From contig NZ_RCOM01000003.1 of the NCBI RefSeq assembly GCF_003667225.1, positions 1 to 64,000 on the forward strand: a stretch of DNA of 64,000 nucleotides, read 5' to 3'. The translations under genes and the position numbers were made by a program. Numbering within the stretch: the first letter of the stretch is position 1; each line of letters begins with the position of its first letter. Shown piece after piece: positions 1 to 64,000 of this stretch. This DNA is from Kocuria rhizophila (lineage in GTDB: Bacteria > Actinomycetota > Actinomycetes > Actinomycetales > Micrococcaceae). The notes beneath the pieces are model-generated. The model saw only the letters and a program-made list of their open reading frames with translations, ran no database searches and was not told the DNA's origin.

Positions 1-1
1 G

Positions 2-736
2 GGCCGCCCGGTCACCACCTCCCGCCCCGCCCCGGGGCGGCTGCGCGCGGCCTATCGGAGCTTCGAGGAGGCAGGCTTCGAGGCCGTCGTGTCCGTGCAC
101 CTCTCGGGTGAGCTCTCCGGCACGGTGGGGGCGGCGAGGATCGCGCGGCAGGACATCGGGATCCCGGTGCGCATCGTGGACACCCGCAGCGCCGGTCTGG
201 CGCAGGGACTGGGCGTGCGCGCGGCCCTGGGGGCGGCGGCGTCGGGAGCGGGGATCGAGGACGTCGCCCGCGCGGCCACCGAGGCGGCCGAACGGGCGCA
301 GGTGCTGATCCAGGTGCGCTCCCTGGACACCCTGCGCCGCGGCGGGCGGGTGAACCCGACCACGGCGATGGTGGGCACCATGCTGCAGATCAAGCCGCTG
401 CTGAGCCTGGCCGAGGGGAAGATCGTGACCGTGGAGCGCCCGGTGTCCCTGCCGCGGGCGAAGCAGCGGTTCATGACGCTCGTGGGGGAGGCGCTGGAGC
501 ACTCCGAGGCGCAGCACCCGGTGCTGTGCGTGCACCACGTGGCGGATCCGCACCGGGCGCGGGAGATCGGGGAGGTGCTCGTGGACCGCTACCGCCCGGA
601 CGCGGAGCTCGTGGTCAGCGAGCTGCCCCCGGTGCTGAGCGCGCACGTGGGGCTGGGGACGAAGGCGGCGATCGTGGAGGGGCCCACCTCCAGCCCGGTC
701 GCGCACGGTGTGAGGGCTCCCCAGCCGGGCGTCTGA
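2..736 (+). CDS. DegV family fatty-acid-binding protein (5' end outside window)
   Basis: The frame is open from the first complete codon of the window, so the gene starts upstream and only its last 244 codons are seen. Early residues read VTTSRPAPG and then SVHLSGELSGT, the DegV signature in which the TTS and SGT loops bind the fatty-acid head group. Later segments such as RSLDTLRRGGRVN and GTMLQIKPLLSL are also typical of the family. DegV-type proteins bind a fatty acid, and in firmicutes their FakB relatives present it to the kinase FakA; no fakA is visible here. A degV gene just upstream of comEA-comEC is common in actinobacteria. The GTG at 89 is an internal codon, not the start. The physiological role is unproven. 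Confidence 0.9.
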   Translation, partial: GRPVTTSRPAPGRLRAAYRSFEEAGFEAVVSVHLSGELSGTVGAARIARQDIGIPVRIVDTRSAGLAQGLGVRAALGAAASGAGIEDVARAATEAAERAQVLIQVRSLDTLRRGGRVNPTTAMVGTMLQIKPLLSLAEGKIVTVERPVSLPRAKQRFMTLVGEALEHSEAQHPVLCVHHVADPHRAREIGEVLVDRYRPDAELVVSELPPVLSAHVGLGTKAAIVEGPTSSPVAHGVRAPQPGV

Positions 737-813
737 CTCCCGCGTGCCGCACCGGGTCCACATCGGCGCGGTGACGCCCCTGGTGGGGGAGCGCGGCGCG
801 GTGGAGTGGGGGC

Positions 814-2139
814 ATGAGTGGCATCGAGTTCAGAGGGCGGCGCAGATTCCGTGACAGTGACGCGACCGAGCGGCTGAGCGCGCTGCTGCGCGAGGAGCGC
901 ACGGGCGGGGGATCCCACGCGGCCACCGGGCGTCCCGTGAGCGGGCCCGCGCAGAACGGGTCCGGAGTGCGGGGCGCGGCGGTGTTTCCGGGCGGCCGGG
1001 TGACCGACGGGCACGAGGAACGGGCCGATTCCGAGTTCGGCCGCTCGGATCTGCGTGCTGCGGACCTCTACGCCCCGGATTCGCACGCCTCGGACTCGTA
1101 CGTCTCCGATCCGCCCGGCGACGTTCCGGGCGTCCCTGTTCCGGGCGTCCCCCATGCGGGCGCGCCCGAGGCGAGCATCCCGGCCATCCCGGAGACCGGG
1201 TCCGTGGACGATCCTGCGCTCTGGCCGGAACCGGGCGGCTCGCGGCACCGTGAGGACGTGACCGTGCGCCGTCGGCTGAGTCGCCCCGCGCTCGTGCTGC
1301 TGTGCGTCGTGCTGCTGGTGGCCCTCGGAGCGGGGTGCGTAAGTCTGCTGAACGGCGCGCCCGAGGACGACGAGGTCGTGACCACGGCCGGGGCGTCCCC
1401 GGACGGTGGATCCTCCGGGGACGGCTCACTGGACGGCGAGGGACGCCTTCGCCCGGCGGGGGCCGGAGCGTCACCCCGTGCCTCCTCGGAACCGTCGGGA
1501 CGGCCGGGTTCCGGGCCGGGCGGTGCTTCCGGCGCCGCGGGGGCCGCCTCGGGCGCGCCCGGTGGTGTGGTGACCGTCCACGTGGTGGGAGAGGTCAAAG
1601 ACCCCTCGGTGGTCACCCTGTCTCCCGGAGCCCGGGTCATGGACGCGGTCCAGGCCGCCGGAGGGTTTGCGCCCGGGGCCGTGAAGGACCGGATCAACCT
1701 GGCAGAGCCCGTGGTGGACGGCGCCCAGATCGTGATTCCCAACCGGTCCAACGTGGACGAGGTGCTCGCCGCCGGTGCCGCGCCGGGTGCCGGGGCACGG
1801 TCTGCCGGGCCCACTGCCGGTGGATCCGCCGCGGGCGGGACCTCTCCGGGCGGGTCCGCGGGGGCCGGAGCGCCCGGGCAAGGTGGGTCGGCCTCGGAAC
1901 GGACATCCGGTACAGGGGATCAGCGCGCACCGGGCACCGGCTCCGGGGCCCTGGTGGACCTTAACACCGCCAGCCAGGCCGAGCTGGAGGAGCTGCCCAA
2001 GGTGGGGCCCGTGCTCGCGCAGCGCATCGTGGAGTTCCGCACCCAGCACGGTCCCTTCACTGCCCCGCAGCAGCTGGACGACGTCAGCGGAGTGGGCCCC
2101 GCCATGCTGGAGGCACTGCTGCCGCTGGTCACGGTGTGA
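814..2139 (+). CDS. comEA: ComEA-like DNA-uptake protein with long cytoplasmic N-terminus
   Basis: Predicted membrane-anchored DNA-binding protein of 441 aa that would hand DNA to ComEC. Residues 1-150 are hydrophilic, Pro/Gly/Asp-rich and of unknown function. One transmembrane segment follows at about 155-178. A low-complexity Gly/Ser/Pro linker leads to an SLBB domain at about 248-312 (starting VTVHVVGEVKDPSVVTLSPG), another low-complexity linker, and a C-terminal helix-hairpin-helix pair at about 380-441 (VDLNTASQAELEELPKVGPV). The C-terminal part is standard ComEA; the long N-terminus is larger than in Bacillus ComEA (about 200 aa in total). The start ATG has a GGAG-like site about 10 nt upstream. 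The stop overlaps the comEC start by 4 nt, so translation is probably coupled. Confidence 0.9.
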   Translation: MSGIEFRGRRRFRDSDATERLSALLREERTGGGSHAATGRPVSGPAQNGSGVRGAAVFPGGRVTDGHEERADSEFGRSDLRAADLYAPDSHASDSYVSDPPGDVPGVPVPGVPHAGAPEASIPAIPETGSVDDPALWPEPGGSRHREDVTVRRRLSRPALVLLCVVLLVALGAGCVSLLNGAPEDDEVVTTAGASPDGGSSGDGSLDGEGRLRPAGAGASPRASSEPSGRPGSGPGGASGAAGAASGAPGGVVTVHVVGEVKDPSVVTLSPGARVMDAVQAAGGFAPGAVKDRINLAEPVVDGAQIVIPNRSNVDEVLAAGAAPGAGARSAGPTAGGSAAGGTSPGGSAGAGAPGQGGSASERTSGTGDQRAPGTGSGALVDLNTASQAELEELPKVGPVLAQRIVEFRTQHGPFTAPQQLDDVSGVGPAMLEALLPLVTV

Positions 2140-4922
2140 GCGTGACGTGGGACCTGCGGCTGCTGCCCGTGGCGCTCGCGGTGTGGGCCTCGGCCGCCGC
2201 GACCATGGCCGCCGGGTGGGCCGGGGGCGCGGCGTGCGCGCTGATCGCCACGGTGCTGGTCCCGGTGGTGGACCGGGTGCCACAGTGGGCCCGGATGACG
2301 CGGGGGTGGGCACAGGGCGTGCGCCGGGTCGGTACCCCCGGGATCCTCGGCCGCGCGATCCGCGGCGGGACTGCACCGAGCCGTGCTCGTCGGCCCCACC
2401 GCAGCGATCGGTCCCACCTCAATGCTCAGCCCCCTCACACCGTGCGGTCCCCGCGTTCTGTTCTGTCCCGGGGGAGTGGTGGGGCGTCACGACGCGCTCA
2501 CCCCGCCCCGAACGGACGTCCCACGCCTCCACGTCCCGTCATGGCCGCCCTCGTGCTCCTCGCGGGGGCGGCGGCAGTCGTGAGCGCGCTCGCCGCCACG
2601 GCACCGGCCCGGGCGTTTCTGGACGAGCACCCGCAGGGCTCGGTCGTGCGGGTGGAGGCGAGCGTGTCCGGGACACCGTCCCCCTACACGTCCCGCTCGC
2701 TGCACGGGGAGCAGGAGGCCTCCCACGGGGTCGCGGTCACCCTGGACGTGGCAACGGCGGACGGCGCTGCCACAGCCACCGGGCTCACCGTGTTCGCAAC
2801 CCACCCCGGCTGGGAGGCCCTGGACGACGGGCAGCGCGTGAGCGCCGTCGTGACCGTGGCGAGCACCGCGACCCCCGCCCGGCTGCTTGCCCGGGCCACG
2901 TCCCCGCCCGTGACGGACGCACAGGCCGGACCCGAGCCCGGGCCGGTGGAGGCCGTCCGCGCGGACCTCACCCGCATCGCCGGGGGCTTCGGCGCCGTAA
3001 GTGCGGGCCTGGTGCCCGGCATGACCGTGGGGGACACCTCCCAGCTGCCGGACGCACTCGCCCAGAGCATGAAGGATACCGGGCTCACCCACCTCATCGC
3101 GGTGTCCGGGTCCAACTGCGCCCTGGTGATGACCCTCAGCGGGTTCACCGCACTGTCCCTCGGGGCGGGCCGGCGCACGTGCGTGGGGGTGGGTCTCGTG
3201 GCTCTCGCGGGCTTCGTGGTGCTCGTGGGCCCGGACCCGTCCGTGCTGCGCGCCGGGGTCATGGGGGCCCTGGGCGGGCTCGCCATGCTCAGCGGGCGCG
3301 CCGGGGTGAGCCTCAACGCCCTGTGCGCGGCGGTGACCGGACTGGTGCTCGCGCGCCCGGACCTGGCCACGGACATGGGCTTCGTGCTCTCCGTGCTGGC
3401 CACCGCGGGCATCGTGGTCAGCGCCCGACCCGTCACCCGTGTGCTCAGCACCCGCCTGCCCACAGTGCTCGCCGTGTGCATCGCGGTGCCGCTCGTGGCC
3501 CAGCTGTGGTGCGGGCCCGCACTGCTGCTGCTCAACCCCGACCTGCCGCTGTACTCCCTGCCCGCGAACATGGTCGCCGCACCCCTGGTGCCGGTGGTCA
3601 CCGTGGCCGGACTGCTCGCGGTGTGCGTCCTGCTGACCGGGCTCCTGCTGAACCCCGTGCTGTCCTGGGCGCTGCCGGGTGCGGCGGACCCCGCCTCGTT
3701 CGCGGGCTGGGACCGCGCCGCGAGCCTGCCCGTGGGCATCGCCTCCTACCCGGCGCGCACCATCGGGTGGATCGCCGACACCTTCGCCTCCCTGCCCGGC
3801 GCGCACGTCCCCTGGCCACCCGATGTGCCGGGGTTCCTGCTGCTCACGGTCCTGACCGTCCTCGCGCTCGCCGTGCTGCACACGGTGGACGCGCGCATGC
3901 GCTGGCCGCAACCAACCGCCGGAACCGCGGATCCCACATCCGCCGAACGCCCGGTGCCGGACGCCGTGTGGCGCGCCCGCGCACACCGCCTCCGGGCACG
4001 ACGCCGCCTGCTCGCCGCCACGGCATCCCTCGCCCTGGTCATGCTCCTGGTCACCGCCGTGATGTGGTGGTTTCGCCCGCCCCCGGAGTGGGAGTCGGTG
4101 GTGTGCGACGTGGGGCAGGGGGACGCCGTGCTGCACCGCACGGGGGAGCACAGTGCCGTACTCGTGGACGGTGGCCCCGACCCCCGCGCACTGACCCGGT
4201 GTCTCCGGGACGCCGACGTCACCCGCCTGGACGCGGTGATCGCCACCCACGACCACGCCGACCATGTCGCCGGGCTCGAGGGGCTCGCCGAGATCGTGGA
4301 CGTGGACCGCGTCTGGTACTCCGCCGCCGGGGACACCCTGCCGGACGAGCTCACCCAGTGGGCGGACATCGCCACACGCCCCGCTCCCGGTGAGCAGCTG
4401 CACGTGGGGCCGCTCACCGTGGAGGTTCTCGCTCCCGCACCTCCGCCCACCACCCCCGATGGCACCCCGACGGCAGGCACGGCGCCGTCCGGCTCCAGTG
4501 GCAGCACGTCACCACGCCCCGCGCACCGCAAGGTCACCTCCGAGGACGAGAACAACGCCTCCCTCGTCCTGCTCCTGACCCTCGACGGCCCTGACGGCAC
4601 CACCACCTGGCTCAGTGCAGGAGACCTCGAAGCGGACGGCTACCGCCGCGACCTGCGCACGTTCCCCGGAGCGCACCCACCCACCGTGGACGTCCTCAAG
4701 GTCTCCCACCACGGCGCCCGCAACGGCGGCACCGACATCATCCACGACACCCACCCGGCGCTCGCGGTGATCTCCGTGGGGGAGGACAACAGCTACGGCC
4801 ACCCGCACCCCCAGACGGTTGCCGCGCTGCAGGAGGTGGGCGCGGCAGTGGCCCGCACGGACCAGAACGGCGCCCTGTGGGTGCACCGCGAAGGAGAGCG
4901 CATGGTCGTGTCCCGACGCTGA
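2136..4922 (+). CDS. comEC: ComEC/Rec2 family DNA-uptake channel
   Basis: Polytopic membrane protein of 928 aa expected to carry single-stranded DNA across the membrane. Order of parts: N-terminal hydrophobic segments, an Arg/Pro-rich stretch at about 80-130, another membrane segment, an OB-like region, and the competence domain with many helices (TGLTHLIAVSGSNCALVMTL at about 313-332). The C-terminal third is a metallo-beta-lactamase-like domain with VCDVGQGDAVLH, the metal motif THDHADH, and VLKVSHHGARNG. The GTG start overlaps the comEA stop by 4 nt. All three standard ComEC modules are present, so the protein looks intact. No type IV pilus or other competence genes are in the window, so competence of the organism cannot be inferred from this pair alone. 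Confidence 0.93.
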   Translation: MSVTWDLRLLPVALAVWASAAATMAAGWAGGAACALIATVLVPVVDRVPQWARMTRGWAQGVRRVGTPGILGRAIRGGTAPSRARRPHRSDRSHLNAQPPHTVRSPRSVLSRGSGGASRRAHPAPNGRPTPPRPVMAALVLLAGAAAVVSALAATAPARAFLDEHPQGSVVRVEASVSGTPSPYTSRSLHGEQEASHGVAVTLDVATADGAATATGLTVFATHPGWEALDDGQRVSAVVTVASTATPARLLARATSPPVTDAQAGPEPGPVEAVRADLTRIAGGFGAVSAGLVPGMTVGDTSQLPDALAQSMKDTGLTHLIAVSGSNCALVMTLSGFTALSLGAGRRTCVGVGLVALAGFVVLVGPDPSVLRAGVMGALGGLAMLSGRAGVSLNALCAAVTGLVLARPDLATDMGFVLSVLATAGIVVSARPVTRVLSTRLPTVLAVCIAVPLVAQLWCGPALLLLNPDLPLYSLPANMVAAPLVPVVTVAGLLAVCVLLTGLLLNPVLSWALPGAADPASFAGWDRAASLPVGIASYPARTIGWIADTFASLPGAHVPWPPDVPGFLLLTVLTVLALAVLHTVDARMRWPQPTAGTADPTSAERPVPDAVWRARAHRLRARRRLLAATASLALVMLLVTAVMWWFRPPPEWESVVCDVGQGDAVLHRTGEHSAVLVDGGPDPRALTRCLRDADVTRLDAVIATHDHADHVAGLEGLAEIVDVDRVWYSAAGDTLPDELTQWADIATRPAPGEQLHVGPLTVEVLAPAPPPTTPDGTPTAGTAPSGSSGSTSPRPAHRKVTSEDENNASLVLLLTLDGPDGTTTWLSAGDLEADGYRRDLRTFPGAHPPTVDVLKVSHHGARNGGTDIIHDTHPALAVISVGEDNSYGHPHPQTVAALQEVGAAVARTDQNGALWVHREGERMVVSRR

Positions 4923-5074
4923 GCGGGGCAGCACCAGCAGAAATATCGCGGGGGGAAGATCTGTTGTGCACCACGAAACACCGGGCATCCGCGCCGGTCA
5001 CCCCGGGGCCGTACGTCGTCAGGACACCGCTCCGGTGCGGCACGTGCGTGGCGCCCCTCGACGGAAGGACTCCC

Positions 5075-6172
5075 ATGCGCTCCACCCTGTTCGAACCCAT
5101 CACCCTCCGCGGCCTCACGGTCCGCAACCGGCTGTGGATCCCGCCCATGTGCCAGTACTCCGCGTTCGGGGAGGACGGCGTGCCCACCGACTGGCACCTC
5201 GTGCACTACGGATCGCTCACCGCCGGTGGGGCGGGGGCCGTGATGGTGGAGGCGAGCGCCGTCGTGCCCGAGGGCCGCATCAGCCACCGGGACCTGGGAC
5301 TGTGGAACGACGAGCAGCGGGACGCCCTCGTGCGGATCGTGGACTTCGCCCACCAGCAGGGCGCGGCCATTGGCGTGCAGCTCGCCCACGCGGGACGCAA
5401 GGCCAGCACGGAGGCCGCCTGGGGCTCCGAGAACCCCGGCCGGTCCATCGCGCCGCAGGACGGGGGCTGGCAGACCGTGGGCCCCTCCGCTGTCGCCTTC
5501 CCTGGCCTCGCCGAGCCCGTCGCACTGGACGAGCAGGGCATCGACGACGTCGTGGCCGCGTTCGCCGCCTCGGCCCGCCGTGCCGTGGAGGCCGGCATGG
5601 ACTTCGTGGAGCTCCACGGCGCCCACGGGTACCTCCTCCACGAGTTCCTCTCCCCGCTGAGCAACGAGCGCACGGACGAATACGGCGGCACCCTGGAGAA
5701 CCGCGCCCGGCTGCTGCTGCGCGTCACCGACGCCGTCCGCGACGTGATCCCCAAGGACATGCCCCTGCTCGTGCGCCTCTCCGCCACCGACTGGACCGAG
5801 GGCGGGCTCACCGTCGCCGACACCTCCCGCGTCTCCGGGTGGCTCGCCGAGCACGGTGCAGACCTCATCGACGTCTCCTCCGCCGCCAACGTGCCCGCCG
5901 AGATCCCCGTGGGACCCGGCTACCAGGTGCCCCTCGCCACCGAGATCAAGACCACCGCCGGGGTGCCCGTGGCCGCGGTCGGCATGATCGACACCGCCTG
6001 GCAGGCCGAGCAGATCGTCGCCACCGGACTCGCGGACGTGGTGCTCATGGGCCGCGAAGCGCTGCGTGACCCCCACGTGGCGCTCACCGCCGCCCGTGCC
6101 CTGGGCGTGCAGGAGTTCCCGGTCCCGGGCCAGTACGAACGCGCCTACCGCCGCCCGCCCCGCACCCGCTGA
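5075..6172 (+). CDS. Old-yellow-enzyme family NADPH-dependent flavin oxidoreductase (YqjM/NamA type)
   Basis: FMN-dependent ene-reductase of 365 aa that would reduce activated C=C bonds with NADPH. The start is set at the ATG of MRSTLFEPITLRGL, 5 nt after an AAGGAC site; an upstream in-frame extension lacks family similarity. With this start the YqjM-defining pair falls at Cys26 and Tyr28 (PPMCQYS), exactly as in Bacillus YqjM. The substrate-binding histidines lie in ELHGAHGYLLHEF, and the FMN phosphate loop near the C-terminus includes DVVLMGREALRDP. It sits alone between comEC and holA in an otherwise conserved block, so it looks like a lineage-specific insertion. The natural substrate is unknown. 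Confidence 0.9.
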   Translation: MRSTLFEPITLRGLTVRNRLWIPPMCQYSAFGEDGVPTDWHLVHYGSLTAGGAGAVMVEASAVVPEGRISHRDLGLWNDEQRDALVRIVDFAHQQGAAIGVQLAHAGRKASTEAAWGSENPGRSIAPQDGGWQTVGPSAVAFPGLAEPVALDEQGIDDVVAAFAASARRAVEAGMDFVELHGAHGYLLHEFLSPLSNERTDEYGGTLENRARLLLRVTDAVRDVIPKDMPLLVRLSATDWTEGGLTVADTSRVSGWLAEHGADLIDVSSAANVPAEIPVGPGYQVPLATEIKTTAGVPVAAVGMIDTAWQAEQIVATGLADVVLMGREALRDPHVALTAARALGVQEFPVPGQYERAYRRPPRTR

Positions 6173-6523
6173 GCCCGGGCGCTCGCCGGACAGCGACTTG
6201 AGCGTGATTCGGCGGTGGCCGCCGAGCACGAGAGCCAGGGCGCTCGAGGGACACGACCGGATCCGGGATGCGGAGTTGAGCGAGGAGTCCGGGGGATGCG
6301 ACGTTCGAAGGACGACGGCGCGCTGCCGGGCCCCGTCCGCACCGTCCCGCGGTGTCCCGGCGTCGCCCGCCCTGCACAGGCTCTCCGGGGTGTCTGCGCC
6401 CACGGTTAGCATGGGGAGGCAGCGTCGGCGTCCCGACCCCGCACATGCCGGTGCAACGGCGCGCACGTACCCGGCCCCGGGCGGCGACGTCACCCGAGCA
6501 GTCGGCCACGATCGAGGAGCACC
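6173..6523. other. Intergenic region upstream of holA
   Basis: About 350 nt with no convincing gene: the short open frames have no codon bias or recognisable motif. A TAGCAT box at 6407-6412 is a candidate -10 element for holA and would give an untranslated leader of about 105 nt. No good -35 was seen, so this is a weak call. Confidence 0.3.
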
Positions 6524-7537
6524 ATGACCCCGGCACGCACGTCTTCCCGCCGCCAGGCGCCCTCGGCCCCGCAGACCTCGTGGCGTGAGGCCACACCTCA
6601 ACCCCTTGTGCTGGCCTCCGGCTCGGACGAGTACATCCTGCAGCGCATCAAGGAGACGCTCCGGGACACCATCCGCGTGGACCGGGGTGCGTGCGAGGTC
6701 ACGGACATCGCGGCCGGGGACTACGAGCCGGGCCAGCTCGCCGTGGTCACCAGCCCGTCCCTCTTCGACGACCCCAAGCTCGTGTGCGTCCAAGAACTTG
6801 CGGGCATGAACGAGCACCTGCTGGCGGACGCCCTGGCCTACGTGGCCAACCCGGACCCGGACGTCACCGTGCTGTGGCAGCACTCCGGGGGCACCCGCGG
6901 CAAGAAGCTGCTGGACGCCCTCAAGGAGAAGGCTCTCGTCCTGGACTGCACCCCGCCCAAGACCGACCGGGACAAGTCCTCGTTCGTCCTCGCGGAGTTC
7001 CGCGCGCAGAACAAGCGCATCGAGCCCGACGCCGCCCGCGCTCTCGCCGCTGCCGTCGGCACCTCCACCGCCGAAATGGCCGCCGCGTGCTCCCAGCTGA
7101 TCGCGGACGGTCCCGTGACCGTGGATCTCGAACTTGTGGAGAAGTACTACGGCGGCCGCGTGGAGGTCACCGCGTTCCGCGTGGCAGACGCCGCCGTGGC
7201 GGGCAACGCCGAGCAGGCCCTGAAACTGTGGCGCCAGGCAGTGGACGTGGGGGTGGACCCCGTTCCCATGGTGGCCACGCTGGGCTCGAAGATGCGGCTG
7301 ATCGCGCTCACGGCCGGTTCCCGCGGGGGAGCGGGGCAGATCGCCCGGGACGTCGGCGCCGCGCCGTGGCAGGTGGAGCGCGCCCAGAACGAGGCGCGCC
7401 GGTTCACCGCCCAGGACGTCACCCGGGCGCTGCAGGCCATCGCCGAGGCGGATGCCCAGGTCAAGGGGGCGTCCCGGTCCCCGTACTTCGCGGTGGAGCG
7501 CGCCATCACGGTGATCGCCACGTCCGGCCACCGCTGA
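6524..7537 (+). CDS. holA: DNA polymerase III subunit delta
   Basis: Clamp-loader delta subunit, 337 aa, which opens the beta sliding clamp. The family pattern is visible: LASGSDEYILQRIKETLRD in place of a P-loop near the N-terminus, VVTSPSLFDDPKLVCVQ, then HSGGTRGKKLLDALKEKALVLDC, and a C-terminal helical part with VEKYYGGRVEVTAFRVADA and PWQVERAQNEARRF. The ATG at 6524 is preceded by GAGGAGC. The first 28 residues are Ser/Arg/Pro-rich and the family core starts at about residue 29, so a later start cannot be excluded. It converges with rpsT over a shared hairpin, the usual actinobacterial arrangement. Confidence 0.92.
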   Translation: MTPARTSSRRQAPSAPQTSWREATPQPLVLASGSDEYILQRIKETLRDTIRVDRGACEVTDIAAGDYEPGQLAVVTSPSLFDDPKLVCVQELAGMNEHLLADALAYVANPDPDVTVLWQHSGGTRGKKLLDALKEKALVLDCTPPKTDRDKSSFVLAEFRAQNKRIEPDAARALAAAVGTSTAEMAAACSQLIADGPVTVDLELVEKYYGGRVEVTAFRVADAAVAGNAEQALKLWRQAVDVGVDPVPMVATLGSKMRLIALTAGSRGGAGQIARDVGAAPWQVERAQNEARRFTAQDVTRALQAIAEADAQVKGASRSPYFAVERAITVIATSGHR

Positions 7538-7564
7538 GCGAGCGGCAGCACACCGCACACGACA

Positions 7565-7599
7565 ACGGGCCCGGCACTCGCGAGGAGTGCCGGGCCCGT
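7565..7599. terminator. Bidirectional hairpin between holA and rpsT
   Basis: A perfect 15-bp stem (7565-7579 pairing with 7585-7599) with a 5-nt loop lies between two converging genes. There is no clear T-run, as is common in very GC-rich actinobacteria, so its role as a terminator is inferred from the perfect stem and the position. Confidence 0.75.
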
Positions 7600-7621
7600 G
7601 TGCTCCGTCAGTGAGACGGTG

Positions 7622-7891
7622 TCAGCCGATTCCGATCTTGGCGACCTTCTTGGCCAGACCGGACTTCTTGTTGGCCGCGGTGTTCTTGTGCAGAACGCCC
7701 TTGGACACGGCCTTGTCGAGCTTGCGGGACGCGGTGCGCAGGGTCTCCGCAGCGGCGTCCTTGTTGCCGGACTCCACAGCGGCATCCACCTTGCGGATGA
7801 GCGTCTTGAGCTCGGACTTGTACGAGTTGTTGCGCAGGCGAGCCTTCTCGTTGGTGAGGATGCGCTTCTTCTGCGACTTGATGTTGGCCAC
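7622..7891 (-). CDS. rpsT: 30S ribosomal protein S20
   Basis: Small-subunit protein of 89 aa that binds 16S rRNA early in assembly. The Lys-rich sequence [20 protein letters not shown] and the C-terminal [16 protein letters not shown] are diagnostic, and the length is normal. The GTG start follows a GGAG at about 7898-7901 on the minus strand. It is transcribed singly towards holA. In other bacteria S20 represses its own translation; the roughly 130-nt leader here would leave room for that, but no specific structure was identified. Confidence 0.98.
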
Positions 7892-8026
7892 GTGTAACTC
7901 CTAGAACGATTGCGGAAGTAGGTCAGTGAGGGCTCACGGATGGTCATCGACTGAGTTGTGAGAGTGGGGATGCTCGGTGGCAACCATCCGCTGTGCCCGA
8001 CGACCAGCGCGGACACACAGCGGTCT

Positions 8027-8035
8027 ACTTTAGCA
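8027..8035 (-). promoter_or_regulatory. rpsT: Candidate extended -10 promoter of rpsT, in the 309-nt gap 7892-8200
   Basis: On the minus strand the sequence reads TGCTAAAGT, an extended -10 (TGn plus TAAAGT), about 135 nt before the rpsT start. No -35 was recognised, which is usual for extended -10 promoters. The rest of the gap 7892-8200 shows no gene. Confidence 0.4.
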
Positions 8036-8200
8036 GACTGCCGCCACGGATGCCCGGCGCGGCACGTCGGTACCGGGGAGCGCCGCCCGGTCCGTGCTGA
8101 GGTGACGTGAGGCCGTGGCGTTCTGGGTCGTGGTTGATGGCGCGCCGGTCCGAGGGCGGGCACCGGGTGCTGTCTCGGTGCTGCGAGGACGCTGGCGGGT

Positions 8201-8800
8201 TCAGCGCCGCCGCGTCAGCTCCGCCGCCACGGCGTCGAACCGCGACCGGTCCAGCACCGCACCCTCACGCCGCACGTCCTCCGGCCGCACCGGGATGATC
8301 CGGTCGATCCGCGCCTCCGAGGGACGCCCGGAACGGTCCCAGCCGCCCACTCCCACGTCCACGTACGAGGGGTCGTCGTGGCGGGCGGTGTCGTGGTCCT
8401 TGGAGGTCAGCATGACGCACAGCAGGTGCTCGCCGGCGCGGTCCACGATCAGCACGGGCCGGTCCTTCCCGCGCGAGTGGTCCTCCTGGTAGGGCACCCA
8501 GGTCCACACGACCTCCCCGGGATCGGGCCGCCCGTCCGGCTTCGCGGCCCACCGCGGGTTCACGGGCCCCGTCCAGTCCCCGGGGTACGGCGAAGAGGTG
8601 CCGGGGGCGCGGGTGCCGGAGGGCGACGTCGCCGTGCCCGGCCGGGTGCTCGAGGTGCCGTTCTCGTGGGCCACGGTGGGCGGCGGCGTCGTGCTCCCGG
8701 AGCGTGACGAACGGGAGGCGGGACCGCGGGAACCCGCGTAGCGCTGGTACATGCGGACGAGGCGCAGCCCCTGGTTCAGGAGTCGAGTGATGTCGGCCAT
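8201..8800 (-). CDS. PemK/MazF-like family protein with Ser/Thr/Pro-rich N-terminus
   Basis: Protein of 199 aa. Residues 1-85 hold a short amphipathic start ([19 protein letters not shown]) and a low-complexity Ser/Thr/Pro stretch. Residues 95-199 resemble the PemK/MazF endoribonuclease fold: [14 protein letters not shown], then [21 protein letters not shown] and [20 protein letters not shown]. MazF-type toxins cut mRNA, but no antitoxin gene lies next to it, and single copies beside lepA are common in actinobacteria, so a toxin role is uncertain. TACGAT at 8807-8812 (minus strand) lies exactly 6 nt before the ATG with no Shine-Dalgarno sequence, suggesting a leaderless mRNA. It is divergent from lepA. 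Confidence 0.72.
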
Positions 8801-8884
8801 GGGGACATCGTAGGGGGACCGGTTCGCCCCCGGCCCGGGATCATGGGAAACTGGGGAGTCATCCTGAGAACGAAAGGACCGCCC

Positions 8885-10741
8885 GTGTCACCGTTGGCCG
8901 TCAATCCACCGGCACCTGCCTCGACCGACCCCTCGGTGATCAGGAACTTCTGCATCATCGCCCACATCGACCACGGCAAGTCCACGCTGGCGGACCGGAT
9001 GCTGCAGGCCACGGGCGTGGTGACACCCCGGCAGATGAAGGCCCAGTACCTGGACCGCATGGACATCGAGCGCGAGCGCGGGATCACCATCAAGTCCCAG
9101 GCGGTGCGCATGCCGTGGAACGTGGACGGCACGGACTACGCGCTGAACATGATCGACACGCCCGGGCACGTGGACTTCACGTACGAGGTCTCCCGCTCCC
9201 TGGCCGCGTGCGAGGCCACCATCCTGCTGGTGGACGCCGCCCAGGGCATCGAGGCGCAGACGCTCGCCAACCTGTACCTGGCCATCGAGAACGACCTCAC
9301 GATCATCCCGGTGCTCAACAAGATCGATCTGCCGGCCGCCCAGCCTGAGAAGTACGCGGCGGAGCTCGCCAACCTGATCGGCGTGGAGCCGGAGGAGGTC
9401 CTGAGGGTCTCCGGCAAGACCGGCGAGGGCGTGGAGGAGTTGCTGGACCGCATCGTGCGGGACGTGCCCCCGCCCCAGGGCGTGAAGGACGCGCCGTCGC
9501 GCGCCATGATCTTCGACTCCGTGTACGACACCTACCGCGGCGTGGTCACCTACGTGCGCGTGGTGGACGGCACCCTGGTGCCGCGCGAGCGGATCCAGAT
9601 GATGTCCACGGGTGCCACCCACGAGATGCTCGAGATCGGCGTGATCTCCCCGGAGCCCATCCCGTCCAAGGGGCTGAGCGTGGGGGAGGTGGGCTACCTC
9701 ATCACGGGTGTGAAGGACGTCCGCCAGTCCCGCGTGGGCGACACCGTGACCAACCAGCAGAAGCCCGCGCAGGAGTCCCTGGGAGGGTACGAGGACCCCA
9801 AGCCCATGGTGTTCTCGGGCCTGTTCCCCGTGGAGGGCTCCGACTACCCTGTGCTGCGCGACGCCCTGGAGAAGCTGCAGCTCAACGACGCCGCCCTGGT
9901 CTACGACCCCGAGACCTCCGCGGCACTGGGCTTCGGCTTCCGCTGCGGCTTCCTGGGTCTGCTGCACCTGGAGATCACCCGGGACCGCCTGGAGCGCGAG
10001 TTCAACCTGGACCTGATCTCCACCGCGCCCTCGGTGTCCTACAACGTGACGCTCGAGGACCACTCCGAGGTGGAGGTCACCAACCCCTCCGAGTTCCCCG
10101 AGGGTCGGATCCTGGAGATCCGCGAGCCCATGGTCTCGGCCACCATCCTGGTGCCCTCCGAGTTCATCGGCGCGGTCATGGAGCTCTCCCAGTCCAAGCG
10201 CGGCGAGATGAAGGGCATGGACTACCTCTCGGAGGACCGCGTGGAGCTGCGCTACCGGCTGCCGCTCGCGGAGATCGTGTTCGACTTCTTCGACCAGCTC
10301 AAGTCCAAGACCCGGGGCTACGCGTCCCTGGACTGGAAGGCGGACGGCGAGCAGGCCGCAGACCTGGTCAAGGTGGACATCCTGCTGCAGGGCGAGCAGG
10401 TGGACGCGTTCAGCGCGATCACCCACAAGGACAAGGCCTACTCCTACGGCGTGCTGATGACGGGCAAGCTGCAGAAGCTCATCCCGCGCCAGCAGTACGA
10501 GGTCCCCATCCAGGCGGCGATCGGCTCGCGCATCATCGCGCGTGAGAACATCCGCGCGATCCGCAAGGACGTGCTCTCCAAGTGCTACGGCGGCGATATC
10601 TCCCGCAAGCGCAAGCTGCTCGAGAAGCAGAAGGAGGGCAAGAAGCGCATGAAGATGGTGGGCCGCGTGGAGGTCCCCCAGGAGGCCTTCGTGGCCGCGC
10701 TGTCCTCGGACGAGGACAATGGCAAGGACAAGAAGAAGTAG
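8885..10741 (+). CDS. lepA: Elongation factor 4 (LepA)
   Basis: Ribosome-bound translational GTPase of 618 aa that helps translation and initiation under stress. The G1 motif AHIDHGKS is near residue 27, followed by DTPGHVDF and NKIDLPAA, and the LepA-specific C-terminus with [21 protein letters not shown]. The start is placed at GTG 8885, 6 nt after GAAAGGAC; an in-frame ATG 42 nt upstream lacks such a site and adds residues not typical of LepA. GAAACT at 8847-8852 could be a -10. The stop overlaps the hemW start by one base, so the two are probably cotranscribed. Confidence 0.96.
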
Positions 10742-11985
10742 TGCCCGCACAACCGGAGGGTGATCCGGCTCCGGAGGACGGTGCGCTGCCCGCCGGCTCG
10801 GTGGCCCGCGCCTCGGAGCGCACCCTGAGCCTGTACGTGCACGTCCCGTTCTGCGCTGTGCGCTGCGGGTACTGCGACTTCAACACGTACACCATGGAGC
10901 AGCTCGGGGACGGCGTCTCCCGCGCGGACTACCACGCCGACGCCGCCGCGGAGGTCCGCTTCGCACGCTCGGTGCTCGACGCCGCCGGGTCACCGCCCCG
11001 GGCCCTGCACAGCGTGTTCTTCGGTGGCGGCACCCCCACGCTGCTGCCCGCGCGAGAACTTGGCGCCATGCTGCACCAGGCGCGGGAGAGCTTCGGGCTG
11101 GCGCCGGGCGCGGAGGTCACGGTCGAGGCGAATCCGGACTCCGTCACGCAGGAGACCTTCGACGTCCTCGCCGCGGCCGGGGTGACCCGCGTGTCCTTCG
11201 GGATGCAGTCCGCGGTCCCGCACGTGCTGGCGGTGCTGGAACGCACGCACACCCCCGCGAACGTGCCGCGCGCCGTGGGCTGGGCCAAGGAGCGCGGGCT
11301 GGGCACCAGCGTGGACCTGATCCACGGCACGCCGGGGGAGAGCCTGCGGGACTGGGAGGTCTCCGTGGAGGCGGCCCTGGCCATGGAACCGGACCACGTC
11401 TCGGCGTACTCGCTCATCATCGAGGACGGCACCAAGCTGGCCGCCCAGATCCGCCGCGGGGAGGTGCCCGAGCCGGACCCGGACGACCAGGCGGACAAGT
11501 ACACGCTCGCGGACCGGATGCTGCGGGACGCGGGCTTCGCCTGGTACGAGGTGTCCAACTGGTCGCGGGACGCGCACGGTCGCACGGCGGAGCAGAACCG
11601 CAGCGCGCACAACATCGCCTACTGGCGCAACCAGGACTGGTGGGGCATCGGCCCCGGGGCCCACTCCCACGTGGACGGGGTGCGCTGGTGGAACCTCAAG
11701 CACCCGCTGCCCTACACGAACAAGGTGCGCGCGGGGGTGTCACCCGCGGCGGGGCGCGAAACGCTGGATGGGCAGACCCAGTACGTGGAGCACGTGATGC
11801 TCGGCATCCGGATCAGCGAGGGCATCCCCGTGGCCTCGCTGCGGTCAGAGGGACGCCGCGCCGTGGCGGGGCTCATCGCGGACGGCTGGCTGGACGGCCC
11901 CGCCGCACTGGCGGGCACGGCGGTGCTCACCGATGCGGGCCGTCTCATGGCCGACGCCGTGACGCGGCGGCTGCTCGACTGGTGA
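10741..11985 (+). CDS. hemW: Radical SAM heme chaperone/coproporphyrinogen-like protein HemW
   Basis: Radical SAM protein of 414 aa. Near residue 36 it shows YVHVPFCAVRCGYCDFNTYT, in which the CxxxCxxC cysteines bind the 4Fe-4S cluster. FFGGGTPTLLP follows, and the C-terminal HemW-type domain is present (YWRNQDWWGIGPGAHSHV). HemW hands heme to target enzymes and was long annotated as oxygen-independent coproporphyrinogen oxidase; the HemN-type second SAM-binding features cannot be judged by eye. The GTG start overlaps the lepA TAG by one base. The pairing lepA-hemW is conserved in actinobacteria. Confidence 0.92.
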   Translation: MPAQPEGDPAPEDGALPAGSVARASERTLSLYVHVPFCAVRCGYCDFNTYTMEQLGDGVSRADYHADAAAEVRFARSVLDAAGSPPRALHSVFFGGGTPTLLPARELGAMLHQARESFGLAPGAEVTVEANPDSVTQETFDVLAAAGVTRVSFGMQSAVPHVLAVLERTHTPANVPRAVGWAKERGLGTSVDLIHGTPGESLRDWEVSVEAALAMEPDHVSAYSLIIEDGTKLAAQIRRGEVPEPDPDDQADKYTLADRMLRDAGFAWYEVSNWSRDAHGRTAEQNRSAHNIAYWRNQDWWGIGPGAHSHVDGVRWWNLKHPLPYTNKVRAGVSPAAGRETLDGQTQYVEHVMLGIRISEGIPVASLRSEGRRAVAGLIADGWLDGPAALAGTAVLTDAGRLMADAVTRRLLDW

Positions 11986-12055
11986 CGTGGGCGGCAGAGT
12001 TGCCACGCGGCGCCGGGCACTCGTCGTGCCCACCGCAGCCGGAACGGGCCCCGAG

Positions 12056-12493
12056 TCAGCCGCGGTGGCCGGTGAAGCGGTCGTAGAGGTGCGTGTTGGC
12101 GCGGTACTGGTGGGGCTCACCACGGTTGACCTTGATGCCGGCGCGCACCGACGTCACCGCCAGGAGCACCCAGGTGACGGCCGCGACCACGGAGAACACG
12201 CCGCCGACCACGGGGATCAGGGACAGCAGGATGCCGCCAAGCACGATGATGCTGGGGAGCATGGTGTAGTTGGCCGCCTCGCGGGACTCCTGCGCGGTGA
12301 ACGGCCCGCGGTCCTTGAACACGCGGTGGATCACGTAGCTGGGGATCACACCCACCACGCCGCCGAGGTGGGCCAGGGTGGCCCACTGGCGGTCCTGGTT
12401 GACGTCCAGGGGCTGGGCCACCGGGTGCACGGACTCGAACGGCGCGGCGGAGTCCTGGGCGGAGGCAGAGGGCGTGGAGGCAACGTCAGTCAC
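12056..12493 (-). CDS. DUF4870 domain membrane protein
   Basis: Protein of 145 aa with a hydrophilic Ala/Ser-rich start (about 35 aa) and then a DUF4870/Tic20-like membrane domain. It shows DRQWATLAHLGGVVGVIPSY, the FTAQESREAANYT motif and hydrophobic helices at about 77-115. Function is unknown; small DUF4870 proteins are widespread. The GTG start is preceded by GAAAGGGA. It converges with hemW. Confidence 0.85.
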   Translation of the reverse strand: MTDVASTPSASAQDSAAPFESVHPVAQPLDVNQDRQWATLAHLGGVVGVIPSYVIHRVFKDRGPFTAQESREAANYTMLPSIIVLGGILLSLIPVVGGVFSVVAAVTWVLLAVTSVRAGIKVNRGEPHQYRANTHLYDRFTGHRG

Positions 12494-12640
12494 GAGTGGG
12501 TGTCCCTTTCAGGGGCGGTAGCCGGACCAGACGGGAGAGCGGGGGTCTGGTTCCCCCGATGATACCGGGGTCGTCTGAGAGCCTGCCACGGTGTGCGTCA
12601 CACCGCAGGCCCCCTGCAGCCGCCCGAACCCGGGGACGGC

Positions 12641-13519
12641 TCACCGGGTGGCCGCCTCGTCCGCGGTGAGGAAGTCGATGAGCTCCTCCACGCGGCCCAG
12701 CAGCGCAGGCTCAAGATCTGCGTAGGTGTTCACCCGGGTGAGGATCTGCTGCCAGGCCCGTCCCACGTCCTGCGGGGTGCGGTGGGGCAGTCCGAGTGCC
12801 TTGGCCATGCCGGTCTTCCAGTCCACGCCGCGCGGGATCACGGGCCACGCGGGGATGCCCAGTGCCGAAGGCTTCACGGCCTGCCAGATGTCCACGTAGG
12901 GGTGCCCCAGGATCAGCACGTTGTCCGCGGCACCCGGCACCCGCAGGGCCTGCTCGGCGATGCGGGACTCCTTGGATCCGGCCACCAGGTGGTCCACCAG
13001 GATCCCGAGACGTCGTTGCGGGCCCGGGCGGAAGTCGCGGATGGCGGCGGACAGGTCGTCGATGCCGTGCAGGGGCTCCACCACGATGCCCTCCACCGCG
13101 AGGTCGTGCCCCCAGACCTTGGCCACGAGCTCGGCGTCGTGGTAGCCCTCGACCCACACGCGGGACTCCTTGGCCACGGACGCCCTGAGGCCCTCCACCG
13201 CCACGGAGCCGGAGCGCGTGATGCGCTTGCCGGCGGGGGCGGTCCGCGGTGCCGGGGGTGTGAGCCGCACCGGTTCGCCGTCGAGCAGGAAGCCCGGCCC
13301 CAGCGGAAAGGTCTTGACCCGGCCGTGCCGGTCCTCGAGCCCCACCACGCGCATCCCGCCGATCACCTCCACGCTGACGACGGCGCCCACCCACCCGGTC
13401 TCGACGTCCTCCAGCACCATGTCACGCGCCACGGCGACCTCGCGCGCACTCGGCCGGGTGCGGGAGACCTCGGGGCTGTCCAGGTCCTGGGGACCCCAGC
13501 CCCAGCCGGGTGCGTTCAC
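12641..13519 (-). CDS. DUF3097 domain protein
   Basis: Conserved actinobacterial protein of 292 aa and unknown function. It contains AREVAVARDMVLEDVETGWV near the N-terminus, and SRVWVEGYHDAELVAKVWG, GIVVEPLHGIDDL, LGILVDHLVAGSKES and VLILGHPYVDIWQAVKP further on. The acidic and glycine pattern in the middle (EG...D, then VDH) recalls a TOPRIM-like fold, but that is inference. The GTG start follows GAGGAGGAAC, one of the best ribosome binding sites here. It is divergent from hrcA, with 80 nt to the CIRCE element. Confidence 0.88.
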   Translation of the reverse strand: MNAPGWGWGPQDLDSPEVSRTRPSAREVAVARDMVLEDVETGWVGAVVSVEVIGGMRVVGLEDRHGRVKTFPLGPGFLLDGEPVRLTPPAPRTAPAGKRITRSGSVAVEGLRASVAKESRVWVEGYHDAELVAKVWGHDLAVEGIVVEPLHGIDDLSAAIRDFRPGPQRRLGILVDHLVAGSKESRIAEQALRVPGAADNVLILGHPYVDIWQAVKPSALGIPAWPVIPRGVDWKTGMAKALGLPHRTPQDVGRAWQQILTRVNTYADLEPALLGRVEELIDFLTADEAATR

Positions 13520-13601
13520 GGGTTCCTCCTCGGTGCGGCGGGCAGATCAGCCGCGAGCGTACCAAAGCGGCCCCGGGACGCCCGCGCCCTACACTGGGGG
13601 A

Positions 13602-13628
13602 TTAGCACTGTGACTCGATGAGTGCCAA
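13602..13628 (+). promoter_or_regulatory. hrcA: CIRCE operator of hrcA with TACACT -10 box
   Basis: Inverted repeat TTAGCACTG, 9-nt spacer, GAGTGCCAA. The consensus HrcA operator is TTAGCACTC-N9-GAGTGCTAA, so each arm differs at one position. A TACACT box at 13590-13595 lies 6 nt upstream, placing the expected transcription start at the operator. This predicts that HrcA represses its own unit (hrcA-dnaJ-rsmE) and that heat relieves repression. Confidence 0.9.
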
Positions 13629-13692
13629 AATTGGTGCTCGGCCACGACGGGCGCACGGCCCGTTGCTCGACACGCCACGGGAGGTGAGGACC

Positions 13693-14703
13693 ATGGACCA
13701 TCCGCGCAGGGTGCAGATCCTGCGGGCCATCGTGGAGGACTACGTCCACTCCCGCGAACCCGTGGGCTCCAAGGCGCTCGTGGAGCGCCACCGGCTTCCC
13801 GTGTCCTCGGCAACGGTGCGCAACGACATGGCGGCCCTCGAGGACGCCGGACTCATCGTGGCACCGCACACCAGCTCCGGGCGGATCCCCACCGACCAGG
13901 GCTACCGCGTGTTCGTGGACCAGATCGCCGCGGTCCAGCCGCTGAGCCCGGCCCAGCGCCGCGCCATCCAGGTGTTCCTGGAGGACGCGCAGGACATCGA
14001 CGACGTCATGGAGCGCACGGTGCGCCTGCTCGCGCAGCTGACCCACCAGGCGGCGGTGATCCAGTACCCCGTGCGCACGGGCACCACCGTGCGCCACGTC
14101 GAGCTCGTGGACGTGGGCGCGGCAGTGCTGGTCATCCTCATCCCCACCTCGGGCCGCGTGGCGCAGCGGGCCGTGGAGCTGCGCACCGCGCTGGACGAGC
14201 CCCAGCTGCTGGAGCTGCGTGCCCGCGTGCTCGCCCGGGTACTGGGACAGGCGCTGGATGCCGTGCCGAGCGCCGTCGCCGGACTGGGGGAAACGCTGCC
14301 CGCGGAGCTGCGCGAGGCCGGGGACGCCGTCGGGGAGACCCTCTCCCTGCTCGCCTCGGCCACGGACGAGCACCGCCTGGTGATGGCCGGCACGGCCAAC
14401 CTCGCGAGGTTCAGCGGCGACTTCCCGCAGAGCATCTCCCCGGTGCTGGAGGCACTGGAGGAACAAGTGACCATGCTGCGGTTGTTGTCCGAGATGCAGC
14501 AGGACGAGCGCGGGGTGGCCGTGCGGATCGGCTCCGAGGAGTGCGACGACCCGCTGGCAGAAGCCTCCGTGGTGGCCACCGGCTACGGACCGCGCGCCGC
14601 CTCCAAGGTGGGCGTGGTGGGACCCACCCGCATGGACTACCCGACCACCATGGCCTCCGTGCGCGCGGTGGCCCGATACCTCTCCAGGAACCTGGGGGAC
14701 TGA
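13693..14703 (+). CDS. hrcA: Heat-inducible transcription repressor HrcA
   Basis: Repressor of 336 aa that binds CIRCE elements and depends on GroE for folding. It has a winged-helix N-terminus ([57 protein letters not shown]) and the C-terminal pattern [20 protein letters not shown]. The start is the ATG at 13693 after GAGGTGAGGA; an upstream in-frame ATG at 13618 falls inside the CIRCE operator and is rejected. The gene is first in a unit with dnaJ (61-nt gap) and rsmE. Confidence 0.96.
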
Positions 14704-14764
14704 GCGCCGCGCCGGCGCCGCCCCGACCGACCACAGACCCGACGAAAGCAGAAGCGACGACATC

Positions 14765-15907
14765 GTGAGCGACCACTACGAAACCCTCGGCGTGAGCCGT
14801 GACGCCAGCGCCGAAGAGATCAAGCGCGCCTACCGCAAGAAGGCGCGCAAGCTGCACCCGGACGTCAACCCGTCACCGGAGGCCGCGGAGGAGTTCAAGC
14901 GCGTCTCGCACGCCAACGACGTCCTCTCGGACCCCGACAAGCGCCGGGTCTACGACGCCACGGGCAACGAGAACGGCACGGACACCGGCTTCGGCGGTGG
15001 CTTCCCGGGCTCCGGGTTCGGCTTCTCCGACATCTTCGAGACGTTCTTCCAGGGTGCGGGGGCGGGCGGCCAGCGCGGCCCGCAGTCCCGCACCCGGCAG
15101 GGCCAGGACGCACTGATCAACGTACGCATCTCCCTCAAGGACGCCGTGTTCGGGGTGGAGAAGGACATCACCGTGGACACCGCCGTGGTGTGCCCCGCGT
15201 GCGAGGGCTCCTGCTGCCAGCCCGGCACCAGCCCCACCACGTGCAGCATGTGCCGCGGCTCGGGGCACATGCAGTACCAGCGCCAGTCCATCCTGGGCAT
15301 GGTCACCACTCAGGGCCCGTGCTCGCAGTGCAACGGCTTCGGCACCGTGATCGAGAGCCCGTGCCACGAGTGCTACGGCGAGGGCCGGGTGCGTGACCGT
15401 CGCCCGCTCACTGTGAAGATCCCCGCCGGCATCCAGTCCGGCAACCGCATCCGCCTGGGCGGCCAGGGCGAGGCCGGCACCGCCGGTGGGCCCAACGGCG
15501 ACCTCTTCGTGGAGCTCAAGGTGGACCCGGACCCCACGTTCCACCGCGAGGGGGACGACCTCCACGTCCGGCTGCGCATCCCCATGACCGCGGCCGCCCT
15601 GGGCACCACCGTGACCCTGGAGACCTTCGACGGCACCCGCAGCGTGGCCGTGGAGCCCGGAACCCAGTCAGGTGCCACCGTGACCCTCGACGGGCTCGGC
15701 GTGACGCACCTGCGCGGCAAGGGACGCGGAAACCTGCAAGTCCACTTCGAGGTGGAGACCCCCCGCAACCTCACGGGCGAGCAGCGTGAGCTCGTGCAGC
15801 GGCTGGCGCAGCTGCGGGACGAGGAGGCCCACGACGGCACCACGGTCAACGCCACCGGCTCGGGCGGATTCTTCTCCCGGCTGCGCGGGCGGTTCAACGA
15901 CCAGTGA
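14765..15907 (+). CDS. dnaJ: Chaperone DnaJ (Hsp40)
   Basis: Type I J-protein of 380 aa, co-chaperone of DnaK. The J-domain at 1-70 includes the HPD motif ([20 protein letters not shown]). A Gly/Phe-rich linker follows ([14 protein letters not shown]), then four zinc-binding repeats: [24 protein letters not shown] and CHECYGEG. The first repeat lacks the final Gly but keeps its cysteines. C-terminal substrate domains follow. This is the DnaJ2 copy that actinobacteria keep beside hrcA, separate from the dnaK-grpE-dnaJ operon. The GTG start is inferred; the stop overlaps rsmE by 4 nt. Confidence 0.96.
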
Positions 15908-16665
15908 CCAACCCCGTCTTCCACCACCCCGGTGAGGGGCTCTCCCGGGCCCGTCCGGGGGAGCTCCTCGACGTGCACGGGCCCGAGGCGCGCCACGCGG
16001 TGACCGTGCGCCGGCTTCGCGCCGGCGAGCTCCTCGACCTCGTGGACGGCCACGGCACCCGCGCCACGTGCACCTTCAGGGACGGTGAGAAGGACCGGAT
16101 GACCGTGGCCGTGAAGTCAGTCGCGCGTGAACCGCAGCCGCGGCCTCTGCTGAGCCTGGTGCAGGCACTGGCCAAGGGGGACCGGGACCTTCAGGCCGTC
16201 GAGTCGGCGACCGAGCTCGGGGTCTCCCGGGTGGTGCCCTGGCAGGCAGAGCGCAGCATCGTACGCCTGCGGGCCGAGCGGGCCGCCAAGACCATGGGCA
16301 AGTGGGAGTCGCTGCTGGCCACCGCGGCCAAGCAGTCCCGCAGGGCCACGTGGCCGGAACTGGCACCGTGGGTGGACACGGCCGGGCTGGCAGAGCTGAT
16401 CCGTTCCGAGCCGGGCACGCTGTGGCTCGTGCTCCACGAGAGCGCGAACGTCCCGTGGTCGTCCCGCGAGGTGGCCGCCTGGGGCGAGCAGGAGCACGTG
16501 GCGGTGGTCGTGGGTCCCGAGGGCGGGATCAGCGAGCGGGAGCTCGAAGCACTGTGCGCGGCCGGCGCCCGGCCCGTGCGCCTGGGCGCCACGGTGATGC
16601 GCTCCTCCACGGCCGGTCCAGCGGCACTCGCGGCGCTGAGCGCGGTGCTGGGGCTGTGGGACTGA
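15904..16665 (+). CDS. rsmE: 16S rRNA (uracil1498-N3)-methyltransferase
   Basis: SPOUT methyltransferase of 253 aa that methylates U1498 of 16S rRNA using SAM. It has an N-terminal PUA-like part ([20 protein letters not shown]) and a SPOUT knot with [34 protein letters not shown] and [17 protein letters not shown]. The GTG start overlaps the dnaJ stop (GTGA). Third gene of the hrcA unit, an arrangement conserved in actinobacteria. Confidence 0.94.
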
Positions 16666-16694
16666 GGAGGACGGTTCCGGACCGTGCTCAGTCC
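16659..16694. terminator. Hairpin spanning the convergent stops of rsmE and the GerMN lipoprotein gene
   Basis: An 8-bp outer stem (16659-16666 with 16687-16694) encloses a 5-bp inner stem (ACGGT with ACCGT) and a 5-nt loop. It covers the stop codons of both converging genes, which are only 22 nt apart. There is no T-run. Confidence 0.5.
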
Positions 16695-17599
16695 GCGGGG
16701 GACACCGTGATCTCGTGGTCGTCCGCGATCGTGTGGCCCTGCTCGTCCGTGCCGCTCACCCGGATGGTGTAGGTCCCCGGTTCCAGGTCCACGACGGTGC
16801 GCAGCTCCGTTCCTGTGGTGGGATCGGTGCCGGGCGTGGGTCCGTCCACGGTGTCGCCCTTGACGCGCCGCTCGCCCGAGGTGATCTCCCACCGGACGTT
16901 GTGCACGGAGGGCAGGATGCGGGCGAAGATCGTGAGCGGGCTGCCGGGATCCGTGCCCGTCTGGGGGTCGATGAGCCAGATGGGCGCCGCGAGCGCGGGG
17001 TCCCGCGTGAGCGGGTCGTCCAGGGTCACCGCGCCGAAGGCTCGGTACCCCGTGCGCCCGTCCACGAGGATGCGGACCTCCTTGGCGGTGGAGGAGTCCA
17101 GCAGGCCCGCGGTGACCGCGGCGGCGGAGACGGTGTAGACCATCTGCTGCAGCGCCATCCGGGCGTCCTGCTCGGAGAGCTGCGCGGTGAACGCCGCAGC
17201 CGGCAGGTCCACCGTGACGGTGCCGTCCGGGGTGACGCTGGTTCCCACGGTGTCGACCGCGGACCACAGTGTGCGGTAGTCGGGGTCGGAGGGCGCGGCC
17301 GCGGTGACGGTGAGGGCCGCGCGTGCCACGGGATCTGCGATGTCGCTCGTCACGGGGGTGCGGAACTCCCGGAGGAGGTAGTCCGACTCCTCGCCGGTGC
17401 CCACCCAGTACACGGGGGCCTGCTCCGTGGCCACACCGTCCACGGAGTCGTTGGTGCTGCCGGGCGCGGCGCCGATGCCCGGCGCGGCCGCGGACTTGTT
17501 GTCCGGGCGGTCTGCCGCATTGCCGCACGAGGAGACGCCGACGGCGAGCACGCCCGCCACCGCGAGCGCGGTGACGCGGTGCAGGATGCGGGTCGTCAT
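16688..17599 (-). CDS. GerMN/Gmad2-type lipoprotein
   Basis: Predicted lipoprotein of 303 aa. The start is the ATG of MTTRILHRVTALAVAGVLAV, preceded by GGAGAGGA; a longer in-frame opening upstream is Arg/His-rich and unlikely. Residues 1-25 form a signal peptide ending at VSSC, a lipobox variant. A GerMN-like domain follows at about 50-200 (PVYWVGTGEESDYLLREF, TPDGTVTVDLPAAAF, TAKEVRILVDGRTGYRAFG). The last 90 residues resemble the Gmad2 Ig-like domain (ARILPSVHNVRWEI, TYTIRVSGTDEQGH). This pair of domains occurs in actinobacterial lipoproteins near phoH; its ligand is unknown. It is not a spore protein here, since Micrococcaceae do not sporulate. Confidence 0.82.
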   Translation of the reverse strand: MTTRILHRVTALAVAGVLAVGVSSCGNAADRPDNKSAAAPGIGAAPGSTNDSVDGVATEQAPVYWVGTGEESDYLLREFRTPVTSDIADPVARAALTVTAAAPSDPDYRTLWSAVDTVGTSVTPDGTVTVDLPAAAFTAQLSEQDARMALQQMVYTVSAAAVTAGLLDSSTAKEVRILVDGRTGYRAFGAVTLDDPLTRDPALAAPIWLIDPQTGTDPGSPLTIFARILPSVHNVRWEITSGERRVKGDTVDGPTPGTDPTTGTELRTVVDLEPGTYTIRVSGTDEQGHTIADDHEITVSPAD

Positions 17600-17856
17600 G
17601 GGTTCCTCTCCGTCGCCTGGGTGCCTGTCGCAGTGGTCGTGACGGGCGGTACGACGCCGCGGGTGGCGTTGTGGACCGAGGAGACGGTGGCTGCCGTCCC
17701 CGGCCCGGCGGTGGTCGTGGTGGCGGGCGTCCCGCCGACGACACAACCTACCGGGGGAGAAACGTGCGGTGCCACCGTTGCGCGCGTGCGCACGGGACCG
17801 TTACCGGATTGCAACCCGCGGCCCCGGCCGGGCTGTGAGCGGATAGGCTGGGGGCG

Positions 17857-18968
<1,112 letters not shown>

Positions 18969-18972
<4 letters not shown>

Positions 18973-20018
18973 GCGTCGCGTTCGACCTGCCGTGGGAGAC
19001 CCCCGAGGACCAGGCCGTCCTGGCGCCGTGCTGGCGCGCGGTGGACACGGCCCAGTTGAGCGCGCTCGTGGAGCTCGCCTTCCGGCGCTGGCACCTGCAC
19101 CCGGACACCGAGGTCTCGATCGCCGTGGTGGACGAGGAGCAGATGGCCCAGCTGCACGAGCAGTGGCTGGAGCTGCCTGGCGCCACGGACGTGATGTCCT
19201 TCCCCATGGACGAGCTGCGGGAGGGCACCCCGGAGGAGCCCTCCCTGGGAGTGCTCGGGGACGTCGTGCTGTGCCCTCCGGTGGCGCAGCGCCAGGCGGA
19301 GGCCGCGGGGCACAGCACCGAGGACGAGTTGTGCCTGCTCACCGCCCACTCCCTGCTGCACCTGCTCGGCCACGACCACGCGGAGGAGGACGAGCGCGAG
19401 CGCATGTTCCGCGCGCAGCGCGCACTGCTCGAGGAGTTCCTCGGCCGCGACGCGCCCGTGGAGACGATGTCATGCCCCCCCACCCGCCGCACCGCACCAC
19501 GCACCGATCTTCCGAGGACGTCGCATGAGCCAGGACAGCACCCCCGCCGAGCAGGACTTCCGCGCCGGATTCGCGGTGTTCGTGGGCCGCCCGAACGTGG
19601 GCAAGTCCACGCTCACCAACGCCCTGGTGGGACGGAAGGTGGCCATCACCTCCAACCGCCCGCAGACCACCCGGCACACGATCCGCGGCATCGTCCACCG
19701 CCAGGACGGACAGCTGGTCCTCGTGGACACCCCCGGCCTGCACCGGCCCCGCACCCTGCTGGGTCAGCGGCTCAACGACGTGGTCGCGGAGACCCTCGGC
19801 GAGGTGGACGTGATCGGCTTCTGCGTTCCCGCCGACCAGAAGGTGGGTCCCGGGGACCGCTACATCGCGCAGCAGGTGGTTGCCGCCGTGGGGCGCACAC
19901 CGGTCGTCGCGATCGTGACCAAGGCCGACCTCGTGCCGCAGGACCGGCTCATGGAGCAGCTGCTCGCGGTGAGCGAGCTGGGCCGCGAGGTCGTCACCGC
20001 GGAGCGCGCCCAGCGTGA
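18969..20018 (+). CDS. ybeY: Endoribonuclease YbeY, reading frame runs on into era (probable frameshift)
   Basis: Metal-dependent endoribonuclease involved in rRNA maturation and ribosome quality control. The YbeY domain is residues 1-165, with AIVDEEQ-like sequence early (SIAVVDEEQMAQLHEQWL) and the zinc motif AHSLLHLLGHDH, where three histidines bind the metal. Family members are about 155 aa, but this frame continues to 349 codons, overlapping era by 494 nt in another frame; the extra part has no family similarity. A run of seven C at 19475-19481 lies just after the domain. One more C would move the frame so that it ends at 19528 in an ATGA overlap with era. So a one-base deletion or sequencing error is likely; programmed slippage or a genuine C-terminal extension are less likely. 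No corC-type gene lies between ybeY and era, unlike many relatives. Confidence 0.85.
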
Positions 20019-20574
20019 GGCCCGCCAACGACGCCGCGACGCCGCGTCGTCGGGACGGCCCCCCTCCGCGCCGAGCCGGGATGCGGCGTCGGACGAGGAC
20101 GCCGGCTGGGCCCACGTGATCCCCGTGAGCGCCGCGCACGGCTACCAGGTGGACGAGCTGGGCGAGCTGCTCGTGTCCCTCATGCCGGTTCCCCCGCCGC
20201 TGTACCCGGAGGGTGACCTCACGGACGAGCCGGAGATCACCATGATGGGCGAGCTCATCCGCGAGGCCGCCCTGGAGGGCGTGCGGGACGAGCTGCCGCA
20301 CTCCCTGGCCGTGGTGGTGGACGAGGTCTCCGAGCGCGAGGGGCGCTCGCCCGAGAACCCCATGCTGGACGTGCACGCGAGCCTCTACGTGGAGCGTCCG
20401 TCCCAGAAGGCGATCGTGATCGGCAAGCGGGGGGCGCGGCTGCGCGAGATCGGCACGCGCTCCCGTGAGCAGATCGAGGCGCTGCTCGGCACCCGCATCT
20501 ACCTGGACCTCCACGTCAAGGTGGCCAAGGAGTGGCAGCGGGACCCCAGGCAGCTGTCCAAGCTGGGGTTCTGA
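19525..20574 (+). CDS. era: GTPase Era
   Basis: Essential GTPase of 349 aa that binds the 3' end of 16S rRNA during 30S assembly. G1 is GRPNVGKST, G2 lies in NRPQTTRHTI, G3 is DTPG and G4 is TKAD. The C-terminal KH domain shows QKAIVIGKRGARLREIG. An extra hydrophilic stretch at about 163-197 (rich in Arg, Ala, Ser and Asp) interrupts the end of the G domain and makes the protein longer than the usual 300 aa. The ATG is preceded by GAGGAC and overlaps a TGA in the ybeY-side frame, as expected if translation was originally coupled. Confidence 0.95.
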   Translation: MSQDSTPAEQDFRAGFAVFVGRPNVGKSTLTNALVGRKVAITSNRPQTTRHTIRGIVHRQDGQLVLVDTPGLHRPRTLLGQRLNDVVAETLGEVDVIGFCVPADQKVGPGDRYIAQQVVAAVGRTPVVAIVTKADLVPQDRLMEQLLAVSELGREVVTAERAQREARQRRRDAASSGRPPSAPSRDAASDEDAGWAHVIPVSAAHGYQVDELGELLVSLMPVPPPLYPEGDLTDEPEITMMGELIREAALEGVRDELPHSLAVVVDEVSEREGRSPENPMLDVHASLYVERPSQKAIVIGKRGARLREIGTRSREQIEALLGTRIYLDLHVKVAKEWQRDPRQLSKLGF

Positions 20575-20664
20575 CCCGGTCCGCGCCGTCCCCCGCGGGG
20601 CGCACCGCGCCGGAGCGATCGTCGGCGCCGCGACCCCGCGAGACCAACTTCCCAGGAGTCACCG

Positions 20665-22269
20665 GTGGAACCCAGTCCCAGTCACCGCAGCCGCCGTGAT
20701 CCCGGTGCGGCGGCGCCGTGGGCCTCCCAGCCCGCGCAGAGCGCCGCGCCGGCGGAGGAGCCGTTCGAGCTCCGTCAGACGGGACGCCACCACCGGGCCC
20801 GGGAGCACCGCTCCTCGACCCGCAGGATCGCCGTGATCCTCGTGGTCCTGGCGCTGATCAGCGTGATCGGACTGGGCGGGGTGGCGGCGCTACGGCTCAC
20901 GAGCAACCTGACGTCCAGCCCGCTGGACCTCTCGGAGGATTCCGGGGCGGTGGAGGGTGGCCCGCTGGACATCCTGGTGATGGGCTCGGACACGCGCAGC
21001 GGCAAGGGCAACAGCGAGTACGGCAGCGCCGAGGACTCCGAGGGACGCACGGACGTGATGATGCTCGTGCACGTCACCGAGGCCCGGGACGCCGTGACCG
21101 TGGTGTCCTTCCCACGGGACCTCGTGGTGGACATCCCGCAGTGCACCGACCCCGAGTCCGGGAAGGTCTACCCGGCCGGGACGGACATGCTCAACAGCGC
21201 GGTGGAGCGCGGCGGCCCCGGGTGCACGGTCGCGGCCATCAACAAGCTCACCGGTGTGGACGTGGACCACTTCATGCTGGCGGACTTCAACGCCGTCACC
21301 GAGCTCTCCACCGCCGTGGGCGGCGTGGAGGTGTGCGTCAACGAGGCCGTGGACGACCCCAAGTCCGGGCTGAAGCTGCCCGCCGGCATCTCCACCGTGG
21401 AGGGGGAGCAGGCCCTCGCGTTCCTGCGCTCCCGCGCCGCGTTCGGCAACGGCGGGGACGAGGCCAGAATCCGCTCCCAGCAGGCCTTCCTGGCGTCCCT
21501 GACACGCAAGATCCAGGCGGACGGGACGCTCACCAACCTGCCGCAGCTCTACCACATCGCCGAGGTCATGACGCAGAACCTGCACGTGGACCAGGGGCTC
21601 ACCTCCATTCCCGCGCTCGTGGAGATCGGGGGCACCTTCAACGGCATCGACCCGGGCAGCATCGCATTCGTCACGGCCCCCACGCACCCGCACCCGGAGG
21701 ACCCCAACCGGCTGCAGCTCGAGGAGCAGCCGGCCCAGAAGCTGTTCGCCACCCTCCAGCAGGACGTCGGGGTCACGGGCGGCACGCAGGGCTCTTCTTC
21801 CCCGTCCGCGCCGTCGCCCGCCACACCGGACGACGCCGCACCGGCGGCACCCGGTGCCGCCGCGCCGTCGAGCGCCACGCCCTCCGCGAGCGCCCCCGCG
21901 GTGGCCCCGGCCCTGGTGCCCGTGACCGTGATCAACCGCTCGGACGCGGGAGGGCGGGACGCGCAGCTCGTGTCCGTGCTGAAGAAGGCCGGCTACGAGC
22001 AGACCCGCAGCGGCCGCTCGGGCGCCCAGCTGTCAGCCACGCAGATCTTCTACCACCCGGACTGGGCGGTGGCCGCGGACGACGTCGCGCGGCTGCTCAA
22101 CGTCTCCGACAGTCAGCTGGTGGCGTCCTACGAGGTCGAGGGCGTGGAGGTGGCCGTGGGGCAGGACTTCACGAGCGGGGACCGGATGACCCGGGACCAG
22201 CAGCTGCCGGACGGGCTCGACGGCCAGACGGCGGAGCAGTTCACGTGCCAGGCCACAGCGGACGGCTGA
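20665..22269 (+). CDS. LytR-CpsA-Psr family glycopolymer ligase
   Basis: Membrane enzyme of 534 aa that transfers lipid-linked polymers such as teichoic acids or capsule to the peptidoglycan outside the cell. It has a cytoplasmic N-terminus (1-54), one transmembrane helix at about 55-77, and the LCP domain at about 95-330 with LDILVMGSDTRSGKG, EGRTDVMMLVHV and the arginine-containing VVSFPRDLVVDIP, plus RSRAAFGNGGDEARIRSQQ. A Pro/Ala/Ser linker and a LytR_C domain (PVTVINRSDAGGRDAQLVSV) finish the protein. The GTG start follows CAGGAG. It may attach the polysaccharide made by the island at 54-64 kb; this link is speculative. Confidence 0.92.
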   Translation: MEPSPSHRSRRDPGAAAPWASQPAQSAAPAEEPFELRQTGRHHRAREHRSSTRRIAVILVVLALISVIGLGGVAALRLTSNLTSSPLDLSEDSGAVEGGPLDILVMGSDTRSGKGNSEYGSAEDSEGRTDVMMLVHVTEARDAVTVVSFPRDLVVDIPQCTDPESGKVYPAGTDMLNSAVERGGPGCTVAAINKLTGVDVDHFMLADFNAVTELSTAVGGVEVCVNEAVDDPKSGLKLPAGISTVEGEQALAFLRSRAAFGNGGDEARIRSQQAFLASLTRKIQADGTLTNLPQLYHIAEVMTQNLHVDQGLTSIPALVEIGGTFNGIDPGSIAFVTAPTHPHPEDPNRLQLEEQPAQKLFATLQQDVGVTGGTQGSSSPSAPSPATPDDAAPAAPGAAAPSSATPSASAPAVAPALVPVTVINRSDAGGRDAQLVSVLKKAGYEQTRSGRSGAQLSATQIFYHPDWAVAADDVARLLNVSDSQLVASYEVEGVEVAVGQDFTSGDRMTRDQQLPDGLDGQTAEQFTCQATADG

Positions 22270-22280
22270 CGTTGTGGTGA

Positions 22281-24191
<1,911 letters not shown>

Positions 24192-24235
24192 GCCCGACGT
24201 CCCCGTCCGGGCTCGCGGGGGCTGCGGTTCCGCCC

Positions 24236-24273
24236 CCGTCGGGGCCCCGGCCAGCACGGCCGGGCCCCGACGG
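24236..24273 (+). terminator. Terminator hairpin after leuA
   Basis: A 16-bp GC stem with one bulge (24236-24252 with 24258-24273) and a 5-nt loop, 45 nt after the leuA stop. A second smaller hairpin (24216-24238 region, GGGGGC with GCCCCC) overlaps its left side. There is no T-run. Confidence 0.65.
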
Positions 24274-24455
24274 TGCACCGCAGGGATCGTCGGACCCCGG
24301 TGGCTCCGGACCGCGGCGCAGCCACCGGCCCGGCACCGTGCGGTCCCCGGCGGGGCACGGACCGCACCGCCGCGGTCCCGCAGACCGAGGGGCGGCGTCG
24401 TCCGTGCGGACCGCGCTCCGGGACCAGCGCGCAGGGCACCGCGCGGGGTGGCACA

Positions 24456-25256
24456 ATGGCGCGCGTGGCCCGTTCAACCTTCGCCTCGCGCAGCTACCGC
24501 GACGACGCCGTGGTGCTGCGCACCTACAAGCTGGGTGAGGCGGACCGCATCGTGATCCTGCTGAGCGCCGAGCACGGGCAGGTGCGGGCCGTGGCCAAGG
24601 GCGTGCGCCGCACCACGTCCCGTTTCGGGGCCCGCCTCGAACCGTTCAACGTGGCCGAGGTGCAGCTGGTCCACGGGCGGACCCTGGACATCGTGGCCCA
24701 GGCCATCGGCAAGCGGTCCTACGGGGAGCGGATCGCCTCCGACTACGAGAGCTACACCGCGGCCGCGGCCATGGCGGAGACGGCAGAGAAACTCACCGCC
24801 GACGACCACGACACCTCCTCTCAGCACTACCGGCTGCTCGTCGGAGCGCTCTCGGCGGTGGCCCGGGGGCTGCACGAACCCGGGCGGATCCTCGACTCCT
24901 ACCTGCTGCGGGCCGTCTCCCTGGCGGGGTGGACGCCGAGTTTCGTGGACTGCGCCCGCTGCGGTGCTCCCGGGCCCCACCGGTCCTTTTCCGCCGCACT
25001 CGGCGGGGCCGTGTGCCCGCAGTGCCGTCCCCCGGGCTCGGCCGCACCGAGCGACGCCACGTTCCAGCTGCTGGACGGTCTGCTGCGCGGTCACTGGCCC
25101 ACCATCGACGCCGCCGATCCCCGGACGGCGCGTGCGGCGGCCGGGTTCGTGGCCACCTACGTCCAGTGGCACATGGAGCGCACCGTGCGAGCCCTGGCTC
25201 TCGTGGAGCGAGCGGGAGCCTGGGACGCAGCACCGGAGGCCCCCGCGGACCGCTGA
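24456..25256 (+). CDS. recO: DNA repair protein RecO
   Basis: Recombination mediator of 266 aa that with RecR loads RecA onto SSB-coated DNA. It has an N-terminal OB fold ([20 protein letters not shown]), a helical middle ([20 protein letters not shown]) and a C4 zinc site formed by CARCG and CPQC. The ATG at 24456 has a weak GGGGTGG upstream. The GTG at 24465 is an alternative: CACAAT (24452-24457) is 7 nt before it, the leaderless spacing seen elsewhere here, and [13 protein letters not shown] resembles related RecO starts. It is followed by uppS, an order conserved in actinobacteria. Confidence 0.92.
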
Positions 25257-25327
25257 CCCGCACGGGGTGGGCCGTGCCAGGTCCTAGGGTGGGGGAGTAC
25301 CGACCGTCGCTCCGAGAGGACCACCGA

Positions 25328-26119
25328 GTGAACAGCTTCAGCCCCCCGCCGCCGCACTCCAGCGGGGAGACCGCGCCCGACATCAACCCCGCCCTTCTTC
25401 CCCAGCACGTGGCGCTCGTGATGGACGGCAACGGCAGGTGGGCCAATCAGCGGGGACTCCCGCGCACGGAGGGCCACCGGGCCGGGGAACGGGCTCTGAT
25501 GGACGTGGTGGCCGGTGCCATCGAGCTGGGCATCCCCAACGTCTCCGCATATGCCTTCTCCACGGAGAACTGGAAGCGCTCACCGTCCGAGGTGGCCTTC
25601 CTCATGAACTTCACGGGGGACGTGATGTCCCGCCAGCTGCCCACGTTCCAGGAGTGGGGGATCAGGGTCCGCTGGGCCGGGCGACGCCCGCGGCTGTGGA
25701 GCTCGGTGATCAAGCGGCTGGAGACCGCCGAGCGCGAAACGGAGGGCAACGACGTCATCACGCTGACCATGTGCGTGAACTACGGCGGCCGGGCGGAGAT
25801 TGCAGACGCCGCCGCAGCCATGGCCCGTGACGCCCGTGAGGGTCTGCTCAAGCCGGGGTCCATCACGGAGGACACCGTGCAACGGTACCTGGACGAGCCG
25901 CAGCTGCCGGACGTGGACATGTTCCTCCGGTCCTCCGGGGAGCAGCGGCTGTCCAACTTCATGCTCTGGCAGTCCGCCTACGCCGAGCTGGTGTTCCTGG
26001 ACGTGCTCTGGCCGGACATGGACCGGCGGGTGCTGTGGCGAGCAGTCCAGGACTACGTGGAGCGGGACCGGCGGTACGGGGGAGCGGTGGATCAGGCCGT
26101 GAATCCGAAGGGATCCTGA
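25328..26119 (+). CDS. uppS: Isoprenyl (undecaprenyl) diphosphate synthase
   Basis: cis-Prenyltransferase of 263 aa that makes the C50-C55 lipid carrier for cell-wall polymers from isopentenyl diphosphate and an allylic starter. The catalytic Asp lies in VALVMDGNGRWANQRG, followed by GHRAGERALMDVV, YAFSTENWKRS and the C-terminal LRSSGEQRLSNFMLWQSAYA. The GTG at 25328 follows GAGAGGA; longer frames upstream overlap recO and are not conserved. Chain length cannot be read from the sequence. Confidence 0.95.
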   Translation: MNSFSPPPPHSSGETAPDINPALLPQHVALVMDGNGRWANQRGLPRTEGHRAGERALMDVVAGAIELGIPNVSAYAFSTENWKRSPSEVAFLMNFTGDVMSRQLPTFQEWGIRVRWAGRRPRLWSSVIKRLETAERETEGNDVITLTMCVNYGGRAEIADAAAAMARDAREGLLKPGSITEDTVQRYLDEPQLPDVDMFLRSSGEQRLSNFMLWQSAYAELVFLDVLWPDMDRRVLWRAVQDYVERDRRYGGAVDQAVNPKGS

Positions 26120-26283
26120 CGGGCTCAATGCTGGAAGTCTTCATCAAAACTTGAGCGCCAACCAGTGACAGTCACCTGAAACTTGAAGCACTAGGGCACC
26201 GATCACGCCACCCAGTGGCTCCCGCGGCTCCCCGTCCGACGCAGACCGATCTCGGCCCGGAGCCCGTGTGGGAAACTGGACCC

Positions 26284-27378
26284 ATGCGCGTGTATCCCGC
26301 CTTCTTCAAGGCCGCCTTCTCCTGGATGGATCCCGAACTTGCCCACACCCTGGGTTTCGCCGGCATCTCGCTGACCCGTCGTTGCGGACTGGGCCGCGTG
26401 CTCTCGCGGTTCACTGCCCCGGATGCCGGGAACGAGGTGACCGTGATGGGCCTGACCTTCCCCTCGCCCTTCGGGCTGGCCGCCGGCTTCGACAAGGGGG
26501 CCACGAGAGTCCACGCCCTCACCGACCTGGGCTTCGGCCACGTGGAGGTCGGCACGGTCACGGGGCACGCTCAGCCCGGCAACCCGCGCCCCCGCCTGTT
26601 CCGGCTCGTGCGGGACCGCGCCGTGGTCAACCGGATGGGCTTCAACAACGACGGAGCCCAGGCGGTGGCCCCCCGCGTGGCGGCTGCGCTGCAGAGCCTG
26701 GCGCAGGAGGCGGCCCGGACCGGGCGGCGTCGTCCCGTGGTGGGGGTGAACATCGGCAAGACCAAGGCGGTGGAGCTGGAGCACGCCACCGAGGACTACG
26801 TGCGCAGCACGCGCTTCCTGGCCCCCTACGCGGACTACCTGGTGGTCAACGTCTCCTCGCCCAACACCCCCGGGCTGCGTCAGCTCCAGGAGCTGGACTC
26901 CCTCCGGCCGTTGCTGCGTGCCGTGCGCGCCGAGGCGGACCGTGTCACCTCCCGGCGGGTGCCGCTGCTGGTGAAGATCGCCCCGGACCTGGCGGACGAG
27001 GACGTGCTCGCCGTGGCGGACCTGGCCATGGACCTCGGGCTGGACGGCATCGTGGCCACCAACACCACGATCGCCCGTGACGGGCTGGGACTGACCACGG
27101 AGCAGGACGAGGTCGTGCGCTGCGGTGCCGGTGGCCTGTCGGGTGCCCCGCTGCGTCGGCGCTCCCTCGAGGTGCTCCGGCTGCTGAAGTCGCACGTGGG
27201 GGACCGTCTGGTGCTCGTCTCGGTGGGCGGTGTCACCACGGCGGAGGACGTCGTGGAGCGCCTGGATGCTGGTGCCTCCCTCGTGCAGGGGTACACCGCG
27301 TTCCTCTACGAGGGGCCGTTCTGGGCCGCACGGATCAACAAGGGCCTGCGGCGCGCGGCCCGGCGCACCACCCGCTGA
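26284..27378 (+). CDS. pyrD: Dihydroorotate dehydrogenase (quinone), class 2
   Basis: FMN enzyme of 364 aa that oxidises dihydroorotate to orotate at the membrane with quinone as acceptor. It has the class 2 N-terminal helical extension ([20 protein letters not shown]), then [34 protein letters not shown] and [15 protein letters not shown] with the catalytic-base Ser of class 2 (rather than Cys). Later motifs are [23 protein letters not shown] and FMN-binding [17 protein letters not shown]. The ATG is 6 nt after GAAACT (26272-26277), with no Shine-Dalgarno, so possibly leaderless. The rest of the pyr operon is not nearby. Confidence 0.96.
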
Positions 27379-27393
27379 TCGTCGCCGCCCCGG

Positions 27394-27443
27394 CGAAGGA
27401 CAGGGGCCCGGACCACCACCGTGGTCCGGGCCCCTGTCCTTCG
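27394..27443. terminator. Strong bidirectional terminator between pyrD and the DUF3043 gene
   Basis: A perfect stem of about 23 bp (27394-27416 with 27421-27443) and a 4-nt loop, the longest hairpin in the window, lies between two converging genes. Its length and position make termination in both directions likely. Confidence 0.85.
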
Positions 27444-27453
27444 AGGTCGGGCG

Positions 27454-28071
27454 TCACTCGGGACGTTCGCCCCGCCGCACCTGCGGCTTGGGAAGGCGCA
27501 GCCGGCGGATCGTGAACGCTCGCATGGACGCGTACCAGCGCGTGCCCCGCTGCACGGTGCCGAACTTGCGCTGCATGGCCTTGTGCATGCGCTGGGACAT
27601 GATCACGGCGTCGATGATGCTCAGCGCCACGTACCCGTACACGACCCAGATCAGGGTCATGGCCAGGGACTGCACCGGCAGGAAGAGGATGAGGAACACG
27701 AGCAGCAGGAAGATCAGCACGTACTCGCCCACGTTGAACCGCGAGTCCACCCAGTCACGCGCGAAACGGCGCTGGGGGCCCGCGTCCCTCGGACCCAGGT
27801 AGCGCTCGTCACCGGCGGCCATCCCGGCCTGGGCCTGCGCGCGGCGCTGGCGCTCGGCCTGCTTGGACTCCGCCTTGGCGGCCTTGCGGTCCTCGGGGAC
27901 CAGGGGGCGGCGACGGGCGGCCTCCTGCTCCTTTCGGGTGGGAGTGGGGCGGCCCTTGCGGCCGTCGGCGGGCTGCCCGCCGCGGTCCGGGGTCTCGGCG
28001 GGCTCGGTCACGGCCGTGGCGCGCACGGCGGTGGAACCCGTGGATTCTTCTGTCTTCCTGCGTCCAAACAC
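27454..28071 (-). CDS. DUF3043 domain membrane protein
   Basis: Actinobacterial protein of 205 aa and unknown function. Residues 1-95 are basic and hydrophilic (GRKGRPTPTRKEQEAARRRP, AKAESKQAERQRRAQ), followed by RDWVDSRFNVGEYVL and two membrane helices at about 116-155. A basic C-terminus follows (MRAFTIRRLRLPKPQVRRG). These features match DUF3043. The GTG start has TAGGCT (28078-28083, minus) exactly 6 nt upstream and no Shine-Dalgarno, so the mRNA is probably leaderless. It is divergent from the M20 peptidase gene, which has the same TAGGCT-6 nt arrangement. Confidence 0.85.
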   Translation of the reverse strand: MFGRRKTEESTGSTAVRATAVTEPAETPDRGGQPADGRKGRPTPTRKEQEAARRRPLVPEDRKAAKAESKQAERQRRAQAQAGMAAGDERYLGPRDAGPQRRFARDWVDSRFNVGEYVLIFLLLVFLILFLPVQSLAMTLIWVVYGYVALSIIDAVIMSQRMHKAMQRKFGTVQRGTRWYASMRAFTIRRLRLPKPQVRRGERPE

Positions 28072-28151
28072 CCGACCAGCCTAACGGAGTCCGGGGTGGG
28101 CTCCGCGCGTGCGACCTGCCACCTCGCAGCGGGCGCCGTTAGGCTGGCCCC

Positions 28152-29564
28152 ATGAGCACAGACTTCACACGTCCCAGTTCCGACACCGTCGAGGCCCTCC
28201 GGGCGAGCGTGGAGAGCTCCCGCGCCACGCTGCTCGGCGAGCTCGGTGAACTCGTCGCGATTCCCGGCATCGCCTGGGACTCGTTCGACGCCGCCGACCT
28301 GGACCGCAGCGCCGAGGCCGTCGCAGCCCTCCTGCGCGGTCTGCCGTTCGACAGCGTGGAGGTGCTGCGCGTGCCGTCGCCGGACGACGCGGGCCACCCG
28401 GCCGTCGTCGCGCGCCGGGCCGCGGCTCCGGGGCACCCCACGATCCTGCTGTACGCCCACCACGACGTGCAGCCCCCGGGCAGGCGGGAGCTGTGGAACA
28501 CCGAGCCCTTCGAGGCCGTGGAGAAGGACGGACGTCTGTGGGGTCGCGGCGCGGCCGACGACAAGGCCGGAGTGATGGCCCACGTCGGAGCGCTCCGGGC
28601 GTTCTTCGAGCACCACGGCGAAGAGCCCGGACTGGGTATCACCGTGTTCGTCGAGGGTGAGGAGGAGGCCGGCTCGCCCGGTTTCGAGGCCTTCCTGGCG
28701 GCCCACAAGGACAAGCTCGCCGCGGACGTCATCGTGATCGCGGACTCCGCCAACTGGGAGGTCGGCGTCCCCGCCCTGACCACCACGCTGCGCGGCGTGG
28801 TGGGCGGGATCGTGGAGATCAGCGCGCTGGACCACGCGGTGCACTCCGGCATGTTCGGCGGTCCCGTCCTGGATGCGCCCACGCTGCTGTCCCGACTGAT
28901 CGCCACGCTGCACGACGACGACGGTGCCGTGGCCGTGGCCGGGCTGCTGAGCGAGGACGCCACGGACGTGGACTACGACGAGGCCCGCTTCCGCGCGGAC
29001 GCCGGCGTGCTCGACGGCGTGCAGCTGGCCGGGCGCGGCTCCATCTCCTCCCGGATCTGGACCCAGCCAGCCATCTCCGTGACCGGCATCGACGTCACGG
29101 ACGTGGACCACGCCTCCAACACCATCGCCGCCAGCGCCCGAGCCAAGCTCAGCCTGCGCGTGGCCCCCGGGCAGGACCCCAAGGAGGCCGCCGAGGCGCT
29201 GCGCACGCATGTGCTGGAGCACGCCCCGCTCGGTGCGCACGTGACGTTCGAGGTCGAGGAGGCCGGGCCGTCGTTCCGCGCGGACGACACCGCCGTGAGC
29301 TCGCAGATCGCGCTGTGGGCCTTCGAGCAGGCCTGGGGACGTCCGGCCGTGACCGCCGGGATGGGCGGGTCGATCCCGTTCACCGCCACGCTCACGGAGG
29401 CCTACCCGGACGCGCAGATCCTGATCACCGGCATCGAGGACCCGGACACGCGCGCCCACAGCGCCAACGAGTCCCTGCACATCGGGGACTTCCTGCACGC
29501 CGTGACGGCCGAGGCCCTGGTCCTCACCGCCCTCGCCGAACAGGGGCGTGGCGCCGCGGAATGA
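28152..29564 (+). CDS. M20 family metallopeptidase (dipeptidase)
   Basis: Zinc peptidase of 470 aa, probably a cytosolic dipeptidase or carboxypeptidase. Metal-binding motifs are visible: LLYAHHDVQPPG, then LWGRGAADDKAGVMAH, EGEEEAGSPGFEAFL and ADSANWEVG. The dimerisation domain contains ALDHAVHSGMFGGPV, and the C-terminal metal ligand is in AHSANESLHIGDFL. TAGGCT (28140-28145) ends 6 nt before the ATG, suggesting leaderless translation. The exact substrate is not identifiable. Confidence 0.92.
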   Translation: MSTDFTRPSSDTVEALRASVESSRATLLGELGELVAIPGIAWDSFDAADLDRSAEAVAALLRGLPFDSVEVLRVPSPDDAGHPAVVARRAAAPGHPTILLYAHHDVQPPGRRELWNTEPFEAVEKDGRLWGRGAADDKAGVMAHVGALRAFFEHHGEEPGLGITVFVEGEEEAGSPGFEAFLAAHKDKLAADVIVIADSANWEVGVPALTTTLRGVVGGIVEISALDHAVHSGMFGGPVLDAPTLLSRLIATLHDDDGAVAVAGLLSEDATDVDYDEARFRADAGVLDGVQLAGRGSISSRIWTQPAISVTGIDVTDVDHASNTIAASARAKLSLRVAPGQDPKEAAEALRTHVLEHAPLGAHVTFEVEEAGPSFRADDTAVSSQIALWAFEQAWGRPAVTAGMGGSIPFTATLTEAYPDAQILITGIEDPDTRAHSANESLHIGDFLHAVTAEALVLTALAEQGRGAAE

Positions 29565-29648
29565 TTCCGCGCACCACCGCGTTCCACCCGCAGAACCGTT
29601 GAACCGCACTCAGGGGCTGGCCCCCGGGTCGCACAGAAAGCGAGCACC

Positions 29649-30017
29649 ATGAGCGTCACCACGGACAACGAGACCACCCAGGACCTGCCCGCCCACGAGG
29701 TCCTGCTCACCGACAACGCCGCCCAGAAGGTCCGGGACCTCCTCGAGCAGGAGGGTCGCACGGATCTGCGCCTGCGCGTCGCGGTGCAGCCCGGCGGCTG
29801 CTCCGGGCTGATCTACCAGCTGTACTTCGACGAGCGGGTCCTGGACGGGGACCACGTCCGCGACTTCGGCGGCGTGGAGGTCATCGTGGACAAGATGAGC
29901 GTCCCGTACCTCAGCGGCTCCACCGTGGACTTCGAGGACACCATCTCCAAGCAGGGCTTCTCGATCGACAACCCCAACGCGCAGGGTTCCTGCGCGTGCG
30001 GGGACAGCTTCCACTAG
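29649..30017 (+). CDS. erpA: Iron-sulfur cluster insertion protein (ErpA/HesB type)
   Basis: A-type Fe-S carrier of 122 aa. The three conserved cysteines are in PGGCSGLIYQLYF and the C-terminal SCACGDSFH. The N-terminal 25 residues are extra and polar; the core begins at VLLTDNAAQKVRDLL. It sits just upstream of the cytochrome oxidase genes, as in other actinobacteria, where the bc1 Rieske protein needs an Fe-S cluster. The ribosome binding site is weak (AGAAAGCGAG). It ends at its own terminator. Confidence 0.93.
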   Translation: MSVTTDNETTQDLPAHEVLLTDNAAQKVRDLLEQEGRTDLRLRVAVQPGGCSGLIYQLYFDERVLDGDHVRDFGGVEVIVDKMSVPYLSGSTVDFEDTISKQGFSIDNPNAQGSCACGDSFH

Positions 30018-30032
30018 GACCACGCCGTCGCG

Positions 30033-30074
30033 AAGGGGTGCGCAGGGCCTGACGGGCCCGGCGCACCCCTTTTC
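30033..30074 (+). terminator. Intrinsic terminator of erpA
   Basis: A GC-rich stem with arms GGGGTGCGC and GCGCACCCC, an inner AGGGCC/GGGCCC stem and a TGAC loop is followed by TTTT. It is one of the few hairpins here with a true T-run. Confidence 0.85.
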
Positions 30075-30222
30075 CATGCCCGCACACCTCGGCCACGGCA
30101 CCCCGTGACGCCCCCGCGCCGGCTCCACCGGGCGAGCGGACCCCTGCCCCCGCACGCGCACGACGACGCCGCGTGGCCCGGGGGAGCGGGACACCGCCCC
30201 GTGGGCGGGCACGACACGGCGC

Positions 30223-30239
30223 GCTGACACAGTGTCAGC
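30223..30239. promoter_or_regulatory. 17-bp palindrome upstream of ctaC, in the gap 30075-30355
   Basis: GCTGACAC-A-GTGTCAGC is a perfect palindrome with 8-bp arms. It lies just before a TAAGCT box (30259-30264) that is the best -10 candidate for ctaC, so the palindrome would overlap the -35 region. A repressor or activator of the oxidase genes could bind here; the protein is unknown. Nothing else was recognised in the 281-nt gap. Confidence 0.5.
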
Positions 30240-30355
30240 ACATCGAGGGGGTGAGGGGTAAGCTTCCCAGGGAGAACCATTAACGGGCAACGTGTCCTCT
30301 GTGCCCACGCGCAGGACCGACGCCGAGCCCACGTACAGAAGAGGAAGGGCCGTCT

Positions 30356-31219
30356 GTGAGTTCGCAAACTCGAACCGGCAGCCGCCGCGGTCGGAAGCTG
30401 AAGCTCTCGGCAGTGGCAGTCCTGGCGACGATCTCGCTCACCGCGTGCTCGGAGCAGGTCGAGGTGGGCTTCCTGCCCACCGAACGTGGCACCACCGACA
30501 ACGCCGATCTGATCATGGACCTGTGGATCGGCTCGTGGGTCGCGGCCCTCGCCGTCGGTCTCCTGGTGTGGGGCCTCATGCTCTGGTGCATGGTGGCCTA
30601 CCGCCGGCGCAAGAACGAGACGGGCTACCCTCGCCAGCTCGCGTACAACGCACCGCTGGAGATCTTCTACACCATCGTCCCGATCGCCATGATCGTGACG
30701 CTGTTCTTCTTCTCCTTCCGCGCCCAGACCGAGATCACGGACCGCTTCGAGAACCCGGACGCCAAGATCCAGGTCTACGGCAAGCAGTGGGCGTGGGACT
30801 TCAACTACGTGGACGACGACGTCCACTACCAGGGCGTCCAGGCACACCTCACCGGTGAGCCGGGCGTCGAGGAGACGCTGCCCACCCTGTACCTCCCCGC
30901 CAACAGCGAGGTGGAGCTGGAGATCACGTCCCGTGACGTCATCCACTCGTTCTGGGTTCCGGCATTCCTGGAGAAGATCGACATGATCCCGGGCCGCACC
31001 AACTACATGAGCTTCACCACTGGTCGCGAAGGCACCTTCGCCGGCAAGTGCGCGGAGCTGTGCGGTGAGTACCACTCGGAGATGCTCTTCAACGTGGCCG
31101 TCGTGAGCCAGGAGGAGTACGACGCCCAGATGCAGAAGCTGCGCGACGAGGGCAACACCGGCCTCGTGGGCGACGAGTACAACCGCAATCCCAATCAGAA
31201 CGCAACCTCCAACAACTAG
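30356..31219 (+). CDS. ctaC: Cytochrome c oxidase subunit II
   Basis: Subunit of 287 aa of the aa3 oxidase that accepts electrons from cytochrome cc (QcrC). It has a lipoprotein signal peptide with the box SLTAC (Cys31), two membrane helices at about 52-75 and 98-118, and an external cupredoxin domain with the CuA ligands: FWVPAFLEKID, then KCAELCGEYHSEM containing the two Cys, His and Met. The GTG start follows GAGGAAGGGC. First gene of ctaC-ctaD-ctaF. Actinobacterial CtaC has an extra loop for contact with the bc1 partner; its region here (about 140-180) fits that. Confidence 0.97.
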   Translation: MSSQTRTGSRRGRKLKLSAVAVLATISLTACSEQVEVGFLPTERGTTDNADLIMDLWIGSWVAALAVGLLVWGLMLWCMVAYRRRKNETGYPRQLAYNAPLEIFYTIVPIAMIVTLFFFSFRAQTEITDRFENPDAKIQVYGKQWAWDFNYVDDDVHYQGVQAHLTGEPGVEETLPTLYLPANSEVELEITSRDVIHSFWVPAFLEKIDMIPGRTNYMSFTTGREGTFAGKCAELCGEYHSEMLFNVAVVSQEEYDAQMQKLRDEGNTGLVGDEYNRNPNQNATSNN

Positions 31220-31229
31220 GGGATAGGCA

Positions 31230-32951
31230 ATGTCTACGCTCGAATATTCGCGGGACGACGCGGCAGCAGCCGCACCCCGCGTTGTCCCACGCTCCAAGGG
31301 CCGGGTGATCGTCAACTGGCTCACCTCCACGGACCACAAGACGATCGGGTACATGTACCTGATCTCCTCGTTCATCTTCTTCTGCGCGGGCGGCGTCATG
31401 GCGCTGCTCATCCGCGCCGAGCTCTTCCAGCCCGGCATGCAGATCCTGGAGACCAAGGAACAGTACAACCAGCTGTTCACCATGCACGGCACGATCATGC
31501 TGCTGATGTTCGGCACCCCGCTGTTCATCGGCTTCGCCAACGTCATCGTGCCCCTGCAGCTGGGCGCACCGGACGTGGCGTTCCCGCGACTGAACGCGCT
31601 GTCGTTCTGGTTCTTCCTGTTCGGCTCGCTGATCGCGGTGTCGGGCTTCCTCTCCCCGCAGGGCGCCGCCTCCTTCGGCTGGTTCGCCTACGCGCCCCTG
31701 AACAGCACCACGTTCAGTCCGGGCGTCGGTGGTGACCTCTGGGTCTTCGGCCTCGGTCTGCAGGGCTTCGGCACCATCCTCGGTGCGGTCAACTTCATCA
31801 CCACCATCGTGTGCATGCGCGCGCCCGGCATGACCATGTGGCGCATGTCCGTGTTCACCTGGACCACGCTGATCACCTCCATGCTGGTCATCATGGTCTT
31901 CCCGCCGCTGGCCTCCGCGCTGTTCGCGCTGGGCATGGACCGTCGCCTGGGTGGTCACATCTTCGACCCGGAGAACGGTGGCGCCATCCTGTGGCAGCAC
32001 CTCTTCTGGTTCTTCGGCCACCCCGAGGTCTACGTGCTCGCCCTGCCGTTCTTCGGCATCGTCTCGGAGATCATTCCGGTGTTCTCCCGCAAGCCGATCT
32101 TCGGGTACAAGGGCCTGGTCTTCGCGTCCATCGCCATCGCGGCTCTGTCCGTGACCGTGTGGGCGCACCACATGTACGTCACCGGTGCTGTGGCCCTCGG
32201 CTTCTTCTCCTTCATGACCATGATGATCGCGGTCCCCACCGGGGTGAAGTTCTTCAACTGGATCGGCACCATGTGGCAGGGCTCGCTCACTTTCGAGACT
32301 CCCATCCTGTGGGTGCTGGGCTTCCTGTTCACGTTCCTGTTCGGTGGTCTGACCGGCATCATCCTGGCCACCCCGCCGCTGGACTTCCACGTGTCGGACA
32401 CCTACTTCGTGGTCGCGCACTTCCACTACGTGATCTTCGGAACCATCGTGTTCGGCATGTTCGCCGGCTTCTACTTCTGGTGGCCCAAGTTCACCGGCAA
32501 GATGCTCAACGAGCGAATCGGCAAGATCCACTTCTGGCTGCTGTTCGTGGGCTTCCACATGACCTTCCTGATCCAGCACTGGCTGGGCGTGGACGGCATG
32601 CCCCGCCGGTACGCGGACTACCTGCCCGAGGACGGGTTCACCTGGATGAACCAGTTCTCCACCATTGGCTCCATGCTGCTGGGCGTGTCCATGATCCCGT
32701 TCTTCTGGAACGTGTACACCACCCACCGCAACGCCAAGATGGTGGAGGTGGACGATCCCTGGGGCTTCGGCGGTTCTCTCGAGTGGGCGACCTCCTGCCC
32801 GCCCCCGCGCCACAACTTCACCTCCCTGCCTCGGATCCGTTCCGAGCGCCCCGCGCTGGATCTCCACCACCCGGAGCTCTCCGCGTTCTCGAGCCAGCAG
32901 TTTGATGCCGAGACCCCCCTGGTCGGCGGCAGCGGAAGGAACGGGCGATGA
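31230..32951 (+). CDS. ctaD: Cytochrome c oxidase subunit I
   Basis: Catalytic subunit of 573 aa with heme a, heme a3 and CuB, reducing O2 and pumping protons. The low-spin heme ligand is in [15 protein letters not shown]; the CuB His and cross-linked Tyr are in [16 protein letters not shown]; two more His are in WAHHMYVTG; and the heme ligands near the end are in [11 protein letters not shown]. Twelve or more membrane helices are expected. It starts 10 nt after ctaC and overlaps ctaF by 4 nt. Confidence 0.98.
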
Positions 32952-33352
32952 GCACCACTATCAAGACCTTCCTGATGCTCGGTGTCTTCTGCACCGTGGT
33001 CGGGTTCGTGTACGGCTACCTCACGGACTTCCAGGAGCTCGCGGGCTTCCCGGCTCTGCTGGCGGTCGCGGCCATGAGCTTCATGCTCGTGGTGTACCTC
33101 TGGCTCGTCCAGCGCTCCACCGGGGGCACCCTCCCGGAGGACCGCGAGGACGGCGAGATCGTGGAGATGTCGGGCGAGTACGGCGCCTTCTCCCCGTGGA
33201 GCTGGTGGCCGCTGCTTCTCGGTCTCGGCTGCGCGCTGTTCGTGACTGCTCTGGCCATCGGCTGGTGGATCGTGGGGCTCGCTGTTCCCGTGGCGCTGCT
33301 CGGTCTGCTCGGCCTCGTGTTCGAGCACAGCCGTGGAGATCACGCCCACTGA
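32948..33352 (+). CDS. ctaF: Cytochrome c oxidase subunit 4 (actinobacterial CtaF)
   Basis: Small membrane subunit of 134 aa specific to actinobacterial aa3 oxidases. It has four hydrophobic segments: about 5-25, 35-55, 88-108 and 110-128. The central [21 protein letters not shown] is a typical family signature. The ATG overlaps the ctaD stop. It ends the operon at a terminator. Confidence 0.93.
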
Positions 33353-33378
33353 CGTCACGCGTCTGAGGTTCACTCAAG

Positions 33379-33413
33379 GAGCCCGCACTGTCCCCGGACG
33401 GTGCGGGCTCTTT
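33379..33413 (+). terminator. Intrinsic terminator after ctaF
   Basis: A 10-bp stem GAGCCCGCAC/GTGCGGGCTC with a further inner GTCC/GGAC stem is followed by TTT. It ends the ctaCDF operon. Confidence 0.85.
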
Positions 33414-33845
33414 GATGTCCAGCGGCGGCATCCGAACTTTCGCATCCGAGATGTTTGCAGCCTGATCTCAGGGGCAGGCCCCGTGATGTCAGGACCAGCA
33501 CCGAGTACGGGCGAGGCGCACCGGTACCGGCACCGACACCGAGCCATCCTCCAAGCCCCACCCGGGGACGAGGCCGTGTGAGCCCCCTGCGCCTGTAACG
33601 GGGCCCCGGATGGCAGGGCCCTCACAGAGAAGACCCGTACAGCGGCCGCGTGCCCGGGTGGAACCTCAGCGGGTCCCCGGGCCTGCACCGGGTGTCCTGC
33701 TACGGCCGGCGGTGCTCCGTGGGCCCCAGCCCGCGACGGCGGGCGGTGGTCCCGTCGATAGCCTCCCTGAATCCACGTTCGTAGAAGGTCGGTGCGCCCC
33801 GCAACCGCGGGCCCCAGATAGCCCGTCGGGCGGTGCACCATCTCC

Positions 33846-33938
<93 letters not shown>

Positions 33939-34522
33939 GGAATACGGGTAACTAGGTATTCCGGCAGACCAGTAGTGACGGATCTGTTCCCTCCGGCATT
34001 CAGCGGGGGTGGGCCTGGCACTCTACCGGCTTCCGCTGCCCCTGTAGCTCGCTGAAAACGCTGCGCTCCGTCCGCGACCGGTGGTTCTGTGCGACGGCGT
34101 GCAGACGACCAAATAACCGCGGAGCAGGAACTTCCACGACCTGCGGCGCCGAGCGGGGGAGGCGCGTCAGCACACGACCGGTGGTGGAACTGCTACGGGA
34201 GGCCATGTCCCGGGTGTTCGCGTGTGCCCTCCGCCGACCCCTGAGTGCGTCTGTGGACCCCTGAGGCACGTGAACTCTGCCCGACTGGCGGGGGTGGATC
34301 GCCAGGAGCGCGGAGGGAAAGAGGCCGTTGTTGTGCGGGACCGGCCCTGTGGCCGGCAGGTGCAACGTCACGACGTGAGGGCCAGCTGCGGTGAACGGGA
34401 ATGCCCGCTGTCCTCCTCAACGACGCGAGGGTCAGTAGTAAAGATGCATGGAGGATGCCTGTCATGTGCGCCTTCATACGACAGTACCGCGTGTGCGAGG
34501 CATGGCATCGGTGCTGGGGGGC

Positions 34523-34618
34523 CTTGTTGTGTCCGAGCTGGGTCGGCCGGTTGTGTCGCGAACGGGGCGCGTGGTGGTGTCCGGGCAGGGGCGCGTAGTG
34601 GTTTACAGCCCCGGACGC
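34523..34618 (+). repeat. Four degenerate 24-bp tandem repeats
   Basis: Four 24-bp units read, in one frame, LVVSELGR, PVVSRTGR, VVVSGQGR and VVVYSPGR. The amino-acid pattern is better kept than the DNA, which hints at past coding use. The surrounding 66-codon frame (34448-34648) is otherwise unrecognised and has no good ribosome binding site, so it is not called as a gene. Confidence 0.6.
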
Positions 34619-34772
34619 GGTGTCAGAGCGAGGGAAGATGGCACCTGATGATGCCCCCCGCGCTCCGCGGCCCCGGGTTCTTCTGGCCGCGGCAGGAGGC
34701 CTCGCCGGCGGACATCCTCGTTGACCAGACCAGCGCCTGGCCTCCGCGGGGCCATCTCAAGGAGTGCAGATG

Positions 34773-34814
34773 AAAAGTGGGCCCGTGGGGATCCGAAGAT
34801 CTCCACGGGCCCAC
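34773..34814 (-). terminator. Intrinsic terminator of the ctaE-qcrCAB operon
   Basis: A 17-bp stem with one G-T wobble (34777-34793 with 34798-34814) and a 4-nt loop is followed on the minus strand by TTTT, 29 nt after the qcrB stop. Confidence 0.9.
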
Positions 34815-34842
34815 GGCCGAACGGCTGCTAACCCGTGCGCGG

Positions 34843-36510
34843 CTACTTCTCGATCTGCGCCGAGTGCGACCCGGCGCCCACGGCGACAGGCTCCGCACCG
34901 TGGTGACCGTGCGCGGCTTCCAGCTCCGCCGGGGTCACGGGGGCCACACGGTCCTCGAAGAAGAACTGGCTCAGTCGGCCGCGCATCTTCTCGGAGGACG
35001 TGATCTTGCCCTTGGCGTTCGCCCGAGCGGGCTGCACCTGTCGGTCCTCGAAGTCCACCAGCTTGTAGCGGCGGTACTCGTCAAGCGGCTCGTGGACCTC
35101 CACGAATTCACCGTGGGGCAGCGCCTGGATTCGTCCGGACTCGCGGCCGTGCAGGACGATCTCGCGGTCCTTGCGCTGCAACGACAGGCAGAATCGGCGG
35201 ACGATGATGAACGCCAGGATGGGGCCCAGGAAGTACAGCGCGCGCAACCAGTAGATGACGTCGTTCACGGCCACGTGGAAGTGGGTCGCGATGAGGTCGC
35301 CGGAAGCGGCGATCATCTGAACGGCGTAGAAGGTCACGCCAGCGGCGCCCACGGCCGTACGGAACGGCGCGTTGCGGGGGCGGTCCAGAACGTTGTGCAC
35401 GCGGTCGTCGCGGGTCACCCAACGCTCGATCCAGGGCCAGGCGAACATGGCACCGAACATCGCGGCCATGGGGATCAGCGGCAGCAGGATGGCCAGGGGG
35501 AGGACGATCCCGAAGATGTTCACCTCCCACGAGAAGGGCCACGAGCCGGGCATGAGCCGCAGGCCGCCGTCCGAGAAGCCCATGTACCAGTCGGGCTGAG
35601 AGCCCGCCTGCACGGGGGATGGATCGTAGGGACCGTAGTTCCAGATCGCGTTGATCGTGGTGGTGCCGGCCATCAGCGCCAGGATGCCGAAGACGATGAA
35701 GAAGAACCCACCGGCCTTGGCTGCGTACACGGGGCCCACGGGGAAGCCGACCACGTTGTCCTCGGTGCGGCCCGGGCCAGGGAACTGGGTGTGCTTGTGC
35801 ACGACCACCATGAAGAGGTGGACCACGATCATCATGAGGATCAGCGCGGGGATGATCAGCACGTGGACGATGTACAGGCGACCGATGATCGCGTCACCCG
35901 GGAACTCGCCGCCGAACATGAACATCGAGATGTAGGTGCCCACCACGGGGATGGACTTCGCGATGGCGTCCGCAATGCGCAGGCCGTTGCCGGAGAGCAC
36001 GTCGTCCGGGAGGGAGTAGCCGGAGAAGCCGGCCACGATCGCCAGGATGAAGAGCACGCAGCCCACGACCCAGTTGAGCTCACGGGGGCGGCGGAACGCG
36101 CCGGTGAAGAACACGCGGAGCATGTGCACGGACAGCGCCATCACGAAGAGCAGCGCGGACCAGTGGTGCAGCTGACGCAGGAAGAGCCCACCGCGGATGT
36201 CGAAGGAGATGTCCAGGGTGGAGGCGTACGCGCCGGACATCTCCACGCCCTGCATGGGCACGTAGCTTCCGGTGTACTCCGTGGAGGTCATGGTCGGGTC
36301 GAACCACAGGGCCAGGAAGGTGCCGGACAGCAGCAGGATCACAAAGCTGTACAGCGCCACCTCGCCGAACATGAAGGACCAGTGGTCGGGGAAAACCTTG
36401 CGCCCGAACTCCTTCACGATGGAGGACCCGCCCACGCGAGTGTCCACGAAGTTGGCAATGCGTCCGGTGCGAGTGGTGGGCCGGTATTCGAAGTCGGTAG
36501 ATGTGGACAT
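34843..36510 (-). CDS. qcrB: Cytochrome bc1 complex cytochrome b subunit
   Basis: Membrane subunit of 555 aa of the actinobacterial bcc complex, which oxidises menaquinol. The bis-heme ligands lie in LHHWSALLFVMALSVHMLRV and in VHVLIIPALILMMIVVHLFM. The quinol-site motif is PDWYMG in place of the usual PEWY. A C-terminal extension after about residue 420 is typical of actinobacteria (RKDREIVLHGRESGRIQALP). The start overlaps the qcrA stop by one base. It is the last gene of the operon. Confidence 0.97.
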   Translation of the reverse strand: MSTSTDFEYRPTTRTGRIANFVDTRVGGSSIVKEFGRKVFPDHWSFMFGEVALYSFVILLLSGTFLALWFDPTMTSTEYTGSYVPMQGVEMSGAYASTLDISFDIRGGLFLRQLHHWSALLFVMALSVHMLRVFFTGAFRRPRELNWVVGCVLFILAIVAGFSGYSLPDDVLSGNGLRIADAIAKSIPVVGTYISMFMFGGEFPGDAIIGRLYIVHVLIIPALILMMIVVHLFMVVVHKHTQFPGPGRTEDNVVGFPVGPVYAAKAGGFFFIVFGILALMAGTTTINAIWNYGPYDPSPVQAGSQPDWYMGFSDGGLRLMPGSWPFSWEVNIFGIVLPLAILLPLIPMAAMFGAMFAWPWIERWVTRDDRVHNVLDRPRNAPFRTAVGAAGVTFYAVQMIAASGDLIATHFHVAVNDVIYWLRALYFLGPILAFIIVRRFCLSLQRKDREIVLHGRESGRIQALPHGEFVEVHEPLDEYRRYKLVDFEDRQVQPARANAKGKITSSEKMRGRLSQFFFEDRVAPVTPAELEAAHGHHGAEPVAVGAGSHSAQIEK

Positions 36511-37616
36511 CAGTTCGCCTCATCCTGCATGTCTTGGACGGCGAAACCACGCTGGGAGTAGGTGGGTCCCACGGGCTCGTGGAAGTCGCTACGGGCAACG
36601 AGGTAGCCGTCGGAATCAACGGAAATGGGCAGCTGCGGCAGGGGGCGGGATGCCGGGCCGAAGATAACCTCACACTCGTTCGTGAGGTCGAACGTGGACT
36701 GGTGGCACGGGCACAGCAGGTGGTGCGTGTGCTGCTCGTACAGGGCGATGGGGCAGCCCACGTGCGTGCAGACCTTGGAGTAGGCGAAGATGCCGTCCAC
36801 GTTCCAGTCCTTGCGGTCCTCGGACACGTTGACCTGGTCCGGGTCCAGACGCATGAGGAGCACCACGGCCTTGGCCTTCTCGTCGAGGTAGCCCTCTTCG
36901 TGGCCGAGGCTCGTGAGGTTCTCGGGGATCACGTGGAACGCGGAGCCCAGGGTGACGTCCGAGGCCTTGATGGGGGTCCCGGAGGGGTCACGCACCAGGC
37001 GGACGCCCTCGTCCCACATGGTGTGGCGCAGCACCTTGAGGTCGGTCGGGCCGAGGTCCTTGAGCAGCCCCACGAAGGGGAGGGGCATCAGGACGGCGGC
37101 ACCGATCAGGGTGTTGCGCAGCAGCGGACGACGCTTCACGCCGGACTCGTCGTAGATTGTGTTGAGGATGCTCTGCGCGTCCGCGCGCTGCTCCTCGGTG
37201 CGGATGTCGTGACGCATCTCCACGATCTCGTGGTCAGGCATCAGGGTGCGGGCCCAGTGGACCACGCCGATGCCGATACCGAACATTCCGAGCGCGATGC
37301 CCAGGCCCAGCAGGAGGTTCTGCAGGCGCAGCTGGGAAGTGGGCTCCGTGTTGACCGCATCGTAGAGCGGGCCGTCCACGCGGACGCCGAAGTACCCCAC
37401 GAAGAAGATCACGGATCCGATGATGGAGAGCAGGAACAGCAACACCACCTGGTGCTCTGCCCGCTTGGCCGCCTTGGGGTCGACGTCCGTCACCCGCGGA
37501 CGGTGCGGCGGAAGCCCCGGGTTGTGAAAGCGGTCCTGGTCCGCGCCGTCCGAGGTGACTACCGCCCCGCTGTCGTGGGGAGTGCCATCACGATGGTCGC
37601 CCATGTGGTCCCTCAT
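36510..37616 (-). CDS. qcrA: Cytochrome bc1 complex Rieske iron-sulfur subunit
   Basis: Protein of 368 aa carrying the 2Fe-2S cluster. The cluster boxes are CTHVGCPIAL and CPCHQSTFDL, separated by a short loop. It has three membrane helices (about 55-75, 90-115 and 165-185), as in actinobacterial QcrA, compared with one in mitochondria. It overlaps qcrB by one base and lies 58 nt after qcrC. The Fe-S cluster may be supplied with help from ErpA encoded at 29.6 kb. Confidence 0.97.
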   Translation of the reverse strand: MRDHMGDHRDGTPHDSGAVVTSDGADQDRFHNPGLPPHRPRVTDVDPKAAKRAEHQVVLLFLLSIIGSVIFFVGYFGVRVDGPLYDAVNTEPTSQLRLQNLLLGLGIALGMFGIGIGVVHWARTLMPDHEIVEMRHDIRTEEQRADAQSILNTIYDESGVKRRPLLRNTLIGAAVLMPLPFVGLLKDLGPTDLKVLRHTMWDEGVRLVRDPSGTPIKASDVTLGSAFHVIPENLTSLGHEEGYLDEKAKAVVLLMRLDPDQVNVSEDRKDWNVDGIFAYSKVCTHVGCPIALYEQHTHHLLCPCHQSTFDLTNECEVIFGPASRPLPQLPISVDSDGYLVARSDFHEPVGPTYSQRGFAVQDMQDEAN

Positions 37617-37674
37617 TCTTCTCTTGGTGCTGTGAATAGTGTCTTGGGTGCCGGCCGGTGGCCGACGGGTGCTC

Positions 37675-38466
37675 TCAGGCGGAGCGGGAGGTCAGCCAGA
37701 CGGTGAAGCCGATCACCACGACCAGGCCAATGGTCCAGATGAAGAGGCCCTCGGAGACGGGGCCCAGCGAGCCGAGGCTGAAGCCGCCCACCGTGGTGTT
37801 GTTGTCGAGGGTCTTGAGGTACGTGATGACGTCCTGCTTCTCCTCGGGGGTGATGTTGGCGTCGTTGAACACGGGCATGTTCTGCGGGCCGGTCTGCATG
37901 GCCTCGTAGATGTGCTTCTCGCTGACGCCCATGAGGGAGGGAGCGTACTTGCCGCGCGTCAGCGCGCCGCCTTGGCCCGCCGCGTTGTGGCACATGGCGC
38001 AGTTGGCGAGGAACACCTTGGCCCCGTTGGCGGAGTCGCCCTCGGCGATGTCGAGGTACTCCTCCTCGGGAACCGTGGGGCCCGCACCGAGGGACGCGAC
38101 GTACGCCGCAAGCTGGTCGGTCTGCTCCTGGCTGAACTGCTCGGGCTTGACCGGGGCCTGGGGGCCCTGCATCTGCATGGGCATGCGCCCGGTGCCCACC
38201 TGGAAGTCGACGGCGGCGGCGCCGACGCCGATCAGGGACGGGCCGGTGTCGCTGCCCTGGGCCTGCATGCCGTGGCACGTGGAGCAGTTGGCCTGGAAGA
38301 GCTTCTCGCCCTCCTGGACGTCCTGAGCCGAGTAGCTGGTGGTCTCGGCCTTGGCTTCATTGGTGGTAGTGGCAACTGCGTAGAGTCCACCGGTCAGAAG
38401 CAAAGCCATGACCAGCAGCGCGAGGGCTGCCAGAGGATGGCGGCGCTTTTGTGAGAGTGCCTTCAC
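37675..38466 (-). CDS. qcrC: Diheme cytochrome cc subunit of the bc1 complex
   Basis: Protein of 263 aa with two heme c sites, CSTCHGMQAQG and CAMCHNAAGQGG, that passes electrons straight to CtaC without a free cytochrome c. It has an N-terminal membrane anchor (about 10-33) and a C-terminal one (EGLFIWTIGLVVVIGFTVWL). Distal heme ligands are probably Met residues in MPMQMQGP and NMPVFNDANI. It follows ctaE by 59 nt. Confidence 0.97.
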   Translation of the reverse strand: MKALSQKRRHPLAALALLVMALLLTGGLYAVATTTNEAKAETTSYSAQDVQEGEKLFQANCSTCHGMQAQGSDTGPSLIGVGAAAVDFQVGTGRMPMQMQGPQAPVKPEQFSQEQTDQLAAYVASLGAGPTVPEEEYLDIAEGDSANGAKVFLANCAMCHNAAGQGGALTRGKYAPSLMGVSEKHIYEAMQTGPQNMPVFNDANITPEEKQDVITYLKTLDNNTTVGGFSLGSLGPVSEGLFIWTIGLVVVIGFTVWLTSRSA

Positions 38467-38525
38467 GTCAAACGTTCCTTTTACTCGGTTCTAGATCAGG
38501 GAGGGGCGGATGGTCCGGTGGTGGA

Positions 38526-39164
38526 CTACTTGATGAAGTAGACCAGGAAGAAGAGGACGATCCAGACCACGTCGACGAAGTGCCAGTAGTAGGACACCAC
38601 GATGGCCGAGGTGGCCTCGTAGTGGCCGAAGCGCTTGGCGACGAAGGCGCGGCCGATGATGAAGAGGAATGCAATCAGACCGCCGGTCACGTGGAGCGCG
38701 TGGAAGCCGGTGGTGATGTAGAAGGCAGAGCCGTAGGCGCTGGCCGAGATGGTGACGCCCTCGGCGACCAGGGAGGCGTACTCGTAGACCTGGACGGACA
38801 CGAAGACGGCGCCCATGAGGAAGGTCAGCGCGAACCACTCGGTGAGTCCCCACTTGGAGAACTGGAACAGGCCGCCGGTGCGCCGGGGCTGGAGCCGCTC
38901 GGCAGCGAACACGCCGAACTGGCACGTCACGGAACTGAGCACGAGGATCAGGGTGTTGACCGACGCCATGGGGACGTTGAGCACTTCGGTGTTCTCCGCC
39001 CACACCTCGGGTGAGGTGGCGCGCAGCGTGAAGTACATGGCAAAGAGTCCGGCGAAGAACATCACTTCGGAGGACAACCACACGATGGTGCCCACGGAGG
39101 TGAGGTTGGGGCGAGTGATGCTCGCACCCACCGGTTTGGCTGGGGTATGAGTCGCAGTTGTCAC
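38526..39164 (-). CDS. ctaE: Cytochrome c oxidase subunit III
   Basis: Membrane subunit of 212 aa with five helices. It includes [20 protein letters not shown], a conserved acidic motif (E in SSEVMFF), and the C-terminal [18 protein letters not shown] and [17 protein letters not shown]. The start is set at GTG 39164 ([13 protein letters not shown]), because a good promoter ends 6 nt upstream; a longer frame exists but overlaps trpD's upstream region and is Arg/Pro-rich. First gene of ctaE-qcrC-qcrA-qcrB. Confidence 0.95.
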
Positions 39165-39170
39165 AGAGAC

Positions 39171-39200
39171 ATTATGTCGCCAAAACTTCCGGCGGACCAA
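39171..39200 (-). promoter_or_regulatory. ctaE: Leaderless promoter of ctaE-qcrCAB
   Basis: On the minus strand: TTGGTC (39200-39195), an 18-nt spacer, CATAAT (39176-39171), then 6 nt to the GTG start. There is no Shine-Dalgarno, so the transcript probably begins at the start codon. Confidence 0.65.
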
Positions 39201-39346
39201 CCATCTGGGCCTCGGGGCTCCACCGTGTCGCAGCTTCGGGCCGGCGGGGGAGGACGGTCGGGGGCCCGCGGCACCGCGCCACCGCACCGATTGCGGGTCC
39301 CATCCGGGCGGCGGAGCGCGGTCCGCAGAACGGTAGAGTCGAACGC

Positions 39347-40402
39347 GTGACTACCTCCAGCAGCACCGTGACACCCGCCCAGTGGCCCGATCTCCTCACC
39401 ATGCTGTCCCAGGGCAGGGACCTCTCCTGGGACCAGGCCTACTGGGCCATGGACCGCATCATGGCGGGGGAGGTCCCCGACGCCGTGATCGCGGGCTTCC
39501 TCATGGCGCTGCGGACCAAGGGGGAGAGTGTCGCCGAGCTCAACGGATTGGCGGACGCCATGGTGGCTCGCGCCCACCCCATCTCGGTGCCGGGGCCGTC
39601 CCTGGACATCGTGGGAACGGGCGGGGACAGGCTCTCGAGCGTCAACATCTCCACGATGGCGGCCCTGGTGTGCGCCGGCGCGGGCGCGCGTGTGGTCAAG
39701 CACGGCAACCGGGCGTCGTCGTCCAAGTCCGGCTCCGCAGACGTCCTGGAGGTGCTGGGCGTGCAGCTGGACATGCCCGTGGACCGGGTGCGCCGCGCGG
39801 CCACCGAGGTGGGCATCACCTTCCTCTTCGCCCAGACCTTCCACCCCTCGATGCGCTTCGCGGCCACGGCCCGCAAGTCCCTGGGCGTGGCCACCGCCTT
39901 CAACTTCCTGGGCCCCCTCACGAACCCCGCGCGGGTGCGGGCGTCCGCGATCGGGGTGGCCGACGCCGCTCTGGCACCCCTGATGGCCGGCGTGTTCCGC
40001 AACCGTGGCGACCGTGCCCTGGTGTTCCGCGGAGGCGACGGGCTCGACGAGCTCACGGTCACCGCGCCGTCGGACGTGTGGGAGGTGCGCGACGGTGAGA
40101 TCCAGGAGCACTCGCTGGACCCCCTGGACCTGGACATGCCCCGCGCCACCGTGGAGGACCTGCGGGGCCGGGACGCCATCTACAACGCCGGTGTGGTGCG
40201 CGATGTGCTGGACGGGGCCCCGGGACACGTGCGGCACGCCGTGCTGCTCAACGCGGCGGCAGGGCTCGTGGCCGCGGAGGAGTCGGCCGAGGGGTCGTTC
40301 ATGGACCGGTTCGCGAGTGCGCTGCGCCGTGCAGAGGAGGCCGTGGACTCCGGCGCGGCCCGGGACGTCCTGGCGCGCTGGGTGGCGTTCGCCGCCGAGT
40401 GA
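39347..40402 (+). CDS. trpD: Anthranilate phosphoribosyltransferase
   Basis: Enzyme of 351 aa that joins anthranilate and PRPP in tryptophan biosynthesis. The PRPP/Mg motif is [20 protein letters not shown], followed by [39 protein letters not shown] and [12 protein letters not shown]. The start is the GTG of [12 protein letters not shown], 7 nt after TAGAGT (39334-39339), again suggesting a leaderless mRNA. It is alone here, separate from other trp genes, and divergent from ctaE, an arrangement common in actinobacteria. Confidence 0.96.
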
Positions 40403-40437
40403 CCCGGCCCGGGGGAGTGCGCCGCCCCGGAACGACG

Positions 40438-40473
40438 ACGCCGCCCACCCCTGACACGGGTGGGCGGCGTTTG
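40438..40473. terminator. Bidirectional terminator between trpD and the Lrp-type gene
   Basis: A perfect 13-bp stem (40438-40450 with 40458-40470), a 7-nt loop and TTT on the + strand, between converging genes. Confidence 0.85.
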
Positions 40474-40487
40474 CGTGCGGGTGAGTC

Positions 40488-40769
40488 TCAGTCGTCGATG
40501 CCGAGAGAGAATGCGGCGTCGAGGTCGTGCGTGCTGTAGGTGCGGAAGGCGATGTTGGTGCTGGTGGAGACCACGCCCGGCACCTTGGAGAGCTCGTCCG
40601 CGATGACGTCGGCCAGCTGCTCGTGGCGGTCCACCCGCACCATGGCGATGAGGTCCCACTCACCGGTCACGGAGTAGACCTCGGAGACCCCGCGGATGTC
40701 GGAGACCTCCTGCGCGACCTCGGGAATGCGGTCCGAGGAGGTCTTGATCAGGACGATGGCGGTGAACAT
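40488..40769 (-). CDS. Stand-alone Lrp/AsnC ligand-binding (RAM) domain protein
   Basis: Protein of 93 aa equal to the effector-binding half of Lrp/AsnC regulators: MFTAIVLIKTSSDRIPEVAQ, GVSEVYSVTGEWDLIAMVRV and PGVVSTSTNIAFRTYS. The N-terminal helix-turn-helix is absent, so it cannot bind DNA in the usual way; it may sense amino acids and interact with full-length regulators. The ATG follows AAAGGAA. It lies beside trpD in many actinobacteria, which suggests a tie to amino-acid metabolism. Confidence 0.9.
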   Translation of the reverse strand: MFTAIVLIKTSSDRIPEVAQEVSDIRGVSEVYSVTGEWDLIAMVRVDRHEQLADVIADELSKVPGVVSTSTNIAFRTYSTHDLDAAFSLGIDD

Positions 40770-40871
40770 GGGGTTCCTTTCCACGGGGTCGTCCCAGCCT
40801 AGCTGGGCCGTGCGGCCGACACGCGCCCGTGCGGGCACCGCGGATGCCGACGGGACGCATGGAGTGAGGTG

Positions 40872-41312
40872 TCAGCGGGAGCGCAGGTGGTGGAGCAGCG
40901 CCAGCACCAGCCGGTAGCCGATGAGGAGCACCGCCAGCGTCAGCAGGCTCACCACCACGAACGGCAGCGCCGTGCCCTGGCCGGTGAGGGTGCGCAGCAC
41001 CATGCCGCCCACCTCGGCGCACAGCCACACCGAGAGGCCCGTGGGGATCACCGCAGCGGGGTGACGGGTTCCTCTGCAGGCCAGCCAGCCGAGGAGCGCG
41101 CCCACGAGGAACGGCCACGCGGTCACAAGGATTCCCGAGAGGCTCTCGCCGTGGCTCGTGCGGCCGATCCCGGCGAACACGATGACCAGCAGGAGGTCAG
41201 TGGCCAGGTACGCGGGCCACCGTTCGCCCGAGCGGTGCATCTCGGGACCGGAGGAGGTCGGGGACGTGGTGAGGGATCGGTCGGCGGTGCTGTGGGGCGA
41301 GTCGGTGTCCAT
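40872..41312 (-). CDS. DUF3054 domain membrane protein
   Basis: Protein of 146 aa with four hydrophobic segments and the DUF3054 pattern YLATDLLLVIVFAGIGRTSH near residue 35, then AWPFLVGALLGWLACRG and a C-terminal helix. Function unknown. TAGCAT (41320-41325, minus) is 7 nt before the ATG, suggesting a leaderless start; TTGACT lies 14 nt further upstream, a short spacing for a -35. Confidence 0.85.
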   Translation of the reverse strand: MDTDSPHSTADRSLTTSPTSSGPEMHRSGERWPAYLATDLLLVIVFAGIGRTSHGESLSGILVTAWPFLVGALLGWLACRGTRHPAAVIPTGLSVWLCAEVGGMVLRTLTGQGTALPFVVVSLLTLAVLLIGYRLVLALLHHLRSR

Positions 41313-42280
41313 GATGTCGATGCTATCGCCCGCTCACTGAGTCAAGTCTGCAGTGAAACTCAAATCAAAAGGTGCAAGGCTCACGTGAGACACGAAGAAA
41401 TGGCGTGCCTGTGCAGGACGGGACATTGGGGGAGTCGCACCAACCGCCTAGCCCTCGAGGGCCCGGAGCTCCGCGCGCCGTCCGCACGGAGCAGACGCCT
41501 GTGCCGCACGCTGCGCGGTGTTGGGTGACGAGTAGACCGCATCGGCGGCCTGGGGGCCCTGGGCGTGGAAGACGGTGATCATGCAATGGGTCACAGTGGA
41601 AGCCTCTCAGCCGGTGTGCCGTGGTAATCGGTGTGCTGCGGGGCGGCGCGACGCCGCATCCACGAGACTGTGACGCCGGCCATGTGGTGGGACGCGCAGT
41701 GGGACGCAGGGTCCTGGATTCCTCGCCGAGATGCAGTGCCGACCACTGGGTCCATGGTGCGCCACGGTGGCGACTGACGGTTTGTACCAGTCCTGCGGTG
41801 ATGGGGCACCGCGGGCGGTCGGCAGCGCGCGTGAGTGCGCCATCGCCTGTGGCTCGCAGGGCCGACGGGCGAAACCGGCGCACGGTTGCGGAATGCTGGG
41901 CCGGCGTGGTGCCGCATGCGACGGGCCTCACCACGGGGGCTCCAGGTGGCGTCCAATGGGTCGTCGTTCTGGGCTGTGACCCGAGATCTCACGCTGCACC
42001 CGTACAGCCGATAATATACATTATGTAAAGTACAGCGGAACGGACGAAGGGGAACCGTCGCCCGATGACTCCCCTTCGTCCTCTGCGTTCATCCTCTGTC
42101 CGCCCGATCACGTCCCGTCGGCCGCAGACCACCCGCTCTGGCCGCCCGCCTCGAAGCACAATGCTCAGCTGCAGGCTCCCGGTTGATCACCGTGGTCAGC
42201 GTGGTCAGCGTAGTCACCGACGGGCAGCCATTCGCGGCGGTCGCCCTCGGAGTGTTTCCCTGAGGGCGACCCAGTGCCTC
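41313..42280. other. Gene-poor region upstream of DUF3054 with an AT-rich patch
   Basis: About 970 nt without a supportable gene; open frames on both strands lack codon bias and domains. At 42011-42029 lies an AT-rich patch containing ATAAT-ATAC-ATTAT, very unusual in this genome. It is flanked by direct repeats GTACAGCCG (42002-42010) and GTACAGCGG (42030-42038). The patch could be a promoter or operator, or a scar of an inserted element. Confidence 0.4.
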
Positions 42281-43411
42281 TCAGGCCGCAGCCACCACCG
42301 GTTCCGACGCCCCATCCTTGCCCGTGAGCGACGACTCGTTCCTGTGGTGGCCCAGGAATGTCAGCACGATCCCCAGAGTCACCCAGGCAATCAGTGCCCA
42401 CACCTGAGCGGCGATGTTCGCCTCCGGGAAGTACGAGAGATCCCGCAGCAGTGTTCCGGACAGGCCCGGCACCAGCCACTGCCCGATCTCCCCGAACGGC
42501 GCCAGGATGAACTCCTTGGGTGAGGTCAGCGCCGAGATCGGGTTGCCGATGAACATCGTGAGGATCGCACCCACGGCCAGCCCCGCTCGTCCGATGAGTG
42601 AGCTCAACCCCACGATCACCGAGGCGGTGGCGGTGATCCCCAGCCCGATGGCGGCCCAGTTGGCCAGGAAGTTGGCCTGCAGGATTCCGAACAGCCCCTG
42701 CAGGATGGCGGCCAGCACGAAACCTCCGATGACTCCGTACAGCCCCAGTGCCAGCAGGTGCTTGCGCACCCCGGTCACCAGCGTGGAGATCAGGATGCCG
42801 CCGATCATTCCGCCCATGGTCAGGGGCAGCCCTGCGATGGCCAGCCCACTCCCCTTCGGGTCGTCCTCGGACAGCGGGACCACGTCCGTGGTGGTCACCG
42901 TGGGCGGAGTGCCAGCCTGCTGTTGCGGGGCCTGCTGGCTCAGTGCCGCCATGCCCGCGGGCCCCTTGGTCGCGGCCTCCTTGACCTTCTCGAGCGCCTC
43001 CGTGGTTCCCTCGATGACCTGCTGGTCGATGCCGCGCTGCACGGTCGTGGCCATGCCGCTGAGCATCTGTGACGCCACGGGGCTCGCCGCGCTGGCCGTG
43101 AGGAACTCGGGCTGCTCCCCCAGCACGATCCCGCCGTACACCTCGCGGGTCCTGATCCCGTTGACGGCGTCCTCCCGGTGGGCCACCGGGTGCAGGTCCA
43201 GCATGTTCTCCGGCATCTTCTCGGTCACGGCGTCGATCTGCTCCTGCGTGCCGACGATCGCCACGGGCAGGTTCTCGGTGGTCGAGGTCATCGTGGGCCA
43301 GGCGAAGGCGAGCAGCACGACGGCCACCACGCCCGAGGCGATCAGGGCCGCTCTGACGCTCTTGAGCCAGTCGGGGCGCCGTCGCGGCTGCGGAGTCTGG
43401 ACGTGGGACAT
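42281..43411 (-). CDS. YhgE/Pip-like membrane protein (ABC-2-type fold)
   Basis: Membrane protein of 376 aa. One helix at about 20-42 is followed by an extracellular domain (LPVAIVGTQEQIDAVTEKMP, VYGGIVLGEQPEFLTASA) and then about five helices from residue 195 on (GGMIGGILISTLVTG, YGVIGGFVLAAILQGLFG, AGLAVGAILTMFIGNPISA). This is the layout of YhgE/Pip and ABC-2 transporter permeases, here without an ATPase partner. The divergent tetR gene with shared operators suggests it exports or protects against a toxic compound and is induced by it. The ATG has an AAAGGGGT site. Confidence 0.8.
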   Translation of the reverse strand: MSHVQTPQPRRRPDWLKSVRAALIASGVVAVVLLAFAWPTMTSTTENLPVAIVGTQEQIDAVTEKMPENMLDLHPVAHREDAVNGIRTREVYGGIVLGEQPEFLTASAASPVASQMLSGMATTVQRGIDQQVIEGTTEALEKVKEAATKGPAGMAALSQQAPQQQAGTPPTVTTTDVVPLSEDDPKGSGLAIAGLPLTMGGMIGGILISTLVTGVRKHLLALGLYGVIGGFVLAAILQGLFGILQANFLANWAAIGLGITATASVIVGLSSLIGRAGLAVGAILTMFIGNPISALTSPKEFILAPFGEIGQWLVPGLSGTLLRDLSYFPEANIAAQVWALIAWVTLGIVLTFLGHHRNESSLTGKDGASEPVVAAA

Positions 43412-43424
43412 GACCCACCCCTTT

Positions 43425-43496
43425 CAAAAAGAATGATTGTTCTTGGAAAGTGTGGACCCGCTCGGCTAGGCTGTCAAGAACGATCATTCGTTTTTG
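43425..43496. promoter_or_regulatory. Divergent promoters with paired operators between yhgE-like and tetR
   Basis: Two related sites lie in inverted orientation: GAATGATTGTTCTTG (43431-43445) and CAAGAACGATCATTC (43475-43489). Each is itself an imperfect palindrome of the form GAAYGATYRTTC. The + promoter for tetR reads TTGGAA (43443-43448), 18 nt, TAGGCT (43467-43472). The minus promoter for the yhgE-like gene reads TTGACA (43477-43472), 17 nt, CACACT. Operators overlap both promoters, so TetR binding should block both genes. Confidence 0.75.
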
Positions 43497-43505
43497 GAGG
43501 TGGAC

Positions 43506-44147
43506 GTGCCCAAGGTCACGGAAGAGCACAAGGAGCAGATGCGGCGTCGGATTCAGGACGCCGCCCTGGTCTGCATCGGGCGCAAGGGCTTCTCGGCGGT
43601 GTCCATGGCGGACATCATCGCGGAGTCGGGCCTCTCGGCCGGCGCCGTGTACGTCTACTACCGGGGCAAGGACGACCTCTTCCTGGACGCGAGCCGCGGC
43701 GTGATGCGCGACCGGCTGGGGGCCCTGGACCGCCTGCACTCCCAGAGCCCGCTCCCCCACCCGGCGCGCGCCATGGCCATGGTGGTCACGGACCTGCCGG
43801 AGGGTGCCACGTTCCCCGGTCTGCCCCTGCAGGTGTGGGGCGAGTCGGTCCGCCGCCCCGAGCTGCAGGTGGCGGCGCGCGGCATCCTCGCGGAGGCGGG
43901 CAGCCACCTGCGCCGCTACCTGAGCGCGTGGCTGCGCAGCGAGCGCGGCCTGGTGGAGGACGACGCCGATCGGCTGGCCGACCGCCTCCGTCCCGCTTTC
44001 ATCGGGCTGGTCCAGGGCTACATGGTGCAGGTGAGCCTCTCAGAGGATCCGAAGCAGACGCACGAGGCCTACGTGCAGGCGGTCGAGCACCTGTTGAGCG
44101 GTGTTCTGGCCCAGCCGGGTCAGGACTCCGCGCCCGCCATGGGCTGA
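43506..44147 (+). CDS. TetR family transcriptional regulator
   Basis: Repressor of 213 aa. The helix-turn-helix is at about 10-55: RRIQDAALVCIGRKGFSAVS, MADIIAESGLSAGAVYVYYR, GKDDLFLDA. The C-terminal ligand-binding part is of the TetR_C type. The start is GTG 43506, 5 nt after GGAGG; a TTG 12 nt upstream lies on top of that site and is rejected. It probably represses itself and the divergent YhgE-like membrane protein through the paired operators. Its inducer is unknown. Confidence 0.93.
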   Translation: MPKVTEEHKEQMRRRIQDAALVCIGRKGFSAVSMADIIAESGLSAGAVYVYYRGKDDLFLDASRGVMRDRLGALDRLHSQSPLPHPARAMAMVVTDLPEGATFPGLPLQVWGESVRRPELQVAARGILAEAGSHLRRYLSAWLRSERGLVEDDADRLADRLRPAFIGLVQGYMVQVSLSEDPKQTHEAYVQAVEHLLSGVLAQPGQDSAPAMG

Positions 44148-44257
44148 CGAGCCCGCGGGGCAGGACGTCCTGGCACGGCAGTCCCCACGCACCGAACCTG
44201 TCGCCGGGTGGAGAACCCCCCGAGCTGCCCGGTGGGCCCTGCGTCCCGGATATGAAC

Positions 44258-44303
44258 GGACCCCGGCGCCCAGGGACCATGCGGTCCGAGGGTGCCGGGG
44301 TCC
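44258..44303. terminator. Bidirectional terminator between tetR and glgA
   Basis: A 13-bp stem with one wobble (44258-44270 with 44291-44303) encloses an inner GGACC/GGTCC hairpin. It lies between converging genes. Confidence 0.7.
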
Positions 44304-44348
44304 GAGCCGAGGGACGCGAGGTGCGGGTCTCCCGTGCCGGGGTGGGCG

Positions 44349-45542
44349 TCAGAGCACCGAGCGGTAGACCTCCAGGGTCTGCTGGGCGATGGACTCCCAC
44401 GAGAAGTGCTCCTCCACGCGGCATCGCCCGGCCTGGCCCATGCGGCGAGCGCGCTCGGGGTCGGAGACCATGTCCGTGAGGGCGGCGGCGAAGTCGTCCA
44501 CGAACTTCTGGGGGTCCAGGGGCGTTCCGGTGCCGTCGGTGACCTGCTCGATGGGGACCAGGGTTCCGGTCTCGCCGTCGGCGACGACCTCGGGGATGCC
44601 GCCCGTGGCGGAGGCGACCACGGCCGCGCCGCACGCCATGGCCTCGAGGTTGACGATGCCCAGGGGCTCGTACACGGAGGGGCATGCGAAGGCCGTGGCG
44701 TGGGAGAGGATCTGGATGACCTCGCGGCGCGGCAGCATCTTCTCGATGAGCACCACGCCGTCCCGTTCGCTCTTGAGTTGCTCGATCAGGGCGTTGACCT
44801 CGGCGCCGAGCTCGGGGGTGTCGGCGGCTCCGGCGCACAGCACGAGCTGCACCTCGGGCGGCAGCTGCAGGGCGGCGCGCAGCAGGTAGGGCACACCCTT
44901 CTGACGGGTCACGCGGCCCACGAACGCGACGGAGGGCCGGGCGGGGTCGATGCCGTACTCCTCGAGCACGTCCGTGGCCTCGTCCCTGTTCCACTGGGTG
45001 ACGTCGATGCCGTTGTGCACGGTGCGCACGCGCTCGGGGTCCACGGCGGGGTAGGAGCGCAGGATGTCCTGGCGCATCCCCTCGGACACGGCGATGATCG
45101 CGGCGGCGGCCTCGTAGGAGGTCTTCTCCGCGAAGGAGGACACGCGGTAGCCACCGCCGAGCTGCTCGGCCTTCCACGGGCGCAGGGGCTCCAGGGAGTG
45201 GGCGGAGAGCACGTGCGGGATGTCGTACATCAGGGAGGAGAGGTGCCCGCCCATGTTGGCGTACCACGTGTGGGAGTGCACGAGGTCCGCGCCGGCGACG
45301 TCCTGGACCATGGTGAGGTCCACGCCCAGGGTCTGCACGGCGGCGTTCGCGTCACCGAGCTCAGCGGGCACCGGGTACGCCGTGACCCGTGCCCCGTGGA
45401 AGTCCGGCTCCCGGGGTTCACCGAAGCAGCGGACGTTGAGGTCCACGAGCGGTGCGAGCACGCGGGACAGCTCGGCCACGTGCACCCCCGCTCCCCCGTA
45501 GATGGCCGGCGGGAACTCTTTGCTCAGGATGTCTACTCGCAC
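44349..45542 (-). CDS. glgA: Glycogen/alpha-maltose-1-phosphate synthase (GT4, GlgA/GlgM type)
   Basis: Glycosyltransferase of 397 aa using ADP-glucose. GT4 features: [20 protein letters not shown] at the start, [35 protein letters not shown] and the C-terminal [18 protein letters not shown] with the catalytic Glu pair. In mycobacteria the orthologue (Rv1212c), also divergent from glgC, is GlgM and makes maltose-1-phosphate; the same is likely here. The GTG start is 6 nt after TACGCT (minus 45554-45549), so the mRNA may be leaderless; a longer frame upstream is Arg/Pro-rich and rejected. Confidence 0.92.
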
Positions 45543-46015
45543 AGTGCGAGCGTACTGCACGGCTCCCGCGCACCACAGGTGTCCCTCGGGCGACGCCGCC
45601 GGTCGCCACGGTACGGAGCGTGCGCCGTCGCTGCGCCCCGGCCCGTGTGACGACGGTCCGCGTCGCGACGGTCCGGGTGACGGCGGTCTGCGTCGTCGGT
45701 CCCCGCCCCGTACGACGGCAGGAAGCACGCGGACCCGGCCCGCACGCCGGTCCGCAACCACGCGACCCCGGTCCTCACCCCCCCAAGGGTGGTGCGCGAG
45801 AGGGGGCCCGGGCGGCGTCGTCGTGCGACCCCGGGAGGCCGGTGCCGTGGAGACGGGCGACTGGTGCCCGGCGGGGGCGAAAAGTTGCCACGAGTTCGGG
45901 TCGGTGTTGTGTCAGCCCAGGTGGAGTGGGACACAATGACGGTGAAGACCAGATGACGTCGACGCCGCGTCGCGGCCCGCGGGCCCTGACCGTCTCGGGA
46001 AGTGGAGTGCTACGT
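45543..46015. promoter_or_regulatory. glgA-glgC divergent spacer with glgC promoter
   Basis: A 473-nt spacer with no supportable gene. The best glgC promoter is TTGTGT (45907-45912), 19 nt, CACAAT (45932-45937), giving a leader of about 70 nt. Near the glgA side are three and a half 15-bp tandem repeats at 45647-45700 with the unit GTSRCGRCGGTCYGS. Their role is unknown. Confidence 0.5.
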
Positions 46016-47260
46016 ATGTCACGACAGAAGAAGGTCCTGGCGATCGTGCTGGCCGGCGGTGAGGGCAAGCGCCTGATGCCGCTCACGGAGGACCGCGCCA
46101 AGCCCGCCGTGCCGTTCGCGGGAGGCTACCGGCTGATCGACTTCGCCCTGTCCAACCTGGTGAACTCGGGGTACCTGCAGATCGTGGTGCTCACGCAGTA
46201 CAAGTCCCACTCCCTGGACCGCCACCTGTCCGAGACGTGGCGGCTGTCCACGCAGCTGGGCAACTACGTGACGTCCGTGCCGGCGCAGCAGCGCCGCGGC
46301 AAGGACTGGTTCCTGGGCTCGGCCAACGCCATCTACCAGTCCATGAACCTGATCGACGACGCCGATCCGGACATCGTGGTGGTGGTGGGCGCGGACCACG
46401 TGTACCGCATGGACTTCGCGGACATGGTGGAGAAGCACATCGAGTCCGGGGCCAAGGCCACGGTGGCCGCCGTGCGCCAGCCCATGGAGATGGTCAAGTC
46501 CTTCGGCGTGATCGAGACGGACCCGCACGATCCCGCGAAGATCGCACGCTTCGTGGAGAAGCCGGACACCACCGCTCCCCTGCCGGACGATCCCGACTCG
46601 TTCCTGGCCTCGATGGGCAACTACGTGTTCGACCGGGACGCCCTCGTGGAGGCGCTGCGCACGGACAACGAGAAGGCGGTCACCCACCACGACATGGGCG
46701 GGGACATCATGCCGTACTTCTCGCAGCGCGGGGAGGCCGTGGTCTACGACTTCACGCACAACGACGTCCCGGGCTCCACGGAGCGGGACCGGCAGTACTG
46801 GCGGGACGTGGGCACCCTGGACTCCTACTACGAGTCCCACATGGACCTGATCCGCCCGCTGCCGGTGTTCAACCTCTACAACTACGACTGGCCCATCTAC
46901 ACGCACCAGATCATGGCGCCTCCCGCCAGGACGGTGCGCGGACCCAACGGCCAGGCGGGCGTGGCGTTCGACTCCATCGTCTCCCCCGGCGTGCTGATCA
47001 CCGGCGGCCACGTGGGCTCCTCCGTGCTCTCCCCCAAGGTCAAGGTGGAGCACGACGCCCGTGTCACCGAGTCCGTGCTGATGCAGAACGTGCAGATCGG
47101 TGCCGGTGCCACCGTGCACCGCTGCATCCTGGACAAGAACGTGGTGGTCCCCCCGGGGTTCACCGTGGGCCTGGACCGGGAGCAGGACCTCGCGCGCGGG
47201 CTCACGGTCACGGAGTCCGGTCTCACGATCGCTCCCAAGAACTACCGCTTCGAGAGGTAG
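46016..47260 (+). CDS. glgC: Glucose-1-phosphate adenylyltransferase
   Basis: Makes ADP-glucose from ATP and glucose-1-phosphate, the donor for GlgA; 414 aa. The N-terminal nucleotidyltransferase shows [40 protein letters not shown] and [18 protein letters not shown] is the sugar-phosphate region. The C-terminal left-handed beta-helix ends with NYRFER. The ATG follows GGAAGTGGAG. It is divergent from glgA, as in mycobacteria. Confidence 0.97.
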
Positions 47261-47323
47261 GCGCACAGGGCGGGCGGTGTAGCCGTGTGACCGGCGACAC
47301 CGCCCCGTGCCTACACTGGGGGC

Positions 47324-50077
47324 ATGGGAGCCAGCCTGACCAGAGAAGAAGCAGCCACGCGTGCCGAGCAGATCCGGGTGGAGGACTACCGGGTCACGGT
47401 GGACCTCTCGGGGGCGCAGAACCCCGAGAGCACGACCTTCGGCTCGGAGGTCACGGTGCGGTTCACCGCCGAGGAGGGCGCGGAGACGTTCATCGACTTC
47501 ATCCACGACACGGTCACGGAGGTGGAGCTCAACGGTGAGCTCCTGGACGTGGACGACGTGGTGGACGGTGACCGGATCCGGCTGCCCGAGCTGGGCCAGG
47601 CCAACGAGCTGCGCGTGGTCGGCCGCGCGCTCTACTCCCGCTCGGGCGAGGGTCTGCACCGCTACATCGACCCGCAGGACAGCGAGGTGTACATCTACAC
47701 CCAGTACGAGCCCGCGGACTGCCGCCGGGTGTTCGCGGTGTTCGAGCAGCCGGACCTCAAGGCCGCCTTCACCTTCACGGTGCTCACCCCGCAGGACTGG
47801 ATCGCCGCGTCCAACGGGGAGCTGGTGGCCTCCACGCCCACCGAGGACTGTGACGTCCCGGGCGCCGTGAGCCACGAGTTCGCGCCCACGCTGCGGATCT
47901 CCTCCTACATCACCACCATCCTGGCGGGGCCGTACGCCACGGTCACGGACGAGTGGCACGGCACCGATCCCCACGGCGAGCCCGTGACCGTTCCGCTCGC
48001 GCTGCACTGCCGGCGGGCGCTCGCCGAGCACATGGACGCCGAGGAGCTGTTCACGCTCACCAAGCAGGGCCTGGACTTCTTCCCGGAGCTGTTCGGCTTT
48101 GCGTACCCGTGGGGCAAGTACGAGCAGGCGTTCGTCCCTGAGTACAACCTGGGGGCCATGGAGAACCCGGGGATGGTCACGTTCACGGAGGACTACCTGT
48201 TCCCTTCCGGTGCCACGCGCGCCCAGCTCGCGGGGCGCGCCAACACCCTGATGCACGAGATGTCCCACATGTGGTTCGGGGACCTGGTCACCATGCAGTG
48301 GTGGGACGACCTGTGGCTGAAGGAGTCCTTCGCGGAGTTCATGGGCGCGTACGCGTGCGTGCACGCCACGCAGTACACGGACGCGTGGGTCACGTTCGCG
48401 CTGGCGCGCAAGGAGTGGGCGTACCGCCAGGACCAGCTGCGCACCACGCACCCGATCGTCGCGGACATCGTGGACCTGGAGGCCGCGCGGCAGAACTTCG
48501 ACGGCATCACGTACGCCAAGGGCGCCTCGGTGCTCAAGCAGCTGGTGGCCTTCGTGGGCGAGGACACGTTCATGGACGCGTGCCGCGCCTACTTCCGCCG
48601 TTTCGCGTTCGGCAACACCAGCCTGGACGACTTCCTCGCGGTCCTGGACGAGGCGTGCGAGCACGACGTCCGCGCGTGGGCGGACCAGTGGCTGCGCACC
48701 ACGGGTGTTCCGGTGCTCGCGGTCACCGCGCCAGACGACGCCGCCGCGGGCTCCCCCGCCACGCTCACCCAGCGCGCCGAGCCCCTGCGCCCCCACGTGC
48801 TGACCGTGGGGACCTACGCCCGCACCGCCGAGGGTGCGGTGGAGAACACCGCGCGCGCGGAGGTGCGCGTGCCCGCCGAGGACCGGCCCACCGAGCTCAC
48901 CGGGGTGACCGGCCCGTGGGCCACCGATGCCGCGGCGGGCGACGCGGCAGCTGGCGACGCCCGTGCCAGTGGCGCTGCCGCCGAGTCCACGATGCCTGTC
49001 GGCACCGGTCCCACCGGCGAGCCTGCGGGTGGGACGACCGACGCCGTGCTGCTGGTCAACGACACCGACCTCACCTACTGCCTGGCCCACCCGGATCCGG
49101 CGTCCCTGGCCGGGCTGGTGGAGCTCGTGGGTGAGATCACCGATCCCCTGGCCCGCGCCGTGGCGCACTCGCAGCTGTGGGCCGCGGTGCGGGACGGGCG
49201 GCTGTGCCCGCGCGAGTACGTGCTCATGGTGGCCCGCCGCTGCACCACCGAGTCCCACGCCGCGATCCTCACCACGGTCCTGGACCACGCCCGCCAGGCC
49301 CTGGGCCAGTACGTGCCCGTCACGCACCGCACCGCCACGCGCCGGGCGCTGCTCGACGCCCTGGGCTCCTCCATGCTGGCCGCGGAGCCCGGCTCGGACG
49401 CGCAGCTGATCCTGGCGCGCTCCTTCGCCCGGGAGGCCGCACGGGACGGGAAGTACGCCCGGCCCATCCAGGAGTGGCTGGGCGGTGTGCACACCGTCCC
49501 CGGTCTGGAGCTCACCCCGCAGCTGCGCTGGAGCATGCTCACCGCGGTGACCGCCACCGGGCACAGCACCGTGTCCGAGCTGGAGTCCGAGCACGCCCAG
49601 GACCCCACGCGGGACGGTCACCTGGGATACCTCGAGGCGGTCGCGGCCATGCGCTCGGACCGTTCCAAGCAGCAGGCGTGGGAGCGGATCGTCTCCGGGA
49701 CGCTGTCCAACGACGAGCTCAGCGCCACCATTGCCGGCTTCCAGCTCGCGGCGCCCACCGTGCTGCGCCGCTACGAGGACGTCTACTTCGAGCAGCTCAC
49801 CGCGTGGTGGGCCGGGCACTCCATGGAGATCGCCACCCGCATGGTCCGCGGGCTGTTCCCGCGCGCGGTGGACGCCCAGGCGGCGTCGTCGGGCGCGGCG
49901 GGGACTTCCACAGGGGACCCGGCGGAGGCGGCCGCGCAGCATCCCGTGGTCCGCGCCGCCCGCACGTGGCTGGACGCGCACGACGACGCTCCCGCGGCCC
50001 TGCGGCGCATCGTCACCGAGCTGCTCGACGACGCCCAGCGCGCGGTGACCCTGCAGCTGATGTGCCTGTCCCGCTGA
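47324..50077 (+). CDS. pepN: Aminopeptidase N (M1 family)
   Basis: Cytosolic zinc aminopeptidase of 917 aa. The substrate-binding motif GAMENPGMVTF is near residue 277 and the zinc site HEMSHMWFGDLV, with the third ligand in LWLKESFAEFMG, is at about 312-340. The C-terminal ERAP1-like helical domain is present. A low-complexity Ala/Gly/Asp-rich insert lies at about 535-570 and makes it longer than the usual 850 aa. TACACT (47312-47317) is 6 nt before the ATG with no Shine-Dalgarno; probably leaderless. Confidence 0.96.
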   Translation: MGASLTREEAATRAEQIRVEDYRVTVDLSGAQNPESTTFGSEVTVRFTAEEGAETFIDFIHDTVTEVELNGELLDVDDVVDGDRIRLPELGQANELRVVGRALYSRSGEGLHRYIDPQDSEVYIYTQYEPADCRRVFAVFEQPDLKAAFTFTVLTPQDWIAASNGELVASTPTEDCDVPGAVSHEFAPTLRISSYITTILAGPYATVTDEWHGTDPHGEPVTVPLALHCRRALAEHMDAEELFTLTKQGLDFFPELFGFAYPWGKYEQAFVPEYNLGAMENPGMVTFTEDYLFPSGATRAQLAGRANTLMHEMSHMWFGDLVTMQWWDDLWLKESFAEFMGAYACVHATQYTDAWVTFALARKEWAYRQDQLRTTHPIVADIVDLEAARQNFDGITYAKGASVLKQLVAFVGEDTFMDACRAYFRRFAFGNTSLDDFLAVLDEACEHDVRAWADQWLRTTGVPVLAVTAPDDAAAGSPATLTQRAEPLRPHVLTVGTYARTAEGAVENTARAEVRVPAEDRPTELTGVTGPWATDAAAGDAAAGDARASGAAAESTMPVGTGPTGEPAGGTTDAVLLVNDTDLTYCLAHPDPASLAGLVELVGEITDPLARAVAHSQLWAAVRDGRLCPREYVLMVARRCTTESHAAILTTVLDHARQALGQYVPVTHRTATRRALLDALGSSMLAAEPGSDAQLILARSFAREAARDGKYARPIQEWLGGVHTVPGLELTPQLRWSMLTAVTATGHSTVSELESEHAQDPTRDGHLGYLEAVAAMRSDRSKQQAWERIVSGTLSNDELSATIAGFQLAAPTVLRRYEDVYFEQLTAWWAGHSMEIATRMVRGLFPRAVDAQAASSGAAGTSTGDPAEAAAQHPVVRAARTWLDAHDDAPAALRRIVTELLDDAQRAVTLQLMCLSR

Positions 50078-50143
50078 GCCGGGACCGGCCATGTCCACCG
50101 AGTGGATGAACATCGATGCACCTGGATCAACGGATAGCATGAG

Positions 50144-50170
50144 GGCAGATCCTGCGGCGGAGGATCTGCC
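50144..50170 (+). promoter_or_regulatory. Perfect 10-bp hairpin/palindrome before the HIRAN-like gene
   Basis: GGCAGATCCT and AGGATCTGCC are separated by 7 nt. A TAGCAT box (50135-50140) lies just upstream, so the palindrome covers the expected transcription start of the next gene. It could be an operator, an RNA hairpin in the leader, or the pepN terminator. Confidence 0.5.
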
Positions 50171-50191
50171 AGTGCTACAGCGAGGGAGACC

Positions 50192-51478
50192 ATGACCGAT
50201 TACGCGCTCAACGACCGGGGGTCCTTGGACGTCGTCACCGAGAACTTCTACGACACCGAGATCATGAGGGTGTTCGGGGGTCTCTCCGCGGGTCGCGCGC
50301 AGACGTGGAACGGCATGGCCGCCCTCGTGCCGGAGCCGGACAACCCCTTCGACCCGCGCACCGTGTCCGTGCGCGTGGGCGAGAACAAGGTGGCCCACCT
50401 GTCCTCGGAGGACGCGCACCGCTACTGGCACCCGCTCTCCCGCGTGATCGCCTCCGGCTACACCCCCGTGGTTCCCCTGCACCTTGAGGCGGAGCTGCTG
50501 CGTCAGGACGGCGTGGCGGAGGTGGACGCGCGTGCGGTGATCGACATCGCTCCCCCGGACCTGCTGTTCCCCCTGAACACCGCCCCCGCCCAGGCGGCCG
50601 TGCTGCCCCAGGGCTCCTCGATCAAGGTGCTGGACGAGCAGGACTTCGCGGAGTACCTGCACTCGATCGTGCCCGCCTCCGGCGAGGGCCGCGTGATCCT
50701 CACGCTGGAGGTCAACAAGGTGCGCAACTCCCACGGCGTCACCGTGGACACCGTGGACGTGCTCTACGAGCGCAAGCAGGTGGGGCGGCTCTCCACGCAG
50801 ATGTCCCAGCAGTTCATCCCGATCATCAACCACGCCTTCGACCACGACCTGCTCACCGCGGTGTGGGGCACCATCCGAGGGTCCTCGTTCGAGGTGTCCA
50901 TGACCCTGCAGGCCGCGCGCGCCTCCGAGGTCCCGGCCCAGTGGTTCACGGAGCTGCCCAACGACGTTCCCGAGCTGCTGCCCGACGCCGAGGAGTACGA
51001 GGTCCCGCCGGCCTATGTGGCCGTGGAGTCCGACCACGGGCGCAACTCCAAGAAGTGGCGCCGGGGCTTCACCGCGGCCCACCCGGAGGCCGCGGGCTCC
51101 AGCTCCGCGGCCGCCGCGGCTCGCGGATTTGCCGCGCGTCTGCGCGGTGACGCCGGACGGGCCGAGGCCACGCGCGCGGCCACCACGACTGCCCCTGACG
51201 ACGCCGCCCCCGTGCGCGCGGACGGCGGGCCCGCCGAGGTCTCCCCGTCCCCGGTGCGCACCGAGGACTCGCCACGCGCCCCCCGACCCGCCAGCGGTGC
51301 GGCGTCGCGGCTGGTGAGTGGACTGAAACCCGTGGTCACCGCGCTGCTCGTGCTCACCGCGGTCCTGGTTCTCCTGGGGATCTTCATGCTGGGTGTGGAA
51401 CCATTGGTCACCACGCTCGTCCTGATCGTGGCCGTGGCCACCGGATTCATGGCCATGTACCTCCACAGAACGCTGTAA
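50192..51478 (+). CDS. HIRAN-like domain protein with C-terminal membrane helices
   Basis: Protein of 428 aa with no assigned function. Residues about 15-75 resemble a HIRAN domain, a fold that binds DNA ends in some helicases: EIMRVFGGLSAGR, ALVPEPDNPFDPRTVSVRV, NKVAHLSSEDAHRYW. A second, weaker HIRAN-like unit may cover about 145-215 (GEGRVILTLEVNKV, VDVLYERKQVGRLSTQM). A low-complexity Ala/Arg/Pro linker (about 300-370) leads to two membrane helices at about 376-424. A HIRAN-type domain on a membrane protein is unusual. The ATG follows GAGGGAGA. Next gene: an AarF kinase, 17 nt on. Confidence 0.6.
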   Translation: MTDYALNDRGSLDVVTENFYDTEIMRVFGGLSAGRAQTWNGMAALVPEPDNPFDPRTVSVRVGENKVAHLSSEDAHRYWHPLSRVIASGYTPVVPLHLEAELLRQDGVAEVDARAVIDIAPPDLLFPLNTAPAQAAVLPQGSSIKVLDEQDFAEYLHSIVPASGEGRVILTLEVNKVRNSHGVTVDTVDVLYERKQVGRLSTQMSQQFIPIINHAFDHDLLTAVWGTIRGSSFEVSMTLQAARASEVPAQWFTELPNDVPELLPDAEEYEVPPAYVAVESDHGRNSKKWRRGFTAAHPEAAGSSSAAAAARGFAARLRGDAGRAEATRAATTTAPDDAAPVRADGGPAEVSPSPVRTEDSPRAPRPASGAASRLVSGLKPVVTALLVLTAVLVLLGIFMLGVEPLVTTLVLIVAVATGFMAMYLHRTL

Positions 51479-51495
51479 GGGGCTCGTCCACCCGT

Positions 51496-53193
51496 ATGAT
51501 TTCCCGCCGCGAACGGTTCCTCCAGATCATCGAGGTCCTCACCAAGCACGGCTTCGGCTTCGCCCTGGGCGGGCTCAAGCCCCAGTGGCGGGCTCCGCTC
51601 GCGCGGGTGAAGCTCATCGACCCGCAGACCGTCCACTCGCAGCCCGAGCACCTGCGCATGGCGCTGGAGGAGCTGGGGCCCACCTTCGTGAAGCTGGGCC
51701 AGCTGACCTCCACCCGCCCGGACCTGCTGCCGCCGGGCTACGCGGAGGAGCTGCTCAAGCTCCAGGACAACACCCCGCCCATCCCCGTGGAGCAGATCCG
51801 CGCCATGATCGAGGCCGAGCCGGACACCCAGGCGGAGGAGATCCTCACCCACATGGACCCGGACCCGGTGGCCACGGGATCCATCGGCCAGGCCCACGCG
51901 GCCACCTACCAGGGCCACCAGGTGATCGTGAAGGTGCGCCGCCCCGGGGTCACGGACGAGGTCAACCGGGACCTGGAGATCCTGCAGGACATGGCCAAGT
52001 GGGTCTCCCGCTACTGGACCGCGGCCCAGGACTACGACCTCGAGGGCATCGTGGAGGAGTTCAGCACGTCCCTGCGCGACGAGCTGGACTTCCTGCAGGA
52101 GGCCAAGAACTCCCAGCGCATGGCCGAGAACTTCACGGGCCACCCGCAGATCCACATCCCGGAGATCTTCTGGGAGGCCAGCACCTCCCGGGTGCTCACC
52201 ATGGAGCGGATGTTCGGCGTCAAGATCAACGACTACGTCGCGCTCGAGGCCGAGGGCATCGACCGGCACCTGCTGGCCAAGGAGGCCACGGACGCCATCT
52301 GCAAGATGGTGTTCGAGGACGGCTTCTTCCACGCGGACCCGCACCCCGGGAACCTGTTCGTGGAGCCGGACGGCCGGATCGCGATCATCGACTTCGGCAT
52401 GGTGGGCAACCTCACCGAGGAGTTCCGCGACCACCTGATCACCCTTCTGCTGGGCGTGGTGCAGGACAACCCGCGGCGCGCGGCCACCGGGCTGCTGGGA
52501 CTCACGGACAGCGGCACCCACGACATCTCCAAACGGGAGATCGAGAAGGACGTGGCGGTCATGATGCGCCGCTACGCCAACAAGCCCCTGAAGGAGGTGC
52601 GGGTGGGGGCACTCATGGCGGACCTGATCTCCGTGCTGCGCCACCACAAGCTGCAGCTGCCGCGGCAGTCGGCGCTGCTGCTGCGCATGCTCGTGACCGC
52701 GGAGTCCATGGGCACGGGCCTGGACCCGGAGTTCGACCTGGTCTCCTCGGTGCAGCCGTACGCGGAGCGGTTCATCATGCACCGCCTCTCCCCCGAGATG
52801 CTGCTCAACCGGCTGCGCGCCACGGTGGAGGACGCCGTGCAGATGGGCGTGGACGTCCCCGAGTACGTGCGCCGGCTGATCGTGGTGCTCGAGCGCGGCG
52901 GGTTCGACGTGCACCTGCGCACCGACGAGCTGGAACCGCTGTTCAAGAACGGCACCAAGATCAGCCACCAGGTGGTGGCCGGTGGCGTGATCGCCGCAAC
53001 CATCAACGGCACGGCGCACATCATCGCCTCGGACCCGGAACGGTGGAAGAAGTACCACACCCCCCTCATCGTGGGAGGCATGTCCACCGTGGGGGTGCTC
53101 AGCGGCTACCTGGCGGTGTCCTCCAACGTGGACCGGGTTCGCCACCTGGCCCGGCTGCTGCGCGGCAACCGCAAGAAGAGCACGGTGCGCTGA
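51496..53193 (+). CDS. ABC1/AarF/UbiB family atypical kinase
   Basis: Protein of 565 aa of the UbiB-type kinase-like family. It has the KxGQ motif (LGPTFVKLGQLTSTRPDLLP), the Ala-rich nucleotide loop (VATGSIGQAHAATY), ExD, catalytic DGFFHADPHPGNLFV and the metal-binding IIDFGMVGNL. C-terminal helices at about 490-545 anchor it in the membrane. In other bacteria UbiB supports quinone biosynthesis; this organism should use menaquinone, so the exact role is open. It starts 17 nt after the HIRAN-like gene and is probably cotranscribed with it. Confidence 0.92.
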   Translation: MISRRERFLQIIEVLTKHGFGFALGGLKPQWRAPLARVKLIDPQTVHSQPEHLRMALEELGPTFVKLGQLTSTRPDLLPPGYAEELLKLQDNTPPIPVEQIRAMIEAEPDTQAEEILTHMDPDPVATGSIGQAHAATYQGHQVIVKVRRPGVTDEVNRDLEILQDMAKWVSRYWTAAQDYDLEGIVEEFSTSLRDELDFLQEAKNSQRMAENFTGHPQIHIPEIFWEASTSRVLTMERMFGVKINDYVALEAEGIDRHLLAKEATDAICKMVFEDGFFHADPHPGNLFVEPDGRIAIIDFGMVGNLTEEFRDHLITLLLGVVQDNPRRAATGLLGLTDSGTHDISKREIEKDVAVMMRRYANKPLKEVRVGALMADLISVLRHHKLQLPRQSALLLRMLVTAESMGTGLDPEFDLVSSVQPYAERFIMHRLSPEMLLNRLRATVEDAVQMGVDVPEYVRRLIVVLERGGFDVHLRTDELEPLFKNGTKISHQVVAGGVIAATINGTAHIIASDPERWKKYHTPLIVGGMSTVGVLSGYLAVSSNVDRVRHLARLLRGNRKKSTVR

Positions 53194-53312
53194 GCGCGGG
53201 GGGCGCCCGTCCGGCGTCGTCCATGCTCTGCGTGCGGTCCGAACAGAGATGGGGTGGCGGCCCACCGGCGTGGTGCCCCCGCTCCGCGAGGTGCGTGCCC
53301 GGCGTCGCCATC

Positions 53313-53372
53313 CCGGGCGCTGCGCGTCCGGCAGGGCTCCCGCCGGGCGCTGCGCGTCCGGCACGGCTCCCG
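53313..53372. repeat. Tandem duplication of a 30-bp unit after the AarF gene
   Basis: Two adjacent 30-bp copies (53313-53342 and 53343-53372) differ at one base; a third copy begins (CGGGT) and stops. They lie in the short gap before the convergent hypothetical gene. This looks like a simple slippage duplication. Confidence 0.9.
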
Positions 53373-53384
53373 CCGGGTCGTGGA

Positions 53385-54152
53385 TCAGATGAGGTCCCAG
53401 ACCGCGTAGGCGTTCTTGGACGAGGGCACGACCTCCCACTGCTCGGCGCGCGCGGGATCCACGCGGGCCCGGGCCCGCTCCAGGTCCTCCGCGGTCAGGT
53501 AGAACGGGCCGCCGTCCGCGAAGCGCCGGAGGTGGTCCGAGGACGGAATGACCACGCGCCGCATGTAGTCCACTCCGGCGATCCGCTTCTCCAGCGTGCA
53601 GTACGCCACCCCGGGCTGCTTCAGGTTGGCCAGGATGGCCCGAATGGCCTCCTGCAGAGGAAGCGTGGGGAGGATCTCCACGGCCCGGGCCTCCATGGCC
53701 CGCAGCACCTGCCCGGCCACCAGGAACTCGTAGTACTGCCCGGAATAACCGCTCACGTAGCGCACCTCGAGCTCCGGGTGGTTGGCGATGAAGCACGCCA
53801 GCTCCCCCATGCTGATCATCATGTCCGCGAGGCGCTCCAGGACGGCGGCCGTCCTGAGGTGGTTCTTGGCCGCGGTGCGGCCACGCATCCGGGTGGAGCG
53901 GGACACCGAGGCCCGGATCTCGATCTCGAAGGCGGAGGGGCCCATCTGCACGATGGTGAAATCGTGCTGGTAGCCCTCCAGGGCGATGGCCGATGGCTCG
54001 AACATCTGGTGGGACAGCATCTGCAGTCCCGTGAAGCTCTCCCGCATGGTGGCCTGGGGCAGCGGCAGCTGCAGTCCACCGGCGGTGCTGTAGGTGATGA
54101 GGACCGGGATCTGCGCATTGGGGGGTACTGATCCCGGAAGTGGTGGTGCCAC
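53385..54152 (-). CDS. Hypothetical protein at the edge of the polysaccharide island
   Basis: I do not recognise this 255-aa protein. It has no membrane segment or signal peptide. Notable stretches are IPVLITYSTAGGLQLPLPQA, IALEGYQHDFTIVQMGPSAF, LERLADMMISMGELACFIAN and AYCTLEKRIAGVDYMRRVVI. The middle is helical with many Arg and Glu; the end (VPSSKNAYAVWDLI) is probably ordered. The GTG at 54152 follows GAGGAGAGA, which decides the start; the longer frame upstream is poor. It is divergent from wecB and may be either the last core gene or the first gene of the island. Confidence 0.6.
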   Translation of the reverse strand: MAPPLPGSVPPNAQIPVLITYSTAGGLQLPLPQATMRESFTGLQMLSHQMFEPSAIALEGYQHDFTIVQMGPSAFEIEIRASVSRSTRMRGRTAAKNHLRTAAVLERLADMMISMGELACFIANHPELEVRYVSGYSGQYYEFLVAGQVLRAMEARAVEILPTLPLQEAIRAILANLKQPGVAYCTLEKRIAGVDYMRRVVIPSSDHLRRFADGGPFYLTAEDLERARARVDPARAEQWEVVPSSKNAYAVWDLI

Positions 54153-54498
54153 TGATTCTCTCCTCGAACTCGCCTGTTCACGTAAAGTAGGTTTTGCGCA
54201 ATCCAATTGCGCTCGTGGCATTCGGGTGAATGTGTCACGGGTGGCGTGGAGAAAAGTCGGGAATTACCACGTCGTACGAACCTGCATTCGTATGCACAAA
54301 AGTGTATTCCAGCGCGGCTTGCCCATCCCTCCTACCCGCGCGTACATCTGTACCCTCTAAGGGGGACACCTCCACCCAGATGTTGCCGGGGATGGTCGCC
54401 CTGCTCCCATAGACTGTCGGAACGTAGGGGAAGAACGGGCACCGGCGCCTCGCGGCGGGTCCCGTCTCGTCCACGGGATCCAGCAAAGGATGTATTGC
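54153..54498. other. Intergenic region upstream of wecB
   Basis: About 345 nt, visibly richer in A and T than the flanking genes. TAGACT at 54410-54415 is a possible -10 for wecB, but its best -35 (TTGCCG, 54383-54388) is 21 nt away. No gene or repeat is supported. Confidence 0.35.
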
Positions 54499-55647
54499 GT
54501 GTTCACGATCATGCCGATCTACGGCACCCGCCCGGAGGCCATCAAGATGGCGCCGATCGTCAAGGCCCTGCAGGCCAGCCCGCAGTTCGAGTGCGTGGTC
54601 ACCGTGACCGGTCAGCACCGCGAGATGCTGGACCAGGTCAACGAGATCTTCGACATCACCCCTGACCACGACCTGAACATCATCCAGCCGCGCCAAACCC
54701 TCAACGGCGTGCTGACCCGCACCGTGGAGGGCCTGGACGCGATCTTCGCGGAGAACGCCCCTGACGCCGTGGTGGTCCAGGGAGACACCACCACCTCCAC
54801 CGCGGGTGCGATCGCCGCTTTCTACCGCGGCATTCCCGTGATCCACGCCGAGGCCGGGCTGCGGTCCTTCGACCTCTTCTCCCCCTTCCCGGAGGAGGCC
54901 AACCGCAAGATGACCTCCCAGATCACCTCCCTGCACCTGGCCCCCACCAGCACTTCCAAGGAGAACCTGCTGCGGGAGGCGCTGCCTGAGGAGGACATCG
55001 TGGTCACGGGCAACACCGTCATCGACGCGCTGCTGCACACCGTGGAGCAGAAGCTTCCGTTCTCGGACCCGCAGCTCGAGGAGATTGCCTCCTCCGGCCG
55101 GCGCGTGCTGCTGGTGACCACGCACCGTCGTGAGAACCAGGGCGAGGCGATGCGCGGCGTCGGGCGCGCACTGGCCAGGATCGCGCAGGCGGAGCCGGAG
55201 CTGACCATCGTGCTGCCCGTGCACCGCAATCCCGTGGTGCGCGAGGCCGTGCTGCCCGCCATCGAGGGGCTGCCCAACGTGGTGGTCACCGAACCGCTGG
55301 CCTACGGCGAGTTCACCCGCATGCTCTCCGTGGCCCACGTGGTCCTCACGGACTCCGGCGGGGTCCAGGAGGAGGCGCCGTCCCTGGGCAAGCCCGTGCT
55401 CGTGATGCGCGAGAACACCGAGCGCCCCGAGGCCGTGACCGCCGGGACCGTCACGCTCATCGGCACGGACGAGGAGCGGATCGTCACCGAGGTGGACCGG
55501 CTGCTCAACGACGACGCCGCCTACCGCGCGATGGCCAACGCCGTGAACCCCTACGGTGACGGCAGGGCCGCCGAGCGCACCCTGGCCGCGATCGAGCAGA
55601 TGTTCGGCGTGGGGCAGCGGATCGCGGACTTCGACTCGCAGGCCTGA
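54499..55647 (+). CDS. wecB: UDP-N-acetylglucosamine 2-epimerase (non-hydrolysing)
   Basis: Converts UDP-GlcNAc to UDP-ManNAc; 382 aa. It shows MPIYGTRPEAIKMAPIVKAL, TGQHREMLDQV, VVQGDTTTSTAGAIAAFYRG, IPVIHAEAGLRSFD, TTHRRENQGEAM and the C-terminal LTDSGGVQEEAPSLGKPVLV, all standard for WecB. The GTG at 54499 lies 8 nt after AAAGGA; the ATG at 54490 overlaps that site and is less likely. It begins the + strand half of the polysaccharide island and provides an N-acetylmannosamine donor for a glycopolymer. Confidence 0.94.
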   Translation: MFTIMPIYGTRPEAIKMAPIVKALQASPQFECVVTVTGQHREMLDQVNEIFDITPDHDLNIIQPRQTLNGVLTRTVEGLDAIFAENAPDAVVVQGDTTTSTAGAIAAFYRGIPVIHAEAGLRSFDLFSPFPEEANRKMTSQITSLHLAPTSTSKENLLREALPEEDIVVTGNTVIDALLHTVEQKLPFSDPQLEEIASSGRRVLLVTTHRRENQGEAMRGVGRALARIAQAEPELTIVLPVHRNPVVREAVLPAIEGLPNVVVTEPLAYGEFTRMLSVAHVVLTDSGGVQEEAPSLGKPVLVMRENTERPEAVTAGTVTLIGTDEERIVTEVDRLLNDDAAYRAMANAVNPYGDGRAAERTLAAIEQMFGVGQRIADFDSQA

Positions 55648-55676
55648 GCCGCCCCTCCCTCCGAAAGGACTGCTCC

Positions 55677-57023
55677 ATGCGCATGACGGTGATCGGCACG
55701 GGCTACCTGGGCGCAACGCACGCGGTGGCCATGGCGGAGCTGGGCCACGAGGTGCTGGGCGTGGACGTGGACCGCGCCAAGATCGACAAGCTCGCGGCCG
55801 GTGAGGTCCCGTTCCACGAACCAGGTCTGCCAGAGCTGCTGAGGAAGCACGTGGCCACGGGCGCGGTGCGCTTCACCACCTCCTACGAGGAGGCCGGGGC
55901 GTTCGGGGACGTCCACTTCATCGGGGTGGGCACTCCGCAGAAGCGCACCGGTCACGCGGCGGACATGACCTACGTGGACGCCGCTGTGGAGCAGATCGCG
56001 CGGGCCGCGGACCACGACTGCGTGATCGCGGGCAAGTCCACCGTTCCGGTCGGATCGGCGGGGCGCCTGCAGGAGGCGGCCCGGGCGGCGTCGCGCTCCG
56101 GGGTGACGGTGGATCTCGCCTGGAACCCGGAGTTCCTGCGCGAGGGGCACGCGGTGGAGGACACTCTGCGCCCGGACCGCATGGTGCTGGGCGTGGAGCA
56201 CGATGACGCCGGCCGGCCCACCCCGGGTGCCGAACGCGCCGAGACCGCTCTGCGCGAGGCCTACGCGCAGCAGCTGGCCGCGGACACACCGTTCATCGTG
56301 ACCGACTACCAGACGGCGGAGCTCGTGAAGGTGGCGGCCAACAGCTTCCTGGCCACGAAGATCAGCTTCATCAACGCGCTGTCCGAGATCACGGAGACCG
56401 TGGGCGGGGACATCCGCACGCTGGCTGACGCCATCGGGCTGGACGACCGCATCGGACGCAAGTTCCTCAACGCCGGGGTGGGCTTCGGCGGTGGGTGCCT
56501 GCCCAAGGACATCCGCGCGCTGCGTGCCCGGGCCTCGGAGCTGGGGCTGGACCAGTCACTGCGGTTCCTGGCGGAGGTGGACGACATCAACCTGCGCCGC
56601 CGCGAGCACACCGTGCAGCTGGCCGTGCAGGAGTGCGGCGGATCGGTGCACGGCGCGCGGATCGCAGTGCTCGGAGCCGCTTTCAAACCCGAGTCCGACG
56701 ACGTCCGGGACTCCCCCGCCCTGGACATCGCCGCCCGCCTGCACTCCATGGGTGCGGACGTGCGCCTCTACGACCCCCAGGCCAACGCCAACGCCGCCCA
56801 GCGCTACCCCCGCCTGGACTACGTGGAGTCGCTGGACGCTGCCGTCACCGGTGCGCAGGTGACGCTGCTGCTCACCGAGTGGCAGGAGTTCAGGGACATG
56901 GACCCCCGCCGTGTCTCCACCCTGGCGGACTCCCCCACGATCGTCGACGGCCGGAACGTGCTGGACCCGGATGCCTGGCGGGATGCCGGGTGGCGGTATC
57001 TGGCGCTGGGCCGGCGGAACTGA
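55677..57023 (+). CDS. ugd: UDP-glucose/GDP-mannose dehydrogenase family (probable UDP-glucose 6-dehydrogenase)
   Basis: NAD-dependent dehydrogenase of 448 aa making a uronic-acid nucleotide sugar. It has an N-terminal Rossmann fold (MTVIGTGYLGATHAVAMAEL), the dehydrogenase motif GKSTVPVGSAG, WNPEFLREGHAVEDTLRPDR, the central NSFLATKISFINALSEI, and the catalytic Cys in VGFGGGCLPKDIRAL. NPEFLREG points to UDP-glucose rather than UDP-ManNAc as substrate (WecC has a different motif), though ManNAc uronate cannot be excluded next to wecB. The ATG follows CGAAAGGAC; 29 nt after wecB. A polymer with GlcA and ManNAc is inferred. Confidence 0.92.
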   Translation: MRMTVIGTGYLGATHAVAMAELGHEVLGVDVDRAKIDKLAAGEVPFHEPGLPELLRKHVATGAVRFTTSYEEAGAFGDVHFIGVGTPQKRTGHAADMTYVDAAVEQIARAADHDCVIAGKSTVPVGSAGRLQEAARAASRSGVTVDLAWNPEFLREGHAVEDTLRPDRMVLGVEHDDAGRPTPGAERAETALREAYAQQLAADTPFIVTDYQTAELVKVAANSFLATKISFINALSEITETVGGDIRTLADAIGLDDRIGRKFLNAGVGFGGGCLPKDIRALRARASELGLDQSLRFLAEVDDINLRRREHTVQLAVQECGGSVHGARIAVLGAAFKPESDDVRDSPALDIAARLHSMGADVRLYDPQANANAAQRYPRLDYVESLDAAVTGAQVTLLLTEWQEFRDMDPRRVSTLADSPTIVDGRNVLDPDAWRDAGWRYLALGRRN

Positions 57024-57051
57024 CGCGCCCCCGAAGGGACTTCACGCCACA

Positions 57052-57897
57052 ATGTCTGACCTCACAACCCGACCGGTTCGCACCGTCCCCCTCGACGAAC
57101 TGCCTCTCGTGGCTCCAGAACTTCTCCTGCAGCACCAGCGGCTGAGAATTGATGTGCTCGCCAGCGAGCATGTACTGCCGTTCCTCGTCCACAGAAAGGA
57201 AGCCGCCGACGGCGTTGTCGTGTTCAGCAATGGGGCGGTCAACCATGACATTGCCCATGGCCAACCGGTGTTCCAACGATCCCGGTGGGTTGCGGGGCTG
57301 GCTCAGCACGCCATCTTTTCCTGTGATCCCGGAACGGTCGGACCGTCGAGGCTCTCATTGGCCTGGGGAAATGCGGGCCCGGATTATTGGGCTGTGTACG
57401 ACATCGGGCGGGCCGTGCGTGTTCTCAGCGCAGCATTGGGTGTCAAGGACGCGGACCGGCGCCTGTACTACGGGTCGTCAGCGGGAGGTTTTCTTTCCCT
57501 GGCACTGCTTGGAGGCGACCGCGGTGCAAGTGCCATCGTCAACAACGCCCAATTCGACTGGACCCGGTGGATGCCGGGTGACGTCAACAGACTGAGAAAG
57601 GTGCACTTCAACAATCGGCTTCCCGCACACCTCCGGCGAACAAACCCGTTGCGCACGAACGTCTTCAATCTCCTCAAAAAGCGCAGGCTGAAAGCTCGCG
57701 TCGACTACTACGTCAACCTTAATTCCAAGCACGACCGCGAGATCGACCTTCCGATGATGCAGGAGTACATCCGAGACAACCCAGCCCTCGCGTCCAACAT
57801 CCGGATCATGGAGTACTGCGACGTGCAAGCGGGCCATAGTCCGCTACCGATAGAGTTGACAACAGACATCATCAACGCGGGAACCCTTCGCCTCTGA
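57052..57897 (+). CDS. Alpha/beta hydrolase-like protein of a polysaccharide cluster
   Basis: Protein of 281 aa, probably a cytosolic serine hydrolase. The nucleophile elbow YYGSSAGGFLSLALL is near residue 143, and a late His lies in CDVQAGHSPLP, positioned as a catalytic His. Upstream segments are VVVFSNGAVNHDIAHGQPVF and HAIFSCDPGTVGPSRLSLAW. The pattern recalls hydrolases found in capsule and accessory-secretion clusters (for example Asp2-like proteins) that add or remove acyl groups from glycans; that function is inference. Base composition is less GC-rich than ugd. The ATG is 12 nt after CGAAGGGA. It converges with the next gene, 16 nt apart. Confidence 0.65.
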   Translation: MSDLTTRPVRTVPLDELPLVAPELLLQHQRLRIDVLASEHVLPFLVHRKEAADGVVVFSNGAVNHDIAHGQPVFQRSRWVAGLAQHAIFSCDPGTVGPSRLSLAWGNAGPDYWAVYDIGRAVRVLSAALGVKDADRRLYYGSSAGGFLSLALLGGDRGASAIVNNAQFDWTRWMPGDVNRLRKVHFNNRLPAHLRRTNPLRTNVFNLLKKRRLKARVDYYVNLNSKHDREIDLPMMQEYIRDNPALASNIRIMEYCDVQAGHSPLPIELTTDIINAGTLRL

Positions 57898-57913
57898 GTC
57901 GCATGAACGCAGG

Positions 57914-59404
57914 TCACACTGCTGGACGAGGCAACTCCACCTCATTGGACTCCTGAAGGCTGGCTGTGACCGACATGATCGAGACCCGTGCTCTCGATTG
58001 AGGTGAAGGGAGAGTTACCTTCCACTCCCCCGCGGAAGAAACCGGTGTCGATCGGATCTGGTGCCCATCGCACATGACTCGAATGTACGATCCCGGCTCG
58101 CCGACACCGGTCACTACCCAGATGCCGTCCCTGTCCTCGAAGGTCAGCAAACGGGGCGCGGGGGAAGCTCCCTGCGGAATCGGGGCAACGGCATGCGCGG
58201 TCCGCGAATCGCGTTCGCTTTTAACCGCTCGCCAGTCATTCCATGCAGCGGCGACCACTGAGTCCAGATCCCGCGCTGACAGCCACGTCTTTCCTAGCCC
58301 GACTGGTTGTTGCGGCTCCTTCTCCCGCCAGGCCCGGAGCCGATTTTCATTGGTTCCGAAGAGGAGATTCAATGGGAGGTCGGACTCGGTGAGCGTGTCC
58401 CCAGCCATTCGCATGCGCTCGAGTCGTGCCGGGTAGACGGAATCGGATTGCCGGTGGTGCACGTAAGCATAGGCACCCAGGAGGGATTCGTCCTCGACGG
58501 CGTCCATGCCTCGAGAAGTCGCCCAGTCGCGCGTCTTGTTGTGGCTCACCAGTCGCAGTTCCGAGATACGGTGTGGCCTGCCGAATATAACGTGGTTGAT
58601 GGCCAACCACGGCATGTAGGCTGGGCGGAGCAGGGCCAGTGCCGGATTATATTCGAATCCGTGACCCATGGTGATGGCACGTTCGCGCTCGTGCCCGAGT
58701 GTCAGCTGCCGCGCGACGCAGGCTGAGAGGAATCCTGCGGCCAGCGCATCGTCGTCATCCATTCTGTGGATCCCAATGATCCGGTTGCCAAACACTGCCC
58801 GGGCAAACCTGTCCACATACTCCGCATAGCTGTCGATGGATTCCACGAACAACAAGCGAATCTTCGACGCTGCGGAGGACGTGCGCACTATGCGAGAAAT
58901 CTCGTCCAGCACCCCGAGATCAACCTGGGAGTCAAGAACGAGAAGCACCAGGTGGGGGCCGTAGGTGCTACGGGCGAGGGAGGGCAGCGTGATGCTTTCG
59001 AAGAGGTCGAGTCTGAAATCCCACCAGTCAGCGTCCGTCACGCCGATTCCCATCCTGATGTGCGTGAGGATTGGAATCTCACCCGAAGGCGATTCACCCA
59101 CAGTTGCCTCGCCGGCGACGCGTTCCATCAGCTCAGCGGGCGCCAGAAACGTGGCCACGCCACTCACACCGCTCGACTCCTGCGGCAACTCGTTGTGGTA
59201 CCGGCAAGAGACCTTGCGCCTACCCTGGCTCATGTTGATACGAATCTCCCACGTGCCGTCGGCCGCAACAGTGCGCGGGGAATAGTCTCGGGCACCGACG
59301 GACACCACGATCTTCGCCCCGGGTTCACCAGTACCCCTGATGGTGTTTGCCCCAGCGATCCGCGTCGACTGGCTCGCAACATCAATGGTCAACGGATTCA
59401 CCAT
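57914..59404 (-). CDS. Rhamnosyltransferase-like protein bracketed by two Ig-like modules
   Basis: Protein of 496 aa with three parts. Residues about 21-85 are an Ig-like beta module (GTGEPGAKIVVSVG, AADGTWEI, QES). Residues about 110-395 resemble the putative rhamnosyl transferase family (PF11316): ILTHIRMGIG, WWDFRLDLFESITLPSL and IIGIHRMDDDDALAAGF, where the Asp cluster would bind the metal-nucleotide. Residues about 430-496 repeat the first module: VTGVGEPGSYIRV, AGEWKVTL, QES. No signal peptide is visible, so it probably works inside the cell. It is the last gene of the minus-strand operon and starts 2 nt after the stop of the heparinase-like gene at 59407. Confidence 0.68.
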   Translation of the reverse strand: MVNPLTIDVASQSTRIAGANTIRGTGEPGAKIVVSVGARDYSPRTVAADGTWEIRINMSQGRRKVSCRYHNELPQESSGVSGVATFLAPAELMERVAGEATVGESPSGEIPILTHIRMGIGVTDADWWDFRLDLFESITLPSLARSTYGPHLVLLVLDSQVDLGVLDEISRIVRTSSAASKIRLLFVESIDSYAEYVDRFARAVFGNRIIGIHRMDDDDALAAGFLSACVARQLTLGHERERAITMGHGFEYNPALALLRPAYMPWLAINHVIFGRPHRISELRLVSHNKTRDWATSRGMDAVEDESLLGAYAYVHHRQSDSVYPARLERMRMAGDTLTESDLPLNLLFGTNENRLRAWREKEPQQPVGLGKTWLSARDLDSVVAAAWNDWRAVKSERDSRTAHAVAPIPQGASPAPRLLTFEDRDGIWVVTGVGEPGSYIRVMCDGHQIRSTPVSSAGEWKVTLPSPQSRARVSIMSVTASLQESNEVELPRPAV

Positions 59405-59406
59405 GG

Positions 59407-61362
59407 TTAGTTCTCCCCACTTGATTCATTCGGTATGAGCGACACAGTGAAGGATCGGATGACGCCAGCCGGTCCCTTGAGGTAAACCCTCACCCGCGTT
59501 CGCCCAGGGTTTTGCACCGAGAAATAGGCAGACGTCCGTCGCTGGTACGGCTGCCTGGCGATGATTTTTGCGTCTTCGATCACGTAGAACGCGCAGTGAC
59601 CGTTGATGTCCGTCAGGGAGACCTTGAAGAGTCCTCGGCCGTCGTGGTGGACCGTACAACGAGTTTCTGTCTCCGCGTCCAAGTGCTCGTTGGACAGGTT
59701 GACGACTGAGGATCCGACACCAATTCCGTCCAGTGCAGAAATATAGTCGTCAGGGTCACACCCACGATGTGCCAGTTGTCGCGCGATGTCGTAGAACACC
59801 TCGTTGTCAGGACCGATCAGGGTGGCATAGGCGCCCAGACCTGACGCGCTAAATTCGAGCTGCGTGGTGGGAGAGCATCGTCGCCACCCCGTGGAATGCC
59901 ACCCTCTCAGCGGGTTCTTCTCGCCCCGGTGTGTCGACCGCGCCTCGACCGGAAGAAGGTTTCGGACCATGCAGACCTGGTCCCCGGCGGAGAGTCGAAA
60001 TCCTTCTCTCGTGCCAGAGGCTTGGACAGCAGGATTCAGGTTCCAGACCTGACCGTGTTCCACTCCGGTTCCCGACTCGATCCTGTCCAGGACGAGGAGC
60101 TGGTCAGCGGCACCGAAGTACAGAACCGTGCGGGAAACCTGCGTGTTCTCGTACGACGGATCGTCCAGCTCGACAACTTGGACTCCGCCTGCGACCTCAG
60201 CGCGGCGGCAGGTTACGGACGCGTGACTCGGGTCAACCTTGAGCGCGTTCACCCGCACAACACTGTTCGCCTCCCTGCTGACCACGTATCTGCGAACCGG
60301 GTCGTTGCCGTAGTAGTACCTCCCCGGCCCGTCGATCCATTGCACACCGAGCGCACAGTAGGTCACCGATCCCCCATCGGCATGACCGTGGATCTTCTTT
60401 TGGCTGCCCCAGGTCACCGAGACGAAGGACTCCCGCGCGAAGTCCCGTTCCTCTCCCCACCCGCTGCGCATGAACCCAAATCCTTGTGCGGAAAAAACGT
60501 GCAGGTCCCCTGGATGGCTCCCTGAACGGCCACCTGTCGTCACGTAGTCCGTGTGCTCGTGGCCGAGCGACCTAGCATTTCCGCCATCCGTGTCTCCGAT
60601 CCGCGCAAACTTGCCCAAGGGCGTCGTGGCGTGAGCCAAGAACGCCGGCGCCTGGTCGAGTCTGTCCGTGATGTCCTTCGTGTCGATGCCCTCTCGTTGC
60701 AGACGCACCACCACTTCCTGCCACCAGCGGTAGTTCATCAGCTGATAAGAAATGGCACCCTCCTCGTTGACCCCGCGATCGTCGTAGGAGGCAAAGAGGT
60801 GGGACCGCAGACGGCTCACCGCGAGGTCCACGAGTTCGGTATCGTCGAGTACGCAACCGAGCACGAAGAGGCCGATGTGCTGGTGCAGCGCGTGGTTACC
60901 GTGAGCCAGGTGAGCAGGATCCTTCAGCCAGCCGGCGTGGTCCTGGAGGGAGTCCAGCAACCACTGTTCCTCACCGCATATGGCAACTCCGTGGCAGAGC
61001 TCCATGGCCCTGATTCCGTCACTCATGTCGATCCACGACCAGCGAGAGGCCCCATTGCCCACTGGATTCGCTAAGACCCACGATGAAGCATATTTTTTCC
61101 AGAGCTGAGCGGCTTCCACATTGCCGTGCAGAGATGCCCTGCGAAGGGGATCAAGCCAGCGGAGCATGTGGTACTGGAACTGCCAGTTGTTGTCGGAGAA
61201 GGGATTTTCTGACCATGAGGGGTTCTCCGGGAGAACCCAGCCTTTGTGTGGCGCAAGGACGAGGTAACGTGAAGTCAGTTCCTTTGTCTTTACGTCGTCG
61301 CCGGGGGTTTCTGTGAAACCGCTGCCGAGCGCCTGCCTGACGGCCGCTGCTACGTTGACCAC
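59407..61362 (-). CDS. Heparinase II/III-fold protein, copy 1
   Basis: Protein of 651 aa similar to heparinase II/III and alginate lyases, which cut uronic-acid polysaccharides by beta-elimination. It has an N-terminal helical toroid (DNNWQFQYHMLRWLDPLRRA, AHGNHALHQHIGLFVLG, RGVNEEGAISYQLMNYRWWQ) and a C-terminal beta-sandwich with KKIHGHADGGSVTYCALGVQ near residue 325, WIDGPGRYYYGNDPVRRYVV and REANSVVRVN. A terminal module at about 575-650 (CAFYVIEDAKIIARQPYQRR) is also found in copy 2. There is no signal peptide, unlike most secreted lyases. It lies 33 nt after copy 2. It may trim or edit the polymer during synthesis; this is inference. Confidence 0.78.
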   Translation of the reverse strand: MVNVAAAVRQALGSGFTETPGDDVKTKELTSRYLVLAPHKGWVLPENPSWSENPFSDNNWQFQYHMLRWLDPLRRASLHGNVEAAQLWKKYASSWVLANPVGNGASRWSWIDMSDGIRAMELCHGVAICGEEQWLLDSLQDHAGWLKDPAHLAHGNHALHQHIGLFVLGCVLDDTELVDLAVSRLRSHLFASYDDRGVNEEGAISYQLMNYRWWQEVVVRLQREGIDTKDITDRLDQAPAFLAHATTPLGKFARIGDTDGGNARSLGHEHTDYVTTGGRSGSHPGDLHVFSAQGFGFMRSGWGEERDFARESFVSVTWGSQKKIHGHADGGSVTYCALGVQWIDGPGRYYYGNDPVRRYVVSREANSVVRVNALKVDPSHASVTCRRAEVAGGVQVVELDDPSYENTQVSRTVLYFGAADQLLVLDRIESGTGVEHGQVWNLNPAVQASGTREGFRLSAGDQVCMVRNLLPVEARSTHRGEKNPLRGWHSTGWRRCSPTTQLEFSASGLGAYATLIGPDNEVFYDIARQLAHRGCDPDDYISALDGIGVGSSVVNLSNEHLDAETETRCTVHHDGRGLFKVSLTDINGHCAFYVIEDAKIIARQPYQRRTSAYFSVQNPGRTRVRVYLKGPAGVIRSFTVSLIPNESSGEN

Positions 61363-61395
61363 GGTATTCTCCTGTTCGCGAACTGTTTGGGCTAA

Positions 61396-63513
61396 CTAGC
61401 GCTGCTGATTCTCGCCCGAGACGTGGATGCTTTTGCTGGAGACCGTGTCGGAAGGTTCGTCCTGATCCCTCCTGAGGAACCCACGCACGCGATATGACCC
61501 GTCTGGAAGGTCGACAAATGATGCAGAGAAGACATTCTTGCGATAAGGAATCTTCCGGACGGCAACCCGCCCTTCGTACAGATAGAAAGCCGCACTCAGC
61601 GCCTCGCCAGTGTCCTGCAGCTCGGCGTGGATGCTTCGCCCCGAGCGCGTGATCACGAGGGAAGCACCCTGCGTAGACCGTTGGGTGGTTCCGGCGGCGG
61701 TCGAGGTGTCGCGAGAGGTGGCGTCTGCCGCGTGACTTTGCTTGCTGGAGGTGAGAAGGTTCCCAGAGCCGTGCTGAAAATTGTTTGTTCTGATGCTGGT
61801 CTCGAGCAGCAGGTCGTGACCCTCAGACATAATCTCGAGGACCGTACCGGGTTTCACCACACCAAATCGGGGAAAACGTTGCGCAAACGGTGTGCTTCCG
61901 TGTGACGGGCGCCTGATACGAGAGCTGGTCCTTGCCGAAGAACTCCAGTCGATCTCCATGACCTTTTGCGATCCGAGGTACAGGTCTGTTCCGTGGTCAC
62001 GAGGCTGCGCCGATACTCCTTCTCCGAGGTGCCACAGAACGGAAAACTTGTGGAGTTTTTCGTCCGTCGTCACTACCTTGTCCTTAACGTGTACCGAGAT
62101 CCCCTGCGCCCGAGAATCTGTGCACGGTACGGCGCGAACTCTTCGCAAATGCTCCCACTCGTCAGAACGACTGTTGATCCCTTCGACGTCGAAGCCATCC
62201 ACGCCACCGTGACTGCGGTCCGTGAACGCAACGTTGCCAGGTATCTTGTCCACTCGGGGCTGGCTGGTTCCATCGACGAGGACGACGTTGTGGGCTTTCT
62301 GTGAAAAAGCGTACTTGGTCAGGGCATCCTTGTAGTCGTATCCGTAGGGGCCTGCCTCGGCGAGCACGAGGCGTCCGTGGGCGTAAAACAAGAGGGAAAG
62401 ATCGTCGCAGTGGTGGTGGTAGTTGGATCTGTACCCCGCTTTGAAAAGCACCCACTCGGCGTTCTCGTCCCACGACGACCGGGCGATTGCATAGCCTGCG
62501 TCGGGAAACACTGCGCGTGTGGATCCGGGCGGTCGTCCCTCCCGCCCGCGGGATATGGACCACATGTACTCGGGCGTGCGAAACGTCGTGCGGTGAGAGG
62601 TGCTGTAGACCGCTTCGTGCTTGGAGTCGCCGAGTGGAGGCACACATCCGTCGGGGGTCACAATATGGGTGGCGAAGTGCTCGGCTCGTTCTTGAAGGGC
62701 GACGAGATGCTTCGTGTCCGGGTATTCCAATGCTTGGAACACGGGCAGCAGGTCCTTCACGTATCTGCTGACCATAAAGTGGTAGCTGGGACTGTTCTCG
62801 ACATGCACGCCGTCCGGGGTGAAGCAATGCGACAGGTAGGTGTCGAGTCGGGTGCTTGCGAGGTCGTAGAAATCGTTAATGTCGTTGTCTGTCCACATGT
62901 CCCTAGCGGCGTGAGTGCTCGCCAGGCGCAGCAAGGCGATGTTCTGAAACATGCCGTGATTGTTTTCGCCGGCGTAGAAAGCAGGATCTGACAAAAGCTC
63001 GACATGGAGCTGGAGGACGTCTTGGAGCGGGGACAAGTCTCGATCGGCATCGCTCTGGTGCTGCGAATCCATGAAGGAACCCAGCTGGAGCGCCCTTTGC
63101 GCGGTGGTCTCGTCGTGGAAAGCCATCGAACTGGAACCAGGGGGGTACGCGTTCACCTTGGACCAGGAACGGAAGAGTCGCAGGATTTCGTCGGCCGCGG
63201 CTTCGCGAGAGTAGGACAGGTCGGCGCCCTGGTCTGGCAGGTCTGCCAGAAAGAGAAAGCCGTGCAGATACCGCCCATGTGTGCGCTGGAACTCTGTGGT
63301 CCACATGATGTCCGTGCTGGCATCCACATCTGGAAAGACCGGGTGTTGAATGCAACTTTGTCCTATGAGGGCTTGAGCTCGTCGTGCCGCCTGCTCTCCC
63401 CCGATGCGTGGCACGAGAGCTTCGGTGGCATGCCGTACACGGGCGTGCTGAAGTACGCACCGCCGAGTGTGTCCTCGGAACGAGCAGTCGTTACGAGAGC
63501 TGCCCGGCGTCAT
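61396..63513 (-). CDS. Heparinase II/III-fold protein, copy 2
   Basis: Protein of 705 aa. Helical part: YLHGFLFLADLP, NAYPPGSSSMAFHDETTAQR, GENNHGMFQNIALLRLAST and DGVHVENSPSYHFMVSRYVK. Catalytic-type motif near residue 362: GYRSNYHHHCDDLSLLFYAH, then RLVLAEAGPYGYDYKDAL and QKAHNVVLVDG. A Ser/Thr-rich linker at about 575-610 leads to a C-terminal beta module (AAFYLYEGRVAVRKIPYRKN) that is like the one in copy 1. No signal peptide is visible. It overlaps the upstream glycosyltransferase gene by 4 nt, so it is translated with it. Sequence is distant from copy 1, so they are not a recent duplication. Confidence 0.78.
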   Translation of the reverse strand: MTPGSSRNDCSFRGHTRRCVLQHARVRHATEALVPRIGGEQAARRAQALIGQSCIQHPVFPDVDASTDIMWTTEFQRTHGRYLHGFLFLADLPDQGADLSYSREAAADEILRLFRSWSKVNAYPPGSSSMAFHDETTAQRALQLGSFMDSQHQSDADRDLSPLQDVLQLHVELLSDPAFYAGENNHGMFQNIALLRLASTHAARDMWTDNDINDFYDLASTRLDTYLSHCFTPDGVHVENSPSYHFMVSRYVKDLLPVFQALEYPDTKHLVALQERAEHFATHIVTPDGCVPPLGDSKHEAVYSTSHRTTFRTPEYMWSISRGREGRPPGSTRAVFPDAGYAIARSSWDENAEWVLFKAGYRSNYHHHCDDLSLLFYAHGRLVLAEAGPYGYDYKDALTKYAFSQKAHNVVLVDGTSQPRVDKIPGNVAFTDRSHGGVDGFDVEGINSRSDEWEHLRRVRAVPCTDSRAQGISVHVKDKVVTTDEKLHKFSVLWHLGEGVSAQPRDHGTDLYLGSQKVMEIDWSSSARTSSRIRRPSHGSTPFAQRFPRFGVVKPGTVLEIMSEGHDLLLETSIRTNNFQHGSGNLLTSSKQSHAADATSRDTSTAAGTTQRSTQGASLVITRSGRSIHAELQDTGEALSAAFYLYEGRVAVRKIPYRKNVFSASFVDLPDGSYRVRGFLRRDQDEPSDTVSSKSIHVSGENQQR

Positions 63514-64000
63514 GACGCATCCTTCGTCGTAACCGTGACAGGGGCAGGCTCCAGGCAGTCCCCTGGCAGATCCAGCTCCCTGATCTGCCTCGGCACGATT
63601 GTCACATCTGACAGGGGATCTGCGGGATCAAGGGGCTGGAGATCTGCGTCGTAGAGAGCACAGATGGCCTCCAGAACCGGTCTGCAGTCGGGACGCACCT
63701 CAGGGGCGACAAAGCTGTTGTATTTTTTGACCAACCAACCGTTCAGGAAAGCGTCTGCTCTCAAATGGCAGTAGTCCTCATACATCGAGTGCTGCCTGAG
63801 CCAGGCTGCCCGGTACTCCTCTAGAGGCAGGTACTTACGGTAAAAGCCGGGTCCCACGGTATTGATCATGGAGCGGGAAACCGCACCGTAATAGATGTGG
63901 ATGGGCAGGTTCACCTTGGCAATTCGGTGCGCCCCGTGGAGCATCTGCTGGAAGGCGAACGAGTCTTGTCCGAGTGCGCCCACAGGCTGGTGCATGCCGA
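63510..64000 (-). CDS. Glycosyltransferase family 2, C-terminal part (cut by window end)
   Basis: The last 163 codons of a larger gene that starts beyond the window. The sequence GALGQDSFAFQQMLHGAHRI, IHIYYGAVSRSMINTVG, FYRKYLPLEEYRAAWLR and ADAFLNGWLVKKYN matches the C-terminal half of GT2 enzymes that build bacterial capsules. The GxDSFAF region corresponds to the conserved acidic residue used as base. First visible gene of the operon with the two heparinase-fold proteins and the Ig-flanked transferase. Confidence 0.72.
   Translation of the reverse strand, partial: GMHQPVGALGQDSFAFQQMLHGAHRIAKVNLPIHIYYGAVSRSMINTVGPGFYRKYLPLEEYRAAWLRQHSMYEDYCHLRADAFLNGWLVKKYNSFVAPEVRPDCRPVLEAICALYDADLQPLDPADPLSDVTIVPRQIRELDLPGDCLEPAPVTVTTKDAS

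Follow-up and report, generated by a model that had tools for sequence, protein, structure and literature searches.

Why two proteins of an enzyme fold known for degrading polymers are encoded among the apparent builders of one is the question raised by this locus of Kocuria rhizophila. In passages on enzymes of the heparinase-type fold (PMC12088678, PMC8006597 and PMC11848413, also the source of enzyme features given below), the solved lyases break down uronic acid polymers. The proteins of this fold considered here (Hep) form two signal-less groups, represented by HepA and HepB, that sit among, and in some genomes are fused to, apparent builders of an N-acetylmannosaminuronic acid (ManNAcA) wall polymer. 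The window analyzed comprises 64,000 nt (positions 1 to 64,000 of contig NZ_RCOM01000003.1), and the gene cluster, including wecC, extends beyond it (Table 1). As the initial annotation had described, the hep genes lie between a GT2 gene and a gene for a rhamnosyltransferase-like protein; wecB and ugd are found on the opposite strand. The GT2 stop codon overlaps the ATG of HepB, which is the first start available in its frame, and the HepA start matches the position of the start in four same-genus orthologues when aligned. Two GT genes upstream appear frame-shifted in the present assembly, with suspected frame changes near 65.0 and 69.3 kb of the contig.

Table 1 Features of the hep locus (window positions unless stated otherwise)
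Feature	Position	Strand	Remarks
HepB, heparinase II/III-fold, 705 aa	61396-63513	-	ATG start; catalytic and metal residues present
HepA, heparinase II/III-fold, 651 aa	59407-61362	-	GTG start; catalytic residues kept
HepB C-terminal beta module, residues 622-695	61429-61650	-	
HepA C-terminal beta module, residues 572-643	59434-59649	-	
HepB HHHCD motif (H366 catalytic; H368, D370 metal)	62404-62418	-	Putative roles, from alignment and spacing to PL12/PL35
HepA HGHAD motif (H325 catalytic; H327, D329 metal)	60376-60390	-	Putative roles, from alignment and spacing
HepA residues 345-366 (G345, N366)	60265-60330	-	From alignment rows
GT2 gene	63510-64000 (3' part; runs to 65057 of contig)	-	
Rhamnosyltransferase-like protein with Big_6 Ig-like domains	57914-59404	-	Pfam
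Alpha/beta-hydrolase-like protein	57052-57897	+	Pfam score below cut-off; ORF opens at 56911, probable start at ~57052 chosen by inspection
UDP-glucose dehydrogenase (ugd, TuaD-like)	55677-57023	+	Conserved right flank
WecB, UDP-GlcNAc 2-epimerase	54490-55647	+	Conserved right flank
WecC	71082-72329 of contig		Just beyond the 64-kb window

The assignment of both proteins as heparinase II/III-like was upheld by Pfam, as each half of the architecture scored above its cut-off: Hepar_II_III_C (PF07940, cut-off 24) with 35.5 bits for HepA and 59.1 bits for HepB, and Hepar_II_III_N (PF16889, cut-off 22) with 22.8 and 25.8 bits, respectively. HepA and HepB were the sole two PF07940 matches found in the genome. 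AF2 models were obtained with mean pLDDT values of 91.9 (HepA) and 83.3 (HepB), and the top PDB match of each was heparinase III (4MMI), with Z 32.3, rmsd 5.5 and 521 positions aligned for HepA and Z 35.7, rmsd 5.1 and 527 positions aligned for HepB. Both predicted models display the (alpha/alpha) toroid and antiparallel beta-sheet of the PL12-type fold, and on the strength of these models HepA and HepB can be placed in the heparinase III-like (PL12-like) lyase fold. The two were not classed as heparinase III because their scores against the NCBIfam HepC equivalog models (24.5 and 28.8 bits) fell far under the cut-off of 700. A recent duplication was rejected as the origin of the pair, since the two proteins belong to separate groups (HepA, 32 rows, support 95; HepB, 9 rows, support 100) in a quick tree with SH-aLRT support only and a midpoint root.

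The His/Asp motif reported initially was located as H325-G-H327-A-D329 in HepA and H366-H-H368-C-D370 in HepB. When aligned with PL12 heparinase III, for which the roles of Asn240, Tyr294 and His424 are taken from the literature passages, these catalytic residues correspond to N156, Y206 and H325 of HepA and N185, Y244 and H366 of HepB (heparinase III numbering equals chain numbers plus 24, and the Asn was matched through the family alignment only). The alignment further indicated that HepB retains the full set of catalytic and metal residues, as do nearly all relatives. HepA differs at two positions: G345 stands where 35 of 37 rows have D, and N366 where 36 of 37 have H. As two putative metal-ligand positions are thereby altered in this genome, HepA and HepB may not be equivalent enzymes; the HepA of another Kocuria, K. 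carniphila (L073), retains its metal-site residues. The metal ligands described for PL35 GAGase II are H403, D405, D421 and H457, of which Asp421 and His457 would correspond to the changed HepA positions 345 and 366; according to the same passages, alanine mutants of these two residues were completely or substantially inactive. HepA Asp344 adjoins position 345 and might substitute for the lost ligand.

No export signal was found in either protein, in agreement with the initial annotation. The top 15-residue hydropathy within the first 60 residues was 0.89 for HepA and 0.63 for HepB, and no 19-residue window reached a hydropathy of 1.6 anywhere in either protein. As positive controls, 13 of 69 Hep proteins scored 1.81-2.89 over 15 residues and resembled exported or membrane-anchored proteins, a call that is plain hydropathy on a set in which several starts are those of the longest ORF and perhaps wrong. 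No exported-looking member fell within the HepA group (32 rows) or the HepB group (9 rows). Given the start positions and the hydropathy, a secreted enzyme with an overlooked signal was rejected for both HepA and HepB. Moreover, two genomes of the genus encode Hep-GT4-Hep fusions (1868 and 1811 aa) without a membrane stretch, so HepA and HepB, as judged from their sequences, likely act in the cytoplasm, as had been presumed. A third GT4-Hep fusion, from Serinicoccus, has membrane stretches near its N-terminus, and a Halomonas relative encoded next to WecB and WecC appears exported.

The cluster had been suggested as a possible source of a ManNAc/GlcA polymer; a uronic-acid glycopolymer cluster is supported, but GlcA is not the uronic acid to which it points. 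WecB (TIGR00236, 474.5 vs a cut-off of 210.15) and WecC (equivalog NF008286, 559.7 vs a cut-off of 459) were both identified, and the presence of WecC points to ManNAcA, and not GlcA, as the linked uronic acid. Among 49 named homologous loci, 13 of them less than 20 kb long, WecC occurred in 27 and UGD (at least 45% identity, at least 250 aa) in none, and a GlcA polymer was dropped as the substrate on this comparison. UGD persists as a conserved flank in Kocuria. The cluster also holds ABC-2 exporter genes (Pfam ABC_tran, 74.2 bits; ABC2_membrane, 39.8 bits; both above cut-offs). The top NCBIfam matches of the exporter ATPase are teichoic-acid export models, yet they lie under cut-off, so the exported substrate can only be suggested; Pfam shows no sugar-binding domain able to read a cap in this TagH-like protein (318 aa). 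Overall, the cluster probably makes a ManNAcA wall polymer. Micrococcus luteus belongs to the same family as Kocuria. According to the abstract of PMC3005890, its teichuronic acid contains 4-linked ManNAcA, a linkage that would make lyase chemistry possible.

Genomes of the same family are consistent with the proposed connection between the hep genes and uronic acid synthesis. Across 149 genomes of the family, with Hep fold and WecC presence counted as scores over cut-off, the ManNAcA dehydrogenase gene wecC was present in 27 of the 29 genomes with a Hep fold and in 53 of the 120 without (Fisher 5.9e-7); in 20 of the 29, Hep and WecC lay within 15 kb. Within the genus, WecC was found in 12/12 Hep genomes vs 7/15 others. 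The link is weaker outside the family: in an order-wide sample, WecC occurred in 16/52 Hep genomes vs 23/146 others (Fisher 0.019), with both within 20 kb in 11 of the 16, and a universal pairing was not upheld. As 53 of the 80 WecC-bearing family genomes have no Hep fold over cut-off, the fold is dispensable for making a ManNAcA-type polymer. Four close relatives retain the flanks, but their middle is different and contains no Hep, and in one of these (G083) the same slot holds three proteins with pyruvyltransferase domains. Conserved flanks, a swapped middle and the pyruvyltransferases give the slot the look of one for polymer tailoring. The hep genes sit among chain-building genes and vary along with these. 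A dependence of the neighboring GT2 on Hep was rejected, as a GT2 homologue at 67% occurs in another genome (G158) that carries no Hep.

Both proteins close with a related beta module of ~70 residues, as had been noted from the letters alone. The local alignment of the two modules scored 53, whereas the mean after shuffling was 24.3 and 1 of 2000 shuffles scored as high; a module HMM found 21 domains among 706 proteins, a pool consisting only of loci fetched for Hep. The isolated module had no match in Pfam, and its identity with the Big_6 domain of the rhamnosyltransferase-like neighbor found no support (hhalign probability 2%). It is probably a common docking or glycan-binding part.

The reading we prefer, at a probability of roughly 40%, is that HepB and HepA are cytoplasmic lyase-fold proteins acting on the nascent ManNAcA chain, which HepB both trims and caps. 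The glycosyltransferases of the cluster would build the chain on the cytoplasmic face, and HepB and HepA would act on it prior to ABC export. In HepB, Asn185, His186, Tyr244, His366 and Tyr392 would abstract the proton at C5 from a 4-linked ManNAcA, with a metal held by His368, Asp370, Glu386 and His408, and the sugar on O4 would then be beta-eliminated. Cutting a carrier-linked chain in this manner would leave an unsaturated uronate at the growing, non-reducing end. Since the 4-OH would be missing, this end could not be extended, and a single cut would therefore trim and cap at once. HepA, a paralogue of a separate clade, would probably be impaired or serve as a binding partner.

The same proton abstraction could also serve a polymer-level C5-epimerase, which would return the proton and convert some D-ManNAcA to L-GulNAcA within the chain before export. 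Human dermatan sulfate epimerase 1 (DS-epi1, 6HZN) has the same fold, with Z 23.0 to HepA and 20.7 to HepB, values close to those of the PL33 lyases (23-24 for HepA, about 21 for HepB); its catalytic residues, judged from the published passages, would be common to HepB and HepA. A slot that in G083 is filled by other tailoring enzymes suits an epimerase as well as a lyase, perhaps at least as well, and fusion to a GT would be more natural for an enzyme that modifies the chain than for one that degrades it. However, the match to heparinase III is clearly higher (Z 32-36), the shared residues are also common to lyases, and we know of no bacterial epimerase of heparinase-type fold; we regard epimerization as somewhat unlikely, though it is the strongest of the rival readings. 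Improbable by comparison is that the pair are non-catalytic or weakly catalytic scaffolds that bind the chain and organize glycosyltransferases, the HepA metal-site changes being drift. G345 and N366, at positions whose presumed GAGase II counterparts were needed for activity, would agree with such a role, as would the common beta module and the fusions to GTs and, in some relatives, to an alpha/beta-hydrolase-like domain, but the catalytic and metal residues are intact in HepB and nearly all relatives, and Asp344 might make good the ligand at 345 of HepA. Least likely is a role in quality control or recycling, in which a cytoplasmic lyase would break down stalled or mis-assembled chains and recover their sugars: the lyase fold, the location and the published action of fold members on uronic acid polymers agree with this, whereas no uptake or catabolic gene was recognized among the 16 locus proteins run against Pfam and the hep genes lie among, and vary with, those for chain building.

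Editing or length control, as suggested initially, is a candidate role. If Hep acts on the nascent chain, this would explain the polymer length or the final uronic acid. We tentatively propose, at rather less than even odds, that the pair is either a DS-epi1-like cytoplasmic polymer remodeler (ManNAcA to L-GulNAcA) or a chain-terminating lyase, the latter counting only if the cut truly sets chain length. Either would be a new way to shape an ABC-exported glycan, and the former would be a bacterial counterpart of human DS-epi1. The signal-less pair in a wall-glycan locus represents a variant of an established enzyme fold; among the matches listed in a search of the open literature (subscription papers lying outside it), nothing described such Hep proteins.

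Compared with known systems, the closest fold match of both proteins is PL12 heparinase III (4MMH/4MMI, 5JMD/5JMF, 4FNV), with which the catalytic Asn, Tyr and His align. HepA and HepB differ from it in sequence (14-17% identity), in lacking an export signal, in their extra C-terminal module and in their biosynthetic setting. In teichuronic acid synthesis of M. luteus, a ManNAcA-Glc polymer is assembled at the cytoplasmic membrane, and the abstract attributes two transferase activities to the process, with no mention of a lyase-fold protein (PMC3005890). The PL35 GAGases (8KHV, 8KHW) and PL33 enzymes (8R70 series) have the same triad as HepA and HepB, and the metal-ligand pattern of GAGase II would match HepB by spacing. 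In contrast to the setting of HepA and HepB, the substrates given for PL35 and PL33 enzymes in the passages are glycosaminoglycans or related polymers, and GAGase II carries a signal peptide, which was left out in cloning. Human DS-epi1, as described there, acts on GlcA in the Golgi, and its structural score to both models is lower than that of heparinase III. Its active site is of the His205/Tyr261/Tyr473 type, and heparinase II retains the catalytic and metal sites of DS-epi1. DS-epi1 shares the fold of HepA and HepB and would share their active-site residues, and is itself a biosynthetic enzyme that works at the level of the polymer.

Both heparinase II/III-fold proteins, HepA and HepB, which the initial annotation had placed at 59407-63513, are present as open reading frames and exceeded the Pfam cut-offs for both heparinase II/III halves, and no further PF07940 matches were found in the 2.70 Mb assembly. 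HepB begins at the earliest start of its frame, an ATG that overlaps the GT2 stop codon, while the HepA start aligned with the starts of four orthologues from the same genus. Alignment of the C-terminal ends bore out the claim that they share a similar module, as the score was reached by only 1 of 2000 shuffles. When 706 proteins were screened with a hidden Markov model of the module, 21 copies emerged: 17 belonged to Hep proteins, two to Asp2-like hydrolase proteins and two to proteins of unknown type. A double copy occurred in each of two longer Hep proteins, of 1046 and 1088 aa, with no Pfam match between the copies. The module, predicted as beta strands after a loose linker (AF2 model), matched no Pfam model in either window copy. 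Overall, the observation is sound and its earlier interpretation partly right: the pair represents a known fold in variant form and in an unusual setting.

The contig (79,513 bases) extends rightward of the window, as does the gene cluster. Read from right to left on the minus strand, two GT4-type genes, an ABC-2 permease with a TagH-like ATPase, a CgeB-like/GT2 protein and WecC are followed by GT4 and CgeB/GT4 genes, GT2, HepB, HepA and a rhamnosyltransferase-like gene. WecC (559.7 bits, cut-off 459) and WecB (474.5 bits, cut-off 210.15) both passed their equivalog cut-offs, so the cell can make UDP-ManNAcA. The ManNAc/GlcA polymer earlier proposed from wecB and ugd therefore stands as a uronic-acid polymer but not in its GlcA, ManNAcA being the better reading given WecC beyond the window. 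Judged by sequence, the ABC pair suggests that the finished chain is exported. The rhamnosyltransferase-like protein has no membrane stretch, and profile comparison showed no relation between its Big_6 domains and the Hep module. Right of the window, two genes are each split over two frames. The first (411 + 500 aligned residues against a single 929-aa protein in relative G061) reflects either an assembly error or real inactivation; in the second, the overlap of the frames holds a run of eight G, and sequencing error and phase variation are both possible.

Coordinates of features in the contig and in fetched loci (L-numbers)
Feature	Position	Strand	Remark
HepB	61396-63513	minus	ORF, 705 aa
HepA	59407-61362	minus	ORF, 651 aa
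Rhamnosyltransferase-like gene	57914-59404	minus	Big_6 (Ig-like) domains at both ends
WecC	71082-72329 of contig	minus	equivalog match
278-aa protein	53385-54221		no Pfam match
Split CgeB-like/GT2 protein	~65.0 kb of contig (L003 ~8.0 kb)		two frames
Counterpart of G061 1483-aa GT4/CgeB-type protein	~69.3 kb of contig (L003 ~12.3 kb)		two frames
Hep-GT4-Hep fusions	L050:10634-16240; L051:7857-13292		one genome K. soli (also L087)
654-668 aa family	L120:3538-5544; L121:8026-9990; L123:7430-9415		no Pfam match

Linkage of Hep to WecC was assessed in 149 genomes of the family, where PF07940 exceeded its cut-off in 29 and WecC in 80. WecC was present in 27 of the 29 Hep genomes versus 53 of 120 others (Fisher 5.9e-7), and in Kocuria in 12/12 versus 7/15 (Fisher 0.0029), although these tests overstate independence because the genomes are related. 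The two exceptions were G054 and G112, the latter with a WecC match in two overlapping pieces. Hep and WecC lay within 15 kb in 20 and within 31 kb in 23 of the 29 genomes. At thresholds of at least 45% and at least 250 aa for the matching protein, WecC was found in 27 of 49 named loci, WecB in 15 and UGD in none; in loci of at least 20 kb, WecC occurred in 25 of 36. Across 198 genomes of the order the link was weaker (16/52 versus 23/146; Fisher 0.019), with both genes at most 20 kb apart in 11 of the 16 genomes having both, and the wider family is mixed. Hep-fold genes also neighbor WecB/WecC in Halomonas, Luteimonas and Psychrobacter (L109, L115, L117).

Seven Kocuria genomes carry WecC without Hep, six of which (all except G153) were compared. 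Four (G158, G103, G156, G083) keep the left flank (GT4c, GT4b, TagG, TagH, CgeB-GT2, WecC) and the right flank (UGD, WecB) at 93-96% (WecC), 88-93% (UGD) and 91-97% (WecB) identity and differ in the middle; in G166 and G167, WecC directly adjoins UGD and WecB. The G083 middle holds three proteins with pyruvyltransferase domains, several other middle genes had no Pfam match, and the C-terminal module was found in 0 of 124 predicted proteins of the Hep-less loci (E below 0.01). G+C was lower in the slot genes (HepA 0.603, HepB 0.593, rhamnosyltransferase-like 0.610, hydrolase-like 0.596) than in WecB (0.687), UGD (0.711) or the contig (0.689), although TagG and GT2 stand at 0.644. The Hep genes are therefore part of the region that probably gives each species' polymer its difference. 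Separately, three Kocuria loci lacking Hep encode, close to UGD, a family of 654-668 aa proteins (41-44% identical), and homologues of the 278-aa protein occur at the right border of five of six examined Hep-less relatives, the fetched stretch of the sixth (G083) stopping inside WecB.

The lack of a visible export signal was upheld: N-terminal hydropathy was 0.89 (HepA) and 0.63 (HepB), whereas 13 of the set's 69 Hep proteins scored 1.81-2.89, and hydropathy revealed no hydrophobic N-terminus or membrane stretch in either HepA or HepB. A quick tree built on 71 Hep domains grouped HepA with 32 rows in all (support 95) and HepB with 9 (support 100), and no member of either group looked exported; the exported label (13 rows) changed 6 times versus a shuffled mean of 12.2 (0/500 shuffles as low). 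Single Hep-GT4-Hep proteins (1868 and 1811 aa) without a membrane stretch occur in two Kocuria genomes, and elsewhere among the relatives Hep is joined to an alpha/beta-hydrolase-like domain (Hydrolase_4, Peptidase_S9, Asp2 and XcbB/CpsF matches, all below cut-off); in the window, a related gene stands separately beside ugd (29% alike to the L089 fusion). Together, these observations point to a cytoplasmic location. Two cases speak against it: an exported-looking Halomonas relative (L109) comes from a locus with both WecB and WecC, and membrane stretches lie close to the N-terminus of a Serinicoccus protein (L086), a third GT4-Hep fusion.

AF2 models (mean pLDDT 91.9 for HepA, 83.3 for HepB) best matched heparinase III. 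The Asn/Tyr/His triad described for PL12, PL33 and PL35 lyases alike has counterparts in HepA N156/Y206/H325 and HepB N185/Y244/H366. The same catalytic residues recur in the human C5-epimerase DS-epi1, whose structure scored level with PL33 lyases against both predicted models, and a polymer-level epimerase (D-ManNAcA to L-GulNAcA) would fit the variable tailoring slot well. The nearest modeled match, heparinase III, favors a lyase without settling the chemistry. In view of the common residues, level scores and fitting slot, we regard epimerization as unlikely yet still a serious rival, and give the leading model, the chain-cutting lyase set out next, a probability of only about 0.4. As a lyase, HepB would cut a carrier-linked ManNAcA chain, the presumed nascent substrate. 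Beta-elimination requires a 4-linkage, which by analogy would be available, as ManNAcA is 4-linked in M. luteus teichuronic acid (PMC3005890). The reducing-end part would stay on the carrier, and its new terminus would be an unsaturated uronate lacking the 4-OH; as such an end allows no further extension, a single cut would both control length and cap the chain.

A Tyr 26 residues past the triad His (HepA Y351, HepB Y392) would correspond by spacing to 444-to-470 in BtPL33. HepA carries G345 where 35 of 37 rows have Asp and N366 where 36 of 37 have His; alanine at the matching GAGase II residues (Asp421 or His457) causes complete or substantial inactivation, and HepA Asp344 might compensate. 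HepA Gln207 recurs in 7 of 37 rows (His in 29). HepB resembles the PL35 enzyme GAGase II in its metal pattern by spacing (H+2, D+4, acid +20, later His), the acid being Glu386, with Asp in 17 of 21 rows.
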